Assembly: GCF_001995985.1 (NCBI RefSeq)
Contig: NZ_MUFC01000002.1
Span: 62,001 to 126,000, forward strand
From: Salinivibrio sharmensis
GTDB lineage: Bacteria; Pseudomonadota; Gammaproteobacteria; Enterobacterales; Vibrionaceae
Length of the DNA: 64,000 bases
Reading direction: 5' to 3'
The position numbers and the translations under genes were made by a program. Within the stretch, counting starts at the first letter, position 1; each line of letters opens with the position of its first letter. Positions 1 through 64,000 of this stretch are shown piece by piece. The notes below the pieces were generated by a model. The model searched no databases, was not told where the DNA came from, and worked only from the letters and a program-made list of their open reading frames with translations.

Positions 1-38
1 TACGTCGAATTCAACAACGCAAGGACGAGTTGGAGTAG
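1..38 (+). CDS. pdhR: C-terminal end of upstream gene, probably pdhR (partial)
   Basis: The third reading frame is open from the window edge and reads RRIQQRKDELE followed by TAG at 36-38. It lies just before aceE. In Vibrionaceae and enterics the GntR-family pyruvate-sensing repressor PdhR precedes aceE and ends in a charged tail of this kind. Only 11 residues are visible, so the identity rests on position and is an inference. Confidence 0.45.
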   Translation, partial: RRIQQRKDELE

Positions 39-127
39 CCTTATTCGCACCCATAAAAACGCGAAGGGCACTGCAGCTGCGACAACGTTTGTTTTGTACG
101 AGTCAATCAACGAAAGGATAGATCGCC

Positions 128-2794
128 ATGTCTGAAGTCATGAAACATGACGTGGACGCACTTGAAACACAAGAGTGGTTGCAAGCTCTTGAGTCAGTCG
201 TTCGTGAAGAAGGTGTAGAACGTGCCCAGTTCCTTCTGGAGCAAGTATTAGAGCAAGCACGTTTAGACGGTGTTGACATGCCAACGGGCGTGACCACCAA
301 CTATGTAAATACCATTCCTGCTGATCAAGAGCCTGCTTACCCAGGTGATGTGAATCTGGAACGCCGTATCCGTTCTATCATTCGTTGGAACGCAATCATG
401 ATCGTGTTGCGTGCGTCCAAGAAAGATTTAGAGCTGGGTGGCCACATGGCATCATTCCAGTCTTCGGCGGCATTTTATGAGACCTGCTTTAACCACTTCT
501 TCCGTGCGCCTAACGAGAAAGACGGTGGCGACTTGGTGTATTATCAAGGTCATATTTCTCCAGGTATCTATGCCCGTGCCTTTGTTGAAGGCCGCTTGAG
601 CGAAGAACAGCTCGACAACTTCCGTCAGGAAGTGGATGGTAAAGGTGTATCGTCTTATCCGCACCCGAAACTGATGCCTGAGTTCTGGCAGTTCCCAACC
701 GTGTCTATGGGTCTGGGTCCGATTGCGTCTATCTATCAAGCGCGTTTCCTCAAATACCTCAACGGTCGTGGCCTGAAAGACACCTCTGAGCAGCGTGTTT
801 ATGCGTTCCTCGGTGACGGTGAGATGGATGAGCCAGAGTCACGCGGTGCGCTGTCATTTGCGGCGCGTGAAAAACTGGATAACCTTTGCTTCTTGATTAA
901 CTGTAACCTGCAGCGCCTTGATGGTCCTGTAATGGGTAACGGTAAAATCGTTCAAGAGCTGGAAGGCCTATTTAAAGGTGCTGGCTGGAACGTGATCAAA
1001 GTGGTTTGGGGCTCTGGTTGGGACAAGCTGCTGGCCAAAGACACCTCAGGTAAATTACTGCAGTTGATGAATGAAACCATCGACGGTGATTACCAGACGT
1101 TCAAATCGAAAGATGGCGCTTACGTACGCGAACACTTCTTCGGCAAGTACCCAGAAACAGCAGCCTTGGTTGCAGACATGACTGACGAAGAGATCTTTGC
1201 GCTTAAGCGTGGTGGTCATGAACCATCAAAACTGTTTGCTGCGTTTAAAGCCGCACAAGAGTGCAACGACCGTCCAACTGTGATCCTGGCAAAAACCGTT
1301 AAAGGTTACGGCATGGGTGAAGCGGCTGAAGGTAAAAACATCGCGCACCAAGTGAAGAAAATGGACATGACTCATGTTCACGCGATGCGCGACCGTCTTG
1401 GCCTGCAAGACTTGTTGTCTGACGACGATGTACAAAATCTGACGTACCTGAAGTTGGAAGAAGGCTCTGCCGAGTACGAATACCTGCACGCGCGCCGTAA
1501 AGCGCTACACGGTTATACCCCACAGCGTCTGCCTAAATTCACTCAAGAACTGACACTGCCAAAACTGGACGATTTCTCAGCCCTGCTGTCTGAGCAGAAG
1601 CGCGATATCTCTACCACCATGGCCTTTGTACGCTCTTTGAATGTATTGCTTAAAGACAAAAGCATTGGCAAAAACATTGTGCCAATCATTGCCGACGAAG
1701 CGCGTACCTTTGGTATGGAAGGCTTGTTCCGTCAAGTAGGTATCTACAACCCACACGGTCAGACTTACACCCCAGAAGACCGCGGTGTGGTGTCTTACTA
1801 CAAAGAAGAGCAAGGCGGCCAAGTACTGCAAGAAGGGATCAACGAGCTCGGTGCGATGTCATCATGGGTTGCCGCGGCGACCTCTTACAGCACCAATGAT
1901 CTACCAATGATCCCATTCTACATCTACTACTCAATGTTCGGCTTCCAACGTGTTGGCGACATGGCGTGGATGGCAGGTGACCAACAAGCGCGTGGTTTCC
2001 TATTGGGGGCAACTGCCGGTCGTACAACGCTTAACGGTGAAGGTCTGCAACACGAAGACGGTCACAGCCATATCCTGGCAAGCACGGTACCTAACTGTGT
2101 TTCTTACGACCCAACCTTCGCGTACGAAGTCGCGGTGATCATGCAAGACGGTATCCGTCGAATGTACGGTCCTGACCAAGAAAATATCTATTACTACCTG
2201 ACGCTGATGAACGAAAACTATCATCAGCCAGCGATGCCTGAGGGCGCGGAAGAAGGTATCCGTAAAGGTATCTACAAGCTAGAAACCTACACGGGCGACA
2301 AAGCGAAAGTCCAGCTAATGGGCTCAGGCACGATCATGACGGAAGTGCGCAAAGCGGCGAAACTGCTTAGCGATGAGTACGGTGTGGCGTCTGACGTCTA
2401 CAGCGTGACCTCGTTCAACGAACTCGCACGTGACGGCCAAGATGTCGATCGCTTCAACATGTTGAACCCAGATGCAGAGGCACAAGTTCCTTACATTCAA
2501 ACTGTAATGGGCACAGAGCCAGCGATTGCTGCTACTGACTACATGAAGAACTACGCTGACCAAGTTCGTGCGTTTGTCCCAGCTGAATCTTACAAAGTGC
2601 TGGGCACTGACGGCTTTGGTCGCTCTGACAGCCGCGAAAACCTACGTCGTCACTTCGAAGTGAACGCAGGCTATGTGGTTGTTGCAGCACTTAATGAGCT
2701 GGCTAAGCGTGGCGATGTTGATAAGAAACTGGTCGCAGAAGCGATTAAGAAGTTCGACATCGATACCAACAAAGTAAACCCGCTGTTCGCGTAA
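128..2794 (+). CDS. aceE: Pyruvate dehydrogenase E1 component
   Basis: This is the homodimeric thiamine-diphosphate E1 subunit of the pyruvate dehydrogenase complex. It decarboxylates pyruvate and passes the acetyl group to the lipoyl arms of AceF. The protein has 888 residues (E. coli AceE 887) and matches it from end to end. The ThDP/Mg motif GDGEMDEPES lies near residue 230 and is followed by the INCNLQRLDGPV segment. The start ATG has the SD-like AAAGGA at 113-118, 9 bases upstream; a second ATG five codons in is less well placed. It is the first gene of aceE-aceF, with lpd after a 185-base gap. The family assignment is certain. Control by PdhR is likely, but its operator is not in this window. 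Confidence 0.98.
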   Translation: MSEVMKHDVDALETQEWLQALESVVREEGVERAQFLLEQVLEQARLDGVDMPTGVTTNYVNTIPADQEPAYPGDVNLERRIRSIIRWNAIMIVLRASKKDLELGGHMASFQSSAAFYETCFNHFFRAPNEKDGGDLVYYQGHISPGIYARAFVEGRLSEEQLDNFRQEVDGKGVSSYPHPKLMPEFWQFPTVSMGLGPIASIYQARFLKYLNGRGLKDTSEQRVYAFLGDGEMDEPESRGALSFAAREKLDNLCFLINCNLQRLDGPVMGNGKIVQELEGLFKGAGWNVIKVVWGSGWDKLLAKDTSGKLLQLMNETIDGDYQTFKSKDGAYVREHFFGKYPETAALVADMTDEEIFALKRGGHEPSKLFAAFKAAQECNDRPTVILAKTVKGYGMGEAAEGKNIAHQVKKMDMTHVHAMRDRLGLQDLLSDDDVQNLTYLKLEEGSAEYEYLHARRKALHGYTPQRLPKFTQELTLPKLDDFSALLSEQKRDISTTMAFVRSLNVLLKDKSIGKNIVPIIADEARTFGMEGLFRQVGIYNPHGQTYTPEDRGVVSYYKEEQGGQVLQEGINELGAMSSWVAAATSYSTNDLPMIPFYIYYSMFGFQRVGDMAWMAGDQQARGFLLGATAGRTTLNGEGLQHEDGHSHILASTVPNCVSYDPTFAYEVAVIMQDGIRRMYGPDQENIYYYLTLMNENYHQPAMPEGAEEGIRKGIYKLETYTGDKAKVQLMGSGTIMTEVRKAAKLLSDEYGVASDVYSVTSFNELARDGQDVDRFNMLNPDAEAQVPYIQTVMGTEPAIAATDYMKNYADQVRAFVPAESYKVLGTDGFGRSDSRENLRRHFEVNAGYVVVAALNELAKRGDVDKKLVAEAIKKFDIDTNKVNPLFA

Positions 2795-2806
2795 GAGGCT
2801 GAAATA

Positions 2807-4684
2807 ATGTCAATCGAGATTAATGTACCTGACATCGGTGCGGATGAAGTAGAAGTGACTGAGATCCTTGTCAGCGTGGGTGACAAGGTTGAAGAAGAGC
2901 AGTCGTTAATCACCGTTGAAGGTGATAAAGCATCCATGGAAGTCCCTGCATCACAAGCGGGTGTGGTCAAGGAAATTAAAATTGCCGAGGGTGACAAAGT
3001 CACCACCGGCTCTTTGATGATGATCTTTGAAGCGGAAAGCGCCGCACAAAGCGCGCCAGCGCAAGAGGCGGCACCAGCGGCTGCCCCTGCAGCCGCATCA
3101 GAAGTTAAAGAAGTGCACGTGCCGGATATCGGCGGCGATGAAGTCGAAGTGACCGAGATCATGGTGGCGGTAGGCGATAGCGTCGACGAAGAGCAATCAT
3201 TGATCACCGTTGAAGGCGATAAAGCCTCAATGGAAGTGCCAGCACCGTTTGCGGGTACCGTAAAAGAGATCAAAATTGCTTCAGGTGACAAGGTATCAAC
3301 CGGCTCACTTATCATGATGTTTGAAGTCGGCAGCAGTGCACCTGCTGAAGCGCCGGCACAAGCTGCACCTGCGGCCCCAGCCGCGTCGGAAAACAAAGAC
3401 GTAAACGTTCCTGACATTGGCGGTGATGAAGTCGAAGTGACGGACATCATGGTCGCTGTGGGCGACACGGTTGAAGAAGAGCAGTCACTGATCACCGTTG
3501 AAGGCGACAAAGCGTCAATGGAAGTGCCGGCACCGTTTGCAGGTACGGTCAAAGAAATCAAAATCGCCGCAGGCGACAAAGTGTCTACTGGCTCGCACAT
3601 CATGGTGTTCGAGGTGGCGGGTAGCGCACCTGCCGCACCAGCGCCGGCTGCTGCGCCTGCTGCAGAGGAAAAATCTGCGCCTGCGCCAGCACCAAAGGCG
3701 GAAGCCCCATCAGCGGCTAAAGCTGACGCCGGTAACGACGAGTTTGTCGAAAACAAAGAGTACGCCCACGCGTCACCTGTTGTTCGTCGTCTTGCGCGTG
3801 AGTTCGGTGTTAACTTGGCGAAAGTCAAAGGTACCGGTCGTAAAGGACGTGTACTGAAAGAAGACGTGCAAGGCTATGTGAAAGAGGCACTTAAGCGTCT
3901 TGAATCTGGCGCGGCGTCTGGCTCAGGCGACGGCAGTGCACTTGGCCTGCTCCCTTGGCCGAAAGTGGACTTCAGCAAATTCGGTGAAACCGAAGTGAAA
4001 CCACTGTCTCGCATCAAGAAGATCTCGGGTGCGAACCTGGCACGTAACTGGGTGATGATCCCGCATGTGACCCAGTGGGATAACGCCGATATCACTGAAG
4101 TTGAAGCGTTCCGTAAAGAGCAAAACGCGATCGAGAAGAAGAAAGAGTCAGGCATGAAGATCACCCCATTGGTGTTCATCATGAAAGCGGCTGCTAAAGC
4201 GCTGGAAGCTTTCCCTTCATTCAACGCGTCACTGTCTGAAGACGGTGAAAGCCTGATCATGAAGAAGTATGTCAACATCGGTATCGCGGTTGACACACCA
4301 AATGGTCTGGTCGTGCCTGTCTTTAAAGACGTCAACAAGAAAGGCATTCACGAGCTGTCTGAAGAGCTGATGGTGGTATCGAAGAAAGCCCGTGCCGGTA
4401 AGCTGACGGCGTCAGATATGCAAGGTGGTTGCTTTACCATCTCTAGCCTAGGTGGCCTCGGCGGTACGGCATTTACGCCAATCGTTAATGCACCAGAAGT
4501 GTCTATCTTGGGTGTGTCTAAGTCAGAAATGAAGCCAGTATGGAACGGTAAGGACTTTGAACCTCGCCTGATGCTGCCGCTGTCATTATCTTACGACCAC
4601 CGTGTGATTGACGGTGCCGAGGGCGCGCGCTTTATTAGCTACCTCAACGGCTTACTGTCTGATATTCGCCGTTTGGTACTCTAA
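2807..4684 (+). CDS. aceF: Dihydrolipoyl acetyltransferase E2 of pyruvate dehydrogenase
   Basis: E2 forms the core of the pyruvate dehydrogenase complex and moves acetyl groups from E1 to CoA. Its 625 residues hold three lipoyl domains (about 1-77, 100-175 and 195-272). Each has the GDKAS lipoylation motif, with Lys41, Lys139 and Lys235. Ala/Pro-rich linkers separate them. A peripheral-subunit binding domain follows (about 325-365), then the acetyltransferase domain with DHRVIDG and catalytic His598 near the C-terminus. Domains 2 and 3 are almost identical, so the DNA carries internal direct repeats that can recombine. It starts 12 bases after aceE and is clearly cotranscribed with it. Three lipoyl domains is the normal number in E. 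coli and Vibrio. Confidence 0.98.
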
Positions 4685-4693
4685 TCGCAATAC

Positions 4694-4736
4694 CAACAAC
4701 CCGACTGGCCGGTTAAAGGCCGGTCGGGAATTGTTG
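4694..4736 (+). terminator. Hairpin between aceF and lpd (attenuator or partial terminator)
   Basis: A strong stem, CCCGACTGGCC against GGCCGGTCGGG, is extended by CAACAA/TTGTTG at its base. It has no clean U tract, so it probably stabilises the aceEF end or attenuates readthrough into lpd and is not a full terminator. E. coli also separates lpd from aceEF and gives it an extra promoter. Confidence 0.55.
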
Positions 4737-4869
4737 TGCAGCTCACAGGCTATGGGTTTTTATTTTTCAGCCCATTAACATGGCTGTAAACTGTGGCTCC
4801 CAGATACCCACAACAATAAAAAATTACCGCTCTTAGCCTGTCAGGGAATAAGACTATAACGAGGTCAGA

Positions 4870-6294
4870 ATGAGTAAAGAAATCAAAGCGCAAGTCGTCG
4901 TCCTTGGCGCTGGTCCTGCTGGATACTCCGCCGCTTTCCGCTGTGCCGACCTAGGTTTGGAAACCGTATTGGTTGAACGTTACAACAACCTTGGCGGTGT
5001 GTGTCTAAACGTCGGCTGTATTCCATCTAAAGCCCTACTTCACGTTGCCAAAGTAATTGAAGAAGCCAAAGCCATGGCCGAGCACGGCGTGGTATTTGGC
5101 GAACCACAAACCGATATCGACAAGATCCGCTCTTGGAAAGATAAGGTCATTGGTCAACTGACTGGCGGCTTAGGCGGTATGGCTAAGCAGCGTAAAGTGA
5201 CAGTGGTCAATGGTACAGGCCGTTTCACTGGCGCTAACACCCTGTTAGTCGAAGGGGAAGAAAGCACCACCATTAATTTTGATAACGCCATCATCGCGGC
5301 CGGCTCTCGTCCTATCGAGCTGCCATTTATCCCGCATGATGACCCACGCATTTGGGACTCCACCGACGCCCTAGAGCTCAAAGAAGTACCCGAGAAGATG
5401 CTATTAATGGGTGGCGGTATCATCGGCCTAGAAATGGGAACCGTATACCACGCACTCGGCTCACAGGTTGATGTGGTCGAAATGTGCGATCAGGTGATCC
5501 CTGCGGCAGATAAAGACGTTATCAAAGTCTTTACTAAGCGCATCAGCAAGAAGATGAACCTCATGCTGGAAACCAAGGTGACCGCGGTAGAAGCCAAAGA
5601 AGACGGCATCTACGTCACCATGGAAGGCAAGAAAGCCCCAGCAGAGCCTGTTCGCTATGACGCTGTCTTGGTTGCCATCGGCCGTAGCCCGAATGGCAAG
5701 CTGCTTGATGCGGGCCAAGCGGGGGTTGAAGTTGACGATCGTGGCTTTATCAATGTTGATAAGCAAATGCGTACTAACGTGCCGCATATCTATGCGATCG
5801 GTGACATCGTGGGTCAGCCTATGCTGGCGCATAAAGGTGTACATGAAGGCCATGTGGCGGCAGAGGTTATCTCAGGTAAGAAGCATTACTTCGATCCAAA
5901 AGTGATCCCATCGATTGCGTACACTGAGCCAGAAGTGGCTTGGGTCGGTAAAACCGAGAAAGAGTGTAAAGAAGAAGGCATTAACTACGAAGTGGCGACC
6001 TTCCCATGGGCGGCTTCAGGTCGTGCGATTGCATCTGACTGTTCAGACGGCATGACTAAGATGATCTTCGATAAAGACACCCACCGTGTGATCGGTGGTG
6101 CCGTCGTGGGTACCAACGGCGGCGAATTACTGGGTGAAATCGGTCTTGCCATCGAAATGGGTTGTGACGCCGAAGATGTCGCGCTAACCGTTCACGCTCA
6201 CCCAACCTTGCACGAATCGGTTGGTTTGGCTGCAGAAGTGTTTGAAGGCTCAATCACAGATATGCCTAACCCGAAAGCGAAGAAAAAGAAATAA
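4870..6294 (+). CDS. lpd: Dihydrolipoamide dehydrogenase (E3)
   Basis: This FAD enzyme reoxidises dihydrolipoyl groups with NAD+. It is shared by the pyruvate and 2-oxoglutarate dehydrogenases and the glycine cleavage system. The protein has 474 residues, the same as E. coli LpdA. Visible are the N-terminal FAD dinucleotide motif GAGPAG (13-18), the redox disulfide C45-LNVG-C50, the NAD domain GGGIIG, the second FAD motif AIGD, and the C-terminal catalytic pair His444/Glu449 in HPTLHES. The tail is lysine-rich. A GAGG ribosome site precedes the ATG. A strong terminator follows. Confidence 0.98.
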   Translation: MSKEIKAQVVVLGAGPAGYSAAFRCADLGLETVLVERYNNLGGVCLNVGCIPSKALLHVAKVIEEAKAMAEHGVVFGEPQTDIDKIRSWKDKVIGQLTGGLGGMAKQRKVTVVNGTGRFTGANTLLVEGEESTTINFDNAIIAAGSRPIELPFIPHDDPRIWDSTDALELKEVPEKMLLMGGGIIGLEMGTVYHALGSQVDVVEMCDQVIPAADKDVIKVFTKRISKKMNLMLETKVTAVEAKEDGIYVTMEGKKAPAEPVRYDAVLVAIGRSPNGKLLDAGQAGVEVDDRGFINVDKQMRTNVPHIYAIGDIVGQPMLAHKGVHEGHVAAEVISGKKHYFDPKVIPSIAYTEPEVAWVGKTEKECKEEGINYEVATFPWAASGRAIASDCSDGMTKMIFDKDTHRVIGGAVVGTNGGELLGEIGLAIEMGCDAEDVALTVHAHPTLHESVGLAAEVFEGSITDMPNPKAKKKK

Positions 6295-6320
6295 ACCAAG
6301 TGTTTAGATTTTTCTGACTC

Positions 6321-6345
6321 AGCCCCGCCATGCGGGGCTTTTTTT
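6321..6345 (+). terminator. Rho-independent terminator of aceEF-lpd
   Basis: The stem AGCCCCGC-CAT-GCGGGGCT is followed by a run of seven T on the plus strand, 26 bases after the lpd stop. Confidence 0.92.
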
Positions 6346-6370
6346 GTATCTGTGAACCCGCGTGATCGTG

Positions 6371-6394
6371 AAAAAAGCGGGCCAAGGCCCGCTT
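6371..6394 (-). terminator. Terminator of the chemoreceptor gene
   Basis: On the minus strand the stem AAGCGGGCC/GGCCCGCTT is followed by TTTT. It lies about 30 bases past the stop of the convergent chemoreceptor gene. Confidence 0.85.
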
Positions 6395-6423
6395 CGTGCG
6401 TCAGTAGGTAGAATCGCAATGGT

Positions 6424-8337
6424 TTAGAGCTTAAAGCTCCCTACCAAGGTATCAAGGCGTTTGGAAAGATCGCGCAGTGACTCACTGGCTTCTGCCATGG
6501 TGTTGGCAGTATCAGCGGTTTGCTGTGAGCTTTGGTTAATCTCTTCGATATTTTGGTTAATATCGTTAACCACGGTGGACTGCTCTTCAGTCGCGGTGGC
6601 CACCTGGGTGTTCATGTCCGAGATTTGCACAATTTGCTCGTTGATTGCATTGAGCGATTGTGACGCCTCATCGGAAGCATTGACCCCTTCGGCGGTCATG
6701 GTGCGGCTTTGCTCCATGGCTTGAACCGCATTGTGCGCTTCTGTCTGGAGACGGTCGATCATGGTTTGTATTTCATCGGTTGAATCTGACGTGCGGCTAG
6801 CCAGGTTACGGACCTCATCGGCAACAACCGCAAAGCCGCGTCCTTGCTCGCCAGCTCGAGCCGCTTCAATTGCCGCGTTCAGCGCCAGCAAGTTGGTTTG
6901 CTCGGAGATGCCGCGGATCACATCCAAAATACCACCAATTGAATCGGTGTTTTCAGCCAGGGCGCTGATCACTTTTGACATATTCTCCATGTCATCAGCC
7001 AGACGAGCGATAGTATCTCGTGCCTGGGTGACCACGCCTTGGCCGCTTGCTGCATCATCAGAGGCTTGGTTGGCGGCACTGGCAGCACTGGCGGCATTGC
7101 CTGCAATCTCATTAACGGTCGCCCCCATTTCATTGATGGCGGTAACCACTTGCACCGTACGATCCCGCTGATACTCGCTTTGCGATTGGGTGGCGCCGGC
7201 TTGTGAAGAGACTTGCTCGGCCGCACTACGTAACTCGCCACCGGTACGGGCAACGTCTGACACCAAGCGGTGAATTTTCTCAACAAAGCTATTAAAGCCA
7301 GAAGCCAACTGGCCAATTTCGTCTTGGCTGTTGATATCCACGCGCTGGCGTAAATCCCCTTCACCTTCACCGATCTCACGGAACACATTGGCGACATATT
7401 GGATTGGTTTAGTAATGGTCGCAGCGAGCCAGACGGCAACGACGATAAAGATGAGGCCTACGACGACCGATACCAACAAGATTTGATTACGTGTTTCATT
7501 GAGGGGGGCATAGACTTCTTCGGCAGGGACATCTGCAATAACAAACCAATCCATGGAGGGAACATAACTGGATGCCAGCAGTACTTCTTCACCATTAATG
7601 CTGGTGTCGAGCAGGTTAAAATCGCCTTTTTGTAGCAAGCTGCGCGCTTGCCCACCATAGATATCGCTTAAGGTTTGCTCGCCCATCAGATTGGTGTCGC
7701 GGTGCAGTTGCACTAGACCGTCAGCGTTGACCAAGAAGACAAAACCAGACTGTTCAATTTTAAACTGATTCAAAAAGCGGGTCATGTCCTCCAGCGAGCG
7801 TGAGAAACCGGCCAATCCTTTACCGTTAAGCTGCTGGAAGTTGACAAATAACTTGAGTTCGCCGTTTTCTTCTTGGAAAACCTGGGCCATGGTGGCATTG
7901 CCACTGTCGAGAAAGTTGTAAAACCAACTGTCTTTTTCACGCGTTAACACCCGTAAAAAACCGTTTTGGTTCCAGTACTGCCCGGTATTGCGGTTGGCGA
8001 TAGACGCATCATTAAGGTCATATTGCTCACGCAGTACATTTAGTTGCTTGACCACTCGAGCCTCTTCGGCCGCGGAGATATCCTGGTTGATGATATCCAG
8101 CATCACCGGGTTAGAAGCAAGCTGGCGTGCGGCCGATTGTAGCTGATTGACCTCACTATCAATGGTATCTCTAAACTGGGTGAGGGTGGTAGGAAGCTCA
8201 TTTTCTAACAGGCGCTTTTCCATGATGTCGCGTGCTTGGCTCAAGCTCATATAACTGATGATGGCGGTGGAGGCGATCACCGCTGAGACAAATGCCAACA
8301 CGAGTTTTTGTTTGATCGTGAGTTGCTTTAGCTTCAT
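6424..8337 (-). CDS. Methyl-accepting chemotaxis protein, dCACHE type
   Basis: A 637-residue transmembrane chemoreceptor. TM1 is at about 12-32, followed by a periplasmic region of about 250 residues with the length and look of a double CACHE ligand-binding domain. TM2 is at about 285-307. A HAMP domain follows (about 308-360) and then the cytoplasmic signalling coiled coil with the invariant tip [20 protein letters not shown]. The protein ends in SFKL and lacks a CheR-tethering pentapeptide, so it probably serves the main flagellar array and not the chemosensory operon at 40.5 kb. dCACHE domains often bind amino acids, but the ligand here is not predictable. It is monocistronic. Confidence 0.93.
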
Positions 8338-8891
8338 GCCCTTCTCTCTATTTGGTCTATTAACAGACGATAGGTTAGCGTGACAAAAATGTGATGATGT
8401 TTATGGCACTAACATCTAAGTTAGCAAAAATGTGTGAATGATTGGTTTTTTATCGACCATGAAACAATAAAATTGAAGCCTTTGATCAGGGTTATTGATA
8501 AAAATGACACTCTCCTCGCGATTTCAACATAATGCGGTATAAGTTTGCTGGTCTCCGTGCTTCATCGTGGAATGAAGTAATGGTAGTCGGATCACTGCGA
8601 TATGGCGAAAAGCGGTGTAGAATCAGTCACAACCGCGATAGGCTCTGGGTAACCTGTACTCAGAGGTGGAGGATAGCGTACAGCACCACTAAGACCTAAG
8701 TATTATGTTTCATAAAACGAGTAGATTTTAATTTTAGGTTAAAAATGCTATCCTCACGCAGCGGTTACGTGCTCGAACCCTCGTCTTGCTGGAAAATTTT
8801 AATAAACTTCGCCGGATAAGCGTGATACGAGTACTAACACTTTCCAAGGATGTTGGATCACACGGTCTGACCGAGAAAAGAGGAAATAGTC
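8338..8891. other. 554-base intergenic region and long acnB leader
   Basis: No convincing gene is present. It holds the divergent promoters of the chemoreceptor and acnB. A candidate plus-strand promoter is ATGACA (8504-8509), 18 bases, CATAAT (8528-8533); this would give acnB a leader of about 350 bases or drive a small RNA. A weaker second candidate has TATCCT at 8749-8754. A small inverted repeat, CTCTG/CAGAG, lies near 8643-8665. Confidence 0.4.
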
Positions 8892-11489
8892 GTGCTTGAA
8901 GCCTACCGTAAACACGTCGAAGAACGTGCCGCTCAGGGTATTGTGCCTAAACCGCTTAACGCTGAGCAAACCGCCAGTTTGATAGAACTGCTGAAAAACC
9001 CGCCCGCTGGCGAAGAAGAAACCCTCGTTTACTTACTGGAAAACCGAATCCCACCCGGTGTGGATGAAGCCGCTTACGTGAAAGCGGGCTTTCTTGCCGC
9101 ACTGGCAAAAGGTGAAGCGCAGTCTCCGTTGATTAGCCCTGAGCGTGCCACTGAATTACTTGGCACCATGCAAGGTGGCTACAACATTGAGCCGCTGATC
9201 ACCTTACTTGATGATGACAAGCTTGCGCCGATTGCGGCGAAAGTGCTGTCTCATACCTTATTGATGTTCGATGCGTTTTACGACGTTGAAGACAAAATGA
9301 AAGCAGGCAATGCCTACGCCAAGCAGGTGATGGAGTCGTGGGCGAATGCTGAGTGGTACCTGGAAAAACCACAAATCCCTGAAAAAGTGACCCTGACGGT
9401 GTTCAAAGTCTCGGGTGAAACCAACACCGATGACTTGTCACCCGCGCCTGATGCGTGGTCACGCCCTGATATCCCCTTGCACGCGCTGGCCATGCTGAAA
9501 AACGAGCGTGAAGGTATCCATCCGGACAAACCGGGTGAGATTGGCCCAATCGAGCAAATGAAAAAGCTGGAAGAGAAAGGCCATCCACTGGTTTATGTCG
9601 GTGATGTGGTTGGCACCGGCTCATCTCGTAAATCGGCAACCAACTCGGTGTTGTGGTTTATGGGACACGATATTCCGAATGTCCCTAACAAGCGCTCAGG
9701 TGGTTTTTGTTTAGGTGGCAAAATCGCGCCGATTTTCTTTAATACCATGGAAGATGCGGGCGCTCTGCCGATTGAGCTTGATGTGAGTAAACTCAACATG
9801 GGCGATGTCATTGACCTGTATCCGGCCGACGGCAAAGTGTGCAAGCACGGCACCGATGAGATCCTGTCTACCTTCCAGCTGAAAACGGACATCTTATACG
9901 ATGAAGTGCGTGCTGGCGGACGTATCCCATTAATCATTGGCCGAGGCCTGACCGACAAAGCCCGCGAAAGCTTGGGGCTTGAGCCTTCTGAGGTTTTCCG
10001 TCGCCCACGTCCGGTCGCTGATTCCAATAAAGGCTTTACCTTGGCGCAAAAAATGGTGGGTAAAGCGTGTGGCGTTGAGGGTGTGCGCCCGAATACCTAT
10101 TGTGAGCCCAAAATGACCACCGTAGGCTCGCAAGACACTACCGGTCCCATGACACGCGATGAGCTGAAAGACTTGGCCTGCCTTGGCTTTACCGCTGATT
10201 TAACTATGCAGTCGTTCTGTCACACCTCGGCTTATCCAAAGCCGGTGGATGTGGAAACCCACCATACGCTGCCAGACTTTATTATGAACCGTGGTGGTGT
10301 GGCGCTGCGTCCCGGTGACGGCGTGATTCACTCATGGCTCAACCGTATGCTGCTGCCTGATACCGTGGGAACGGGGGGGGATTCACATACCCGCTTCCCG
10401 CTGGGGATTTCTTTCCCGGCAGGCTCGGGCCTAGTGGCTTTTGCAGCGGCAACTGGGGTGATGCCTTTAGATATGCCCGAGTCAGTGCTGGTACGCTTTA
10501 AAGGTGAGATGCAACCTGGCGTCACATTGCGCGACCTGGTGCATGCAATCCCTTACTTTGGCATTCAAAAAGGACTGCTCACGGTGGAGAAGTCGGGCAA
10601 AATTAACGAATTCTCCGGTCGCATTTTGGAAATTGAAGGGGTTGAACACCTCACGGTTGAGCAGGCGTTTGAGCTATCAGATGCGTCAGCGGAGCGTTCA
10701 GCGGCTGGCTGTACCGTTAAGTTATCGCAAGACTCTGTGGCTGAATATTTAGAGTCTAACATTGTGATGCTGAAATGGATGATCTCTGAGGGCTATGGCG
10801 ATCGCCGTACCATCGAGCGTCGCATCCAAGCGATGCAACAGTGGCTGGAAAACCCAAGTTTGATGGAAGCAGATAAAGATGCCGAGTATGCGCATGTGCT
10901 TGAAATCGATCTGGCTGACATCAAAGAGCCGATTCTGTGCGCGCCGAATGATCCAGATGATGCACGTAGCTTGTCAGATGTGGCAGGTGACAGTGTTGAT
11001 GAAGTCTTTATCGGCAGCTGTATGACCAACATTGGCCACTTCCGCGCGGCGGGTAAACTGTTGGACAAGTTCGGAGGGAGTTTATCTACCCGTATGTGGG
11101 TAGCACCACCGACGAAGATGGACCGAGATCAGCTCACCGCCGAAGGTTACTACGGCATTTATGGTCGGGCAGGGGTGCGTATCGAAACGCCAGGATGCTC
11201 ATTGTGTATGGGTAACCAAGCACGAGTGGCAGAAAAATCCACTGTTCTGTCAACGTCGACGCGTAACTTCCCCAATCGACTTGGCACGGGCGCGAATGTC
11301 TATCTCGCGTCAGCGGAGTTGTCTGCTGTCGGCGCGATCCTTGGGCGTATTCCGACCAAAGAGGAGTATCTTGAGTACGCGGAGCAAATCAATGCGACCG
11401 CCAGCGATACCTATCGCTACCTCAACTTCCATCAAATGGATGCCTACACCAAAAAAGCGGATGATGTGATTATTAAAGCCGCGGTATAA
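8892..11489 (+). CDS. acnB: Aconitate hydratase B
   Basis: The main TCA-cycle aconitase (citrate to isocitrate), which in many gammaproteobacteria also acts on 2-methylcitrate. Its 865 residues equal E. coli AcnB in length, with the B-type order: HEAT-like domain first, swivel domain next, catalytic domains last. The 4Fe-4S ligands are visible as SCMTN and as Cys769/Cys772 in CSLCMGN. The start is GTG with GAGGAAATA just upstream; the next residues [16 protein letters not shown] match the family start. When its cluster is lost, AcnB is known to bind mRNA. A terminator follows, facing the convergent glycerate kinase. Confidence 0.97.
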
Positions 11490-11513
11490 CGGCTGTTGAC
11501 TCATTTCGTTCTG

Positions 11514-11543
11514 AAAGCGCCCCAAACGTGGGGCGCTTTTTTT
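11514..11543 (+). terminator. Terminator of acnB
   Basis: The stem AAAGCGCCCC-AAACGT-GGGGCGCTTT is followed by TTTT. It lies between convergent genes and the U tract is better on the plus strand. Confidence 0.9.
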
Positions 11544-11550
11544 ATGCGTG

Positions 11551-12702
11551 TTAAGCCGTTGTGGCTCGATGGGAGGAGAGTCGGATCATGCGTGCGATAT
11601 TTTCACTGGTGCGAATGAGGTTCTTTTTACTGTTCATTAGCGCGTCGCTTAATTCACAGGGGCCGGCTTGAATGGGAAATATCGCCGTGACACCTTGTTG
11701 GTAAAGCGCTTCGCAATCGTCGCCCACACTGCCTGCGAGCACCACGACTGGGATCTGATAAGCTTGTGCAATGCTGGCGATAGCAGCCGGCACTTTGCCG
11801 TGCTGCGTTTGCCCATCGACACGCCCCTCGCCTGTGATCACCCAATCGGCATTGGCCAATAATGAATGAGCCTGGGTGCGTGAGAGTAATAAGTCGACTC
11901 CGGGTTCGAGTCTTGCCCCGAGTAGCCCTCCCAAGGCAGCACCTATACCTCCTGCTGCGCCGGCGCCAGAAAAGTGGCAAACCGACTGTCCCAGTTGCAA
12001 GTGACAGATACTGGCAAAGCGGTGCAGGTATTGCTCTAAGACACGAATATCCTCTTCTTGCCCGCCTTTTTGTGGCCCAAAGATAGTGGTGGCGCCGTGC
12101 GGTCCACATAATGGATTATCCACATCGCAGGCGGCGGTCAGTGTCACGGCCTTAAGGCGTGAATCAAGCGTATCGAGATCAATCGTCATCAAGGCGCCGA
12201 GTCCTTCTCCGGTGGGCGTGATAGGATGGCCTGCGCCATCAAGGAGCTTGGCGCCCAGAGCCGTGAGGATACCTGCACCGGCATCATTGGTGGCACTGCC
12301 GCCCAACCCGATAATGATTTCGTCAATATCATGGTCAAGTGCGGCGCGAATAAGCTCGCCAGTGCCTAAGCTGGTGGTATGACGAGGGTTGCGTACGTTT
12401 TGTGGGACTAAGGGAAGGCCTGAAGCACTGGCAACATCGATAACGGCGAGACGATGTTCGCGATTGATAACAAATTCGGCGGTCACCGGGCGAAAATCGG
12501 GTCCAGTAACCTCATAGTGATAACGCTCACCGCCGATTTGGTCGAGAAAACTTTGCGCATAACCTTCGCCCCCATCAGCCATTGGCAGTTGTGAAAAGCG
12601 AGCGTGAGGCAAAATAGGCGCCATGCCAGCCTCGACCGCCTGTGCAACATGGCGAGCATTCAGGCTCTCTTTAAATGAATCAGGCGCGATCACGATATGC
12701 AT
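11551..12702 (-). CDS. garK: Glycerate kinase (GarK/GlxK family)
   Basis: Phosphorylates D-glycerate, most likely to 2-phosphoglycerate, and so feeds glycerate from glyoxylate or sugar-acid breakdown into glycolysis. It has 383 residues, normal for the family. Landmarks are the N-terminus MHIVIAPDSFKESL, the ADGGEG motif near residue 43, the glycine-rich GLGGSATNDAGAG loop near 135 and the GEGRVDGQT segment near 290. It stands alone, between acnB (convergent) and yacL (divergent). No other glycerate-pathway gene is in the window. Confidence 0.93.
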   Translation of the reverse strand: MHIVIAPDSFKESLNARHVAQAVEAGMAPILPHARFSQLPMADGGEGYAQSFLDQIGGERYHYEVTGPDFRPVTAEFVINREHRLAVIDVASASGLPLVPQNVRNPRHTTSLGTGELIRAALDHDIDEIIIGLGGSATNDAGAGILTALGAKLLDGAGHPITPTGEGLGALMTIDLDTLDSRLKAVTLTAACDVDNPLCGPHGATTIFGPQKGGQEEDIRVLEQYLHRFASICHLQLGQSVCHFSGAGAAGGIGAALGGLLGARLEPGVDLLLSRTQAHSLLANADWVITGEGRVDGQTQHGKVPAAIASIAQAYQIPVVVLAGSVGDDCEALYQQGVTAIFPIQAGPCELSDALMNSKKNLIRTSENIARMIRLSSHRATTA

Positions 12703-12828
12703 AAGCCTATCCTTTACTGCTTACTGTTATTCCATTTGAGTATGGTTGAAGTGACATTTTGATGACAGCACTGGCTTGGCAATTCTGACAAAAAGCAGGA
12801 CAATAGCCGGCCAATTTTGGAGGTCAGT

Positions 12829-13212
12829 GTGGATTACGAATTTTCTCGCAACAGTTTTGATGACAGCTACCGGATTGTTTTTTCTATGGGACATGAAGCC
12901 ATAGGACGTTGGCTATTGGATGAACTCGGCACGGAGCTGACTCAAGTGACATCCTGTCTACATACCCTGCAGCAACTTGAGTCAGAGCTGCAGTGGCGCG
13001 GGCATACGTTCACGCTTACCGCCAATCGTGATGAGGTCGTGGTGGTGGCGAATGCCATGCTGCAACCTGCCTCGGATGAGGCGCAAACCACGCTCAATGA
13101 GCAAGCACTGACCTTTTATGATGAAGAAAGCAGTGCAGCATGTGGCTATCAAGACTTTCTCGCCATGCTAGAAGCTTATCAAGACTTTATTTCCCGTTAT
13201 GGACGGCGCTAA
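12829..13212 (+). CDS. yacL: YacL family protein (UPF0231)
   Basis: A small acidic cytoplasmic protein of 127 residues with no known function. The family is conserved in gammaproteobacteria and usually sits beside acnB, as here. It begins DYEFSRNSFDDSYRIVFSMGHE and ends with the typical segment YDEESSAACGYQDFLAMLEAY. I chose GTG at 12829 because TTGGAGG (12817-12823) lies five bases upstream and the family starts with (M)DYEF. The longer open frame from TTG at 12817 would swallow that ribosome site. Confidence 0.85.
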   Translation: MDYEFSRNSFDDSYRIVFSMGHEAIGRWLLDELGTELTQVTSCLHTLQQLESELQWRGHTFTLTANRDEVVVVANAMLQPASDEAQTTLNEQALTFYDEESSAACGYQDFLAMLEAYQDFISRYGRR

Positions 13213-13320
13213 GCGGTAACAATGATGCTCCCTGCTCATCGATTAGCACGTGGTGTTTGTGTGCGTGCTTTTAATCGATGAGACCTTCCTGTTAGTCCTT
13301 TCTCCATCTTCTCGCCTTGA

Positions 13321-13337
13321 TGTTCCCCATTGGTGCA
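13321..13337 (+). promoter_or_regulatory. Candidate NtrC site 1 upstream of glnK
   Basis: TGTTCC-N5-GGTGCA matches the NtrC consensus TGCACC-N5-GGTGCA at 10 of 12 positions. It lies about 62 bases (six helical turns) upstream of a second site and in front of a sigma54 promoter. Confidence 0.55.
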
Positions 13338-13382
13338 ATCGCATGCTGCTCCCCTTGGCATGCGCTGTGTTGGTGAATTATT

Positions 13383-13399
13383 CGCACTTATATGGTGCA
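13383..13399 (+). promoter_or_regulatory. Candidate NtrC site 2 upstream of glnK
   Basis: CGCACT-N5-GGTGCA matches TGCACC-N5-GGTGCA at 10 of 12 positions, with the correct spacer. It lies about 75 bases upstream of the sigma54 promoter, a usual enhancer distance. Confidence 0.6.
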
Positions 13400-13457
13400 A
13401 AAGAACGCCTTTATGTCTGCTATTTATTTAAAATATTGATTTTTAACAAGTTAAATG

Positions 13458-13473
13458 TTGGCACGGCTCTTGA
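13458..13473 (+). promoter_or_regulatory. Sigma54-type promoter of glnK-amtB
   Basis: TTGGCACG-N4-TTGA has the GG of the -24 element at 13460-13461 and, ten bases on, GA in place of the usual GC of the -12 element. With the two NtrC-like sites it predicts induction under nitrogen limitation, as known for glnK-amtB operons. Confidence 0.7.
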
Positions 13474-13476
13474 TAG

Positions 13477-13854
<378 letters not shown>

Positions 13855-13872
13855 AAACAGGGAGTAAAGACA

Positions 13873-15102
13873 ATGGAACTGGTAAACACGGTGACTGAAT
13901 TGCGCTACGCGCTCGACACCTTTTTCTTTCTTTTATCTGGTGCGTTAGTGATGTGGATGGCGGCTGGCTTTGCCATGTTAGAGGCTGGCTTGGTGCGCTC
14001 GAAAAACACCACTGAGATACTGACCAAAAATATCTGCCTCTATGCCATCGCATGTACCATGTACCTGTTAGTGGGCTACAACATCATGTATGTGGATAAC
14101 AGTGGCGGCGGTTTTGTCCCTTCTTTTGGGGCCTTGATTGGCACCCAAGGCGCCGATGCGGATCACTCGCTTGAATCTGACTTCTTCTTCCAAGTGGTGT
14201 TTGTGGCGACAGCGATGTCTGTGGTGTCAGGCGCGGTGGCTGAGCGTATGAAGCTGTGGGCGTTCCTGGTGTTCTCTGTCATCTTAACCGCGGTGATTTA
14301 TCCGGTTGAAGGTTATTGGACCTGGGGCGGTGGCTTCCTTTCAGAAGCAGGTTTTAGCGACTTCGCTGGCTCTGGGATTGTTCACATGGCCGGTGCCGCT
14401 GCGGCCCTCGCAGGTGTACTGCTCTTGGGGGCGCGTAAAGGGAAATACAGCAAAAATGGCAAAATCAATCCCATCCCTGGTTCAAACCTGCCCCTCGCTA
14501 CCCTGGGTACCTTTATCTTGTGGTTCGGCTGGTTTGGCTTTAACGGTGGTTCACAGTTGATGGTGTCGGATTTTGAAAACGCGACCGCGGTCGGGCAAAT
14601 CTTCTTGAACACCAATGCGGCTGCGGCTGCGGGTGCGATAGCAGCATTACTGGTATGTAAAACCCTATGGGGGAAAGCGGATTTGACCATGGTACTCAAC
14701 GGTGCGTTAGCCGGCTTAGTGGCCATCACCGCGGATCCGCTATCACCTTCACCTGTAGCAGCGCTGATCATTGGTGCGGTATCAGGTGTGGTTGTGGTCT
14801 TCAGTATCGTTGGTCTTGATAAGATTAAAATTGATGACCCTGTTGGTGCTATCTCTGTGCACGGTGTGTGTGGCTTCTTCGGCTTGATGGTTGTGCCTTT
14901 AAGTAATACAGGGGCAACCTTTGGTGCGCAGCTTTTGGGTGCGGCAGTGATTTTTGCTTGGGTATTTGCGGCAAGTTTCCTCGTGTGGCTAGTGCTGAAA
15001 AACACCATGGGTATCCGTGTTACTGAAGAAGAAGAAATGTCAGGGATGGATTTACATGACTGTGGCATTGATGCATATCCCGAATTTGTTAGCGTAAAAT
15101 AG
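13873..15102 (+). CDS. amtB: Ammonium channel/transporter AmtB
   Basis: An inner-membrane Amt/Rh-family ammonium channel, trimeric, with about eleven transmembrane segments. It has 409 residues. The twin pore histidines are His171 (GIVHMAG) and His330 (SVHGVCG). The Amt signature around DFAGSGIVH and the conserved WFGWFGFN segment are clear. There is no separate signal sequence of the long E. coli type. It is cotranscribed with glnK, whose product binds its cytoplasmic face. Confidence 0.97.
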   Translation: MELVNTVTELRYALDTFFFLLSGALVMWMAAGFAMLEAGLVRSKNTTEILTKNICLYAIACTMYLLVGYNIMYVDNSGGGFVPSFGALIGTQGADADHSLESDFFFQVVFVATAMSVVSGAVAERMKLWAFLVFSVILTAVIYPVEGYWTWGGGFLSEAGFSDFAGSGIVHMAGAAAALAGVLLLGARKGKYSKNGKINPIPGSNLPLATLGTFILWFGWFGFNGGSQLMVSDFENATAVGQIFLNTNAAAAAGAIAALLVCKTLWGKADLTMVLNGALAGLVAITADPLSPSPVAALIIGAVSGVVVVFSIVGLDKIKIDDPVGAISVHGVCGFFGLMVVPLSNTGATFGAQLLGAAVIFAWVFAASFLVWLVLKNTMGIRVTEEEEMSGMDLHDCGIDAYPEFVSVK

Positions 15103-15135
15103 TTAGTTACACTTAACTCGATTAAACTCTGAAAC

Positions 15136-15174
15136 GAAACCTTACATTTTTGGATGTAAGGTTTCTTTGTTTTT
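15136..15174 (+). terminator. Terminator of glnK-amtB
   Basis: A perfect 12-base stem, GAAACCTTACAT/ATGTAAGGTTTC, is followed by TTTGTTTTT. Confidence 0.92.
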
Positions 15175-15187
15175 GCGTCGGATCATA

Positions 15188-15215
15188 TTGAGCCCTGAGT
15201 CATTAGTTGTATACT
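15188..15215 (+). promoter_or_regulatory. Sigma70 promoter of fbpABC
   Basis: TTGAGC, 16 bases, TATACT. The predicted transcription start, near 15222, falls at the edge of the Fur-like site, and the coding start is at 15267. Confidence 0.6.
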
Positions 15216-15224
15216 AACGAAACT

Positions 15225-15246
15225 GAGATTCGTTATCATTTATCAT
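15225..15246 (+). promoter_or_regulatory. Fur-like operator of fbpABC
   Basis: The AT-rich stretch GAGATTCGTTATCATTTATC resembles the Fur box (repeats of GATAAT/ATTATC), with the right half better matched. It sits just downstream of the -10 element, and the operon encodes iron uptake. Match quality is moderate. Confidence 0.5.
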
Positions 15247-15266
15247 CATATTTAAGGACTGCCACG

Positions 15267-16283
15267 ATGAAAAAACTACTGATTGCCTCGGCCATCACCG
15301 CAAGCCTATTGGGAACCAGCGCCGCGGTTGCGTCCGAAGAAGTCAATGTTTACTCGTATCGCCAACCTTTCTTGATTGAACCTATGTTCGATGCGTTTAC
15401 CGAAGAGACCGGCATTGAGGTGAATGTTAAATTCGCCAAAAAAGGCATGGCGGAAAAGGTTAAGCAAGAAGGTGAGTACAGCCCGGCTGACGTTTTGCTA
15501 ACCGTTGATATCTCGCGTCTTCAAGAGCTGGTTAACCAAGACGTGGTTCAGCCTGTGCAGAGTGAGGTCATCGATCAAAACGTGCCTGAGCAGTTCCGTG
15601 ACAGTGAAGATAAGTGGGTCGCGCTGACAACGCGTGCCCGTGCGGTATACTCATCACGTGAGCGTGTAGGTAAACTAGGTGATGATTTTGACTACCTTGA
15701 CTTGGCAAAACCCGAATGGAAAGGCAAGATTTGCACCCGTTCAGGCAAACACCCATACAATGTTTCTTTGGTATCAGCCATCATTGAAAACCACGGTGAA
15801 GCGAAAGCCAAAGAGTGGCTTGAGGGCGTAAAAGACAACCTCGCACGCAAACCACAAGGCAATGATCGTGCACAAGTGAAAGCGATCAAAGAAGGCCTGT
15901 GTGATGTATCGCTGGGCAACAGCTATTACCTAGGTAAAATGCTGAACGACGAAGAACAAACAGCGTGGGCGGAAGCGGTTTACTTGAACTATCCTGGCCA
16001 AAACGCGCACGGTACGCACGTGAACGTGAGTGGCATGGCGATGGCGAAGCACGCGCCGAACGAAGAAAACGCGCTAAAACTAATGGAATTTTTAACGTCA
16101 GACAAAGCACAGCATATGTATGCTGAGGTGAACTTCGAAGAGCCTGTGAAGCCGGGTGTTGAGCAGTCTGAGCTGGTGGCGTCTTGGGGCGACTACAAGC
16201 ATGACCCAATGCCGCTTGAGGCGATTGCGGATAACTACAGCCAGTCAGTGAAACTGCTGGATGAAGTGCAGTTCGACCTGTAA
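15267..16283 (+). CDS. fbpA: Periplasmic ferric iron-binding protein
   Basis: The solute-binding protein of a ferric iron ABC importer, of the FutA/FbpA class. It has 338 residues. A Sec signal peptide occupies about 1-22, with cleavage after AAVA. The mature part begins SEEVNVYSYRQPF, and the GNSYYLGKM segment carries the tyrosine pair that these proteins use as iron ligands. The ATG at 15267 follows AAGGA by eight bases; an upstream in-frame start would lack both a signal peptide and a ribosome site. First gene of fbpABC. Confidence 0.93.
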   Translation: MKKLLIASAITASLLGTSAAVASEEVNVYSYRQPFLIEPMFDAFTEETGIEVNVKFAKKGMAEKVKQEGEYSPADVLLTVDISRLQELVNQDVVQPVQSEVIDQNVPEQFRDSEDKWVALTTRARAVYSSRERVGKLGDDFDYLDLAKPEWKGKICTRSGKHPYNVSLVSAIIENHGEAKAKEWLEGVKDNLARKPQGNDRAQVKAIKEGLCDVSLGNSYYLGKMLNDEEQTAWAEAVYLNYPGQNAHGTHVNVSGMAMAKHAPNEENALKLMEFLTSDKAQHMYAEVNFEEPVKPGVEQSELVASWGDYKHDPMPLEAIADNYSQSVKLLDEVQFDL

Positions 16284-16346
16284 GCCATTGCATAGGGGCG
16301 GATGCCGCCCCTGTTGTCTTTCTCTGACGCCTTAATGTAGTAGGCC

Positions 16347-17978
16347 ATGCGAGATAGATTACCCATTATAAAAACCAGCAGTTGGAGCTTAGCTCTATTG
16401 CTGGTTTTGCCGATCTTAGCGATCTTTTATACCGCGGTGGGCGATACCGGGGATATTTTCCCCCATTTGTTCGAGACCGTGCTCCCCACCTACACCTTAA
16501 ACACCAGCTTATTAGTGGCTGGCGTGGTGGCGATTGCGATTATCCTCGGGGTACCCACCGCGTGGATGCTGGCTATGTATCAGGTACCGGGCAGCCAGCA
16601 ACTGCAGTGGGCGATGGTGCTTCCGCTTGCGATGCCGGGTTATATCATCGGCTATATCTACACTGACTGGTTTGACTACGCAGGCCCATTGCAACGTGGC
16701 TTGCGGGCACTATTTGAATGGCAAACAGTCAATGATTACTGGTTTCCCGATATGCGCACCTTACCAGGCGCGTGTTTTGTGCTGGCGTTAGTCTTATACC
16801 CTTATATCTACTTGCTCACGCGGGCCGCTTTCATGGAGCAAAGTGTTACCTTGACCCACTCTGCGCGTTTGCTCGGTTGCTCGCCGATGCAAAGCTTCCG
16901 ACGCATTTCTTTACCGTTGGCACGGCCGGCGATTGCGGTGGGGGCCTCTTTGGTGGCGATGGAGGCGCTGGGCGATTTTGGTACGGTTAATTACTTTGCG
17001 GTCAGCACCCTCACAACCGCAGTCTATGATACTTGGTTGAGCTACTCGAGCTTAACCGCTGCCGCCAAAATCTCTGCGATCATGCTGGTTGCTATCTTCC
17101 TTTTGATCAGTGCTGAACGTTATGGGCGACGTAAACAAGCACAATTTAGTCCAAGCTCCAGCAGTGATGCGATTGAGAAAATGCCCTTAACAGGCTGGCG
17201 TAAAGTGGGTGTTTTAGCCTGGTGCTGGAGTCTGCTGTCACTGGCGTTTATTTTACCTCTGCTACAGCTTTTAGTGTATGCATGGCACTACTACGAAAAA
17301 AATGCGGTCAGTGAGTTTGCCACCTTTAGCTACAACAGCTTTTATACCTCAAGTTTAGCGGCGCTGATTGCCGTCGGCATTGCGTGGACAGTGAATGTGT
17401 ATCGCCGCCTGCGTGGGCATGGGGTCAGTGTGGCGCCCATGCGATTGGCGTCTATGGGGTATGCGGTGCCGGGGACGGTGCTCGCGATTGGCGTGATGTT
17501 AGTGCTGACGCGCGGCGATCACTTCATTAACGATATCGCCACGCATTACGGCTGGGGACGGCCTGGCCTCCTATTATCTGGCACCATGGTGGCCTTATTG
17601 GTGGCCTTTGTCGTGCGGTTCAGTGCCGTCGCCATTGGCAGCATTGAATCAAGCATGGCCAAAATTCCCCCTTCATTGGATATGGCGGCGCGAACCATGG
17701 GGTGCACCACCACAGGGGTGATTCGCCGTGTGCATTTACCCCTAATTCGGCGCGGCACGCTCATTGCGATGCTGTTGGTGTTTATTGAGTCGATGAAAGA
17801 GCTCAATGCGGCCATTTTATTGCGCCCTTTTAACTTTGAAACACTGGCCACCTATGTGTACAACTTTACCTCGGATGAGCACCTAGAGTATGCCGCCTTG
17901 CCTGCGATTTTGTTGGTCGTGGTTGGTTTGGTCCCCCTTATCCTGATTAACCGGTCATTGGAGCAAAAATATCAATGA
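16347..17978 (+). CDS. fbpB: Ferric iron ABC transporter permease
   Basis: The inner-membrane permease of the FbpABC importer, with 543 residues and about twelve transmembrane segments. It is a fusion of two binding-protein-dependent permease modules. Each module has an EAA loop that docks to the ATPase: ARLLGCSPMQSFRRISLPLA near residue 175 and ARTMGCTTTGVIRRVHLPLI near 450. It starts 63 bases after fbpA, with a weak ribosome site (AGG), and overlaps fbpC by four bases (ATGA). Confidence 0.93.
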   Translation: MRDRLPIIKTSSWSLALLLVLPILAIFYTAVGDTGDIFPHLFETVLPTYTLNTSLLVAGVVAIAIILGVPTAWMLAMYQVPGSQQLQWAMVLPLAMPGYIIGYIYTDWFDYAGPLQRGLRALFEWQTVNDYWFPDMRTLPGACFVLALVLYPYIYLLTRAAFMEQSVTLTHSARLLGCSPMQSFRRISLPLARPAIAVGASLVAMEALGDFGTVNYFAVSTLTTAVYDTWLSYSSLTAAAKISAIMLVAIFLLISAERYGRRKQAQFSPSSSSDAIEKMPLTGWRKVGVLAWCWSLLSLAFILPLLQLLVYAWHYYEKNAVSEFATFSYNSFYTSSLAALIAVGIAWTVNVYRRLRGHGVSVAPMRLASMGYAVPGTVLAIGVMLVLTRGDHFINDIATHYGWGRPGLLLSGTMVALLVAFVVRFSAVAIGSIESSMAKIPPSLDMAARTMGCTTTGVIRRVHLPLIRRGTLIAMLLVFIESMKELNAAILLRPFNFETLATYVYNFTSDEHLEYAALPAILLVVVGLVPLILINRSLEQKYQ

Positions 17979-19021
17979 AGTGTGCGCTCGCGATAGAGAA
18001 TTTGACCTGCAGTTATAACGGCACCCCTGTTTTAAAAGATTTGTCGCTGCAAGTCGCGCCGGGAGAAATTGTGTGCTTGCTCGGCGCCAGTGGCTGCGGG
18101 AAGACGACGTTGCTAAAAGCGATGGCAGGATTAATGCCATTATCGTCAGGAAAACTATCGATTGGGTGCAAACTCATGGACGATAATCAGCATTCAATCC
18201 CGCCAGAGCAACGTAATATTGGGATGATTTTTCAAGACTATGCGCTGTTCCCACACCTTACTGTGGCAGACAATGTGGGTTTTGGTCTGTCTGGATTCAG
18301 CGCGGCAGCGCGAAGTGAAAAAGTGGCTGAGATGCTCAAGCTGGTGCGTCTGGCGGAGCTGGGTGACCGCTATCCTCACCAGCTCTCGGGCGGCCAACAA
18401 CAGCGCGTGGCGATAGCGAGAGCGCTGGCTTATGAACCGGATCTGTTATTGCTTGATGAGCCTTTTTCAAATATTGATACCCAGGTTCGTCATGATTTAA
18501 TTGAAGAAATCCGACGCATTTTTAAATCCCAAGGCGTCACGGCGATCCTTGTGACGCACAGTCGTGAAGAGGCATTCGCGTTTGCCGATAAGCTAGCGGT
18601 AATGAATCAGGGGCTCATTGAGCAATATGGCGATACCACCGAAGTTTACTATCAACCTGCGAGCCGTTTCGTCGCCGACTTTCTTGGCCAGGGCTCTTAT
18701 GTGCCGGTAACGGTCTCGTCGCAAGAACAAATGCAAACACCGCTCGGTCCGTGGCCACGTCCGGTGCATTGTCACCCAGGCCCGCATTGGTGGTTACTGC
18801 GTCCTCAATTTCTCAGCATTCGTGCTGATGAGAAGGGGGAAGGACAGGTGCTTTCTCAGCAGTTTATGGGTGACAGCAGCCGTTATACCATCGATATCCA
18901 TGGTCAAAAACTGTCGGTGCACGCGCGTGAGCCGCTATTGGTAGGGGATAAAGTCAGCTTACATATTCGCCCTCACGAGCCAGTCCTGTTCAATGATGGG
19001 CCGAGTTTTATTGACGATTAA
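17975..19021 (+). CDS. fbpC: Ferric iron ABC transporter ATP-binding protein
   Basis: The ATPase that powers FbpB. It has 348 residues. Motifs: Walker A GASGCGKT with Lys43, signature LSGGQQQRVAIARAL, Walker B LLLLDEP and the switch histidine in VTHSREE. A C-terminal TOBE-like domain (about 270-345) follows. Sharing the ATGA overlap with fbpB indicates translational coupling. The identity as an iron importer rests on FbpA and the Fur-like site. Confidence 0.93.
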   Translation: MKCALAIENLTCSYNGTPVLKDLSLQVAPGEIVCLLGASGCGKTTLLKAMAGLMPLSSGKLSIGCKLMDDNQHSIPPEQRNIGMIFQDYALFPHLTVADNVGFGLSGFSAAARSEKVAEMLKLVRLAELGDRYPHQLSGGQQQRVAIARALAYEPDLLLLDEPFSNIDTQVRHDLIEEIRRIFKSQGVTAILVTHSREEAFAFADKLAVMNQGLIEQYGDTTEVYYQPASRFVADFLGQGSYVPVTVSSQEQMQTPLGPWPRPVHCHPGPHWWLLRPQFLSIRADEKGEGQVLSQQFMGDSSRYTIDIHGQKLSVHAREPLLVGDKVSLHIRPHEPVLFNDGPSFIDD

Positions 19022-19033
19022 GACACGAGAACC

Positions 19034-19062
19034 AAAAAAGCCAACCGAGAGGTTGGCTTTTT
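19034..19062. terminator. Bidirectional terminator between fbpC and hapR
   Basis: The stem AAAAAAGCCAACC-GAGA-GGTTGGCTTTTT has a U tract on both strands and can end both convergent units. Confidence 0.9.
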
Positions 19063-19080
19063 ACGGCGTTGACAACGCGG

Positions 19081-19686
19081 CTAGCTCTGTTGACACAATA
19101 CATCAATATAGTGTTGAGCCATGGCGTTTAAAGCCGTTTTGTCTGGTTGCTGATGTGCCTGTAAAAATAGCACATAGCACACCCCTGCCAACATACTGGC
19201 AAGCTCACGCGGTTGGTGACGATCGGCCATCTCACCTTTTGCCATCCCATGTTCGAACACTTGTTCGAACTGATCCATCGCGTCTCGACTGCCTTTGACA
19301 AAGCGTGGCCAAATATCCTCGCGAATGGAGGTACTCCACTCAAACCAGACTTTCATCCACGCTTTGTCTGCCAGTGCCGTGTCGATAATTTGCGAGGTAA
19401 TGCAGTTTAGCGATGCTCGCATCGATTGATCTTGCTTGGTGCACTCATTAATAAGTCTAATGAAGTGTTTCTCGGTCTGGGCCAAGATCTCTTCCACCAA
19501 GTCTTCACGGGTTGGGAAGTAGTTAAATACTGTTGCGACGGAGACGTCTGCCATTTCGGCAATATCGGCGTGCCCCGCACGACCAATCCCGCGCTTGGCA
19601 AACACATCTAAGCCACACCCTAATAACTGCTCTTTACGGCGTTCGGGCGATAGCCGCGTCCTTGTTTTCTCATTTGATTGAGCCAT
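19081..19686 (-). CDS. hapR: LuxR/HapR-family quorum-sensing master regulator
   Basis: A TetR-fold DNA-binding protein of 201 residues, orthologous by sequence and position to Vibrio HapR, LuxR, OpaR and SmcR. In Vibrio these control biofilm, proteases, competence and type VI secretion at high cell density. The N-terminus carries TRTRLSPERRK, and the helix-turn-helix HADIAEMADVSVATVFNYFP is nearly identical to that of the family. The C-terminal ligand/dimer domain is more divergent. ATG at 19686 is preferred: the longer frame starts at a TTG inside the ribosome site. The neighbour hpt is the same as in V. cholerae. Regulation is probably through Qrr small RNAs (see the leader site). Confidence 0.93.
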   Translation of the reverse strand: MAQSNEKTRTRLSPERRKEQLLGCGLDVFAKRGIGRAGHADIAEMADVSVATVFNYFPTREDLVEEILAQTEKHFIRLINECTKQDQSMRASLNCITSQIIDTALADKAWMKVWFEWSTSIREDIWPRFVKGSRDAMDQFEQVFEHGMAKGEMADRHQPRELASMLAGVCYVLFLQAHQQPDKTALNAMAQHYIDVLCQQS

Positions 19687-19692
19687 CCTAAA

Positions 19693-19705
19693 ACCTGCCA
19701 ACTAA
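19693..19705 (-). promoter_or_regulatory. Probable Qrr small-RNA target over the hapR ribosome site
   Basis: The mRNA leader reads UUAGUUGGCAGGU, ending seven bases before the AUG and containing the ribosome site (AGG). It is complementary, with one bulged A and a small end mismatch, to the ACCUAGCCAACUGA core of Vibrio Qrr RNAs as I remember it. Qrr RNAs repress hapR/luxR at this very place. No qrr gene lies in the window. Confidence 0.55.
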
Positions 19706-19877
19706 TTTTTGGTTTGTACAAATTAATTATTGTTTGTGCTAATGATTTTATTATTAGCGGGATTGAGTTTATACCAGCCATTTATGGCCTGACAACGGCT
19801 AGAAGCCTGATCTAGGCCGTAAAAACGTAATTTTGTCTGCAAAAAAAGTCATTCATTATAAAAAACAAAGGCAAGGA

Positions 19878-19897
19878 TTATTTTTTCTTATCAATCA
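19878..19897. promoter_or_regulatory. Candidate LuxR/HapR autoregulatory site
   Basis: TTATTTTTTCTTATCAATCA matches the right half of the LuxR-family operator (TTATCAATAA) at 9 of 10 positions; the left half is weaker. It lies about 190 bases upstream of the hapR start. Vibrio LuxR-type regulators repress themselves through such sites. Moderate support only. Confidence 0.35.
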
Positions 19898-20033
19898 GCG
19901 TGATAGCCAACTAGTGTGTGGGTGCGTAAGTGATGAAAACGCACTCGCTGGGATCCGCAATCGATTTAGTGCTAGACTATGCCACCTTTGTTAGTGACCT
20001 CCCTTTTGTGGAGAGACAACCATCGGGGCAGAT

Positions 20034-20564
20034 ATGAAACACACCGTTGAAGTGATGATTTCAGAGCAGGACGTTCAGGCACGAGTGAAAGCCTTGGGCG
20101 CCGAGATCAGCGAGCACTATAAAGACTCACCGGAGTTGGTGTTAGTGGGGCTGCTGCGTGGCTCGTTCGTTTTCATGGCGGATTTATGCCGTGCGATTGA
20201 CATGCCGCATGCGGTCGACTTTATGACTGCATCAAGCTACGGCAACAGCATGGAAAGTACGCGTGATGTGCGTATTTTGAAAGACTTGGATGATGATATT
20301 AAAGGCAAAGACATACTCTTAGTCGAAGATATCATCGATACTGGCAATACGCTAAGTAAGGTGTGTGAAATCCTGTCTTTGCGCGAGCCAAATTCAGTAC
20401 GTATTTGTACCTTATTAGATAAGCCAGAGCGCCGAGAAGTTGATGTTAAGGTTGATTGGTTGGGCTTTACGATTCCGGATGAATTTGTGGTCGGTGTGGG
20501 CATTGATTATGCGCAAAAATACCGCCATCTGCCGTACGTTGGTAAAGTGATTCCGTTGGACTAA
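20034..20564 (+). CDS. hpt: Hypoxanthine phosphoribosyltransferase
   Basis: Purine salvage enzyme that joins hypoxanthine (and guanine) with PRPP to give IMP or GMP. It has 176 residues. The PRPP-binding motif [13 protein letters not shown] lies near residue 103 and the flexible-loop segment [14 protein letters not shown] near 70. The C-terminal [11 protein letters not shown] is typical of Hpt. It lies beside hapR as in Vibrio cholerae. It is monocistronic, with its own terminator. Confidence 0.96.
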
Positions 20565-20586
20565 AGGGTTCAGGGGATGCGAAAGG

Positions 20587-20617
20587 AAAAAGCCGAGCCG
20601 ATGCTCGGTTTTTTTGA
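20587..20617. terminator. Terminator of hpt (probably bidirectional)
   Basis: The stem AAAAAGCCGAGC-CGAT-GCTCGGTTTTTTT lies between convergent hpt and can. Confidence 0.9.
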
Positions 20618-20669
20618 CCCCATGAGACAGGCGAGTGCCATCCTGCCTTGCCAGGGAGGTGTGGAAAGA

Positions 20670-21329
20670 CTAACACTCGACCTGGTCAGACACGAGTTCA
20701 CACATTGCCGCTTGATAGTTGATTTCCAGTGATTCTCGGCTATTGGCAGTCATCCCCAGATCCCGCAAGATCCCATCGGTAGTGTCGTAAAACCAGCCAT
20801 GGACCTTCACATCTTGGCCGCGCTCCCAGGCCGCCCGCAAAATAGTGGAATTGCCCAGATGGTAAACCTGCTCAGCGACATTGATCTCACACAGTCGATT
20901 ACCACGGGCTTGTGCGGGCAATTGGCTCAGGTAGCTTTTATGTTTGAGGTAGAGATCGCGAATATGCAGTAACCAGTTGTTAATCAACCCGAGTTCCGGG
21001 TTTTCTATAGCCGCATGTACCCCGCCGCAGCCGTAATGCCCACAAACAATAATGTGCTTGATCTGCAGCACGTCAACGGCGTACTGCACGACCGACAGGC
21101 AGTTTAAATCGGTATGAATGACTTGGTTGGCGACATTACGGTGGACAAAAAGCTCGCCCGAATCTAAGCCAGTTAGGCGCTCGGCGGGGACACGACTATC
21201 GGCACAACCAATCCATAAGTATTCAGGGTGTTGCTCTTTGGCAAGGTCGGCAAAAAACTGTGGGTCAGTATCACGAATGTCTTTTGACCAGGCTTTGTTG
21301 TTGGCGAACAACGCTTTGATTTGGGCCAT
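20670..21329 (-). CDS. can: Beta-class carbonic anhydrase
   Basis: Zinc enzyme that interconverts CO2 and bicarbonate and supplies bicarbonate to carboxylases. It has 219 residues and aligns with E. coli Can. The zinc ligands are Cys42 and Asp44 (CADSR) and His98/Cys101 (HYGCGG). I chose the ATG at 21329 because it gives the same number of residues before the conserved NN.W.K segment as E. coli; a GTG two codons upstream is possible. Two SulP anion transporters lie divergently next door, which suggests a role in bicarbonate handling (inference). Confidence 0.95.
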
Positions 21330-21537
21330 ATCCACGCAAGCTTTTGGTAATGTACTTGCTTGCCACTATACCTCAATGGCTGAGTGTGAAATATACTGAG
21401 ATCAATATTCACATTCTTTTACATATGCAGCGCCCAATAGATCACGCTGTTTACCTTCAAAGTCACTGCTCGGATAGGTTAATCCAATAAAATTCGTATA
21501 CTGTCTCTTCCATCATCAATGCTGTAGAGGGTAGTGA

Positions 21538-23193
21538 GTGTTTGATAAAGGACGATTTGCGCAGCTGACATTAAAAGGGGATCTTTTTGGTGGGGTGACC
21601 ACCGCGATTATCTCATTGCCACTGGCGCTTGCATTTGGTGTCGCCTCTGGGGCTGGCGCGGAAGCGGGGCTATGGGGCGCCATTTTAGTCGGGCTATTTG
21701 CCTCGCTATTTGGTGGTTCATCAACGCTGATTTCTGAACCGACCGGTCCAATGACAGTGATCATGACCACGGTATTAACCGCAATGATGGCGCGTTACCC
21801 GGAAGGGGGCGTGGCCATGGCATTCACCGTAGTCATGATGGCAGGGGCGTTCCAAGTACTGATTGGCAGCTTAAGGCTGGGGAAATACGTCACCTTAATG
21901 CCCTACAGTGTGGTATCCGGCTTCATGTCAGGGATTGGGGTGATTTTAATTTTGCTCCAGCTGGCTCCCTTGTTGGGGCAAGCGGCACCTTCTGGCGGGG
22001 CGCTTGGCACCCTCAAAGCATTGCCGGACTTACTCGCTAATGCCGATTTTAAAGAGGTCTTTCTCGGGGGACTGACCCTTGGCATCTTATTTTATTTTCC
22101 GGCGAAATATCGCCGTTTTATTCCCGCACAGCTTGTCGCGCTCGTCAGTATCACTTTGGTGTCGATTTTATTGTTTGATACCGACAGCATTCGTCGTATT
22201 GGGGAAATCCCCACAGGCTTACCTTCGCTAGTGATCCCGCATATCACAGCAGAGCATTTTACCGCGATGGTGATTGATGCACTCGTGCTGGGCACCTTAG
22301 GGTGTATTGATACCTTATTAACCGCGGTGATTGCGGACTCACTGACTCGACAAGAGCACAACTCAGATCGCGAGCTGCGCGGGCAGGGGATTGCCAATAT
22401 GATTGCGGGTCTGTTTGGTGCGTTACCTGGCGCGGGTGCGACCATGGGCACCGTGGTGAATGTGCAAGTGGGCGCGCGCTCTCCCTTGTCAGGGATTTTG
22501 CGGGCGGCGATGTTAGCCGCGGTGGTATTGGTGGCAGGTGCACTTACCGCGCCGATCCCGATGGCGGTACTCGCGGGTATTGCGGTATATGTTGGGTTTA
22601 ATATCCTCGATTGGAGCTTTCTTCACCGCGCACATAAAATCAGTTTGCAACAAACCGGTATCATGTATGGCGTGATGGCACTGACGGTATTTGTTGACCT
22701 GATTGTTGCCGTCGGCCTAGGGGTATTTATTGCCAACTTATTGGTGATTGAGCGGCTAAGCCGAGAACAGGCTAAGCAAGTGCGGGCCATCAGTGATGCC
22801 GAAGATGATGAAGTGCCGCTGGATGACGAGGAACGTGCGCTGCTTGATGCCAGCAATGGCCAAGTGTTGTTTTTCTATCTTTCAGGGCCGATGATTTTCA
22901 GTGTCTCGAAAGCAATTGCACGCCAGCATGCCCACATCAACGAGTTCCGCGTGATGATCTTAGATTTAAGCGATGTGCCTATGTTAGACATGACGGTTGG
23001 CTTGGCGTTGGAGAACGCGATTAAAGATGCGCGTGAGGCCGAGTGCACGGTGTTTTTACTGTGCCCGCATGATGAAACGCGCGAGCAATTGCAGCGTTTG
23101 CATATCGGTGATTGGGTCAGAGACGCGCATATTTTTACCACACGCAAACCAGCGCTCGAGGCGGCCAACCGCTTGGTAGAAGTGATGCCTTAG
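21538..23193 (+). CDS. SulP-family anion transporter with STAS domain (copy 1)
   Basis: A SLC26/SulP secondary anion transporter of 551 residues. The membrane part (about 1-415, 10-14 segments) carries the SulP signature around SSTLISEPTGPMTVI. A cytoplasmic STAS domain follows (about 430-545). It starts at GTG with AGAGGG seven bases upstream. Known substrates of the family are sulfate, bicarbonate and other anions. Divergence from carbonic anhydrase favours bicarbonate, but substrate cannot be read from the sequence. A close paralogue follows in tandem. Confidence 0.9.
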   Translation: MFDKGRFAQLTLKGDLFGGVTTAIISLPLALAFGVASGAGAEAGLWGAILVGLFASLFGGSSTLISEPTGPMTVIMTTVLTAMMARYPEGGVAMAFTVVMMAGAFQVLIGSLRLGKYVTLMPYSVVSGFMSGIGVILILLQLAPLLGQAAPSGGALGTLKALPDLLANADFKEVFLGGLTLGILFYFPAKYRRFIPAQLVALVSITLVSILLFDTDSIRRIGEIPTGLPSLVIPHITAEHFTAMVIDALVLGTLGCIDTLLTAVIADSLTRQEHNSDRELRGQGIANMIAGLFGALPGAGATMGTVVNVQVGARSPLSGILRAAMLAAVVLVAGALTAPIPMAVLAGIAVYVGFNILDWSFLHRAHKISLQQTGIMYGVMALTVFVDLIVAVGLGVFIANLLVIERLSREQAKQVRAISDAEDDEVPLDDEERALLDASNGQVLFFYLSGPMIFSVSKAIARQHAHINEFRVMILDLSDVPMLDMTVGLALENAIKDAREAECTVFLLCPHDETREQLQRLHIGDWVRDAHIFTTRKPALEAANRLVEVMP

Positions 23194-23525
23194 CGGGCTG
23201 TTCAACGTATGTTACACGTTAGTGCACGCAAACCCGCGTCATCAGCGGGTTTGTGTGCTGTCATGGCCTTTTCGGGGATCCGCGCGTTACCCGCTTAGAA
23301 AAAAGGTACATCAGCACGATCACTTAAATACAAGATTTTTAGTGAATCTTTGCCACATTTCTCATCATTTCATTCTTTTTGGTTGAAAACTGACCATGCA
23401 TTTCCCCTCCTGATTTGATCTTGTGCACATTCCTATATACTGGCGCGCGCACTGGGGACCCCCGTGCCAGTGAGTAAAGCCGTCATGGCCGTGATACTGC
23501 ATACGACTTGAAAGGATCAGCTGTT
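23194..23525. other. Intergenic region between the two SulP genes
   Basis: 332 bases. A hairpin, CACGCAAACCCGC/GCGGGTTTGTGTG (23225-23257), follows gene 1 without a strong U tract. A second inverted repeat, GCACTGG/CCAGTGA-type, lies near 23449-23473, just before gene 2. A TATACT -10-like sequence occurs near 23436. Gene 2 therefore probably has its own promoter. No open frame of note. Confidence 0.4.
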
Positions 23526-25178
23526 TTGAAATTCGAACGATTCAAGAACTGGACCCTGAAAGGGGACCTGTTTGGGGGCGTCACCACGGCGGTTATTTCT
23601 TTGCCCCTCTCGCTGGCGTTCGGGGTAGCGTCTGGTGCAGGCGCGGAAGCCGGGATGTGGGGTGCCATTTTAGTGGGCCTGTTTGCGGCCCTGTTTGGTG
23701 GGTCTTCCACTCTGATTTCTGAGCCGACCGGCCCGATGACAGTGATCATGACAGCGGTGCTGACCACCATGGTGTCACGTTACCCCGAAGGGGGCATGGC
23801 AATGGGCTTTACCGTGGTGATGATGGCCGGCTTATTCCAAGTGATTTTAGGGACCTTGAAGCTTGGAAAGTACGTTACTTTAATGCCGTATAGCGTGATA
23901 TCTGGATTTATGTCCGGCATTGGCGTTATCTTGATCATTTTGCAGCTTCCGCCACTGCTTGGGCAAGGCACCCCTGACGGTGGCGTGCTCGGGACCTTGC
24001 AAGCGCTGCCTGATCTCATCGCGCATACCCAGCACAGTGAGCTGTTATTGGGGCTGCTTACGCTTGGCATTCTTTTTTCTTTCCCACAAAAATATCGCCG
24101 TTATATGCCGGTACAACTCGTTGCCTTGGTGGTGGTGACTTTGCTGTCAATGTGGTGGTTTGATCTCGAGGCGATTCGCCGAATTGGTGTGATTCCAACT
24201 GGCTTGCCAACCTTGATGCTGCCACACATCGACAGTGAGGTTCTGACCACCATGGTGGTGGACGCGTTAGTGTTGGGGACCTTGGGCTGTATTGATACTT
24301 TGCTCTCTGCTGTGATTGCTGACTCGCTCACGCGCGAAGAGCACGACTCGGATAAAGAGTTGCGCGGTCAGGGGCTGGCCAATATGGTGGCTGGGTTATT
24401 TGGCGCTTTGCCGGGCGCGGGTGGCACCATGGGCACGGTTGTTAATGTGCAAGTAGGCGGACGCTCACCGTTTGCGGCTATTGTGCGCGTCCTTATTTTA
24501 GCAGCGGTGACCTTGGTCGCAGGCTTTTTGACCGAGCCCATTCCCATGGCGGTGCTGGCGGGTATCGCCATCTATGTGGGGTTCAATATTCTTGATCGCA
24601 CCTTTATCCAACGTGCCCACAAAGTCAGCTTACATCAAACCGTGATCATGTATGGGGTGATGGTATTAACCGTGCTGGTGGACTTAATCGTGGCAGTCGG
24701 CGTTGGTGTGTTCATTGCCAATATTATTGCCATCGAACACTTAAGCCGTGAGCAAGAGAAGCAGGTCAAAGCCATCAGTGATGCGGATGAAGATGACGTT
24801 CCCCTGAGCGAGATGGAAAGGGCTTTATTAGACAGCGCCAACGGAAAAGTGTTGTTTTTCTATCTCTCAGGCCCAATGATATTCAGTGTCTCGAAAGCGA
24901 TTGCACGTCAGCACAGTAAAATCGAGGAATTCGATGTCATGATCTTAGACCTCAGTGACGTGCCCATGATTGATATGACCGTCGGCCTCGCGCTGGAAAA
25001 TGCGATCAAAGATGCGGTTGACGCTAATTGCCAAGTTTTTCTGCTCTGCCCCCATCAAAAAACACGGGATCAGCTTGAGCGCTTGCATGTTAAAAATTGG
25101 CTCACTGACGATCACACTTTTGATAGCCGTTATGACGCACTCCGTGCTGCGCACCGAGTGACCGAGGTCATGCCTTAA
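23526..25178 (+). CDS. SulP-family anion transporter with STAS domain (copy 2)
   Basis: A 550-residue paralogue of the preceding gene, alike along its whole length, including SSTLISEPTGPMTVIM, the LGTLGCIDTLL.AVIADSLTR segment and the C-terminal STAS domain. It arose by tandem duplication, now clearly diverged at DNA level. I chose TTG at 23526 because AAAGGA (23511-23516) is nine bases upstream and the protein then aligns with copy 1 at its start. yadG begins 15 bases after its stop, so the exporter genes may be cotranscribed with it. Confidence 0.9.
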   Translation: MKFERFKNWTLKGDLFGGVTTAVISLPLSLAFGVASGAGAEAGMWGAILVGLFAALFGGSSTLISEPTGPMTVIMTAVLTTMVSRYPEGGMAMGFTVVMMAGLFQVILGTLKLGKYVTLMPYSVISGFMSGIGVILIILQLPPLLGQGTPDGGVLGTLQALPDLIAHTQHSELLLGLLTLGILFSFPQKYRRYMPVQLVALVVVTLLSMWWFDLEAIRRIGVIPTGLPTLMLPHIDSEVLTTMVVDALVLGTLGCIDTLLSAVIADSLTREEHDSDKELRGQGLANMVAGLFGALPGAGGTMGTVVNVQVGGRSPFAAIVRVLILAAVTLVAGFLTEPIPMAVLAGIAIYVGFNILDRTFIQRAHKVSLHQTVIMYGVMVLTVLVDLIVAVGVGVFIANIIAIEHLSREQEKQVKAISDADEDDVPLSEMERALLDSANGKVLFFYLSGPMIFSVSKAIARQHSKIEEFDVMILDLSDVPMIDMTVGLALENAIKDAVDANCQVFLLCPHQKTRDQLERLHVKNWLTDDHTFDSRYDALRAAHRVTEVMP

Positions 25179-25192
25179 AAGAACGGGAGCTT

Positions 25193-26116
25193 ATGAAAGC
25201 CATCGACATCAAAGACCTGGTCAAAACCTATGGGACCAGTGTTAAGGCGCTAAAAGGGGTATCGCTCTCTGTGGAGGAGGGCGATTTTTATGCGCTATTG
25301 GGGCCAAATGGGGCGGGTAAATCCACCACCATTGGCATTTTGAGCTCACTGGTGAATAAAACCCAGGGGCAGGTGAGTATTTTTGGCTACGATCTCGATA
25401 GCCAAAAAGTGGAAGCCAAAAAACAAATCGGGCTGGTGCCACAAGAGTTTAACTTTAACCAGTTTGAGAAAGTGGAGCAGATCGTGGTGAACCAAGCGGG
25501 TTACTATGGTGTGCCCCGCGACCAAGCCAAATTACGCGCGAAAAAATATCTCTCGCAGCTCGATTTATGGGATAAGCGCCATGAGCCTGCCCGTAATTTG
25601 TCGGGAGGCATGAAGCGTCGCTTAATGATCGCCCGTGCGCTGATGCATGAGCCTCGTCTGTTGATTTTGGACGAGCCAACCGCCGGTGTCGATATTGAGC
25701 TGCGTCGTTCCATGTGGGACTTTCTCACCGAGATAAACCGGCAAGGGATCACCATTATTCTCACCACTCATTACCTTGAAGAAGCCGAAACCCTGTGTCG
25801 CAACATCGGTATCATCAATCGAGGAGAGCTGGTGGAAGATACCTCCATGAAGGCCTTGCTGGCGAAGCTGGACGCAGAGACGTTTATCCTTGATTTAAAG
25901 CCAGGGCATAAGCTGAGCACCTTAGAAGGCGTTAACTGGCAGAAAACCGATACCAATACCCTGGAAGTGGAAGTGAATAAGTCAGTCGGGTTGACCCCTG
26001 TCTTTGATCAGTTGTCGCAACAAGGGGTGCAGGTGCTGTCGATGCGCAATAAGGCAAACCGCCTTGAGGAGCTATTTGTCACCTTAATTCAGCAAAATGG
26101 GGAGGAGCGTGCATGA
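25193..26116 (+). CDS. yadG: ABC-2 type exporter ATP-binding protein YadG
   Basis: The ATPase of an ABC-2 exporter. It has 307 residues. Motifs: Walker A GPNGAGKST with Lys43, signature LSGGMKRRLMIARAL, Walker B LLILDEPTAGVD and the switch histidine TTHYLEEAE. A C-terminal extension of about 90 residues follows the nucleotide domain, as in YadG. It pairs with yadH, overlapping it by four bases. The substrate of YadGH is not known. It sits 15 bases after the second SulP gene. Confidence 0.93.
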   Translation: MKAIDIKDLVKTYGTSVKALKGVSLSVEEGDFYALLGPNGAGKSTTIGILSSLVNKTQGQVSIFGYDLDSQKVEAKKQIGLVPQEFNFNQFEKVEQIVVNQAGYYGVPRDQAKLRAKKYLSQLDLWDKRHEPARNLSGGMKRRLMIARALMHEPRLLILDEPTAGVDIELRRSMWDFLTEINRQGITIILTTHYLEEAETLCRNIGIINRGELVEDTSMKALLAKLDAETFILDLKPGHKLSTLEGVNWQKTDTNTLEVEVNKSVGLTPVFDQLSQQGVQVLSMRNKANRLEELFVTLIQQNGEERA

Positions 26117-26883
26117 ATGCTTTGTATTGGGTCGCCTTTCGAACTCTGATTCATAAAGAAGTGGCGCGCTTTACCCGTATCTGGGTGCAAACCTTGGTTC
26201 CGCCCGCGATTACCATGAGCCTCTATTTTATCATTTTCGGTAACCTGATTGGCTCGCGGATTGGCCAGATGGAAGGTTTCTCCTACATGGAGTATATCGT
26301 GCCGGGGCTTATCATGATGTCGGTGATCACCAACTCCTACTCGAACGTGGCCTCTTCATTTTTTAGTGCCAAGTTTCAGCATAATATTGAAGAGCTATTG
26401 GTGGCGCCGATCCCCAATTACGTGATCATTGCCGGTTATATCGGTGGCGGGATGTGTCGGGGGTTAGCGGTCGGTGCCTTGGTGACCATGACCTCTTTGT
26501 TCTTCGTCGACTTGCAGATAGCGCATCCGTTGATCGTGATTACCACCGTGGTCTTTACTTCGGCGGTGTTTGCATTGGGTGGCCTGATTAATGCTATCTT
26601 CGCCAAAACGTTTGACGACATTAGCCTTATCCCCACTTTTGTGCTGACGCCCTTAACCTACTTAGGTGGGGTGTTTTATTCACTTTCACTATTGCCCGAT
26701 TTTTGGCAAGGGGTATCTAAGCTCAACCCGATTGTGTACATGGTGAACGCGTTCCGGTACGGCTTTCTCGGCGTGTCAGATGTCGGCATCATGACATCGT
26801 TTGGGGTACTGATGCTATTTATTATCGGCTTGTATGCACTGGCGTGGGGCTTGATTTCTAAAGGAACAGGCTTGCGTAGTTAA
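26113..26883 (+). CDS. yadH: ABC-2 type exporter permease YadH
   Basis: Inner-membrane permease of 256 residues with about six transmembrane segments, of the ABC-2 family (with DrrB/NodJ-type transporters). The family region around LTPLTYLGGVFYS.SLLP is clear near residues 178-196. It overlaps yadG by ATGA, so the two are translated together. The transported substrate is unknown. Confidence 0.93.
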   Translation: MNALYWVAFRTLIHKEVARFTRIWVQTLVPPAITMSLYFIIFGNLIGSRIGQMEGFSYMEYIVPGLIMMSVITNSYSNVASSFFSAKFQHNIEELLVAPIPNYVIIAGYIGGGMCRGLAVGALVTMTSLFFVDLQIAHPLIVITTVVFTSAVFALGGLINAIFAKTFDDISLIPTFVLTPLTYLGGVFYSLSLLPDFWQGVSKLNPIVYMVNAFRYGFLGVSDVGIMTSFGVLMLFIIGLYALAWGLISKGTGLRS

Positions 26884-26921
26884 CGAGCTAACCGTACCAA
26901 TAATCTGGGTTGATACCGGAT

Positions 26922-26954
26922 AAAAAGCCCCGGCGGTAATGGCCGGGGCTTTTT
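26922..26954. terminator. Bidirectional terminator between yadH and mrcB
   Basis: The stem AAAAAGCCCCGGC/GCCGGGGCTTTTT sits between convergent genes and has T runs on both strands. Confidence 0.93.
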
Positions 26955-26995
26955 ATTGCGAGCTTGAACGATGACGCCTGATGGTGTGCTGACGG

Positions 26996-29335
26996 TTAAT
27001 TAAACAAACCTTTCAGCCACCCGACCGGGTCTGACTGACCACAGCGCTTGGCAAACTGCCCATCAATATCCCAAACCGGCAGCGAGGCATCTCCGCGACA
27101 GCTCAGCTGGTACTGACTGCCTTGCTGAGTCACGGCGACTGTGGTGACGTTAGCTGGCCAAGATAACGTCAGCGCACTGGCGCCTCGACGACTGAGATAA
27201 TCATCATAGACACGCAATGCGCCTGAGGCCCCAGTGAGCCCTGTCGATTGGTTATCGTCGCGGCCAAGCCATACCGTAGTCACTTCTTTATCATCAATAC
27301 CGACAAACCAACTATCGCGGTTATCGTCTGTGGTACCGGTTTTCCCCGCGAGCGCCACATTGCCATGACGACGTGTCAAGTAGCGCCCCGTGCCCTGCTG
27401 AACCACCTGTTTCATCGCGTATAACGTCAGCCAGCCTGCTTGTTGAGGCACGACACGCTCTGCTTTGGGCCAGTTTTGATAAAGGCTTTGCCCCTCTTTG
27501 GTGGTGACTGCACGTAAGGCGGTTAAAGGGGCACGCTGCCCTCCGCTGCCGAGCGTTTGATAGACCTGAGTGACCTCGAACGGGCTCATGCTAAACGCGC
27601 CGAGGAGTAATGACGGTACCTGGGGGATAGTATCGGTATTGGCACCTAGTTTGCCGAAGGTATTGATCACTTCATCTAACCCCAACTGCATGCCGAGATT
27701 CACCGTCGGGACGTTATAAGACTTGGCGAGAGCGGTGAGTAAGGACACACGGCCTCGATACTGGCGATCATAGTTGCGTGGTTGCCAGCTACTGCCTTGG
27801 CTGCCCTCCAAGCGAATCGGTTTATCGTCAATCTTACTGGTGAGCTGGAAACGTTCGGGGTGGCTCAACGCGGTCAGATACACCGCCGGTTTTGAGAGCG
27901 AGCCGATAGGACGTTTGGCATTTAATGCCCGGTTAAAGCCTGCAAAGCCTGGGCGCGTCCCACCGACCATGGCGCGTATTTCACCGCTGCGGCGGTCGGC
28001 AATCACCGCTGCCGCTTCAAGCTTGTTACCTGCTCGGCCTTTAAGGGCTTTGACCTTATCGACCACTGCGCCTTCAATCGCTTGCTGTGAGACAGGATCC
28101 AGTGTGGTAAATATACGTAGCCCTTCGCCTGCGGCGTATTTATCGCCGACATTATTGCGGATCTCCTCTTTGAGTTGATCAAAGTAGGCGGGCTGAGGAC
28201 GCGAGAGCGTCGGCGCGGCTTGAATATCGAGCGGGCGACTGGCGGCCGCATCATAATTGGCACTGGTGAGCAGATTTTGCTCGAGCATCAAGCGCAACAC
28301 CAGATCGCGTCGTGTTTTCGCGCGTTCAGGGTGGCGGAAGGGATTGTAATAAGATGGCCCTTTTACCATGCCAACCAGCAACGCGAGCTGATCGACACGT
28401 AGCTCACTAATAGGACGGCCAAAATACAAGCGTGCCCCTAAAGGAAAGCCATGCACGGGCTCACCACGGTTTTGGCCGAGGTAAACCTCGTTAAGGTAGG
28501 CTTCAAGAATTTTGTCTTTGCTGTAGCGAAAATCGAGGATCAAAGCCATGTAGGCTTCTTGTACCTTACGCCACAAGGTGCGATCACGGGTGAGAAACAA
28601 GTTCTTAGCCAACTGTTGGGTAAGCGTCGAGCCACCTTGCACAGTGCGCCCTGCGCGAATATTGGCAACCAAGGCGCGCAAAATACCGGTAGGAGAAACG
28701 CCTTCGTGATGATAGAAGTCTCTGTCTTCGGTGGTAATTAAGGCTTCAACTAAAAACTCAGGGAAACGCTCTCGTGGCAAGAATAAGCGTTGCTCACGAA
28801 TACCGGATTCCATCATACCCAGTAGTTTGGGCTCGATACGCAGTAATCCCAGCGGTTGCTGGCTGCTTACCTCGGTGATTTTACCCACTTGGCCATCAGC
28901 AAAGCTTAGCATGGCATGACGCGCTGGCGCGGGGCCATCTTCAAAATCAAATGGGCGACGAATGATCTCAAGCCGTGTGCTTGACGCCGAGTATTCGCCA
29001 GGGCGTTTTGGGGTGCGTACCTTCTGATAATTAAGCGCATCCAGTTGCTGGCGTAACTGTGAGAGGGAAAAGTCACTGCCAGGAGACAGATTGATGACTC
29101 GGCCATAAACGACTCCAGGAAGCTGCCAAATCTGGCCGCTGAATCTGTCTTGGATTTTGCCATCCAGATAGATACCTAATATAACCACGGCGGCAATCCC
29201 GACGAGGCTGCACTTTAGCCCCAAGCCTAACAGGCGCTTTCCCCAACTTGGCTTAGTCGGCGTCTTCTTAGGCTGGCGCTTGGGTGATGAACGTTTTTTA
29301 TTACTCGGGCGTGAGCGTGTTTTTTTCTCTGCCAT
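26996..29335 (-). CDS. mrcB: Penicillin-binding protein 1B
   Basis: Bifunctional peptidoglycan synthase in the inner membrane, with 779 residues. It has a basic cytoplasmic tail (1-38), TM at about 40-56, a UB2H-like region (about 70-160) where an LpoB-type activator would bind, the GT51 glycosyltransferase (catalytic Glu203 in TTEDRDFYHHEG; GGSTLTQQLAKN), and the transpeptidase with SxxK at Ser479-Lys482 (GSLSKP), SYN and KTGTT. The C-terminal tail has two cysteines. It lies nine bases downstream of hrpB on the same strand, so readthrough from hrpB is possible. Confidence 0.97.
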   Translation of the reverse strand: MAEKKTRSRPSNKKRSSPKRQPKKTPTKPSWGKRLLGLGLKCSLVGIAAVVILGIYLDGKIQDRFSGQIWQLPGVVYGRVINLSPGSDFSLSQLRQQLDALNYQKVRTPKRPGEYSASSTRLEIIRRPFDFEDGPAPARHAMLSFADGQVGKITEVSSQQPLGLLRIEPKLLGMMESGIREQRLFLPRERFPEFLVEALITTEDRDFYHHEGVSPTGILRALVANIRAGRTVQGGSTLTQQLAKNLFLTRDRTLWRKVQEAYMALILDFRYSKDKILEAYLNEVYLGQNRGEPVHGFPLGARLYFGRPISELRVDQLALLVGMVKGPSYYNPFRHPERAKTRRDLVLRLMLEQNLLTSANYDAAASRPLDIQAAPTLSRPQPAYFDQLKEEIRNNVGDKYAAGEGLRIFTTLDPVSQQAIEGAVVDKVKALKGRAGNKLEAAAVIADRRSGEIRAMVGGTRPGFAGFNRALNAKRPIGSLSKPAVYLTALSHPERFQLTSKIDDKPIRLEGSQGSSWQPRNYDRQYRGRVSLLTALAKSYNVPTVNLGMQLGLDEVINTFGKLGANTDTIPQVPSLLLGAFSMSPFEVTQVYQTLGSGGQRAPLTALRAVTTKEGQSLYQNWPKAERVVPQQAGWLTLYAMKQVVQQGTGRYLTRRHGNVALAGKTGTTDDNRDSWFVGIDDKEVTTVWLGRDDNQSTGLTGASGALRVYDDYLSRRGASALTLSWPANVTTVAVTQQGSQYQLSCRGDASLPVWDIDGQFAKRCGQSDPVGWLKGLFN

Positions 29336-29343
29336 ACAATAGC

Positions 29344-31797
29344 TTAACTCTGATTAAAATGGCGCTTGGTTTTTCGGGTTGGCAAATGGTTGGCCGGATC
29401 ATCAGGCCAAAGGTGCTTAGGGTAGCGCCCTTTCATTTCTTTTTGCACCTCTTTGTAACTCCCTTGCCAAAACCCTGCCAGATCTTGGGTGATTTGCAGT
29501 GGACGCCCGGCGGGGGAGAGTAACTCCACTTGCACGGCTACTTTGCCGTTAGCCAGGGTGGGTGTATCAGCCTGTCCGTACATCTCCTGCATTTTCACCG
29601 CTAAAACGGGCGCGTTTTCCGGGTTATAGCGCAGCGGATAACGCGAGCCGGTTGGGACAGTAATATGTGTGGGCAGCGCCGCGTTCAATTGTTGGGTGAC
29701 AGCAAAGCCGAACCAAGCCTCTAACACGGGCTTGAGATCCAGCTGCTGCAGCGTTTGCCAGCGCGACATGCCGTGAATAAACGGGGCGAGCCAAGTATCG
29801 AGTGATGCCAATAAGTCCTCGTCGCTAAGTGCTGGCAGCGTGATGTCCAGGCCCCAGGCTTGCGCGCAGCGGGCGCGGGTGAGCAAGGATTGGCTGCCGC
29901 TTTGCCAATTCAATGCATTAATGCCTTTTTGGCGCACGGCGTCTAATAGCCCTTGCGCCTGCTGCTCGGCGCTGAGTGTGTCGAGTGGCTCACGGTTCAG
30001 CACTAACTCACCCAAACGTTGCTGCTTTTCTGCTTTTAGCATGCCGCGTTTATCATCCCAGGCAACGACTTCATGTTGGCCAAATAAGTCAGGACGCGCC
30101 GTCTGTAGCTCGGTGATTGACAGCGCAATAGCACTGTAAGCACGGCTATCGCCTTGGTCGGTGGCGATAAGGTCACACACCACGATAGCGCGAGTATCGC
30201 TAAGGATGTCTTGGCTATCGAGTGTCACGCCGTGACCATTGGCCATCATAAAGTGCCCTGGCTGCCCCCGAGTGATAGCCACTCTGTCAGGCCAGATATT
30301 GGCTGCCAGCAGCGGCAGCATGGCCTCATCAATCTGGTATTGCAAGCTGCCTCCCATCGTGCGCGCCAGTGATTGGGCGCGAGCTTGATAGTCTTTATGT
30401 GCCATCGCCGCACGCAAATGATCGGTGAGTGCCAGTGACGGGCCTGAAGTCACCGGCTTATCAGCCCAAGCGGCAAGCCAGCACGCCGTGGATAACACCG
30501 AAACCTGTGACGTTTCAATACGCGCTAGCATTGCGGCGGCGCGGGGAGTGGCAGCTAACTGACTTGCCCGTTGCCCTAGGGCCGTTAACGCGTGGCGCGT
30601 ATCAATCAGACCCAATTGTGTCAGTCGCAGACACGCGGCTTGCCAGTGTTGGGTAGGGGGCGTGTCAAGCCAATGTAAATCCTTCACGTCACAGCCCCAC
30701 TGGATCACATTGAGCGCAAGGTCGGTCAAGTCTTCTCGCAAAATCGGGGCTGCGGGAGCGGCAGGTAAGCGTTGAAACTGCTCTTCGCTGTATAGGCGCA
30801 GGCACTGTCCTTCCTCAAGGCGACCGGCGCGGCCTGCTCGTTGAATGGCGGCACTGCGTGTGATCTGCCGTGTTACTAGCTTATCGATACCCGTTTGTGC
30901 TTGATGGACAACCATCCTCTCAAGTCCCGCATCGATCACTAACCGGATCCCCTCAATGGTTAAACTGGTCTCTGCAATATTAGTGGTGAGTACTAGCTTA
31001 CGCCTTCCCTTAGGCGCGGGGACAATCGCGGCGTGTTGTGCTGACATATCAAGCCTGCCGTGGAGAAGGTGTAAATCCATATCACTAGGTAGCCGCCCTT
31101 GTAGCGCTGACTGAACCTGGCGAATGGCTCCCATGCCAGGGAGAAAAAGCAGTGCTGAACCACAATGGTGATTAATAAAATCAAGGCTGGCGCTAGCCAC
31201 TGCGCTGCTCCATTGTGCGTGACGTGCTAGCGGGTGATAGTGATAGTGAATCGGGAAGCTGCGCCCTTCAGTGGTGAGGGGAAATGCATCGGGCAAATAC
31301 TGACGCAGGGCGTGGTTCTCTAATGTCGCTGACATCACCACCAAGCGCAGGTCGTCCCGTAATCCCGTTTGGCAATCTAGGCTGAGCGCAAGGGCAAGAT
31401 CGGCATGCAGACTGCGCTCGTGAAATTCGTCGAACAGTATTAGGCTTACGCCATCTAGTAGCGGGTCGGTTTGCAACAAACGTGTCAACACCCCTTCAGT
31501 GACCACCTCTAACCGTGTTTGAGCACTGACTTTGGTCTCTCCCCGCATTCTCAAGCCGATGGTCTGGCCGATAGGCTCATTAAACTGTTGGGCAAGGAAG
31601 TGGGCAATATTGCGAGCCGCGAGTCGACGGGGCTCCAGCACTAATATTTTTCCCGGTACAACCGCTTGCTCAAGTAACGCGAGGGGTAAGCGCGTCGACT
31701 TCCCGGCGCCTGGTGGTGCGGATAAGAGGATTTGCGGATAAGACGCGAGCCCGTCTATTAGATCGGGTATCACGGCATCAATGGGAAGCTGAGACAA
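29344..31797 (-). CDS. hrpB: ATP-dependent RNA helicase HrpB
   Basis: A DExH-box helicase of 817 residues. The Walker A motif is APPGAGKST with Lys33; the DEAH box reads DEFH in ILFDEFHERS; motif VI is QRAGRAGR. The HrpB-specific C-terminal region is present. Its cellular role is poorly known. The start is TTG at 31797: AAAGGG lies about eight bases upstream, and the protein then begins MSQLPIDAVIPDL, which lines up with E. coli HrpB (MSSLPVAAVLPEL). Divergent from thpR. Confidence 0.95.
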   Translation of the reverse strand: MSQLPIDAVIPDLIDGLASYPQILLSAPPGAGKSTRLPLALLEQAVVPGKILVLEPRRLAARNIAHFLAQQFNEPIGQTIGLRMRGETKVSAQTRLEVVTEGVLTRLLQTDPLLDGVSLILFDEFHERSLHADLALALSLDCQTGLRDDLRLVVMSATLENHALRQYLPDAFPLTTEGRSFPIHYHYHPLARHAQWSSAVASASLDFINHHCGSALLFLPGMGAIRQVQSALQGRLPSDMDLHLLHGRLDMSAQHAAIVPAPKGRRKLVLTTNIAETSLTIEGIRLVIDAGLERMVVHQAQTGIDKLVTRQITRSAAIQRAGRAGRLEEGQCLRLYSEEQFQRLPAAPAAPILREDLTDLALNVIQWGCDVKDLHWLDTPPTQHWQAACLRLTQLGLIDTRHALTALGQRASQLAATPRAAAMLARIETSQVSVLSTACWLAAWADKPVTSGPSLALTDHLRAAMAHKDYQARAQSLARTMGGSLQYQIDEAMLPLLAANIWPDRVAITRGQPGHFMMANGHGVTLDSQDILSDTRAIVVCDLIATDQGDSRAYSAIALSITELQTARPDLFGQHEVVAWDDKRGMLKAEKQQRLGELVLNREPLDTLSAEQQAQGLLDAVRQKGINALNWQSGSQSLLTRARCAQAWGLDITLPALSDEDLLASLDTWLAPFIHGMSRWQTLQQLDLKPVLEAWFGFAVTQQLNAALPTHITVPTGSRYPLRYNPENAPVLAVKMQEMYGQADTPTLANGKVAVQVELLSPAGRPLQITQDLAGFWQGSYKEVQKEMKGRYPKHLWPDDPANHLPTRKTKRHFNQS

Positions 31798-31862
31798 GAA
31801 TTCGCCCTTTGTGTCAGAATCAAAGTGACTATTTTAACGGACTGAGCGTAAAAGGAGAGCCC

Positions 31863-32414
31863 ATGCGACTATTTTTCGCATTAGGTTTGGACGAGAAAGC
31901 CAATCAAGCCGCTCGGGAGCAACTTGTTCGCTATAACCATCATCTTTATGGTGAAGGGCGCGCGGTACCCGATCAAAATTTACATCTCACCTTGGCGTTT
32001 TTGGGGGAGGTTCCTGATACCAAGCTCCCCGCGCTTCAAGCTGCGGCAAGTAACCTGGCTCTGCCTGCGTTTAATCTCACGACCTCAAGTGTTGAAGTAT
32101 GGGAGCAGCCGAAGATTGCGTGTGTAACGTTCAACCAACCACCGTCGGCATTGTTTGAGCTGGCCAATCACTTACAAACCTTACCCGTTTGGCCAGCGAA
32201 AGCGGACAGCCATGTGTTTACCCCGCATATTACCTTGCGTCGTGGTGTCAAAGATGACGATGCGCTGGACTTACCGACGCTTCCTGCCCAGACATTTGCC
32301 TGTCAACGATTTGGATTATATGCTTCGCCTTCCTCCACGTCGGATGAATCGATACCTCGAGATAATGAGGGGCGGGCGTTATACCAATGCCTGCATCAAT
32401 TCAGCCTTTGTTAA
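31863..32414 (+). CDS. thpR: RNA 2',3'-cyclic phosphodiesterase (2H family)
   Basis: A LigT/ThpR-type 2H phosphoesterase of 183 residues that opens 2',3'-cyclic phosphates on RNA ends. Two HxT motifs are visible: HLTLAFLG near residue 41 and HITLRRG near 124. AAGGAG at 31852-31857 fixes the ATG at 31863; the longer upstream frame overlaps hrpB and is not real. It is followed 19 bases later by sfsA, and the two are likely cotranscribed, as in other Vibrionaceae. Confidence 0.92.
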
Positions 32415-32433
32415 TCATCAGCAGGAACGGCAG

Positions 32434-33156
32434 ATGCAGTTTTCTCCACCGCTAGCGTCGGCAACCTTAGTACGCCGCTATAAACGTTTTTTAACCGATG
32501 TGACCTTGGCTAATGGCGAGTTGCTGACCATGCATTGTGCCAATACGGGGGCGATGACTGGTTGTGCGACGCCAGGCGATACCGTTTGGTATTCCACCTC
32601 CGATAATACCAAGCGTAAATACCCGCATAGTTGGGAGCTCAATCATACCCAGCAGGGACACTGGATTTGTGTTAACACGGCGCGCGCCAACACCTTAGCG
32701 GTTGAGGCGGTGCAGGCGAATCGTATCCCTGAACTAGTTGGGTATCGACAATTACAGACGGAAGTACGCTATGGCAGTGAAAACAGCCGGATAGATTTGC
32801 TATTACGTGACGATGACAAACCTGACTGCTATATAGAAGTAAAGAGTGTCACATTATTGGAGGAAAACGGCTGGGGTGCGTTTCCGGACGCCGTCTCGAC
32901 ACGCGGGCAAAAGCACTTGCGTGAGCTGATGGCAATGGCAGAGCAAGGACATCGTGCGGTTTTATTATTCGTTGTTTTGCACTCAGGGATTGAAAAAGTC
33001 ACAGGCGCCCCCCATATCGACCCGGATTATAACCAGTTATTAAATCATGCGCTGGCGTCAGGGGTAGAAGTGATCTGCTATCAGGCTCAGATGTCGCCGA
33101 GTGAGCTAAATCTGGTTAATTCCGTACCTTTTGTTAGTCATACCGCAAAAGTGTAA
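32434..33156 (+). CDS. sfsA: SfsA family protein (sugar fermentation stimulation)
   Basis: A 240-residue protein of the SfsA family. The N-terminal OB-like part is followed by a nuclease-like fold with YIEVKSVTL and [14 protein letters not shown]. The E. coli protein was described as a DNA-binding factor that affects maltose genes; its biochemical role is not settled. I chose ATG at 32434, with AGGAA seven bases upstream. A longer in-frame extension overlaps thpR and does not match the family. Confidence 0.92.
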
Positions 33157-33279
33157 GCATGTTCACATTGGGCGTTGTAGGGCGTAAATCAAAGATTGCC
33201 ACCCTAAAGGCTTTCTGCTATAGATAGCGCCCTCATTTGACAGACACGGGTCATGTCAAGGTTTTTTAGGAGAAGCTGA

Positions 33280-33729
33280 ATGCCAGAAAGCAAAGAAAAG
33301 AAATCGCTGGGCATCCTGGCCATTGCCGGATTAGAGCCATACCAGGAGAAACCTGGAGAGGAGTATATGGGAGAGGCTCAGCTTGAGCATTTCCGTAAAA
33401 TCCTCAATGCGTGGCGTAATCAGCTCAGGGAAGAAGTCGACCGCACCATGAATCATATGAAAGATGAGGCGGCTAATTTCCCCGATCCTGTCGATCGTGC
33501 AGCACAGGAAGAGGAATTCAACCTAGAGCTGCGTAATCGCGATCGCGAGCGCAAGCTGATTAAGAAGATCGATAAGACATTGCAGCGCATCGAAGATGAT
33601 GACTTCGGCTTTTGCGACTCGTGTGGTATCGAAATTGGGGTGCGCCGCTTAGAAGCTCGCCCAACAGCAGAGCTGTGTATTGACTGTAAAACACTGGCTG
33701 AGCTAAAAGAAAAGCAAATGGCTGGCTAA
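33280..33729 (+). CDS. dksA: RNA polymerase-binding transcription factor DksA
   Basis: DksA enters the secondary channel of RNA polymerase and works with ppGpp in the stringent response. It has 149 residues (E. coli 151). The coiled-coil tip motif is Asp69-Pro-Val-Asp72-Arg-Ala74, and the zinc ligands are Cys112, Cys115, Cys133 and Cys136. TTAGGAGAAGC lies before the ATG. It is followed by its own terminator and then gluQ, the usual gammaproteobacterial order. Confidence 0.97.
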
Positions 33730-33796
33730 CGCTGGCGCGTTGTATTTGCACACATCGATGCCTAGCCATGGTTAGCGGAGAGAAAATCAGACAAAT

Positions 33797-33821
33797 AAAA
33801 GGGAGCTTCGGCTCCCTTTTT
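33797..33821 (+). terminator. Terminator of dksA
   Basis: The stem AAAAGGGAGC-TTCG-GCTCCCTTTTT has a stable UUCG loop and a T run. Confidence 0.93.
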
Positions 33822-33835
33822 GTATTTTAGGGTGC

Positions 33836-33863
33836 TTGTGTTAGCGCAAGATCCCCGTACAAT
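33836..33863 (+). promoter_or_regulatory. Candidate promoter of gluQ-pcnB-folK-panBC
   Basis: TTGTGT, 16 bases, TACAAT. It lies directly after the dksA terminator and 54 bases before the gluQ start. Confidence 0.5.
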
Positions 33864-33916
33864 TTGCGCTATTCACACTCGCTGCAGGCGTTGCACCTAC
33901 TGTCTATGCGCTTATC

Positions 33917-34801
33917 ATGACTTCGCAGACCACTTATATTGGCCGTTTTGCCCCTTCCCCGTCGGGCCCGCTGCACTTTGGCTCATTGGTGGCGGCACTC
34001 GGCTCGTATTTAGATGCTCGCGCACATCACGGGCAGTGGCTGGTACGGATTGAAGATATTGATCCGCCTCGGGAGCAGCCGGGCGCGGCCAGTGATATTT
34101 TACGCACGCTGGAGGCGTTTGGCTTTGAGTGGGACGGAGAAGTGCGTTATCAAAGTCAGCACCTTTCTGATTATCAAGCACAAATAGAGGCTTGGCTTGC
34201 ATCGGGACAGGCGTATTATTGCACCTGTACGCGTCGGCAAATCAAAGAGGCGGGCGGCGTCTACCTAGGTTGGTGTCGTGATAAAGACAAAGGCCCTGAC
34301 GGGGCCGCGGTGAGGCTAAAAAGCCCCGTGGAGGTGTTAGCCTTCAATGACCGATTGCACGGCACGCTCCACCTGGATGCGAATCTGGCCAACGAAGACT
34401 TTATTATTAAGCGGCGTGATGGCTTATATGCATACAATTTGGCGGTGGTATTAGATGATATCGACCAAGGCGTGACCGATATCGTGCGTGGGGCGGATTT
34501 GATTATGCCGACAGGGCGCCATATTGCATTGTACCAACAACTCGGCCAACCCGTGCCGCGTTATTTACACCTTCCTCTGGCGGTCAATGCAAAGGGACAC
34601 AAGCTTTCGAAACAAAACCGGGCTCCTGCCATTGATAATCAAGCGCCGCTTCCTGCTTTACGCGCAGCGATGACGTTTCTTGGTTTGCATGCAGTGGCCG
34701 ACACTGAGGTGGCTACCCCCACCGAATTATTACATCTGGCGGTCAAGACTTGGTCGTTGCCACACATACCGAAAAAAACGGAAGTGATGACAGCATTCTA
34801 A
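33917..34801 (+). CDS. gluQ: Glutamyl-Q tRNA(Asp) synthetase
   Basis: A truncated paralogue of glutamyl-tRNA synthetase that attaches glutamate to queuosine in the anticodon of tRNA-Asp. It has 294 residues and lacks the anticodon-binding domain, as is normal. The HIGH-like motif is PSPSGPLHFGSL (His20), the KMSKS-like motif is HKLSKQN, and the zinc-site cysteines are in YYCTCTRR and YLGWC. It is placed between dksA and pcnB, as in E. coli. Confidence 0.95.
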   Translation: MTSQTTYIGRFAPSPSGPLHFGSLVAALGSYLDARAHHGQWLVRIEDIDPPREQPGAASDILRTLEAFGFEWDGEVRYQSQHLSDYQAQIEAWLASGQAYYCTCTRRQIKEAGGVYLGWCRDKDKGPDGAAVRLKSPVEVLAFNDRLHGTLHLDANLANEDFIIKRRDGLYAYNLAVVLDDIDQGVTDIVRGADLIMPTGRHIALYQQLGQPVPRYLHLPLAVNAKGHKLSKQNRAPAIDNQAPLPALRAAMTFLGLHAVADTEVATPTELLHLAVKTWSLPHIPKKTEVMTAF

Positions 34802-34857
34802 AATGGCCCACCCTGATATATTATATGCCGCTGTTTCATGGCCCGAACAATCAATAC

Positions 34858-34865
34858 GAGGTGAG
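34858..34865 (+). promoter_or_regulatory. Strong ribosome-binding site that sets the pcnB ATC start
   Basis: GAGGTGAG is complementary to the 16S rRNA tail over GAGGTGA. It is six bases (from GAGG) before ATC at 34868 but 18 before the first in-frame GTG at 34880. Confidence 0.75.
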
Positions 34866-34867
34866 CT

Positions 34868-36268
34868 ATCTTTAATCGAGTGACCAGCTTTTGCCGTAAG
34901 GTTCTGAATCGTGATAGTAAAACACGAGCAATAGAGGATCTTAAGTTGGAAGTTATCCCCCGCAAAGCACATGGCATTTCGCGAAAAGGTATCAGCGAAA
35001 ATGCGCTGAAAGTGCTTTATCGCCTGCACAAAGCGGGCTTTGAAGCGTACCTCGTTGGTGGCGGTGTGCGAGACCTTTTGTTGGGGCGTGAACCCAAAGA
35101 CTTTGATATTGCGACAGACGCAACGCCGGTTGAAGTCAAAAAGCTGTTTCGTAACTGTCGACTCATAGGCCGACGCTTTCGTCTCGCCCATATCTTATTT
35201 GGCCGCGATGTGATTGAGGTCGCCACGTTCCGAGGTCACCACGGCAAAGGCGAAAAAGATAAGCAAACGGCTCGCTCAGAAGATGGGATGCTATTGCGTG
35301 ACAATGTATATGGCACCATCGATGAAGACGCGCAGCGCCGTGACTTTACGGTGAATGGGCTGTATTACAATATCGCCGACTTTTCTATTCGGGATTACGC
35401 GGGTGGTCTTGATGATCTCAATAACCGCGTCATCCGCCTGATCGGTGATCCTGAAACGCGCTACCGTGAAGATCCAGTACGGATGCTACGCGCAGTGCGC
35501 TTTGCGGTTAAGCTCGATATGACGATTAATAGCGCGACAGCAGCGCCGATTGTCGAGCTTGCGCCGTTATTGCAAGATATCCCAGCCGCGCGAATGTTTG
35601 AAGAAAGCTTGAAGTTGTTGCAGTCCGGCCAAGGATTCGCGACGTATCAAATGTTGCGCGAGTATAATTTATTTCAGCAGCTTTTCCCTGCCGTTGCCGC
35701 GCACTTTACCGAGACACAAACCAGCCAAACGGAGCAAATGCTAGAGCAGGTTTTACGCTCAACCGATAAGCGGGTAGTCAACGAACAACGCATTAATCCG
35801 GCTTTCTTATTTGCTGCGATGCTGTGGTATCCCTTGGTGACACGGGCGGAAGAAATGGCATTTGAGAGTGGTTTGAGCTACTACGACGCCTTCATGGTGG
35901 CCGCCAGTGACATTGTGGATGAGCAAGTGAAGACCATCGCCATTCCGCGGCGCTTCACCGCCATGATACGTGAAGTGTGGCAATTGCAAATGCGTATGAC
36001 GCGCCGTACTGGTGCGCGTGCCTTTAAAACGTTGGACGAGAAAAAATTCCGTGCAGCGTTTGATTTGCTTGAGATGCGCGGTGCGGTCGAAGGTGAAGAG
36101 ACCGAGGTGCTTTGTGCGTGGTGGCGAGACTTTCAGCGTGCGGATCAAAGTGGCCGCCAAAAAATGGTGCGTGCGATCAATAAAGTTCATAATACGCGTA
36201 AACCTAAGTCTCGTCGGCGCAAGGGACCGCCACGTCGGCGTAAACCGCAGTCAAATTCAGACGCATGA
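34868..36268 (+). CDS. pcnB: Poly(A) polymerase I, probable ATC start codon
   Basis: Adds 3' poly(A) tails to RNA and so marks it for decay. It has 466 residues from the ATC start. The nucleotidyltransferase motif VGGGVRDLLLG is followed by DFDIAT, the catalytic aspartates; RRDFTVNGL and a basic C-terminus (KPKSRRRKGPPRRRK) are typical. The frame upstream of GTG 34880 reads IFNRV, which aligns with MFTRV at the start of E. coli PcnB, and a strong ribosome site fits only ATC at 34868. E. coli pcnB is known to start at the rare AUU. An upstream in-frame stop at 34862 rules out a longer form. It overlaps folK by four bases. Confidence 0.93.
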   Translation: MFNRVTSFCRKVLNRDSKTRAIEDLKLEVIPRKAHGISRKGISENALKVLYRLHKAGFEAYLVGGGVRDLLLGREPKDFDIATDATPVEVKKLFRNCRLIGRRFRLAHILFGRDVIEVATFRGHHGKGEKDKQTARSEDGMLLRDNVYGTIDEDAQRRDFTVNGLYYNIADFSIRDYAGGLDDLNNRVIRLIGDPETRYREDPVRMLRAVRFAVKLDMTINSATAAPIVELAPLLQDIPAARMFEESLKLLQSGQGFATYQMLREYNLFQQLFPAVAAHFTETQTSQTEQMLEQVLRSTDKRVVNEQRINPAFLFAAMLWYPLVTRAEEMAFESGLSYYDAFMVAASDIVDEQVKTIAIPRRFTAMIREVWQLQMRMTRRTGARAFKTLDEKKFRAAFDLLEMRGAVEGEETEVLCAWWRDFQRADQSGRQKMVRAINKVHNTRKPKSRRRKGPPRRRKPQSNSDA

Positions 36269-36756
36269 ATCGGGTATATATCGCCATTGGCAGCAACCTC
36301 GGTGAGCCTATAGAAAAAGCTAAGCAGGCGATTGCTGCGTTAAAGACACTGCCGCAGAGTCGCTTTGTGGCAGCATCAGCTCTTTATACCAGCAAACCCA
36401 TGGGGCCGACCGATCAGCCCGATTATGTTAATGCCGTCGCGGCGCTGGACACTCAGCTTGACCCTCTGACACTATTGGATGCAACACAAGCCATTGAGCT
36501 TGATTATGGCAGGGAACGCAAAGCAGAGCGTTGGGGACCGAGAACCTTGGACCTCGATATTCTACTCTATGGCAATCGCGTCATCGACGAGCCGCGACTG
36601 ACGGTGCCACATTACGGCATGAAAGTGCGTGAGTTCGTGCTTTATCCACTTGCCGACATCGCCCCCGACTTGTGCCTGCCTGATGGCAGCACTCTCGCCG
36701 CGTGCCTGACGCGCGTTGATCGCAATGGTTTAACCCGTATTAGCGATCACGCTTAA
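36265..36756 (+). CDS. folK: Hydroxymethyl-dihydropterin pyrophosphokinase
   Basis: Folate synthesis: transfers pyrophosphate from ATP to 6-hydroxymethyl-7,8-dihydropterin. It has 163 residues. The N-terminal YIAIGSNLG and the signature [15 protein letters not shown] near residues 90-106 are complete. The start overlaps the end of pcnB (ATGA), so the two are translationally coupled. panB follows after 35 bases. Confidence 0.96.
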
Positions 36757-36791
36757 TCGGTGGGCCCCAGTTTCAGGCTTTGGGAGACATA

Positions 36792-37586
36792 ATGAAAAAA
36801 ATCACAATTACCGATCTGATCACTTGGAAGCAGCAAGGGCAGAAATTTGCGTCCTTGACTGCCTATGATGCGAGCTTTGCTCAATTATTTGAGCAGCAGG
36901 ATGTACCTGTTTTATTAGTTGGCGATTCGTTAGGCATGGTGTTGCAAGGCAAAAGCGATACCTTGTCAGTATCGGTTGACGAGCTGGCGTATCACACCCG
37001 TTGTGTCCGAGCGGGGAGTCCAAATAGTTTACTGATGGCCGATATGCCATTTATGAGCTGTGCCACCCCTGAGCAAGCCTGTACCAATGCCGCAGAATTG
37101 ATCAAAGCGGGCGCCAATATGGTCAAAATCGAGGGCGGATCATGGCTGGTTGATGCGGTTAAAATGCTGACCGAGCGTGCGGTGCCGGTTTGTGTGCACT
37201 TGGGCCTCACCCCGCAATCGGTGAATATCTTTGGTGGCTTTAAAGTACAAGGCCGAGAGGAAGAGAAAGCCGAGCAAATGGTAGCCGATGCGGTCGCGCT
37301 AGAGCAGGCCGGTGCGCAGATTATCTTACTTGAATGCGTTCCCGCCTCACTGGCTAAACGTATTACCGAGACCGTTTCTGTGCCGGTGATTGGCATTGGC
37401 GCTGGTGGTGACACCGATGGTCAAATTTTGGTCATGCATGATATGCTCGGCGTATCGGCAAACTACATGCCTAAGTTCTCGAAAAACTACTTGGCAGAGA
37501 CCGGTGATGCGCGCGCTGCGGTGGCTAAGTATGTGCAAGAAGTGGCGAGTGGCGAATTTCCCGGTTCCGCCCACACGTTTAAATAG
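36792..37586 (+). CDS. panB: 3-methyl-2-oxobutanoate hydroxymethyltransferase
   Basis: First step of pantothenate synthesis: makes ketopantoate from 2-ketoisovalerate and methylene-tetrahydrofolate. It has 264 residues, equal to E. coli PanB. Motifs include [18 protein letters not shown] and the conserved [12 protein letters not shown] region, and the metal and substrate residues lie in these. I chose ATG at 36792, with GGGAG six bases upstream; an in-frame TTG four codons earlier lies inside that site. panC follows after 11 bases. Confidence 0.96.
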
Positions 37587-37597
37587 AGAGACCGAGT

Positions 37598-38494
37598 ATG
37601 CAGGTAATTTCTGAGGTGGCGCCACTGCGCGACCAAGTTGGCCAGTGGCAAAAAGCGGCTAAGCGCATCGCCTTTGTGCCGACCATGGGAAATCTCCACC
37701 AAGGGCACTTAACCTTGGTGCGTAAAGCCCGCGAGCAAGGCGAAGTGGTGGTGGTGAGCATTTTTGTCAATCCGATGCAATTTGATCGCGCGGACGATTT
37801 AGCCAATTACCCGCGTACCTTGGATGATGATCTGGCTAAGTTGCGTGAAGAGGGCGTGGATCTGGTGTTTACGCCCACAGTAGAGACCTTGTATCCGCGC
37901 GGCCTTGAAGCCCACACCACGGTCGAGGTGCCAAGGCTCTCAACCATGTTAGAGGGGGCATCGCGCCCTGGCCATTTTCGTGGTGTCGCCACCGTGGTGA
38001 GCAAACTCTTTAATTTGGTACAGCCTGGTGTTGCCTGTTTTGGCGAAAAAGACTTTCAGCAATTGGCAGTGATCCGCAAATTGGTGGCAGATATGGCGAT
38101 GCCGATTGAGGTTATTGGTGTCCCTACGGTGCGTGAAAGCGATGGTTTGGCGATGAGCTCTCGTAATAACAACTTAACCGTTGATGAGCGCCAACGCGCG
38201 CCAGTATTGGCAAAAACCATGCGGTGGATGAGTGCACAGATGCGCAACGGGCGTCGTGATCTCGACGATCTGATTGAAGATGCTCATGATCAACTGCGTG
38301 CAGCGGGGTTGAAGCCTGACGAATTTTATATTCGTGATGCGTCGTCGCTTACCCAAATAACAGAAGACAGCCGGCAGGCGGTGATCTTGGTGGCTGCTTA
38401 TCTTGGCAATACCCGGTTAATTGACAACTTAACCGTTGACCTGCACCGCGCCGCAGAGAAAGTCGATAAAGCAGACAGCAGCGCTAACTCATAG
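37598..38494 (+). CDS. panC: Pantothenate synthetase
   Basis: Condenses pantoate with beta-alanine using ATP. It has 298 residues. The N-terminal signature [15 protein letters not shown] (HxGH class), the SIFVNPMQF segment, [10 protein letters not shown] and FGEKDFQQL are all present. The C-terminus is a little longer than in E. coli (about 15 residues, acidic and Ser-rich). It is the last gene of gluQ-pcnB-folK-panBC, with no strong terminator before the convergent HD-GYP gene. Confidence 0.96.
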
Positions 38495-38507
38495 GGCGCG
38501 GTGGCGT

Positions 38508-39770
38508 TTAGCCGTCAGCGTCCATAAAGTACGAAATTCGGGTGCGTGGCTTCAGGTATTCTTTTACCTCTTCCGGCAATTTAGAGATAGGTACAGCGGT
38601 ATCTATCTCTAATTCACTGTCTCGCATGTCAATGATCGTCGCTTGGTCTGACGGAATCTCCGAGTCATAGATCATGACATTGGGCTTGAGCAGTGCTGAA
38701 CTGTTCACCGACACGATAATACCGATATCGTCATTCGATAGCTTCACTACCGTACCGGGTGGGTAGACGCCCATCATCTTGACAAATAATGCCAACAGAC
38801 GTGGGTTGAACTTGGCTTTATTGTCTTTGAATAAATGTGATAAGGCTGAAAACGGCATCCGTGCTGGCGCGCCAAATTGAGGGCGACATAAGCGGTCAAA
38901 AAAGTTAACCATACTGACAATTTGTGCCGCTTCGTCGATGTCATCACCTAATAGGCCTTTGGGGAAACCACTGCCGTTGGCAAACTCATGATGCTGAGCA
39001 ATGATGGTCTCGACTTCAGGGGTACACTCGCTCATTTCTGATACTAGCTCCGCACCGTAATTAACATGTTGACGGTAGTAATTCATCTCTGGCTCCGTCA
39101 GTCGCTCCTTTTTTCGCACGATGGCCGACGGCACCTTCTTTGTACCTATATCATGCAACACCGCGCCTGTGAGTAGGGTACGAAGCTGATCGTTATCATA
39201 ACCATTGCTGCGAGCCAGCATCAGCGCGAGCACTGCGACGTTCAATGAATGCGCATACATATCTTCCGCCAGGCTGGGATCATCCATTAGGTGCAGGGTG
39301 ACATTCGACTCACTACCAAAGACCATCATGCTATCGACGAGCATGCGGACATCCTCGTTAGCCGCTTGTGGACGGTTGGCCGCCTTCATATTGATGGCCC
39401 GTAGCTGTGCCATCGAACGTTGATAATGCTTCTGCACTTTTTGAATGCGCGCACGAAAGCGGCGTTGTTCCTCTATACGCAGTTGTTTCTCCTGCTCCAT
39501 TGCCTCTTTTTCTCGGCTGACCGCATATGGGTCGACTTCATCCGGGTTTTCTTTTTTTTCTGCCAGCGCGGGTAAGGGCGCCGCCGTACTTTTATCTGGG
39601 TAGTAGTAGACAAAGCTTATAGGGAGCGAGCGTATCACCTTCGCTTGTGCCTCACTTTCTATTTGAAAACGATTAAGCATAAACGGATGATCGCGCCATT
39701 TTAGCGGGAGTTTGATGTAAAGACCGGCTTGAAGTCGCTCTGTTGAGAGTTTGATGCTATTGGCTGACAT
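38508..39770 (-). CDS. HD-GYP domain protein, probable c-di-GMP phosphodiesterase
   Basis: A cytoplasmic protein of 420 residues. The N-terminus (about 5-130) fits the DUF3391 domain often found before HD-GYP domains, and ends in a charged coiled coil. The HD-GYP domain follows: His206-Asp207 in VLHDIG, His235, and His260-His261. The GYP signature is degenerate, GSGFPKGL (268-272), and the usual HHE-xxDG reads HHEFANG. Metal ligands are mostly kept, so hydrolysis of c-di-GMP is plausible but not assured. It faces panC and lies next to the chemosensory island. Confidence 0.87.
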   Translation of the reverse strand: MSANSIKLSTERLQAGLYIKLPLKWRDHPFMLNRFQIESEAQAKVIRSLPISFVYYYPDKSTAAPLPALAEKKENPDEVDPYAVSREKEAMEQEKQLRIEEQRRFRARIQKVQKHYQRSMAQLRAINMKAANRPQAANEDVRMLVDSMMVFGSESNVTLHLMDDPSLAEDMYAHSLNVAVLALMLARSNGYDNDQLRTLLTGAVLHDIGTKKVPSAIVRKKERLTEPEMNYYRQHVNYGAELVSEMSECTPEVETIIAQHHEFANGSGFPKGLLGDDIDEAAQIVSMVNFFDRLCRPQFGAPARMPFSALSHLFKDNKAKFNPRLLALFVKMMGVYPPGTVVKLSNDDIGIIVSVNSSALLKPNVMIYDSEIPSDQATIIDMRDSELEIDTAVPISKLPEEVKEYLKPRTRISYFMDADG

Positions 39771-39934
39771 GCGTTAATGACACTCGATCCATGAGGTAAA
39801 AGACAAGAATAAAACCCCAACATATTACCATAAATAGGCGATGTTGAGTAAAAAGCCTAATCGCTATCGCACTGAGCGGAAGCCGACTTAAAGGGTAGCA
39901 AAAAGTGCCAGAGGGGGGATGCATTTGCTGTCGT

Positions 39935-39999
39935 GGCATAAAAAAATCCCCACTCGTGTGAGTAGGGATTTTCGTAAACATGGTGCCCGGAGGCGGAAT
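39935..39999 (-). repeat. 65-base direct repeat, left copy (terminator plus tRNA 3' end)
   Basis: This is nearly identical to 40034-40099: GGCATAAAAAAATCCCC..., hairpin, TTCGTAAACA, then the last 19 bases of tRNA-Phe. It is a tandem partial duplication of the tRNA-Phe 3' end and its terminator. Confidence 0.9.
39941..39972 (-). terminator. Second copy of the tRNA-Phe terminator
   Basis: On the minus strand the stem AAAATCCCTAC/GTGGGGATTTTTTT repeats the terminator at 40041-40072 with one difference in the stem. Confidence 0.75.
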
Positions 40000-40030
40000 A
40001 GATCGCGGCCTGCAAGGTCACCGACACGGT
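39981..40030 (-). pseudogene. tRNA-Phe 3'-end relic
   Basis: Bases 39981-39999 equal the 3' end of the intact tRNA-Phe (CCA to T-arm). The sequence then diverges for about 20 bases, and 40019-40029 again matches (CACCGACACGG). The anticodon and D-arm are lost. It cannot make a functional tRNA. Confidence 0.8.
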
Positions 40031-40033
40031 GTC

Positions 40034-40099
40034 GGCATAAAAAAAATCCCCACTCGTGTGAGCAGGGATTTTCGTAAACATGGTGCCCGGAGGCGGAAT
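40034..40099 (-). repeat. 66-base direct repeat, right copy
   Basis: Counterpart of 39935-39999, joined here to the intact tRNA-Phe gene. It differs by one extra A and one substitution in the hairpin. Confidence 0.9.
40041..40072 (-). terminator. Terminator of tRNA-Phe (left copy)
   Basis: On the minus strand the stem AAAATCCCTGCTCACACGAG.GGGGATTTT is followed by TTTT, nine bases past the CCA end. Confidence 0.85.
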
Positions 40100-40156
40100 C
40101 GAACCACCGACACGGGGATTTTCAATCCCCTGCTCTACCGACTGAGCTATCCGGGC
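40081..40156 (-). tRNA. tRNA-Phe(GAA), left of chemosensory operon
   Basis: 76 bases with encoded CCA. The acceptor stem is GCCCGGA/TCCGGGC, the anticodon loop TTGAAAA carries GAA, and the T-loop TTCGATT is standard. The sequence is identical to the tRNA at 52831-52906. Confidence 0.97.
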
Positions 40157-40166
40157 CAGGGCGCCT

Positions 40167-40195
40167 ATTAAATAGCATTAACCGCCTCGTGTCAA
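40167..40195 (-). promoter_or_regulatory. Promoter of the left tRNA-Phe
   Basis: On the minus strand: TTGACA (40195-40190), 17 bases, TTTAAT (40172-40167), then a GC-rich discriminator as in stable RNA promoters. Confidence 0.85.
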
Positions 40196-40457
40196 AGCAT
40201 ATTTAACTGCTTCATTCCATTGAAATAAGTATTATTCCCACGTTTTTTAACCGTTGTCTTTTGTGATCTCACTCATTCTTTTGAATGAATAGAAAGGAAT
40301 GCAAAGGTGTTGATTTAATTATGTTTTACAAATGAATTTTATATAAAGTTCTGTTTCATATACATAATTTTAGCTTTTCTTTTTGGTCGAAAAAACTACC
40401 TGTCGATAATCCATCTTTAAAAGTAAGGACTAAAACCAGTTGTTCTATTGAATGTTG

Positions 40458-40466
40458 CTACACTTA
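40458..40466 (+). promoter_or_regulatory. Sigma-S-like -10 element before the chemosensory operon
   Basis: CTACACTTA is one base from the sigma-S extended -10 consensus CTATACTTA and is 53 bases before the first start codon. The homologous V. cholerae cluster III is reported to depend on RpoS. No clear -35 is seen, which sigma-S promoters tolerate. Confidence 0.5.
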
Positions 40467-40518
40467 TTCAACAACCAAAGGCATGTCTTTTTTGACAACA
40501 ATTTAGGACGATGCATCC

Positions 40519-40776
40519 ATGAAAATAGAACTCGGAGACTCTCTCGATATCACCCAAGTACAAAATATTAAAGAAGATTGGGGAGCCAAGGTGGCAGAGG
40601 GGGGAGCTTGTGTCATCGACGCTAGCCAGCTGGGCAGAGTTGATGGTGCCGGCCTGCAATTATTGTTGGTGTTGGTGCGTTCTTGTGATGACGTTGAGTG
40701 GCTGAACGTCCCCGAATGCCTACTAATCTCGGCGCAACATGCCGGCATGACGACTTTATTAAAGCTAAATACTTGA
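40519..40776 (+). CDS. STAS-domain protein, first gene of the chemosensory operon
   Basis: An 85-residue single STAS domain, like anti-sigma factor antagonists. The usual phosphorylation motif D-S/T-A-G reads Asp42-Gly43-Ala44-Gly45 (GRVDGAGLQ), so the Ser/Thr that a kinase would modify is absent. It may act as an always-unphosphorylated partner or a structural one. TTTAGGACG lies before the ATG. cheY follows 22 bases later. V. cholerae cluster III has related small STAS genes. A second STAS protein near the operon end keeps the serine. Confidence 0.85.
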   Translation: MKIELGDSLDITQVQNIKEDWGAKVAEGGACVIDASQLGRVDGAGLQLLLVLVRSCDDVEWLNVPECLLISAQHAGMTTLLKLNT

Positions 40777-40798
40777 TACACGGAGTGGGAGTAAAAGG

Positions 40799-41158
40799 AT
40801 GGCAAATATACTAGCAGCGGATGATTCGGTATCGATTCGGCAAATGGTTAGCCACACATTAAAGGAGGCAGGATATCAAGTTGAAACGGCTAACGATGGT
40901 GCAGATGCACTGCGAAAAGCAAAGTCTAAAAAATTTGACCTCATCATTTCCGACGTCAACATGCCGGTGATGGATGGTTTTGAGTTTGTTAAACAAGTGC
41001 GAGGCGTACAGCAGTACAAATTTACCCCGATATTGATGCTCACTACCGAAGCGTCCGCTGAGAAAAAGTCGGCGGGTAAAGCGGCGGGAGCGACAGGATG
41101 GATTGTTAAACCATTCAACCCAGACACCTTACTGAAAACACTCAAACGCGTGCTGTAA
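40799..41158 (+). CDS. cheY: Chemotaxis response regulator CheY
   Basis: A single receiver domain of 119 residues. The acidic pocket is Asp8/Asp9, the phosphoacceptor Asp52 (ISDVNMPVMDG), and the conserved Thr and Lys lie in LTTEAS and IVKPF. It would be phosphorylated by the neighbouring CheA. Whether it binds the flagellar switch is unknown; F7-type CheY proteins in Pseudomonas and Vibrio do not control swimming directly. Confidence 0.95.
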   Translation: MANILAADDSVSIRQMVSHTLKEAGYQVETANDGADALRKAKSKKFDLIISDVNMPVMDGFEFVKQVRGVQQYKFTPILMLTTEASAEKKSAGKAAGATGWIVKPFNPDTLLKTLKRVL

Positions 41159-41179
41159 GGCGCATCAACGGAGGGTAAT

Positions 41180-43279
41180 ATGGCCATGGATATGGATCAG
41201 TTGCGACGCATCTTTTATGAAGAATGTCGTGAAAACCTCGAAGTGCTGGAAAGAGAGCTCTTGGCGCTTGACCCGGGGGCGACAGATCTTGAATCCATAA
41301 ATACCATTTTCCGTGCTGCGCACTCGATTAAAGGGGGGGCTGCCACCTTTAATCTTGACGACATTAGTCACTTCACACATGTGATGGAAACCTTGCTTGA
41401 CGAGGCTCGGGAAGGAAAGCGACAGCTCGACAGCCACACGATCGATGTATTACTGCGTGGTGGTGATTGTATCCTCGCGATGCTTGAAGCTTACGAAAAT
41501 GAGGTTGAGTACGACAAAAGCGAGCGAGATGCCGTCACTGCTGCGCTTAACGCAATCATGGATAGTGCTGCGTCAACAGCCTCTGAGCCAACAGAAGCAG
41601 ACACAGAAGATCTCGGACAGCAAGCGTCGGCGGCAACGGGACATGAAGAATGGTCGATTACCTTTGTGCCGCACCCAGACATGCTTTTTTCTGGCAATGA
41701 TCCTGTACGTATATTGCGTGAGCTTCATGCACTACCCGGGGGCGCAGAGGTAACGTGCGATCAGACGCACTTGCCTACCTTCGAACAATTGGACCCTGAG
41801 CAGCTTTACTTGCGTTGGCACATTCGTGTTGATGGTCATGTCCCAGAAGAAGAAATTGCCGCGATTTTTGAGTGGGTGGAAGATGAATGCGACCTCACTA
41901 TTAGCCCCATCGGCGCTGAGAATGAGAGCGATGCGGATACTGAACCTGTTGAGGTAGAGCAGCATCCCGTATCATCACAGCCGCAAGACAACGTCTCCGC
42001 GCCCGCTTCCCCTCCCGACGCTAAACCGGCAGCGAAAAAAGCCAATAAGCCACCGGCGAAAAGCGAAGCCAGTGTGTCCTCCATTCGCGTTGAAATCGAC
42101 AAAGTCGATAACTTGATTAACCTTGTAGGTGAATTAGTAATCACTCAGTCGATGCTGGCAGAGTTAAGCAGCGACTTTTCACCTGAGCGGCTTGAGCAAC
42201 TGCAATCTGGCCTTGAGCAACTGATGCTCAATACCAAAGAGTTGCAAGAAAGCGTGCTCGATATCCGCATGTTGCCGATCAGTTTTGCCTTTAACCGTTT
42301 CCCTCGTTTGATTCGAGACTTGTCCTCGCAGTTGGGAAAGCGGGTGGAGTTAGTCATAGAAGGCGAGAGCACCGAGCTAGATAAAACCGTACTCGAGCGA
42401 ATTGCTGATCCGCTGGTGCATTTGGTGCGCAACGCGGTGGATCATGGTTTAGAAACCCCAGAAATCCGCGCGGAAAAAGGCAAGCCTGAAACAGGGAAAG
42501 TGCACCTGAATGCTTACCATCAGGGCGGCTCGATAGTGATTGAAGTCAGTGACGATGGCGCTGGATTACACAAAGAAAGGATCTGGCGTAAAGCGCTGGA
42601 TAAGGGGCTGATTTCAGACGATCTCCCGCTCAGTGAACTGACGGACACGCATGTTTTTAACCTCTTGTTTGCCCCTGGTTTCTCCACAGCCAAACAAGTC
42701 TCTGATGTCTCCGGGCGTGGCGTGGGCATGGACGTGGTGCGCCGAAACATTGAACAGCTGGGCGGCAACATTGATGTGCACTCGGCGCCAGAGCAAGGCA
42801 GCACTTTCAAAATTAGCTTGCCGTTAACCCTGGCTATCTTAGATGGTCAGCTGGTGAAAGTAGAAGGCCAAGTGTATGTGGTGCCACTGATTTCTATCAT
42901 TGAATCGCTTCAGATTGATAGCCGCCAAATTAAAACCGCCTCTGGTGTTCAGCTTTACCGGTTGCGAGAAGAAAACATTCCCATTCTACGTTTAAAAGAA
43001 GAGTTTGAGCTCGGCAGCAGTGGCGACGATCTTGATAAACAGCTGCTTTGTTTGGTCGAAGCCGGGGATAAAAAGGTCGGCCTGCTACTTGATGAGCTGC
43101 TTGGGCAGCAGCAAGTGGTGATCAAAAGCTTGGAGTCCAACTATGCCCGCGTGCCTGGTATCTCAGGCGCGACCATCTTGGGGGATGGCTCTGTCTCACT
43201 CATTTTAGATATCCAAGGCTTAATCACGCAGTTTTTAGCGCGTGTCAGCGATGCCAGCGGTCATATCGCAGCAGCCTAG
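41180..43279 (+). CDS. cheA: Chemotaxis histidine kinase CheA
   Basis: A 699-residue hybrid-free CheA. The HPt domain has His48 in RAAHSIKGG. A second small domain follows (about 158-250; FVPHPDMLFSGNDPVRILREL), seen in many non-enteric CheA proteins. Then come an Ala/Pro linker, the dimerisation helices (about 290-345), the HATPase with HLVRNAVDHGLE, DDGAGL and GRGVGMDVVRRNI, and the CheW-like C-terminus. GGAGG precedes the ATG. The kinase core is complete. It is part of an F7-type array set of genes. Confidence 0.96.
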   Translation: MAMDMDQLRRIFYEECRENLEVLERELLALDPGATDLESINTIFRAAHSIKGGAATFNLDDISHFTHVMETLLDEAREGKRQLDSHTIDVLLRGGDCILAMLEAYENEVEYDKSERDAVTAALNAIMDSAASTASEPTEADTEDLGQQASAATGHEEWSITFVPHPDMLFSGNDPVRILRELHALPGGAEVTCDQTHLPTFEQLDPEQLYLRWHIRVDGHVPEEEIAAIFEWVEDECDLTISPIGAENESDADTEPVEVEQHPVSSQPQDNVSAPASPPDAKPAAKKANKPPAKSEASVSSIRVEIDKVDNLINLVGELVITQSMLAELSSDFSPERLEQLQSGLEQLMLNTKELQESVLDIRMLPISFAFNRFPRLIRDLSSQLGKRVELVIEGESTELDKTVLERIADPLVHLVRNAVDHGLETPEIRAEKGKPETGKVHLNAYHQGGSIVIEVSDDGAGLHKERIWRKALDKGLISDDLPLSELTDTHVFNLLFAPGFSTAKQVSDVSGRGVGMDVVRRNIEQLGGNIDVHSAPEQGSTFKISLPLTLAILDGQLVKVEGQVYVVPLISIIESLQIDSRQIKTASGVQLYRLREENIPILRLKEEFELGSSGDDLDKQLLCLVEAGDKKVGLLLDELLGQQQVVIKSLESNYARVPGISGATILGDGSVSLILDIQGLITQFLARVSDASGHIAAA

Positions 43280-43288
43280 GGAGGGAAT

Positions 43289-43786
43289 ATGCAGACGGTA
43301 ATGGAATCAGACAATGCGCTGGATATTGATGATCGTGTTGAGCAACTGCAAGGCAGTGACTATCTGAGCTTCGAACTAGATGGCGAACTGTATGGCGTCG
43401 ATATCCAAACGGTAGAGGAGATCCGGGTGTGGGAGTCACCGACACTGATCCCGCGCTCGCCCGCCTTTATCTTGGGCGTGATCAACCTACGCGGAATGAT
43501 AGTGCCGGTGATGGATTTACGTATTCGCTTTCAGGCCAAACAGGTCGATTATCACCGAGAAACCGTGGTGCTGATTTTGCGCGCCAGTGAGGTAGCCAAT
43601 AACAAGGTGATGGGCGTGGTAGTCGATGCCGTTTCCGATGTGGTTGACCAAGGGGAGGGACAGATTATGCCTCCGTTTGGTGATTCTCAGGTGATTGCTT
43701 ATGTCAGTGGCCTGCTCAATGTCGGCGAGCGGGTGATGTCGTTGGTGAATGTGGATGAGTTGTTGCGTATCGAGCGATGGATATAG
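43289..43786 (+). CDS. cheW: Chemotaxis coupling protein CheW (first)
   Basis: A 165-residue CheW that links receptors to CheA. The domain covers about 25-160: YLSFELDGELYGVDIQ, then ILGVINLRGMIVPVMDLR. An N-terminal extension of about 25 acidic residues precedes it. GGGAGGG precedes the ATG. A second, different CheW follows directly. Two CheW genes in tandem is also the V. cholerae cluster III arrangement. Confidence 0.94.
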   Translation: MQTVMESDNALDIDDRVEQLQGSDYLSFELDGELYGVDIQTVEEIRVWESPTLIPRSPAFILGVINLRGMIVPVMDLRIRFQAKQVDYHRETVVLILRASEVANNKVMGVVVDAVSDVVDQGEGQIMPPFGDSQVIAYVSGLLNVGERVMSLVNVDELLRIERWI

Positions 43787-43794
43787 GTGAGGAT

Positions 43795-44265
43795 ATGGCG
43801 CAATCGCGAGAATACTTAAGTTTCTTACTCGAGGATGAAGAATACGGCGTCCATATTCTCGATGTGAAAGAAGTCAGAGGATGGTCGGAAGTCCGTCGAA
43901 TCCCCAACACGCTGCCGCATATGCTGGGAGTGTTGGAGCTTCGGGGCGAATACATCCCCATTATGGATATTCGCCAGTGCTTTGGTATGACGCCAGCGAC
44001 GCTCACCGCTATGAGCGTCATCATTATTGTTCGCAACCAACAGGGGGTGTCGCTCGGTATCGTGGTGGATGCGGTGGCTGAAGTGCACAACTTGGAGAAA
44101 GAGCAAATTAAAGCCCCTCCGGGACTGCATCAGCACGATAAGTGGTACATGGAAGGCATTGCGTCAGTGAATGACAGGCACCTGGTGTTGATTAACTTGG
44201 AACAGTTGTTCGACTTTGATCAGTTACAACAAAGCGCACAACCGGAAAGCGCAAACGAGGACTAG
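43795..44265 (+). CDS. cheW: Chemotaxis coupling protein CheW (second)
   Basis: A 156-residue CheW, divergent from the first. YLSFLLEDEEYGVHILDVKE and MLGVLELRGEYIPIMDIR mark the domain, and a Trp-rich stretch (KWYMEGIASV) lies near the end. I prefer ATG at 43795 with AGGTGA just upstream. ATG at 43777 would add six residues and overlap the first cheW. The pair may bind CheA and receptors in different rings of the array. Confidence 0.92.
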   Translation: MAQSREYLSFLLEDEEYGVHILDVKEVRGWSEVRRIPNTLPHMLGVLELRGEYIPIMDIRQCFGMTPATLTAMSVIIIVRNQQGVSLGIVVDAVAEVHNLEKEQIKAPPGLHQHDKWYMEGIASVNDRHLVLINLEQLFDFDQLQQSAQPESANED

Positions 44266-44268
44266 AAT

Positions 44269-46662
44269 ATGGCGTGGTTTAAAAGGGAAGTACAGCAAGA
44301 CAACCAACAGACCAAGCAAAATGTGCAGCTGTTAGCCGCACTAAATGTCGCGCCTGCTGCACTTGTTATGCTCGACAGTCAGCAGCACGTCACCTTGATT
44401 AATCGACGTGCGCTGCAACTGTTGCAATGTTATCAGGCAGCGATTCGCGAGCACGGCAATGTCGATTTCACCGCGCAAAGTGAGATGTTATTTGGTAAGC
44501 CAATGAGCAGCATATTCGCGGCGGATTTAGTGGACTACCAACAATGGCAGCAGCTTATTGATGACAAACCATCCGTCCAAACTATCGAGTTAGGTGCGGG
44601 CAAGTTGCGTGTGTCGGCCAGTAAAGTCGCTGATGGTCAAGGCTACAGTGTGGAACTTTGCGATGTGACGGCGCGCGCCCACCAAACGGAGGAGCACCAA
44701 CGCTTAAAAGGAGCCTTAGATAACACCCACAGTGCTTTTGTATTGTTAGGGCTCCATGGCGAAATCACCCATGTGAATGAGCAAGCGGTGAAACTGTGTA
44801 AACAACATGAGAAAACCTTCCGGGTGAAAAACAGTGCCTTTGTTGCCAGCCGTGACGATATCCTTGGCAAACACATTGATTATCTGTTTCCTCAACTGCA
44901 GCGCGAAACCTTTCACACCCCTGATAAGATGCCTATCAATCGGGATATTCGCTTTAAAGATGCGCGCTTTGAGTTTCATGCCACCGCCAGCTACGACCGT
45001 CACGGTAAGCATGTTGGTACCACGATTGAGTGGCGTGATGTCACTGAAAGACGTAAGAAAGAGTCAGAACATTCATTATTGGCGGCCGTGGTTGAGGGAA
45101 TGACCACCAATGTGATGCTCGCGGACAAAGACGGCATCATTCGCTACCTTAACCCTGCAGTCACCGATCTGTTTAATAGCCGTGAAGATGAAATGCGCGA
45201 GATCTTTCCAGGCTTTGCTGCCGATAAGCTGGTCGGTACCAGCATTGACCAATTCCACAAAAACCCGGCGCACCAACAGTCTGTGATTGCCAACCCAGAC
45301 CGGATGCCATTTAAAGCGGAAATTACGGTTGGAGAGCTGGAATTTGCGCTCAATTGCATTGCCCTTTATGACGATGACGATGAATACATTGGCCCTGCGC
45401 TGCAATGGGAAGACATTACCGAACAAATGGATAGCCTGCGTCAGGTAGAAGACCTTATCGAGAAAGCGGCCGATGGCAACCTTAGTGATCGAATGGATAC
45501 CAGTAAGTACCGTGGTTCGATGGCAAAACTCGGTAAGGGTATAAACCAGCTACTGGATAGTTTCGTTGATCCGCTTAACGAGTGTATTCGCGTAATGCGA
45601 GGGGTATCGAAAGGGGATCTCAAAGCGACCATGCCGGAAGACTACAAAGGCGATTTCGAAGATCTCAGCCAAGCGGTCAATGCCTCGATTAATAACGTTC
45701 GCAACATGGTTGAAAAGATCACCCATTCATCGGCACGGGTGGCGTCAGCCTCCGCAGAAATTGCTGAGGGGAATAACGATCTGAGTGAGCGTACTGAAGA
45801 GCAGGCGGCTAACTTGCAAGAAACCGCAGCAAGTATGGAGCAAATGACGGCCACGGTGAAGCAGAATGCGGAAAGTGCATCATCGGCCAATACGCTCTCC
45901 AGTAAAGCTAGCGAAAAAGCGCGTAAAGGCGGTGAAGTGGTCAAAGAGACCGTGGATGCAATGGCTGAAATTAACGATGCCAGTAAGAAAATAGCCGATA
46001 TCATTGGGGTGATCGATGAAATTGCTTTCCAAACCAACTTGCTCGCTTTGAATGCGGCGGTAGAGGCTGCGCGTGCGGGTGAACAAGGGCGTGGCTTTGC
46101 CGTTGTCGCGGGTGAGGTACGCAATTTGGCACAACGCAGTGCCGGCGCCGCGAAAGAGATCAAAGACTTGATCAAAGACAGTGTCGAGAAAGTGACTCAA
46201 GGCTCGAAGCTGGTGGATGAATCTGGCGAAATGCTGGAGGAAATCGTTGCCTCTGTCTCCGAGGTGTCTCAGCTGATTGGTAAAATCAATGCGGCGAGCC
46301 AAGAACAAGCCACAGGCATTGATGAAATCACGCGCTCAGTGGCACGTATGGACCAAATGACACAGCAAAACGCTGCATTGGTTGAAGAAGCTGCTGCATC
46401 GAGCCAGTCGATGAGAGAAGAAGGCGCGGAGTTAATTAACTTAATTGGCTTCTTCCAAGTAGATATCGATGCTGACAAGCTCGTGGATATTCAAACGCCA
46501 AGCACCAAACCCAAGGTGACCCCGCCTCACACGACTAAGACAGCGCCTAGAGCGAGCAGTGATAGTTACCGCAATGGTGAGGCCGCGAAAGCGCGCCTTA
46601 AGGCGGTGAACAGCCAAAAAGCGCCGAGCAATGAAGTCAGTGATGAGTGGGAGGAGTTTTAA
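44269..46662 (+). CDS. Soluble Aer2-like chemoreceptor with three PAS domains
   Basis: A 797-residue methyl-accepting protein with no transmembrane segment, so cytoplasmic. Three PAS domains are seen at about 20-135, 145-258 and 272-387. The third has FHKNPAHQ (His330, His335) and Trp380 in QWEDIT, the arrangement of the heme-binding PAS of Aer2-type oxygen receptors. A HAMP-like region (about 390-475) and the signalling hairpin follow ([18 protein letters not shown]). The last five residues, EWEEF, fit the CheR/CheB tether pentapeptide; Pseudomonas Aer2 ends in GWEEF. V. cholerae cluster III has a comparable Aer2. Oxygen or redox sensing is the likely role. Confidence 0.92.
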
Positions 46663-46664
46663 CC

Positions 46665-47510
46665 ATGTCTGCGCCAGTGAATGCTTCGTCGGCTGGCGCT
46701 TATGACTTTAGCCAGCGCCATTTTAAATATGTACAGACATTTATGGCGAATGAGACGGGGATCTCTCTGGCTGATAAAAAGAAAAGCATGGTTTATGGTC
46801 GTTTAGCGCGTTGTTTACGACGAACAGGGATGGCGACCTTTGATGATTACTTTGCGTTGGTTGAGCAAAGCAAGGACGAACGTGTGGCCTTCATCAATGC
46901 GCTAACCACCAATAAAACCCAGTTCTTTCGTGAGCGTCATCATTTTGAGTTTTTAGCGCATCAACTGATCCCCCAGTGGCAGGCGGCTAAGCAAAAGCGT
47001 ATCCGGATTTGGTCTGCGGGCTGCTCGACGGGCGAAGAGCCCTATACCATCGCCTCGGTACTCGCGGGGCATGGGATGTTAGAAGGGCAGTTAGATGTAC
47101 AAATTCTTGCCACCGACTTAGATACTCAGGTGCTCAATACTGCCAGTAATGGTACCTACAGTTTGGAAGTGGCACATACGATTCCCAAAAACTATTTACA
47201 ACACGGTTTTTTAAAAGGAAAAGGCATCAAGCAAGACTTGTTTAAGGCCAAACGTCTGCTTCGTGATGTGATCAGTTTTAAGCAGCTGAATTTAAAAGGA
47301 GAGTGGCCACATAAGCATACGATGGATGCGATCTTTTGTCGTAATGTGATGATCTATTTTGAGCGCGATACACAGCAGCGGCTTATTGAGCGCTTTTGGC
47401 AGCAGCTTGTCCCTGGCGGCGTGCTTTTTATCGGCCACTCGGAAGGGATCGGAAAGATGGCAGAGAAGTTCGATAACTTAGGCCACACCATGTATCGCAA
47501 ACGGGAGTGA
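46665..47510 (+). CDS. cheR: Chemoreceptor methyltransferase CheR
   Basis: Methylates glutamates of receptors with S-adenosylmethionine. It has 281 residues. The N-terminal helical domain is followed by the SAM fold with WSAGCSTGEEPYTIA near residue 112 and the FCRNVMIYF segment near 220. I chose ATG at 46665; the GGAGGAG ribosome site overlaps the end of the receptor gene. The receptor next to it carries the matching C-terminal pentapeptide. Confidence 0.95.
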   Translation: MSAPVNASSAGAYDFSQRHFKYVQTFMANETGISLADKKKSMVYGRLARCLRRTGMATFDDYFALVEQSKDERVAFINALTTNKTQFFRERHHFEFLAHQLIPQWQAAKQKRIRIWSAGCSTGEEPYTIASVLAGHGMLEGQLDVQILATDLDTQVLNTASNGTYSLEVAHTIPKNYLQHGFLKGKGIKQDLFKAKRLLRDVISFKQLNLKGEWPHKHTMDAIFCRNVMIYFERDTQQRLIERFWQQLVPGGVLFIGHSEGIGKMAEKFDNLGHTMYRKRE

Positions 47511-47511
47511 T

Positions 47512-48162
47512 ATGCACCAAGCGTTGGAATTACATCACCATGCGCAAGAGAAAACGCTAAAACGTTTTTTCAGCCCCGAGCACGATAAGCATATGGTGAA
47601 GCTACAGCCTGGCGATGTTTACGTCAGCTCTGATGATGAGCTGATTGCCACAGGCTTAGGCTCATGTATTGCCGCGTGTATTTGGGATCCTTTGTCCCAA
47701 ATCGGAGGCATGAACCATTTTATGTTGCCACTCAAGCGTGAAGAGGCGGAATCCACCTGGACTCCCGAACAGCATTTGTCGCGTGCCGCGCGCTATGGCA
47801 ACTACGCGATGGAAATTCTGATCAACTCTTTGCTGCAACAAGGTGCGGTGAAAAACCGTCTGCGGGTCAAGCTGTTTGGTGGCGGCAATATCATGGGGCA
47901 AAACATTGCCATTGGCCGTAAGAATATCGACTTTGTCCGCCAGTACGTCATCAATGAACAACTCCCTTTAGTGTCTGAAGATCTAGGACTAGCTTTCCCG
48001 CGCCGGGTGTTATTCGAGCCTCGTACAGGAAAAGCGTGGGTAAAGAAAATCCAGTCATTGAGTCAACAAGAGCTGGTGGCGGAAGAAACGCAATACAATC
48101 AGCGCTTGCTGCAGGAATCCTATGATGATGGCGCCGACGAGCAAGATGTGGAGCTATTCTGA
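47512..48162 (+). CDS. cheD: Chemoreceptor glutamine deamidase CheD
   Basis: Deamidates receptor glutamines and in some systems binds CheC. It has 216 residues. The catalytic Cys52 (LGSCIAACIWD) and His69 (GGMNHFMLP) are present. The C-terminal 40 residues are an acidic extension that ends QDVELF, beyond the usual fold. The membrane MCP-like protein two genes on ends GDIELF, a near match. No cheC is in the operon. CheD ends by ATGA overlap with cheB. Confidence 0.94.
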   Translation: MHQALELHHHAQEKTLKRFFSPEHDKHMVKLQPGDVYVSSDDELIATGLGSCIAACIWDPLSQIGGMNHFMLPLKREEAESTWTPEQHLSRAARYGNYAMEILINSLLQQGAVKNRLRVKLFGGGNIMGQNIAIGRKNIDFVRQYVINEQLPLVSEDLGLAFPRRVLFEPRTGKAWVKKIQSLSQQELVAEETQYNQRLLQESYDDGADEQDVELF

Positions 48163-49214
48163 TGAGCCAATATCGCTACAAAGTCTTAGTCGTTGACGAC
48201 TCGCCGCTTTATCGCACCTTAATTCGAGAGTGTTTGGAAAGTGACAGTGAGTTAGAGGTGGTTGGGGTAGCTGCTGACCCCTACGAGGCGCGCGAAAAGA
48301 TTAAAAAGATTAATCCAGACGTGATTACACTCGATGTTGAAATGCCCAAAATGGATGGCATTCAGTTTCTTAAAAACCTGATGCGCTTGCGGCCGATGCC
48401 AGTGATCATGGTCTCGACCCTGACCCAGCATGGTGCAGATGTCACTTTGGCAGCGCTGGAAATCGGCGCGGTGGATTATGTGCCCAAGCCCTCAGCGAGT
48501 AGCGCGACCGCGATCACTCGCGAGCGTGATGAGCTGGTCAGCAAAGTGAAAATGGCCGCCCAGGCCAATGTTGGACAAACGAAGAGTTGGCATAAACAGC
48601 CGAATGTCAGCATCGATCGTCAGCATTACAACCGTCGGGGCTATCAAGTGATTGGGTTGGGGGCATCAACGGGCGGCACCGAGGCATTGCGTGGAGTACT
48701 TGAGCGCTTACCTCCCCATATGCCACCTATCGTTGTCACCCAACATATTAAAGCGGCATTTTGTGGCCCTTTCGCCAAGCGGTTAGACCGTGCGTGCCGT
48801 TTGCAGGTTGAGGAGGTAACCTCAGAAAGGATGCCTTTGGTACAAGGGCATGTCTATGTGGCGCCGGGAAACCAACATCTTACCGTCGTTAATCGACAAG
48901 GGCATTTGTATTGTCACCTCTCTGATAGTGACCCGGTTGAGCGGCATCGTCCCTCAGTCGATGTAATGTTCTCATCCATCGCAGAGTCGGTGGGAGGGAA
49001 ATCTATTGGTGTGATATTAACCGGGATGGGCAGAGACGGCGCAAATGGTTTGCTGCAAATGTATCAAACCGGTGCACTTACCGCCGCGCAAGACCAAGCC
49101 AGCTCTGTGGTATGGGGAATGCCAAGAGTTGCGATCGAGCTTGGCGGCGCGGCAAAGACGCTGTGTTTAACGGAAGTGGCAAATTTTTTAGTGGAGGCCG
49201 TATATGGACGCTAA
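48162..49214 (+). CDS. cheB: Receptor methylesterase/response regulator CheB
   Basis: A 350-residue protein-glutamate methylesterase. The receiver domain has Asp58 ([10 protein letters not shown]). The catalytic triad is Ser169 (GASTGG), His195 (TQHIKAAF) and Asp292 (GMGRDGANG). Its start overlaps the cheD stop and its end overlaps the next start by 11 bases, so the three genes are tightly coupled. Confidence 0.96.
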
Positions 49215-50370
49215 TCGCTACACATTGATTTGGCCACCTGCATTGACGATGGTCAGTGTGGTTGCGTTAGCGCTTTGGTCAATGTCTTGGCAGATCATGG
49301 CGCTTGCTGGGCTTGTGCTCGTCAGCATGGGCTGGCATCTATGGCAATTACGCCAGGTAGCTCAATCCGTCACTCAGCGTGGCTCAGCTGATAGCTCTGA
49401 GGAGGGCGACGAGCCCAAACAAATTTTGCGTCGTATCCACCATATACTCTCCATTGAACTCGTCCCTATCCGCGAGCAACTCTCACGCCAACGAGAGGTG
49501 ATTGATAACTCGGTAGAAAGCCTTAACAACAGCTTTTTCGCGATGCAAAGCGCCTGTCGTGATCAGGTCAATACAGCGACCAAAATGGCCAATGAGCTGC
49601 TCTATAACGATGAGAGTGAATACAGTCTCACCAAGGTGTTGCCTGCCACTGAAAAAGCCATTGATGGCTATATCGACATCATGGTGAAGGTCAGTGATAA
49701 AAGCGTGGCGTCGATTTACATCATCGAAGAGATGTCCGGCAAGCTCAATGAAGTCTTCCAGCTGTTGGATGATGTACAAACCATGTCGGAACAAACCAAC
49801 TTATTGGCGCTTAACGCAGCGATTGAAGCGGCGCGTGCGGGGGAGAATGGGCGCAGCTTTGCGGTGGTAGCGCAAGAAGTTCGCTCCTTAGCAATTAAAG
49901 CGACCGACCTGAATACCGAAATCCACAAACACATCGACTTGGCTCAAGATAGCGTCGATAAAACCAAGGCGACGGTGGGCGAAATTGCCTCACTTGATAT
50001 GACCGAGTCTATCCGTTCGAAAGACTATATTGACTCACTCCTAGAAGGGGTTAAAGAGGTCAATGATGAAGTTGGGAAAGAGATTGAACGTGTTTCCTCT
50101 TTAGGTGAGCAAGTGCAAAGTGAAGTGAACACCTGTATCAAAAATCTCCAGTTCGCCGACATTGTGTCGCAACAAGGTGGGCACATACTTGATAACTTGC
50201 ACATCTTAGAAGAGCTCAACGAGCTGATTATCAACACCATGGCGGACGATACCATCGACTGGCAGCAGCTTAACCAACAGGTTAATGAGATAGAGGAAAA
50301 GGCGGGGTCTGCGGCGCGAGCGCCAGCGAAACAAGCCTCGTTGGACGAGGGTGACATCGAATTATTTTAA
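49204..50370 (+). CDS. Small membrane MCP-like protein with CheZ-like DxxxQ motif
   Basis: 388 residues. Two adjacent transmembrane helices (about 10-27 and 30-47) with almost no periplasmic part anchor a long cytoplasmic coiled coil. An MCP tip is present but altered ([20 protein letters not shown], then NGRSF in place of QGRGF). After residue 310 the helix reads [10 protein letters not shown], with Asp319-x3-Gln323, which resembles the CheZ phosphatase active site (QDFQDLTGQ in E. coli). The C-terminus [10 protein letters not shown] resembles the CheY-binding tail of CheZ (DDLLDSLGF). It could be a receptor, a CheY-P phosphatase or both. V. cholerae cluster III has an MCP in this place. Confidence 0.85.
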
Positions 50371-50379
50371 GGATGCTTC

Positions 50380-50679
50380 ATGAATATCAAGCGCGACATA
50401 TCGAGTGATGGAAAACAAGCTGTTTTGCATGTTAAGGGAGAGTTTAACTTCGCTTTAGTTCAGGAAGTGCGTAACGCCTATGTGGATCTTAAAGGGAAGG
50501 ACGTGATTGTCGATTTACGGGAAGCGACTTATATGGACAGTGCGGGACTGGGGATATTGCTCAATATGCAAGATTATCTTGATAAGCCAAATGGTGCGAT
50601 AAAACTGGTCAATTGCTCTGATGCGATAAAACGGGTGCTATTGATTGCCAAGTTCGAAAAGAAATTCCACATTGAGTGA
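50380..50679 (+). CDS. STAS-domain anti-sigma antagonist-like protein
   Basis: A 99-residue STAS domain. The phosphorylation motif is intact: Asp53-Ser54-Ala-Gly in YMDSAGLGIL. Such proteins bind an anti-sigma or kinase partner when unphosphorylated. The next gene encodes both a PP2C phosphatase and a HATPase kinase-like domain, so Ser54 is the likely site acted on. AAGGATGC lies before the ATG. Similar pairs are HsbA/HsbR in Pseudomonas and CrsA/CrsR in Shewanella. Confidence 0.9.
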   Translation: MNIKRDISSDGKQAVLHVKGEFNFALVQEVRNAYVDLKGKDVIVDLREATYMDSAGLGILLNMQDYLDKPNGAIKLVNCSDAIKRVLLIAKFEKKFHIE

Positions 50680-50689
50680 GTAGGCGCCT

Positions 50690-52378
50690 ATGAACGTCTT
50701 GGTGGTGGATGATGAGCCGGCATTAGTACACTATATTGCCGCGGCATTAAAGAGCGAAACAGGCAATATCAGTATGGCGATGAATGGCCAAGAAGCGTTA
50801 TCGCTCCTCGAGAATATTGATCCTGGAATGTTTCCTGATCTTATTATCTCAGATGTGAATATGCCCCAGCTCAATGGCTTTGACATGGCGCAAGAGGTAA
50901 GGAATCGCTATCCGCAAAAATTGTTGCCGATTGTGTTCCTTACCGGGGTGAGTGATTCTGATATCTTTGCCAACTGCTTGAAAGCTGGGGATGATTTTGT
51001 CAGCAAACCCGTTGACATCGCCGTGCTAATCGCCAAAGTACGCACGCATTTGCGCCACGTTCGCTTATTCCGAGAAGTGAGCCATCAACGCGACCAACTC
51101 AAGCAATTCCAAGAAACCACCGTTTACGAACATGCCATGGCGAGCCAGATATTTGAACGATTGATGTCATTCAATGTTGATGGCGTGCCGGGTGTGGAGA
51201 CGTTCTCAGGCGCATTTAGCCTTTTTAATGGTGATGTGACCATGGTATTGCACCGACCATTTGGTGGCCTGTATATTATGATTGCGGATGCCACTGGGCA
51301 TGGCCTACCCGCCGCTATCAGTACTATCCCTGCGGTTAAAACCTTTATCGCCACGGCAAAACGAGGGTTGCCTGTCGGTGATATGGCCATTGAAATAAAT
51401 GAGCATATCTGTACTTTTATGCCAGTTGGCACCCTACTTGCCGGCGCGTTGGTAGAGGTGATGCCAGATGGTCTGACGGTTAACGTTTGGAGTGGCGGAC
51501 TACCCGATGCCTATTGTCTGGATAAACACGGACAAATACTCGCCTCATACCAAGGTCGGCATATGGCATTAGGCGCACAAGCAAAAGGGCAGTTTGATGC
51601 TACTATCACTCGATTAGCACTTCAGCCAGGTCAGCGCCTGTTTTTTGCGACCGATGGCGTGACAGAAGCGCGTAATAGCGCAGGTAAGCAGTTGGGCGAA
51701 GTTGGGCTTATTCGTACCTTAAGTGGCTGTCAAGGCAGTTTGATAGCACAAGCTAAACGCACGTTAACCGCCTTTGCCGGTGACAATGGTGTCACGGATG
51801 ATGTGTCCATGCTCGAGCTGACCTTCCCGCTGATAGCCCCTCCTCGTGAGCCGCTTTCCGAAAAGGGCGCGACTTATTCGGTCGTACCTTCAACAACTCA
51901 CATCGTGTTTGATACCGCTTTGCTAAAAGAAGCGGATATTGTTAGGGACTTGCGCGGCCGTGTAAAAGGGATGGTCGGGGAGAGTACTGACTTAGATTTG
52001 ATTTGTACCGTGGCGTCAGAGCTTATCACCAATGCGCTGGATTATGGCATTTTAGGCATGCAGTCGGTGAGTAAAGACGATGTGGATGGTCTACTGCATT
52101 ACTTTAGCGAGCGGCAAGCCAAGCTCAACGCGTTGAGCGGGGATTATGTCGTTAAACTTGATTTGGTTTATCAGCCCGAAGAAGGCTTATTCAGCATGCG
52201 TTTGTCGCACACGGGAGACGGGTTCGACTATCAGTGGCACTTACATGATAAAAATCATGATGCAGATAGCCTTTCCGGAAGAGGTATCACCTTAGTGCGC
52301 TCTATTTGTGAAAAGGTCACGTACAGTGATGAGGGGCGTCAAGTCGATGTGGTATTCAAATTACAGATGAATGAGTGA
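50690..52378 (+). CDS. Response regulator with PP2C phosphatase and RsbW-like kinase domains
   Basis: 562 residues. The receiver (1-120) has phosphoacceptor Asp55 (ISDVNMPQLNG). A coiled linker leads to a PP2C/SpoIIE phosphatase (about 165-380): metal aspartates in IADATGHG (Asp200), ATDGVTEA and TDDVSML (Asp370/371). The C-terminus (about 405-560) is a HATPase of the RsbW type with SELITNALDYG (Glu444, Asn448) and SGRGITLVRS. It resembles HsbR/CrsR. Phosphorylation, perhaps by the operon's CheA, would switch it between modifying and activating the STAS protein next door. Last gene of the operon; its stop lies in a repeat. Confidence 0.92.
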   Translation: MNVLVVDDEPALVHYIAAALKSETGNISMAMNGQEALSLLENIDPGMFPDLIISDVNMPQLNGFDMAQEVRNRYPQKLLPIVFLTGVSDSDIFANCLKAGDDFVSKPVDIAVLIAKVRTHLRHVRLFREVSHQRDQLKQFQETTVYEHAMASQIFERLMSFNVDGVPGVETFSGAFSLFNGDVTMVLHRPFGGLYIMIADATGHGLPAAISTIPAVKTFIATAKRGLPVGDMAIEINEHICTFMPVGTLLAGALVEVMPDGLTVNVWSGGLPDAYCLDKHGQILASYQGRHMALGAQAKGQFDATITRLALQPGQRLFFATDGVTEARNSAGKQLGEVGLIRTLSGCQGSLIAQAKRTLTAFAGDNGVTDDVSMLELTFPLIAPPREPLSEKGATYSVVPSTTHIVFDTALLKEADIVRDLRGRVKGMVGESTDLDLICTVASELITNALDYGILGMQSVSKDDVDGLLHYFSERQAKLNALSGDYVVKLDLVYQPEEGLFSMRLSHTGDGFDYQWHLHDKNHDADSLSGRGITLVRSICEKVTYSDEGRQVDVVFKLQMNE

Positions 52379-52467
52379 CATAGTTGGCGATAGCCAAACA
52401 AGCCAAACAAAAAAACGCTAACCTTTCGGCTAGCGCTTCTTTAAAGGTGGCTCCCCCAACTGGACTC
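52375..52467 (-). repeat. Direct repeat at the right edge, left copy
   Basis: GTGACATAGTTGGCGATAGC..., a hairpin, and the last 20 bases of tRNA-Asn are repeated at 52487-52571. The copy begins exactly at the stop codon of the last chemosensory gene. Confidence 0.88.
52448..52467 (-). pseudogene. tRNA-Asn 3'-end relic
   Basis: Twenty bases equal the 3' end (CCA to T-arm) of the intact tRNA-Asn at 52552. After this the sequence diverges. It mirrors the tRNA-Phe relic at the left edge of the chemosensory operon. Confidence 0.8.
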
Positions 52468-52486
52468 AACGGGGGCGCCTAGCCCT

Positions 52487-52571
52487 GTGACATATTTGGC
52501 GATAGCCAAACAAAAAAGCGCCAACCTTTCGGTTAGCGCTTTCTTTAAATGTGGCTCCCCCAACTGGACTC
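52487..52571 (-). repeat. Direct repeat at the right edge, right copy
   Basis: Counterpart of 52375-52467, continuous with the intact tRNA-Asn gene. It lacks the 8-base inner repeat (CAAGCCAA) found in the left copy. Confidence 0.88.
52511..52545 (-). terminator. Terminator of the tRNA operon
   Basis: On the minus strand AAAGCGCTAACC-GAAA-GGTTGGCGCTTTTTT lies just past tRNA-Asn. A second, similar hairpin at 52412-52438 belongs to the duplicated copy and may end the chemosensory transcript on the plus strand. Confidence 0.82.
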
Positions 52572-52627
52572 GAACCAGTGACATACGGATTAACAGTCCG
52601 CCGTTCTACCAACTGAACTATGGGGGA
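52552..52627 (-). tRNA. tRNA-Asn(GTT)
   Basis: 76 bases with CCA. The acceptor stem is TCCCCCA/TGGGGGA, the anticodon loop CTGTTAA carries GTT, and the T-loop is GTTCGAGTC. Last gene of the four-tRNA operon. Confidence 0.97.
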
Positions 52628-52631
52628 ATAA

Positions 52632-52707
52632 TGGTGCCTCGAGGCGGAATCGAACCACCGACACGGGGATTTTCAATCCCCTGCTCTACCAACTGAGCTA
52701 TCGAGGC
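52632..52707 (-). tRNA. tRNA-Phe(GAA), acceptor-stem variant
   Basis: 76 bases with CCA. The body equals the other two tRNA-Phe genes, but the acceptor stem is GCCTCGA/TCGAGGC in place of GCCCGGA/TCCGGGC, with compensating changes on both sides, and the D-loop differs by one base. Confidence 0.97.
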
Positions 52708-52709
52708 AA

Positions 52710-52785
<76 letters not shown>

Positions 52786-52830
52786 ACACAAATCGCGAAA
52801 TACTGTGTGTCACACCATTATTTCATTATA

Positions 52831-52906
52831 TGGTGCCCGGAGGCGGAATCGAACCACCGACACGGGGATTTTCAATCCCCTGCTCTACCGACTGAGCTAT
52901 CCGGGC
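52831..52906 (-). tRNA. tRNA-Phe(GAA), first gene of the tRNA operon
   Basis: 76 bases with CCA, identical to the tRNA at 40081-40156. The promoter regions of the two also resemble each other just upstream (TTTAATAG followed by GCGCC). The two copies form direct repeats 12.75 kb apart around the chemosensory operon. Confidence 0.97.
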
Positions 52907-52918
52907 CAACGGGGCGCT

Positions 52919-52947
52919 ATTAAACGGATTTTCCGTCTCACCGTCAA
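52919..52947 (-). promoter_or_regulatory. Promoter of the Phe-Thr-Phe-Asn tRNA operon
   Basis: On the minus strand: TTGACG (52947-52942), 17 bases, TTTAAT (52924-52919), then a GC-rich discriminator. Confidence 0.85.
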
Positions 52948-53041
52948 CTGTTTTTTTGAAAAAAGTGCTGATATCGCATTGTTTGGATAAAAACCCAGCG
53001 AAGTGCGACAAAAACAGGCAAAAATCGACGCACACCGCCAT

Positions 53042-54184
53042 TTATTGGGGGAGTTGAGCAAACTCTTTTTGATAGCGAGTGACCTTTTGCAAGTAGCGCC
53101 GAGACTCCGAAGAAGGGTGGCGATGGGTCAGCGCCCAATAGACTTGATTCGGGCGCAGCTTGTTTAAATCCTGCATGGCGCGACGCCTATTAGAGTCAAA
53201 GGTACGCAGGACATTGCCTGTTCCGCCGTTATAAGCGGAGATCATGCTGTAGTGCAGAGACAGTGGATCGCGCACCGCTTTTAGGTAACGGTTTTTTAGA
53301 ATGTAAAAATAGGCAGTGCCTGTATCAATATTTCGCTCAGGATCAAAGAGATACTTTGGGGTGGGTTGGCCACTGCGTTTTTTGACTAATTTGAATACAT
53401 CACGCCCGGCCGTTTTTGGCACCACTTGCATTAGGCCATATGCATTGGCCCAGCTCACCGCATAAGGGTTGAAACTACTCTCGGTTTTAATGATCGCATA
53501 AATCAGCTTTTCAGAGATGCCGTAACGCTTCGATGCACGGCGGACGATATCAGCGTATTGATAACTGCGCTTGGCGACATGATCATTGACCATGGGAATG
53601 GTGACGTAATACATGTTTTGAAAACGCACTTTTTTCTTTTTTAAGCGCTTATCAATCAGATAATTAGCAAAACGATTGGCGCGCCATTCCCAGGTGATGG
53701 TTTTTCCTTCATGATCCACCACTTGGCCTTCGAGGAAAGGGCGGCCGGTAAGTGGCACTTTCGCTGCAGAGTACAGATCGACAGAGGCCGGATCTCTTGG
53801 CGTGAGCAAAGTGGTGACGATCGCTTGCTTAAGGTGAGATTTGGGGGCATCAGTAGCGACGGTTTCTACGCGGATCAGCCCGCGTTCAAAATCAATGCGC
53901 GCCCGGCTTTTATAATTGTCTGTGTATTTGACGTAATCTCGCTTGCCTGAGACGAACACTTGGTTTTCGCCCCAGCGCACCTCAATTTTACCAGTAAACT
54001 GGTTAATCAATTGATTGAGAGCATCAATGTCTTTTTCAAACTGACCAGGAATAGGGGCTAGATTTTTGGCAAACCGATTGGTGGTTTGATAATCCACGCC
54101 CACGTATTTTTCTACGCTTTCGCGGCTACAACCGGACAGCAAGGTGCTAAAACAGCACACCAACAAGCAAAGTATTCGCGTCAT
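53042..54184 (-). CDS. mltC: Membrane-bound lytic murein transglycosylase C
   Basis: An outer-membrane lipoprotein that cuts peptidoglycan glycan strands. It has 380 residues. The signal peptide ends in the lipobox LLSG-Cys19. The N-terminal MltC domain (about 20-200) is followed by the SLT domain with catalytic Glu235 (IIKTESSFNPYAVS), GLMQVVP and AYNGG. The order mltC-yggX-mutY is the usual enterobacterial and Vibrio one. A terminator-like hairpin lies between yggX and mltC, so mltC may have its own promoter. Confidence 0.96.
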   Translation of the reverse strand: MTRILCLLVCCFSTLLSGCSRESVEKYVGVDYQTTNRFAKNLAPIPGQFEKDIDALNQLINQFTGKIEVRWGENQVFVSGKRDYVKYTDNYKSRARIDFERGLIRVETVATDAPKSHLKQAIVTTLLTPRDPASVDLYSAAKVPLTGRPFLEGQVVDHEGKTITWEWRANRFANYLIDKRLKKKKVRFQNMYYVTIPMVNDHVAKRSYQYADIVRRASKRYGISEKLIYAIIKTESSFNPYAVSWANAYGLMQVVPKTAGRDVFKLVKKRSGQPTPKYLFDPERNIDTGTAYFYILKNRYLKAVRDPLSLHYSMISAYNGGTGNVLRTFDSNRRRAMQDLNKLRPNQVYWALTHRHPSSESRRYLQKVTRYQKEFAQLPQ

Positions 54185-54202
54185 CGTTTATTGCATTAGT
54201 AT

Positions 54203-54243
54203 AAAAAACACCCGCACTGAGATTAACACAATGCGGGTGTTTT
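54203..54243 (-). terminator. Terminator of mutY-yggX
   Basis: On the minus strand the stem AAAACACCCGCA/TGCGGGTGTTTT is followed by TT, between yggX and mltC. Confidence 0.8.
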
Positions 54244-54284
54244 GTAGCCTTGGCGATGCCCGAGTGTGGAAGGGGCCGCGTTAA

Positions 54285-54557
54285 TTAGGCCTCGGGGGGC
54301 ACATAACCGTCGATATGCACATCTTGGCCTTCGAATAGAAACTTCACCATTTCTTCTTCGATAACCTTACGGTGCTCAGGATCCATCATGTTGAGTTTTT
54401 TCTCGTTGATGAGCATGGTTTGTTTTTTCTGCCACTCAGCCCAAGCTTCTTTAGAAATGTTGTCATAAATGCGCTTACCCAGCTCGCCGGGATAAAGCTG
54501 AAAATCTAGCCCGTCGGCTTCTTTTTGTAGACGTTGGCAAAATACGGTACGGCTCAT
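54285..54557 (-). CDS. yggX: Fe(2+)-trafficking protein YggX
   Basis: A 90-residue protein that protects iron-sulfur enzymes and labile iron during oxidative stress. Signature parts: [37 protein letters not shown] and the C-terminal FLFEG. The single cysteine, Cys7, is the conserved one. It overlaps mutY by four bases and is translated with it. Confidence 0.96.
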
Positions 54558-55642
54558 AATCTAGGCTCCTTGTCATCGCCTGTGAGATGTTGTTGGCGCT
54601 CGTGTTCTAATAAGGTTAACAGCTTTTTTACTGGTGCGGCTAACCCAATTTTTGCTGGTTGCGACAAGTTATACCAAAGCCCTTGGTTCGCTTCCATGAT
54701 GATTTGCGGCCTTTCAGTAACACTGACTCTCACTGGGACAATGTCGAGGTGAAAGTGACTAAACGTGTGCCTAAATGCGGTTAATATCTCGATGTCGGTG
54801 GGGGTGACCCCTTGTAGCTTGTCGGCTATCTGTGCATCAAGGGTGTGTTCAGCCGCTTCGGGTAAGCACCATAGCCCGCCCCACAGCCCACTTGGAGGTC
54901 GTTGTTCAAGCCAGATTTCATCTTGATGCTGAACCAACAAGAAATGGGCTTGTTTGACGGGCAAGGTTTTTTTCGGTTTTTTACCGGGAAAGTCGAGCTG
55001 ACGGCCTTGGGCGCGCGCTTCACAGCGATCGGCTACTGGGCATAGTTCGCATTTGGGCTTGCTGCGAGTACACACCATGGCGCCCATATCCATCATCGCC
55101 TGGTTGTATTTGTCGGTATCCGTGGTGGGCGTGAGTGTTTCGGCAATCTCCCATAACTTGTTTTCTACCGGTTTTTTCCCGGGCCAGCCCTCAACGGCAA
55201 AGCAACGTGCCAAGGTGCGTTTGACGTTACCATCCAAAATTGGATGGGGTTGGTTGAGCGACAAAGAGAGCACCGCGCCGGCGGTCGAACGCCCGACACC
55301 TGGCAGCGCCATCACCTGTTCGAGTGTGGTTGGAAACACGCCATCATGGTCATTGGCGATCACTTGTGCCGCTTTATGTAAATTGCGGGCGCGGGCGTAA
55401 TAGCCCAGGCCTGTCCATAGGTGTAAGACCTCATCCTGCTCGGCATGGGCGAGGTCGGTGACCGTTGGAAAACGCGCCATGAATCGTTCGAAATACGGGA
55501 TCACAGTACTCACTTGGGTTTGCTGCAGCATGATCTCGCTGAGCCAGACCTTATACGGGGTTTTGTTTTGCTGCCAAGGCAGGGTTTTGCGGCCATATTG
55601 GTCATACCAGCTTAAAATGGCGTCGGAAAAAGATTGACTCAC
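54554..55642 (-). CDS. mutY: A/G-specific adenine glycosylase
   Basis: Removes adenine mispaired with 8-oxoguanine. It has 362 residues. The catalytic Glu36 is in SEIMLQQTQ, the helix-hairpin-helix with Asp137 is in [10 protein letters not shown]...ILDGNVKR, and the 4Fe-4S ligands are Cys191, Cys198, Cys201 and Cys207. The C-terminal NUDIX-like domain that reads 8-oxoG follows. I chose GTG at 55642 with GAGAG upstream; the longer frame adds a Cys-rich segment not found in the family. Confidence 0.95.
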
Positions 55643-55843
55643 TGTGCTCTCTCTTATTGTTTTGCTCACACGTGCACAAAGGCAGGCCACAGGGTACACT
55701 AACGAGCGGGCACACTAACAGGATCAGTGCTGCCAACTTGCGCAATGGCGAAAACTTTGCATAATGCGCAGTCCGTTTAGATTTCCAACAATCGATGGTC
55801 TTCTTCACCACCATCATTAACACTGCATCACAGGCACTCAATC

Positions 55844-56560
55844 ATGACTGAAGTCACTAAAACCGAACTGACCGAGGATGGCAAAGTTATTCGTAAAGTA
55901 CGCAGCTTTGTGCGTCGCGAAGGCCGTTTAACCAAAGGCCAAGAGCAAGCGCTCAGCGAGTCTTGGCCGACCATGGGCATTGACTTCGAGGCGACCGAGC
56001 TGGACTGGCAGCAGGTGTTTGGCAACGACAACCCGGTGGTGCTGGAAATCGGTTTCGGTATGGGCGCTTCCTTGGTGGAGATGGCTAAAAATGCCCCCGA
56101 GAAAAACTTTGTGGGCATTGAAGTCCACACCCCAGGCGTAGGCGCTTGTTTGATGGCCGCGCGAGAAGCGGGCGTCACCAATCTGCGTGTGATGTGTCAC
56201 GATGCGGTCGAGGTCTTTGAGCAAATGCTGCCCAAAGAGAGCCTCGACACCGTACAACTGTTCTTCCCTGACCCTTGGCATAAAAAGCGTCACCATAAGC
56301 GCCGCATCGTCCAACTGCCGTTTGCTGAAATGGTGCGTGACAAGCTAAAAGTGGGTGGTGTTTTCCATATGGCCACCGATTGGGAGAACTATGCCGAACA
56401 TATGATTGAAGTGATGGAGGCCGCGCCCCATTATCAGAACATGGCGCAAGATGGCCTTTATGTACCACGCCCTGACGATCGCCCTCTCACCAAATTTGAG
56501 CAGCGTGGGCAGCGCCTTGGCCATGGTGTTTGGGATATCAAATACACGCGCACTGCTTAA
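55844..56560 (+). CDS. trmB: tRNA (guanine-N7)-methyltransferase
   Basis: Forms m7G46 in tRNA with S-adenosylmethionine. It has 238 residues. The SAM motif [16 protein letters not shown] lies near residue 66 and the family motif [15 protein letters not shown] near 145-160. It is divergent from mutY, the standard neighbour. The ATG lies 25 codons before the conserved [11 protein letters not shown] region, which is normal. Confidence 0.96.
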
Positions 56561-56596
56561 AAGACGCGTGTGCCAACCGGTATCTGTTACACGCTT

Positions 56597-56623
56597 AAAG
56601 CCAACCTGAGGTTGGCTTTTTTT
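56597..56623 (+). terminator. Terminator of trmB
   Basis: AAAGCCAACC-TGA-GGTTGGCTTT is followed by TTTT, 37 bases after the stop. Confidence 0.9.
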
Positions 56624-56648
56624 CCTATGTTGTAAAAGGAACCTGCCC

Positions 56649-57569
56649 TTGAAACCCAATGCACAATTACTCGAGCAAATTCTTGACGATGTTCGGCCAT
56701 TAATTGGACAAGGCAAGGTGGCTGACTATATTCCTGCATTAGCCGATGTAACTAACCAAAAGCTCGGCATCGCGGTTTGCTATAACGATGGTGAGGTGAT
56801 CCGCGCCGGCGATGCCGATGAGGCATTCTCTATTCAGTCGATCTCCAAAGTGTTGAGTCTGACACTGGCGATGCAAAGCTATCAAGCCGAGGAGATCTGG
56901 ACGCGTGTGGGCAAAGAACCCTCGGGACAAGCGTTTAACTCGTTAATCCAGCTTGAGATGGAGCAAGGGATCCCGCGTAATCCTTTTATTAATGCCGGAG
57001 CGTTGGTCGTTAGTGACATGCTGCACACGCGCCAGTCAGCACCTCGTCAACGGATGCTTGAATTTGTGCGTTACCTCGCGGGTAATCCACATTTGTGTTA
57101 CGACAAGGCGGTGGCGGATTCAGAAATGCTGCACAGTGACAGAAACGCAGCGATTGCGTATCTAATGCGTGCGTTTGGCAATTTTGATAATGACGTGGTG
57201 CCGGTCTTAACCAACTATTTTCATTATTGTGCGTTAGAAATGAGTTGTGTGGACTTGGCGAAGGCGTTTTTCTATCTTGCCAATAAAGGGACACCGTTAA
57301 GTGATAACACCGCTATCTTGAGCCCGACACAAAGCAAACAGCTTAATGCGCTGTTGGCGACCTGTGGCTTATATGATGGCGCGGGCGAGTTTGCATACCG
57401 AGTGGGTATGCCAGGTAAATCTGGGGTCGGCGGTGGCATTATTGCCATTGTCCCAGGCGAAATGTCGATTGCCGTCTGGTCGCCGGAACTCGACCCTTCG
57501 GGTAATTCACTGGCGGGAACGGCTGCATTGGAGCTATTATCGGCTCGAATTGGCCGCTCGATATTTTAG
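56649..57569 (+). CDS. glsB: Glutaminase
   Basis: Hydrolyses glutamine to glutamate and ammonia; a serine-dependent beta-lactamase-like fold. It has 306 residues. The SxxK motif is Ser64-Ile-Ser-Lys67 in [12 protein letters not shown]; the [16 protein letters not shown] segment and [19 protein letters not shown] are typical. The start is TTG, with AAGGAA eight bases upstream; [20 protein letters not shown] aligns with the family start. trmB and glsB lie together in Vibrio as well. Confidence 0.95.
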
Positions 57570-57625
57570 GGTAAACCTCGATGCTGTGCCCGTGATGAGG
57601 GCAATATTGATACCTTTGAATACAC

Positions 57626-57658
57626 AAAAAGCCCCGCAGTAACCTGTGGGGCTTTTTC
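57626..57658. terminator. Bidirectional terminator between glsB and hemL
   Basis: AAAAAGCCCCGCAG/CTGTGGGGCTTTTT has T runs on both strands. Confidence 0.9.
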
Positions 57659-57691
57659 GCATCAAGGTGATGCCGCTATACCATGACGGGG

Positions 57692-58984
57692 TTAGGCGTC
57701 AGCAGCTAACGTGGCGAACGCATGATCAGCGGCCGCGAGTGTGGCATCAATTTCTTTTTGTCCATGAGCTAAGCAGGTAAAGCAAGCCTCAAACGCAGAA
57801 GGGGCCAAGTACACGCCTTGCTCGAGCATCAGGTGGAAGAAACGCTTGAAGCGCTCAGTGTCACACTGTTGCACGTCTTTAAAGCTGGTCACTGTTTCTT
57901 GCTCGGTAAAGAAAAAGCCAAACATCGCGCCTGCTTGGTTGGTGGTCAGCGCAATACCATGTTTGTCAGCGAGCGATTGAAAGCCCTCCGCAAGTTGGCC
58001 AGTTACATGGGTTAAGTAGTCGTGGTTACCAGGCTGACGTAGCTCAGACAAACAGGCGTGGCCAGCCGCCATGGCGACGGGGTTCCCTGCCAGTGTCCCC
58101 GCTTGGTATACCGGACCTGTCGGTGCCAAGTATTCCATCACTTCACGACGTCCGCCAAAGGCACCTACTGGCATACCACCACCGACAATTTTGCCTAGTG
58201 TGGTTAAGTCAGGTTTTACGTCGTAGTAAGCTTGCGCGCCACCTAATGCCACGCGAAAGCCAGTCATGACCTCATCAAAAATCAGCAAGGCACCGAACTC
58301 ATCGCACAGCTCACGCAAGCCTTGCAAGAAACCCGGTTGCGGGGGCACACAGTTCATATTCCCGGACACGGGCTCGACAATGATGCACGCTACCTCGTCA
58401 GGGTAGGTCTCAAACGTTTGGCGCACCGAGTCAAGGTCGTTATAGGTGCAGGTCAGTGTGTGCTTGGCAAAATCCGCCGGTACCCCTGGAGAGTTCGGCT
58501 CACCAAGGGTGAGTGCGCCTGAGCCGGCTTTGACCAGTAAGCAGTCGCCATGGCCGTGATAGTTACCCTCAAATTTGATGAACTTATCGCGCTTGGTAAA
58601 CCCGCGCGCGAGACGTATGGCGCTCATGGTCGCTTCAGTGCCAGAGTTAACCATACGTACCATTTCCATTGAAGGCACCAACTCAGCCACCAGCTCTGAG
58701 AGGGTGGTTTCACTCTCGGTGGGGGCACCAAAGCTGAGGCCTCGTTGGGCAGCGTCGACCACGGCTTCGCGGATTGCGCTGTGGTTATGGCCCAAGATCA
58801 TCGGGCCCCAAGAGCCAACAAAATCGATATAAGCTTTGCCGTCGGCATCAAAAATGTATGCGCCGTCAGCACGCTCCATGAAGACAGGGTCGCCGCCGAC
58901 ACCGGCAAAAGCACGCACGGGAGAATTGACGCCACCAGGAATGGTGCGTCGAGCTTGTTGAAAAAGTTGTGCTGATTTGGTCAT
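57692..58984 (-). CDS. hemL: Glutamate-1-semialdehyde 2,1-aminomutase
   Basis: PLP enzyme that makes 5-aminolevulinate for heme, siroheme and cobalamin. It has 430 residues. The Schiff-base lysine is Lys265 in [24 protein letters not shown] and the N-terminal [10 protein letters not shown] are conserved. It is single, and divergent from erpA, the common arrangement. Confidence 0.97.
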
Positions 58985-59130
58985 GACATATCCTGTTTGG
59001 GAAGGCTTAGCCTAAATTGCGTTGGCGTATTTTAACCAAAGATACGGAACGCTGGCGAGGTAGAGTATGATTTCGTTGAGACAAGATTGGCAATTAATAC
59101 GTACTGATCACAGTTGCGATCAAACGCACA

Positions 59131-59155
59131 ATACTTGAACACTTTACTCAGGTAT
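59131..59155 (+). promoter_or_regulatory. IscR type 1 binding site at erpA
   Basis: The 25-base sequence runs ATACTTGAAC... to ...CAGGTAT and matches the type 1 IscR consensus (ATASYYGACTRWWWYAGTC then RRSTAT) at 21 of 25 positions by my count. It overlaps the -35 element, as expected for repression by [2Fe-2S]-IscR. E. coli erpA also has a type 1 site. Confidence 0.75.
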
Positions 59156-59163
59156 TGGATAAT
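59135..59163 (+). promoter_or_regulatory. erpA promoter
   Basis: TTGAAC, 17 bases, GATAAT, within the IscR site; transcription should start near 59170, before ATG 59198. Confidence 0.7.
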
Positions 59164-59197
59164 CCCAGCATTAGCACAAAGAGCATGTGAGGTAACA

Positions 59198-59539
59198 ATG
59201 AGCGAAGCACCTTTGCCGTTAGAGTTTTCTGAGGCCGCGGCAACCAAGGTAAAGACGCTGATTCAGGAAGAAGAAAATCCAAACCTGAAATTGCGCGTCT
59301 ATATCACCGGTGGTGGCTGTAGCGGCTTCCAATATGGTTTCACCTTCGATGAAAACGTCAATGAAGGAGATATGGAGATCGAAAAAAGCGGTGTGATGCT
59401 GGTGGTCGATCCCATGAGCTTGCAGTATTTGATGGGTGGCAAAGTGGATTACACCGAAGGCCTTGAAGGGTCGCGCTTTTTCATTGATAACCCTAACGCC
59501 ACAACGACCTGTGGTTGTGGTGCGTCATTTAGCGTTTAA
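59198..59539 (+). CDS. erpA: Iron-sulfur cluster insertion protein ErpA
   Basis: An A-type carrier that delivers iron-sulfur clusters to essential enzymes. It has 113 residues. The ligand cysteines are Cys41 (GGGCSGF), Cys105 and Cys107 (TTCGCGASF). I chose ATG at 59198, with GTGAGGT upstream; the longer frame would run through the promoter. The IscR site ties its expression to cluster status. Confidence 0.97.
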
Positions 59540-59612
59540 ACGTGAAATGGCGATACCGCTGACGACAATCACAAACGGCGCCTCAGGCGCCGTTTGTGAT
59601 CCGCAGCGCTGA

Positions 59613-60935
59613 TTAGCCGCCGCGGTTATAATGGTTAAGGCTGCCAACCGTAGCCAATAGCTGGTTAAACTTGCTTAACTGTGCCATGCGTGACTCAGCC
59701 AAACGCACAAAGGCTTTCTTTTGTTCGCCTTGAAGAGACTTAGCTTCAGGCAGTTTTACTGTCCGAGGGTTTTTATGGACACCGTGAACAAGGAACTCGT
59801 AGTGCAAGTGTGCACCAGTGACACGCCCTGTTGATCCCAATGTACCGATAATATCCCCTTGTTTGACTCGCTGACCGGTTTTCACTTTACGCTTGGTCAA
59901 ATGCAAATACTTGGTGATGTAGGTTGAGCTGTGGCGAATAAACACATAATTACCATTGAAGCGGTTGTATGAGGCTTTCATCACCACGCCGTCTCCGGCG
60001 GCTTTAATTGGGGTACCCACAGGCGCAACATAATCGGTGCCACGGTGAGGCTTCACACGACCGGTGACCGGGTGCAAGCGACGTGGGTTGAAGTTTGAGC
60101 TCACGTAACGGAAGTTAACCGGTGAGCGCAAAAATGCCTTTTTCATCGCTTTGCCGCTCGGTGTGTAGTATTTGCCATTTTTTGCCCGCACCGCCGTGAA
60201 AGTATCACCACGGTTGGTGAAGGTGGCCGCTAAAATATTTCCGCTACCAATATGCTCGCCTTCGACAAACTCCTCTTCGTAGAGCACCGAAAAACTATCA
60301 CCGTTGCGAATATCGAGGGCAAAGTCGACATCCCAACCAAAAATGCCCGCGAGTTGCATGATCTGATTTGGGTTTAACCCGGCATCAGAGGCTGCTTGCC
60401 AGAAGTTTGATTTAATGGTGGCGCGCGCAAAGTTTAGCTGCGTATCCACGTGCTTGGTTTCAATCCGTGATTGATAGCTCTCATCAATCTTATTAACAAT
60501 CAGGGTTTCGTTGCTGCCTCGTGGTTGAATCAGTTGTACCAGCTCACCGTCGTCATCCACACCAAGGCGCACTTCATCGCCAGGGTTTAAGTAAGCGAGA
60601 CTTTGCGTTCTCTCGTCGGCATTAACTAAACGGTAGAGGGTGGTAGGGCTTAAGCCGGCACGATTAAAAAGCAGCGCCATGCTCTCACCAGGCTGCACTT
60701 CATAGGTTTGCCAGTTGATATTGCGCTTAAACTGCGCGGGCATCTCATCTTTGGGGGGCAGGAGCGAGACTGCCTCAACGGGTAATGGGTAATGCTTACC
60801 AGGTTGAAAATTCGGTTTTGGACGTGGTGTGTCAGCGCCCTCGGGAACCAGGACTAATAAGACAATGAATGCGCTCAAGGCACCGATAATGACTTTATGT
60901 AACTTGGGTAAGGCTGCGAGTTTATTTAACGGCAT
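59613..60935 (-). CDS. M23-family murein endopeptidase (MepM/Shy type)
   Basis: A 440-residue D,D-endopeptidase that cuts peptidoglycan cross-links to allow cell growth. It has an N-terminal anchor or signal helix (about 14-32), an OapA/LysM-like domain (about 75-175), and the zinc M23 domain with HRGTDYVAPVGTPI and HLHYEFLVHG near the end. I prefer ATG at 60935 because it gives a normal membrane-anchored start; the longer frame adds 50 residues of non-family sequence. The ribosome site is weak. In V. cholerae a Shy-type gene (shyC) also lies beside tyrS. Zinc-dependent regulation is not visible. Confidence 0.88.
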   Translation of the reverse strand: MPLNKLAALPKLHKVIIGALSAFIVLLVLVPEGADTPRPKPNFQPGKHYPLPVEAVSLLPPKDEMPAQFKRNINWQTYEVQPGESMALLFNRAGLSPTTLYRLVNADERTQSLAYLNPGDEVRLGVDDDGELVQLIQPRGSNETLIVNKIDESYQSRIETKHVDTQLNFARATIKSNFWQAASDAGLNPNQIMQLAGIFGWDVDFALDIRNGDSFSVLYEEEFVEGEHIGSGNILAATFTNRGDTFTAVRAKNGKYYTPSGKAMKKAFLRSPVNFRYVSSNFNPRRLHPVTGRVKPHRGTDYVAPVGTPIKAAGDGVVMKASYNRFNGNYVFIRHSSTYITKYLHLTKRKVKTGQRVKQGDIIGTLGSTGRVTGAHLHYEFLVHGVHKNPRTVKLPEAKSLQGEQKKAFVRLAESRMAQLSKFNQLLATVGSLNHYNRGG

Positions 60936-61176
60936 GAAGACTATGGTTGAATCACTACGAATAAAGTTATGACAGTCAGACGCCCAATCGGTTTTATTGG
61001 GGATGATGCCCTGAAGTAGATTTGACACGGCTGACACAAAGACCACATTTTTTGATAGCAGCCACTGCGCACACCCGGTACACATTCTATCAGTTTAACT
61101 GGTTTCAAAAACTGTCGCTATTCGAGTAATATGTCGGTTTATCACATTTTTGCCTATTGGGTAGGAGCAGAAGACT

Positions 61177-62364
61177 ATGGCGAGCCTGGAAGCCGCGCTA
61201 GCAGAACTAAAACGTGGCGTAGATGAAGTAATCCCGGAAGACGAGCTGGTGGCAAAGCTAAAAGAGGATCGTCCTCTTCGCATCAAGCTTGGCGCTGATC
61301 CTACAGCACCAGATATCCACTTGGGCCACACAGTGATCCTCAATAAGCTGCGAGCTTTTCAAGCGCTTGGCCATGAAGTGATCTTTTTGATTGGTGATTA
61401 TACCGGCATGGTCGGTGACCCGAGCGGTAAAAACACCACCCGTCCACCATTGACACGTGAACAGGTGCTGCAAAATGCAGAAACCTATAAAGAGCAGGTA
61501 TTCAAAATTCTGGATCCGGCGAAAACACGTATTGAGTTTAACTCGAAATGGTTGGGTGAGCTGGGCACTGATGGCATGATTCGCTTGGCAGCAAGCTCCA
61601 CCGTTGCCCGTATGCTTGAGCGCGATGACTTTAAAAAGCGCTATACCAGTAACCAAGCCATTGCTATCCACGAGTTCATCTACCCATTGCTACAAGGGCA
61701 CGACTCCGTCGCGCTAGAAGCGGATGTTGAGTTGGGTGGTACCGATCAGAAATTCAACTTGCTGATGGGGCGTGAGCTGCAAAAACAAGCAGGACAAAGC
61801 CCGCAAGTAGTGATGACCATGCCTTTGCTGGTTGGACTAGACGGTGTTAAAAAGATGTCTAAGTCAGCCCATAACTACATCGGTGTGAGTGAGAGCCCTG
61901 ATGAGATGTTTGGTAAAATCATGTCTATCTCTGACGATTTGATGTGGGATTACTACGAGCTGTTGTCTTTCCGACCGCTTGAAGAAGTGGCGCAATTTAA
62001 GCAAGACGTACAAGCTGGGAAAAATCCGCGTGATATTAAGATCTTGCTAGCAAAAGAAATCATCGCTCGTTTCCACTCAGATGATGCAGCAGAGGCCGCT
62101 GAGCAAACGTTCGTCAATCGTTTCCAAAAAGGCGCAATGCCGGATGAGATGCCAAGCTTTACCTTCGAGCAAGGTATTGCGATTGCTAATCTGTTAAAAG
62201 AAGCTGGGCTGGTTAACTCCACTTCTGATGCACTGCGTATGGTTCGCCAAGGCGCGGTGAAAATTGATGGTGAAAAGGTCGAAGATACCAAGCTAGTGCC
62301 GGCAGCTGGGGAAGCGGTTTACCAAGTGGGTAAGCGCAAGTTTGCCCGGGTGACACTCAGCTAA
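61177..62364 (+). CDS. tyrS: Tyrosyl-tRNA synthetase
   Basis: Charges tRNA-Tyr. It has 395 residues and is a class I synthetase: HIGH motif as HLGH near residue 48, KMSKS exactly in KKMSKSAHN, and a C-terminal S4 RNA-binding domain (about 335-393). It resembles the TyrZ-like variant common in Vibrio and Pseudomonas more than the 424-residue E. coli TyrS. TAGGAGCAG precedes the ATG. Confidence 0.96.
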
Positions 62365-62398
62365 GCTCTACCCTATCTGGCGCCGTAAGCGGCCACCA

Positions 62399-62438
62399 AC
62401 ATATCAAGCCCTCGCATGTACGCGAGGGCTTGATATGT
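62399..62438. terminator. 17-base perfect inverted repeat between tyrS and the flavoprotein gene
   Basis: The arms are 62399-62415 and 62422-62438, with the six-base loop ATGTAC, located between convergent genes. A stem this strong should stop transcription on both strands, though there is no real U tract on either side. Confidence 0.65.
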
Positions 62439-62477
62439 CAATCACTTCCCACCGATAGTGGGGCAAGTGCTTATTGA

Positions 62478-63041
62478 CTAGGTATGCCAAACGCCTTTTA
62501 GTGCACGAACCATGTGTTGACCAAGGTAAAACGCTGTTTGTAGGCAGGCCTCGCTAAGTTGGTCATCGTCTGGAGTGTGTGCCGTCACCCCAAGGCTTGT
62601 GCCACTTGGGTTAATGTTTTCTACCCCGATATTGGCACGACCTAGGCTTAGCCACAGCATGTCATGCTGGCTGGCTAAAGTTTGGAAATACTGCAGTGTC
62701 TGGGGCTGATCGCCACCTGGATAGGTGCCTACAGTAAAGCCTGCCGCGTACTTTCCTCGCCAGTCTTGGTTTTCCCACGTTGGGCTGGAAGCGTCGGCGA
62801 ACGCCTTAAATGGGGCGCTCGGTCCACCCATATAGGTGGGGGCACCAAAAATAATGGCGTCCACCTCTTTAAGCTTTTCAAACACCTTGTCATCGACAAA
62901 GCGTCCGTTTTCTATCATCTCAGGCTCAATGCGGTAAACCACAGGTTCGGCATCGCCGGCATGAATACCTTCGGCAATGGTAGTAGCTAGCGCATGAGTA
63001 TGATCGCTGACAGAGTGATAAATGATGGCAATGCTGATCAT
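62478..63041 (-). CDS. Flavodoxin-fold protein, WrbA/NAD(P)H-quinone reductase-like
   Basis: A 187-residue cytoplasmic flavoprotein. The FMN phosphate loop is YHSVSDHTHALA near residue 7, and the IIFGAPTYMGGPSAPFKAFAD segment near 70 is the WrbA-type flavin region. Such enzymes reduce quinones by two electrons and limit oxidative stress. It lacks the WrbA tetramer insert in full, so an NADPH-dependent FMN reductase is an alternative. I chose ATG at 63041, with AAAGGAG eight bases upstream. Confidence 0.87.
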   Translation of the reverse strand: MISIAIIYHSVSDHTHALATTIAEGIHAGDAEPVVYRIEPEMIENGRFVDDKVFEKLKEVDAIIFGAPTYMGGPSAPFKAFADASSPTWENQDWRGKYAAGFTVGTYPGGDQPQTLQYFQTLASQHDMLWLSLGRANIGVENINPSGTSLGVTAHTPDDDQLSEACLQTAFYLGQHMVRALKGVWHT

Positions 63042-63146
63042 AGTGGCTCCTTTATTGAGGCTGTTACCCATGACCTTAGGTTGTGTTGCCTATATTTCAA
63101 CCACTATCTGCCATATCTCGCTACACCTTAACAATAATTGCTATCG

Positions 63147-63770
63147 TTATCTGTCTAGTGCAAATGGCGGTAAGGATAAATGCCAGCGAATCGCCGCCAG
63201 TCGAATCAATAGTGTCGTTAGCATACCGGCGAGGGAGGCGGTGATCGTATCCGGGCTCACTTGAACGGCGAGGGTGTGAACAATGCCGCCGGCAATACAG
63301 GCGGTGGCGTAGACTTCCGTTCTCAGCACCATAGGCACCTCGCGTGCGAGTACATCACGAATGATGCCGCCACCACAGGCGGTGATCACGCCCATGATCA
63401 CTGCCACTAATGGCGAGGCACCGTAGCTGAGGGCTTTATCAACACCAATACCGACGAAAACCGCCAATCCAATGGCATCGGCGCAAGGCAGTACATACCA
63501 AGGCAGGCGTCGCGGATGACGGATAAGCAGCATGGTTGCTACACAAGTGGCTAAAATCACCCAGATATAGGTGGAATCGGTGATCCAAAATGCCGGCGTG
63601 GCGCCCATTGCCATATCTCTGACGGTGCCGCCGCCAATGGCCGTCGCACAGGCTAGGACGACCACTCCGAAGGGATCCATGCGTAAACGGCCTGCCACCA
63701 GTACGCCAGAAATCGCGAAGACAGCGGTGCCAAATAAATCAAACAAATATAAGATCATGGTCTGAGTCAT
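63147..63770 (-). CDS. TRIC-family (UPF0126) membrane protein
   Basis: A 207-residue inner-membrane protein with about seven helices in two similar halves. Each half has the glycine-rich repeat: [13 protein letters not shown] near 45 and [16 protein letters not shown] near 130. It belongs to the YicG/YadS group, distant relatives of trimeric intracellular cation channels; some members are linked to glycine transport. The substrate is unknown. btuF lies eight bases upstream on the same strand, a common Vibrio pairing. Confidence 0.9.
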
Positions 63771-63778
63771 GCTAAGTC

Positions 63779-64000
63779 CTATTGCGCGTGACGAACTTTA
63801 TCGAGGGCGGTACAGATTTGCTCAGCGGCATTTAATGCACGCGGTGTGGCGCGTGTTAGCCAATCTGGGTTGAGAGACCAAGTGAACGTGTGCGCATAGT
63901 CTGGTAGTAGCTCGACCAGGGATTGCCAACTTCTCGGTTGTGTATCGCCCGTGTGGAACATCACCTTGGGCGCACGTGTGATGACTTGCTCCATATTCAC
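63779..64000 (-). CDS. btuF: Cobalamin-binding periplasmic protein BtuF, C-terminal part
   Basis: The frame is open to the window edge, and 73-74 residues are visible. The end [20 protein letters not shown] resembles the BtuF C-terminus (conserved D-W-x-x-R-x-x-P-R). BtuF carries vitamin B12 from BtuB to BtuCD. The rest of the gene lies outside the window, so the identity is moderately certain. Confidence 0.75.

Follow-up and report, generated by a model that had tools for sequence, protein, structure and literature searches.

The closest described relatives of the protein considered here are the McpA-like receptors of the F7 chemosensory clusters (viz. VCA1088/Mlp44 of V. cholerae, PA0180 CttP/McpA of P. 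aeruginosa and SO_2117 of S. oneidensis). In the stage-1 clusters of this class, whose published gene order is cheY cheA cheW cheW aer2 cheR cheD cheB mcpA STAS PP2C, the gene that follows cheB is called mcpA-like (PMC7184735). The C-terminus of McpA has been described as strikingly conserved and important, but its role is unclear and it is not a CheR tether; as cited in the same paper, the tail of P. aeruginosa McpA binds none of the CheR proteins of this species (PMC7184735). The McpA homologues of Shewanella, Vibrio and Pseudomonas have been reported with the CheZ-containing F6 array, and deletion of mcpA in Shewanella leaves swimming intact (PMC9855816, PMC7534058); the F7 arrays of Vibrio and Pseudomonas also stay intact after such a deletion (PMC7184735). 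The protein VC1394 from the F9 cluster of V. cholerae is described as sharing the topology of McpA (PMC7534058). This literature treats the McpA-like proteins as receptors, whereas the phosphatase-like module and the free-standing relatives reported below are undescribed there, and no proposal of a phosphatase role for these receptors was found in the open-access literature.

The window, by which we mean the whole stretch of 64,000 nucleotides from Salinivibrio sharmensis that was analysed, contains a contiguous che operon with the order cheY-cheA-cheW-cheW-aer2-cheR-cheD-cheB-[mcpA-like ORF]-STAS-SpoIIE/REC, which is the published stage-1 F7 order (PMC7184735). The features of the operon and of the mcpA-like protein are listed in Table 1. 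The open reading frame, of 388 aa, is genuine and lies inside this operon, and its product is a member of the McpA-like group, with which it shares operon position, membrane topology, the MCP domain and a conserved C-terminus that is not of the xWxxF type (PMC7184735, PMC7534058). The loci closest to the window are 78-80% identical to it. The absence of cheZ and cheC, on which the earlier note had built its proposal, is confirmed, as neither is found among the genes of the operon, and cheX is absent from it as well. The only CheZ of the genome is encoded on another contig (G000:C23), at a che locus ordered cheY-cheZ-cheA, and two CheX-family proteins, both bearing an ExxN motif, are encoded elsewhere in the genome, outside the mcpA-like operon. 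A CheX-family protein of this genome (L364, 1249-1932, minus strand) has a CheZ-like tail, SNDLLDELGI. In the operon CheY, the residues D52, T82 and K104 are retained, as judged by position in its sequence. From the comparisons described below, we consider it likely that the mcpA-like protein is a chemoreceptor whose framework is a CheZ-like module with CheY-P phosphatase function.

Table 1. Positions in the window of the che operon genes and of the parts of the mcpA-like protein
Feature	Position	Strand	Basis
cheY, proposed substrate	40799..41158	+	PF00072, 2.2e-28
cheA kinase	41180..43279	+	ORF
aer2-like MCP, ends WEEF (CheR-tether type pentapeptide)	44269..46662	+	ORF, Pfam, PMC7184735
cheD, tail DEQDVELF resembling the module tail	47512..48162	+	PF03975, 4.1e-28
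cheB, immediately upstream, overlaps the mcpA-like start	48162..49214	+	ORF
mcpA-like gene, 388 aa, receptor with proposed phosphatase module	49204..50370	+	ORF and MCPsignal match
Two closely spaced N-terminal TM helices, residues about 9-48	49228..49347	+	Hydropathy; low-confidence AF2 helix 11-61
Module helix A, residues 70-133, SVxxLxxSFxxM, common to small free-standing proteins	49411..49602	+	Profile comparison of N halves
MCP signalling hairpin, residues 134-272, missing from small free-standing proteins	49603..50019	+	Pfam, profile comparison, AF2
MCP hairpin tip, canonical save local N215/S218	49795..49890	+	Alignment
Module helix B, residues 273-347, bears the DxxxQ pair	50020..50244	+	C-half profile; low-confidence AF2 helix 273-347
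QFADIVSQ, residues 316-323, proposed active site D319/Q323	50149..50172	+	Invariance in homologues
Acidic C-terminal tail, residues 379-388, proposed docking peptide	50338..50367	+	Conserved in nearly all members
STAS-domain anti-sigma-factor antagonist, next gene 3'	50380..50679	+	PF01740, 1.2e-11
REC-SpoIIE(PP2C)-HATPase protein, after the STAS gene	50690..52378	+	PF07228/PF00072/PF13581

The two tight TM helices noted earlier are borne out by hydropathy, as both hydrophobic stretches fall inside residues 6-50. In the Pfam scan, the MCPsignal domain (PF00015) covers residues 162-314 (E=5.2e-25), and an AlphaFold2 model, computed from an alignment of the mcpA-like protein and three Salinivibrio sequences, consists of long helices but is poor, with a pLDDT of 52. 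The tip of the MCP hairpin, which had been described as altered, differs from the canonical one by a single Gly-to-Ser change in Salinivibrio and one variable position; being nearly canonical, it was rejected as a distinguishing feature. If the protein were an ordinary chemoreceptor, whose C-terminus serves only in adaptation or as an array tether and whose likeness to CheZ is coincidental, then the complete MCP signalling domain and the canonical tip that it has are what would be expected, and the tails of other MCPs are indeed known to bind CheR or CheB, as established for those of xWxxF type. However, the mcpA-like protein has no xWxxF motif and lacks the CheR-tether type pentapeptide of the aer2-like MCP, and a CheR-tether role of the McpA tail is ruled out by the published binding data cited above (as cited in PMC7184735). 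Further, the arrays are intact after deletion (PMC7184735), and the module described below recurs in che operons without any MCP domain. We therefore regard this explanation as very improbable.

In the reading of the protein as receptor and phosphatase in one chain, the proposed active site is an Asp-x3-Gln pair in the predicted helix 273-347. In CheZ, Asp143 contacts the active-site lysine of CheY and Gln147 orients the attacking water. In the 33 homologues from the same order that were aligned, D319 and Q323 of the mcpA-like protein never vary, and across 32 homologues Q316, D319, Q323 and F388 are the sole invariant positions in the last 99 residues; most columns around the motif vary freely and the linker ahead of the tail differs in length. 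When all distinct module proteins are considered, both residues are kept in 115 of 115 (84 MCP-fused, 29 small and 2 REC-fused), so that their free loss, which the earlier note had named as a result that would speak against its proposal, is not seen. A bare DxxxQ was dropped as evidence, because a loose xDxxxQ near the C-terminus occurs in 13 of 30 other MCPs of the Salinivibrio genome; the longer form LQFxDxxxQ occurs in none of these 30. In hydropathy, the region around the motif correlates best with that of CheZ at zero shift (0.59, or 0.51 excluding the motif), and D and Q sit about 85-165 degrees from the hydrophobic core, those of CheZ being similar or further out. Judged in this way, D319 and Q323 point away from the core as in CheZ and are predicted to be exposed on the outward face of the helix, so that the second result which the earlier note would have counted against its proposal, a core-facing pair, is not seen in hydropathy either.

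Among the 274 genomes of the class, 85 have a match to a profile of residues 290-388 (A1), and this profile retrieves McpA-like receptors as well as small proteins of about 150-230 aa without an MCP domain, which retain FQFxDxxxQ and the ELF tail, and none of which is covered by a Pfam or NCBIfam model. The C halves of the small proteins match McpA 290-388 (E=5.5e-15), and their N halves match McpA 73-140 (probability 87%, E=4e-6), a score as high being reached in 0 of 60 heptad-preserving shuffles. Since both halves of the small protein find their match in McpA, McpA can be read as such a protein with the MCP hairpin 134-272 in its loop; it looks as if a CheZ-like hairpin has taken up the MCP hairpin in its loop. 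In the module phylogeny the small and MCP-fused forms are interleaved, with 6-7 changes on the best tree, of which the weak branches force at most one. A scan of viral contigs for further homologues gave only ordinary MCPs, none with the module.

The sequence similarity of the module to CheZ itself is weak. The mcpA-like protein has no match to Pfam CheZ (PF04344) at E<=1. However, the same model matches an McpA-like relative (L030) in the genome search at 2.4e-5 (25.5 bits, under the cut-off of 30.7), and one A1 member scores 5.7e-5 with an NCBIfam CheZ model. In the opposite direction, genuine CheZ genes are matched by A1 in G276, G315 and G152 (E of 1e-3 to 8e-3) and by A4, the profile of the small proteins, in G398 (2e-5) and G649 (9e-5). 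Alignment with hhalign against a diverse set of CheZ sequences gave at best a score of 27.5 (E=5e-4, probability 31%), with the D/Q pairs aligned. This score was reached in 0 of 60 cases for A1 and A4 in two heptad-aware shuffle controls. Scores as high as the observed one did occur, in 2-4 cases out of 60, in two of eight control cells, viz. block shuffles with the combined and the long profile. A sequence search of the PDB with the module profiles found no CheZ structure, only repeat-protein and coiled-coil noise. The comparison of residues 290-388 with CheZ families that the earlier note had suggested thus gives weak cross-detection of the profiles with the D/Q pairs in register, and the protein itself gives no match. 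Taken together, remote homology to CheZ is likely from these profile comparisons, and if the likeness were due to convergence instead, the mechanism would be unchanged.

Both CheZ and the mcpA-like protein have a helical DxxxQ in an F-x-D-x3-Q context, a variable linker and an acidic C-terminal peptide ending in Phe, and the gene often adjoins cheY. However, the mcpA-like protein differs from CheZ in having TM helices and an inserted MCP hairpin, in its tail (DIELF versus DDLLSSLGF), and in missing the T-G-Q part of the CheZ signature F-Q-D-[LI]-T-G-Q, in place of which it has F-A-D-I-V-S-Q; the relatives L013 and L210, with FQDMTSQ, come near to this signature. Two other kinds of enzymes should be distinguished from it. 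CheC, CheX and FliY would share with the module the role proposed here, viz. removal of CheY-P in systems without CheZ, but they are of another fold and carry an ExxN motif, and the Pfam scan gave no match of the mcpA-like protein to PF04509 or PF13690. The HisKA_3 sensor kinases with DxxxQ (e.g. NarX) are generally known to carry a catalytic Asp and Gln, likewise four positions apart, on a four-helix bundle; however, theirs is a kinase DHp domain with a phosphorylatable His, and none is found in the mcpA-like protein by the Pfam scan.

The genomic surroundings of the module, compared with cheA as the reference gene and counted only for modules with enough flanking sequence, also bear upon its function. 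Che clusters contain 48 of the 53 MCP-fused modules and 11 of the 19 small ones so counted, and CheZ is beside the module in none. There is no case of a second module in the same che cluster, the MCP-fused and free forms never occurring together. Directly upstream of cheY are found 16 MCP-fused module genes, including Pseudomonas McpA (L318-L320; motif ALQFQDMSSQ, tail GEVELF), and small modules stand directly upstream of cheY-cheA in L197, L198, L200-L202 and L206. Of 75 module-bearing genomes, 8 are without CheZ; CheC is present in none of the 8 and CheX in one, and therefore 7 near-complete genomes combine presence of the module with absence of every known CheY-P phosphatase. The che genes adjoin the module in G186, G200, G249, G251, G262, G316 and G363 (L194, L323, L142, L325, L144, L322 and L140, respectively). 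In the Salinivibrio genome, which has 41 MCP-domain matches in roughly 38 genes, only two of these genes match the module profile and both are in cheZ-less che clusters, the third che locus having cheYZ. The second copy (L182) is in a cluster ordered module-cheY-cheA-mcp-cheW-cheR-cheB and probably corresponds to VC1394. In the che operons of L145 and L147, the MCP gene is separated from the small module by a ParA-type ATPase gene and another unknown gene.

The location of the gene can also be taken to indicate that a CheZ-like phosphatase is present but that its main substrate is another receiver (CheB or REC-SpoIIE), or that it links F6 and F7 through the F6 CheY. The gene stands between cheB and STAS/SpoIIE in F7 stage-1 operons (18 cases of cheB-[module]-STAS), the copies in L191, L195 and L231 are with STAS/SpoIIE away from a che cluster, and McpA homologues are reported in F6 arrays (PMC9855816, PMC7534058). 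However, STAS/SpoIIE is absent from many module-cheY operons (L171, L175, L176, L179, L181, L182, L188, L193 and L197-L206), and CheB is generally known to occur also beside ordinary CheZ systems, where no phosphatase is needed for it. We consider such a substrate, or such a link, to be unlikely. The F6 location, together with the intact swimming and arrays of the deletion strains, fits an accessory enzyme targeting the F7 CheY, without demanding it.

The tail of the mcpA-like protein, GDIELF, is conserved across homologues; it is the acidic ...ELF end which the earlier note had likened to the CheY-binding end of CheZ. However, a similar D[VI]ELF-like end is present in at least 26 of 44 CheD proteins of these loci, including the CheD of the window, with several more having one to few extra residues, and due to this a CheY-binding role of the tail is no more than putative; the tail is also found on alphaproteobacterial proteins without the D/Q pair. 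Its presence in both F7-type CheD and module proteins suggests a common docking partner. The alphaproteobacterial proteins (L216-L225 and L229; 570-603 aa) keep the end YTMxSER...DDIELF but have lost the motif Asp and Gln, and because these residues and an MCP domain are missing, they were excluded as module members and kept out of the phosphatase claim.

If the C-terminal region were a non-catalytic docking or scaffold element, binding CheY, CheD or array proteins by its ELF tail, then D and Q would serve in packing or binding and CheY-P would be lost by its own hydrolysis, through CheX or to a phosphate sink. The occurrence of the tail on CheD and on proteins lacking the D/Q pair is in keeping with this, as is the presence of CheX-family proteins in the Salinivibrio genome. 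It is less in keeping with the fact that exactly D and Q, four apart, are invariant on the outward face of an otherwise variable helix, that the pair persists where the MCP part is absent, or that 7 genomes lack CheZ, CheC and CheX; we view it as quite unlikely. Thus, while the weak sequence similarity to CheZ and the unspecific ELF tail count against a phosphatase, the free modules in cheZ-less che operons, their adjacency to cheY and the genomes without another known phosphatase favour it, and the proposed union of a receptor and a phosphatase in one chain finds good comparative support in conservation, architecture, context and the D/Q pair that hydropathy places outward.

The phosphatase reading would work in the following manner. 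The helices A (about 70-133) and B (about 273-347) may pair as an antiparallel hairpin, which would dimerise to a four-helix bundle near the membrane, and the MCP hairpin in the loop of this module would dock the protein to the CheA/CheW array. From the outer face of helix B, D319 and Q323 would do the work that Asp143 and Gln147 do in CheZ and clear the operon's CheY-P, and the ...DIELF tail, on its flexible linker, may be a docking peptide. The receptor hairpin would fix the phosphatase at the array, where signals might gate its activity. More broadly, the evidence leans towards a CheZ-related phosphatase domain that had escaped recognition and would be at work throughout the Proteobacteria in chemosensory systems without cheZ (F7, probably F9, and others). 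It would occur in small soluble, receiver-fused or MCP-spliced form, the array-docked receptor then being a CheY-P phosphatase that could be array-gated. If this is true, it would explain the removal of CheY-P in the numerous F7- and F9-type systems with cheY and no cheZ, and it would give a role to the conserved C-terminus of McpA-like receptors. A receptor and a response-regulator phosphatase would then be joined in one chain, signal-dependent activity at the array being an obvious possibility, and a function is also predicted for small che-operon proteins that have no Pfam or NCBIfam model.

In the two receiver-fused forms (L329 and L330), a receiver domain is joined to a module with LQFSDRxSQ and a tail of CheZ type, EVDDLLDSLG; each may be a response regulator carrying its own phosphatase. 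Their C-terminal ends read SEVDDLLDSLGI (L329, 5860-6666, minus strand) and QEDVDKLLDSL (L330, 1547-2335, plus strand). Outside the class, an ORF of 1491 aa (G420:C33) and similar ORFs of 1100-1500 aa match positions 84-155 of the small-module profile, some of them repeatedly.
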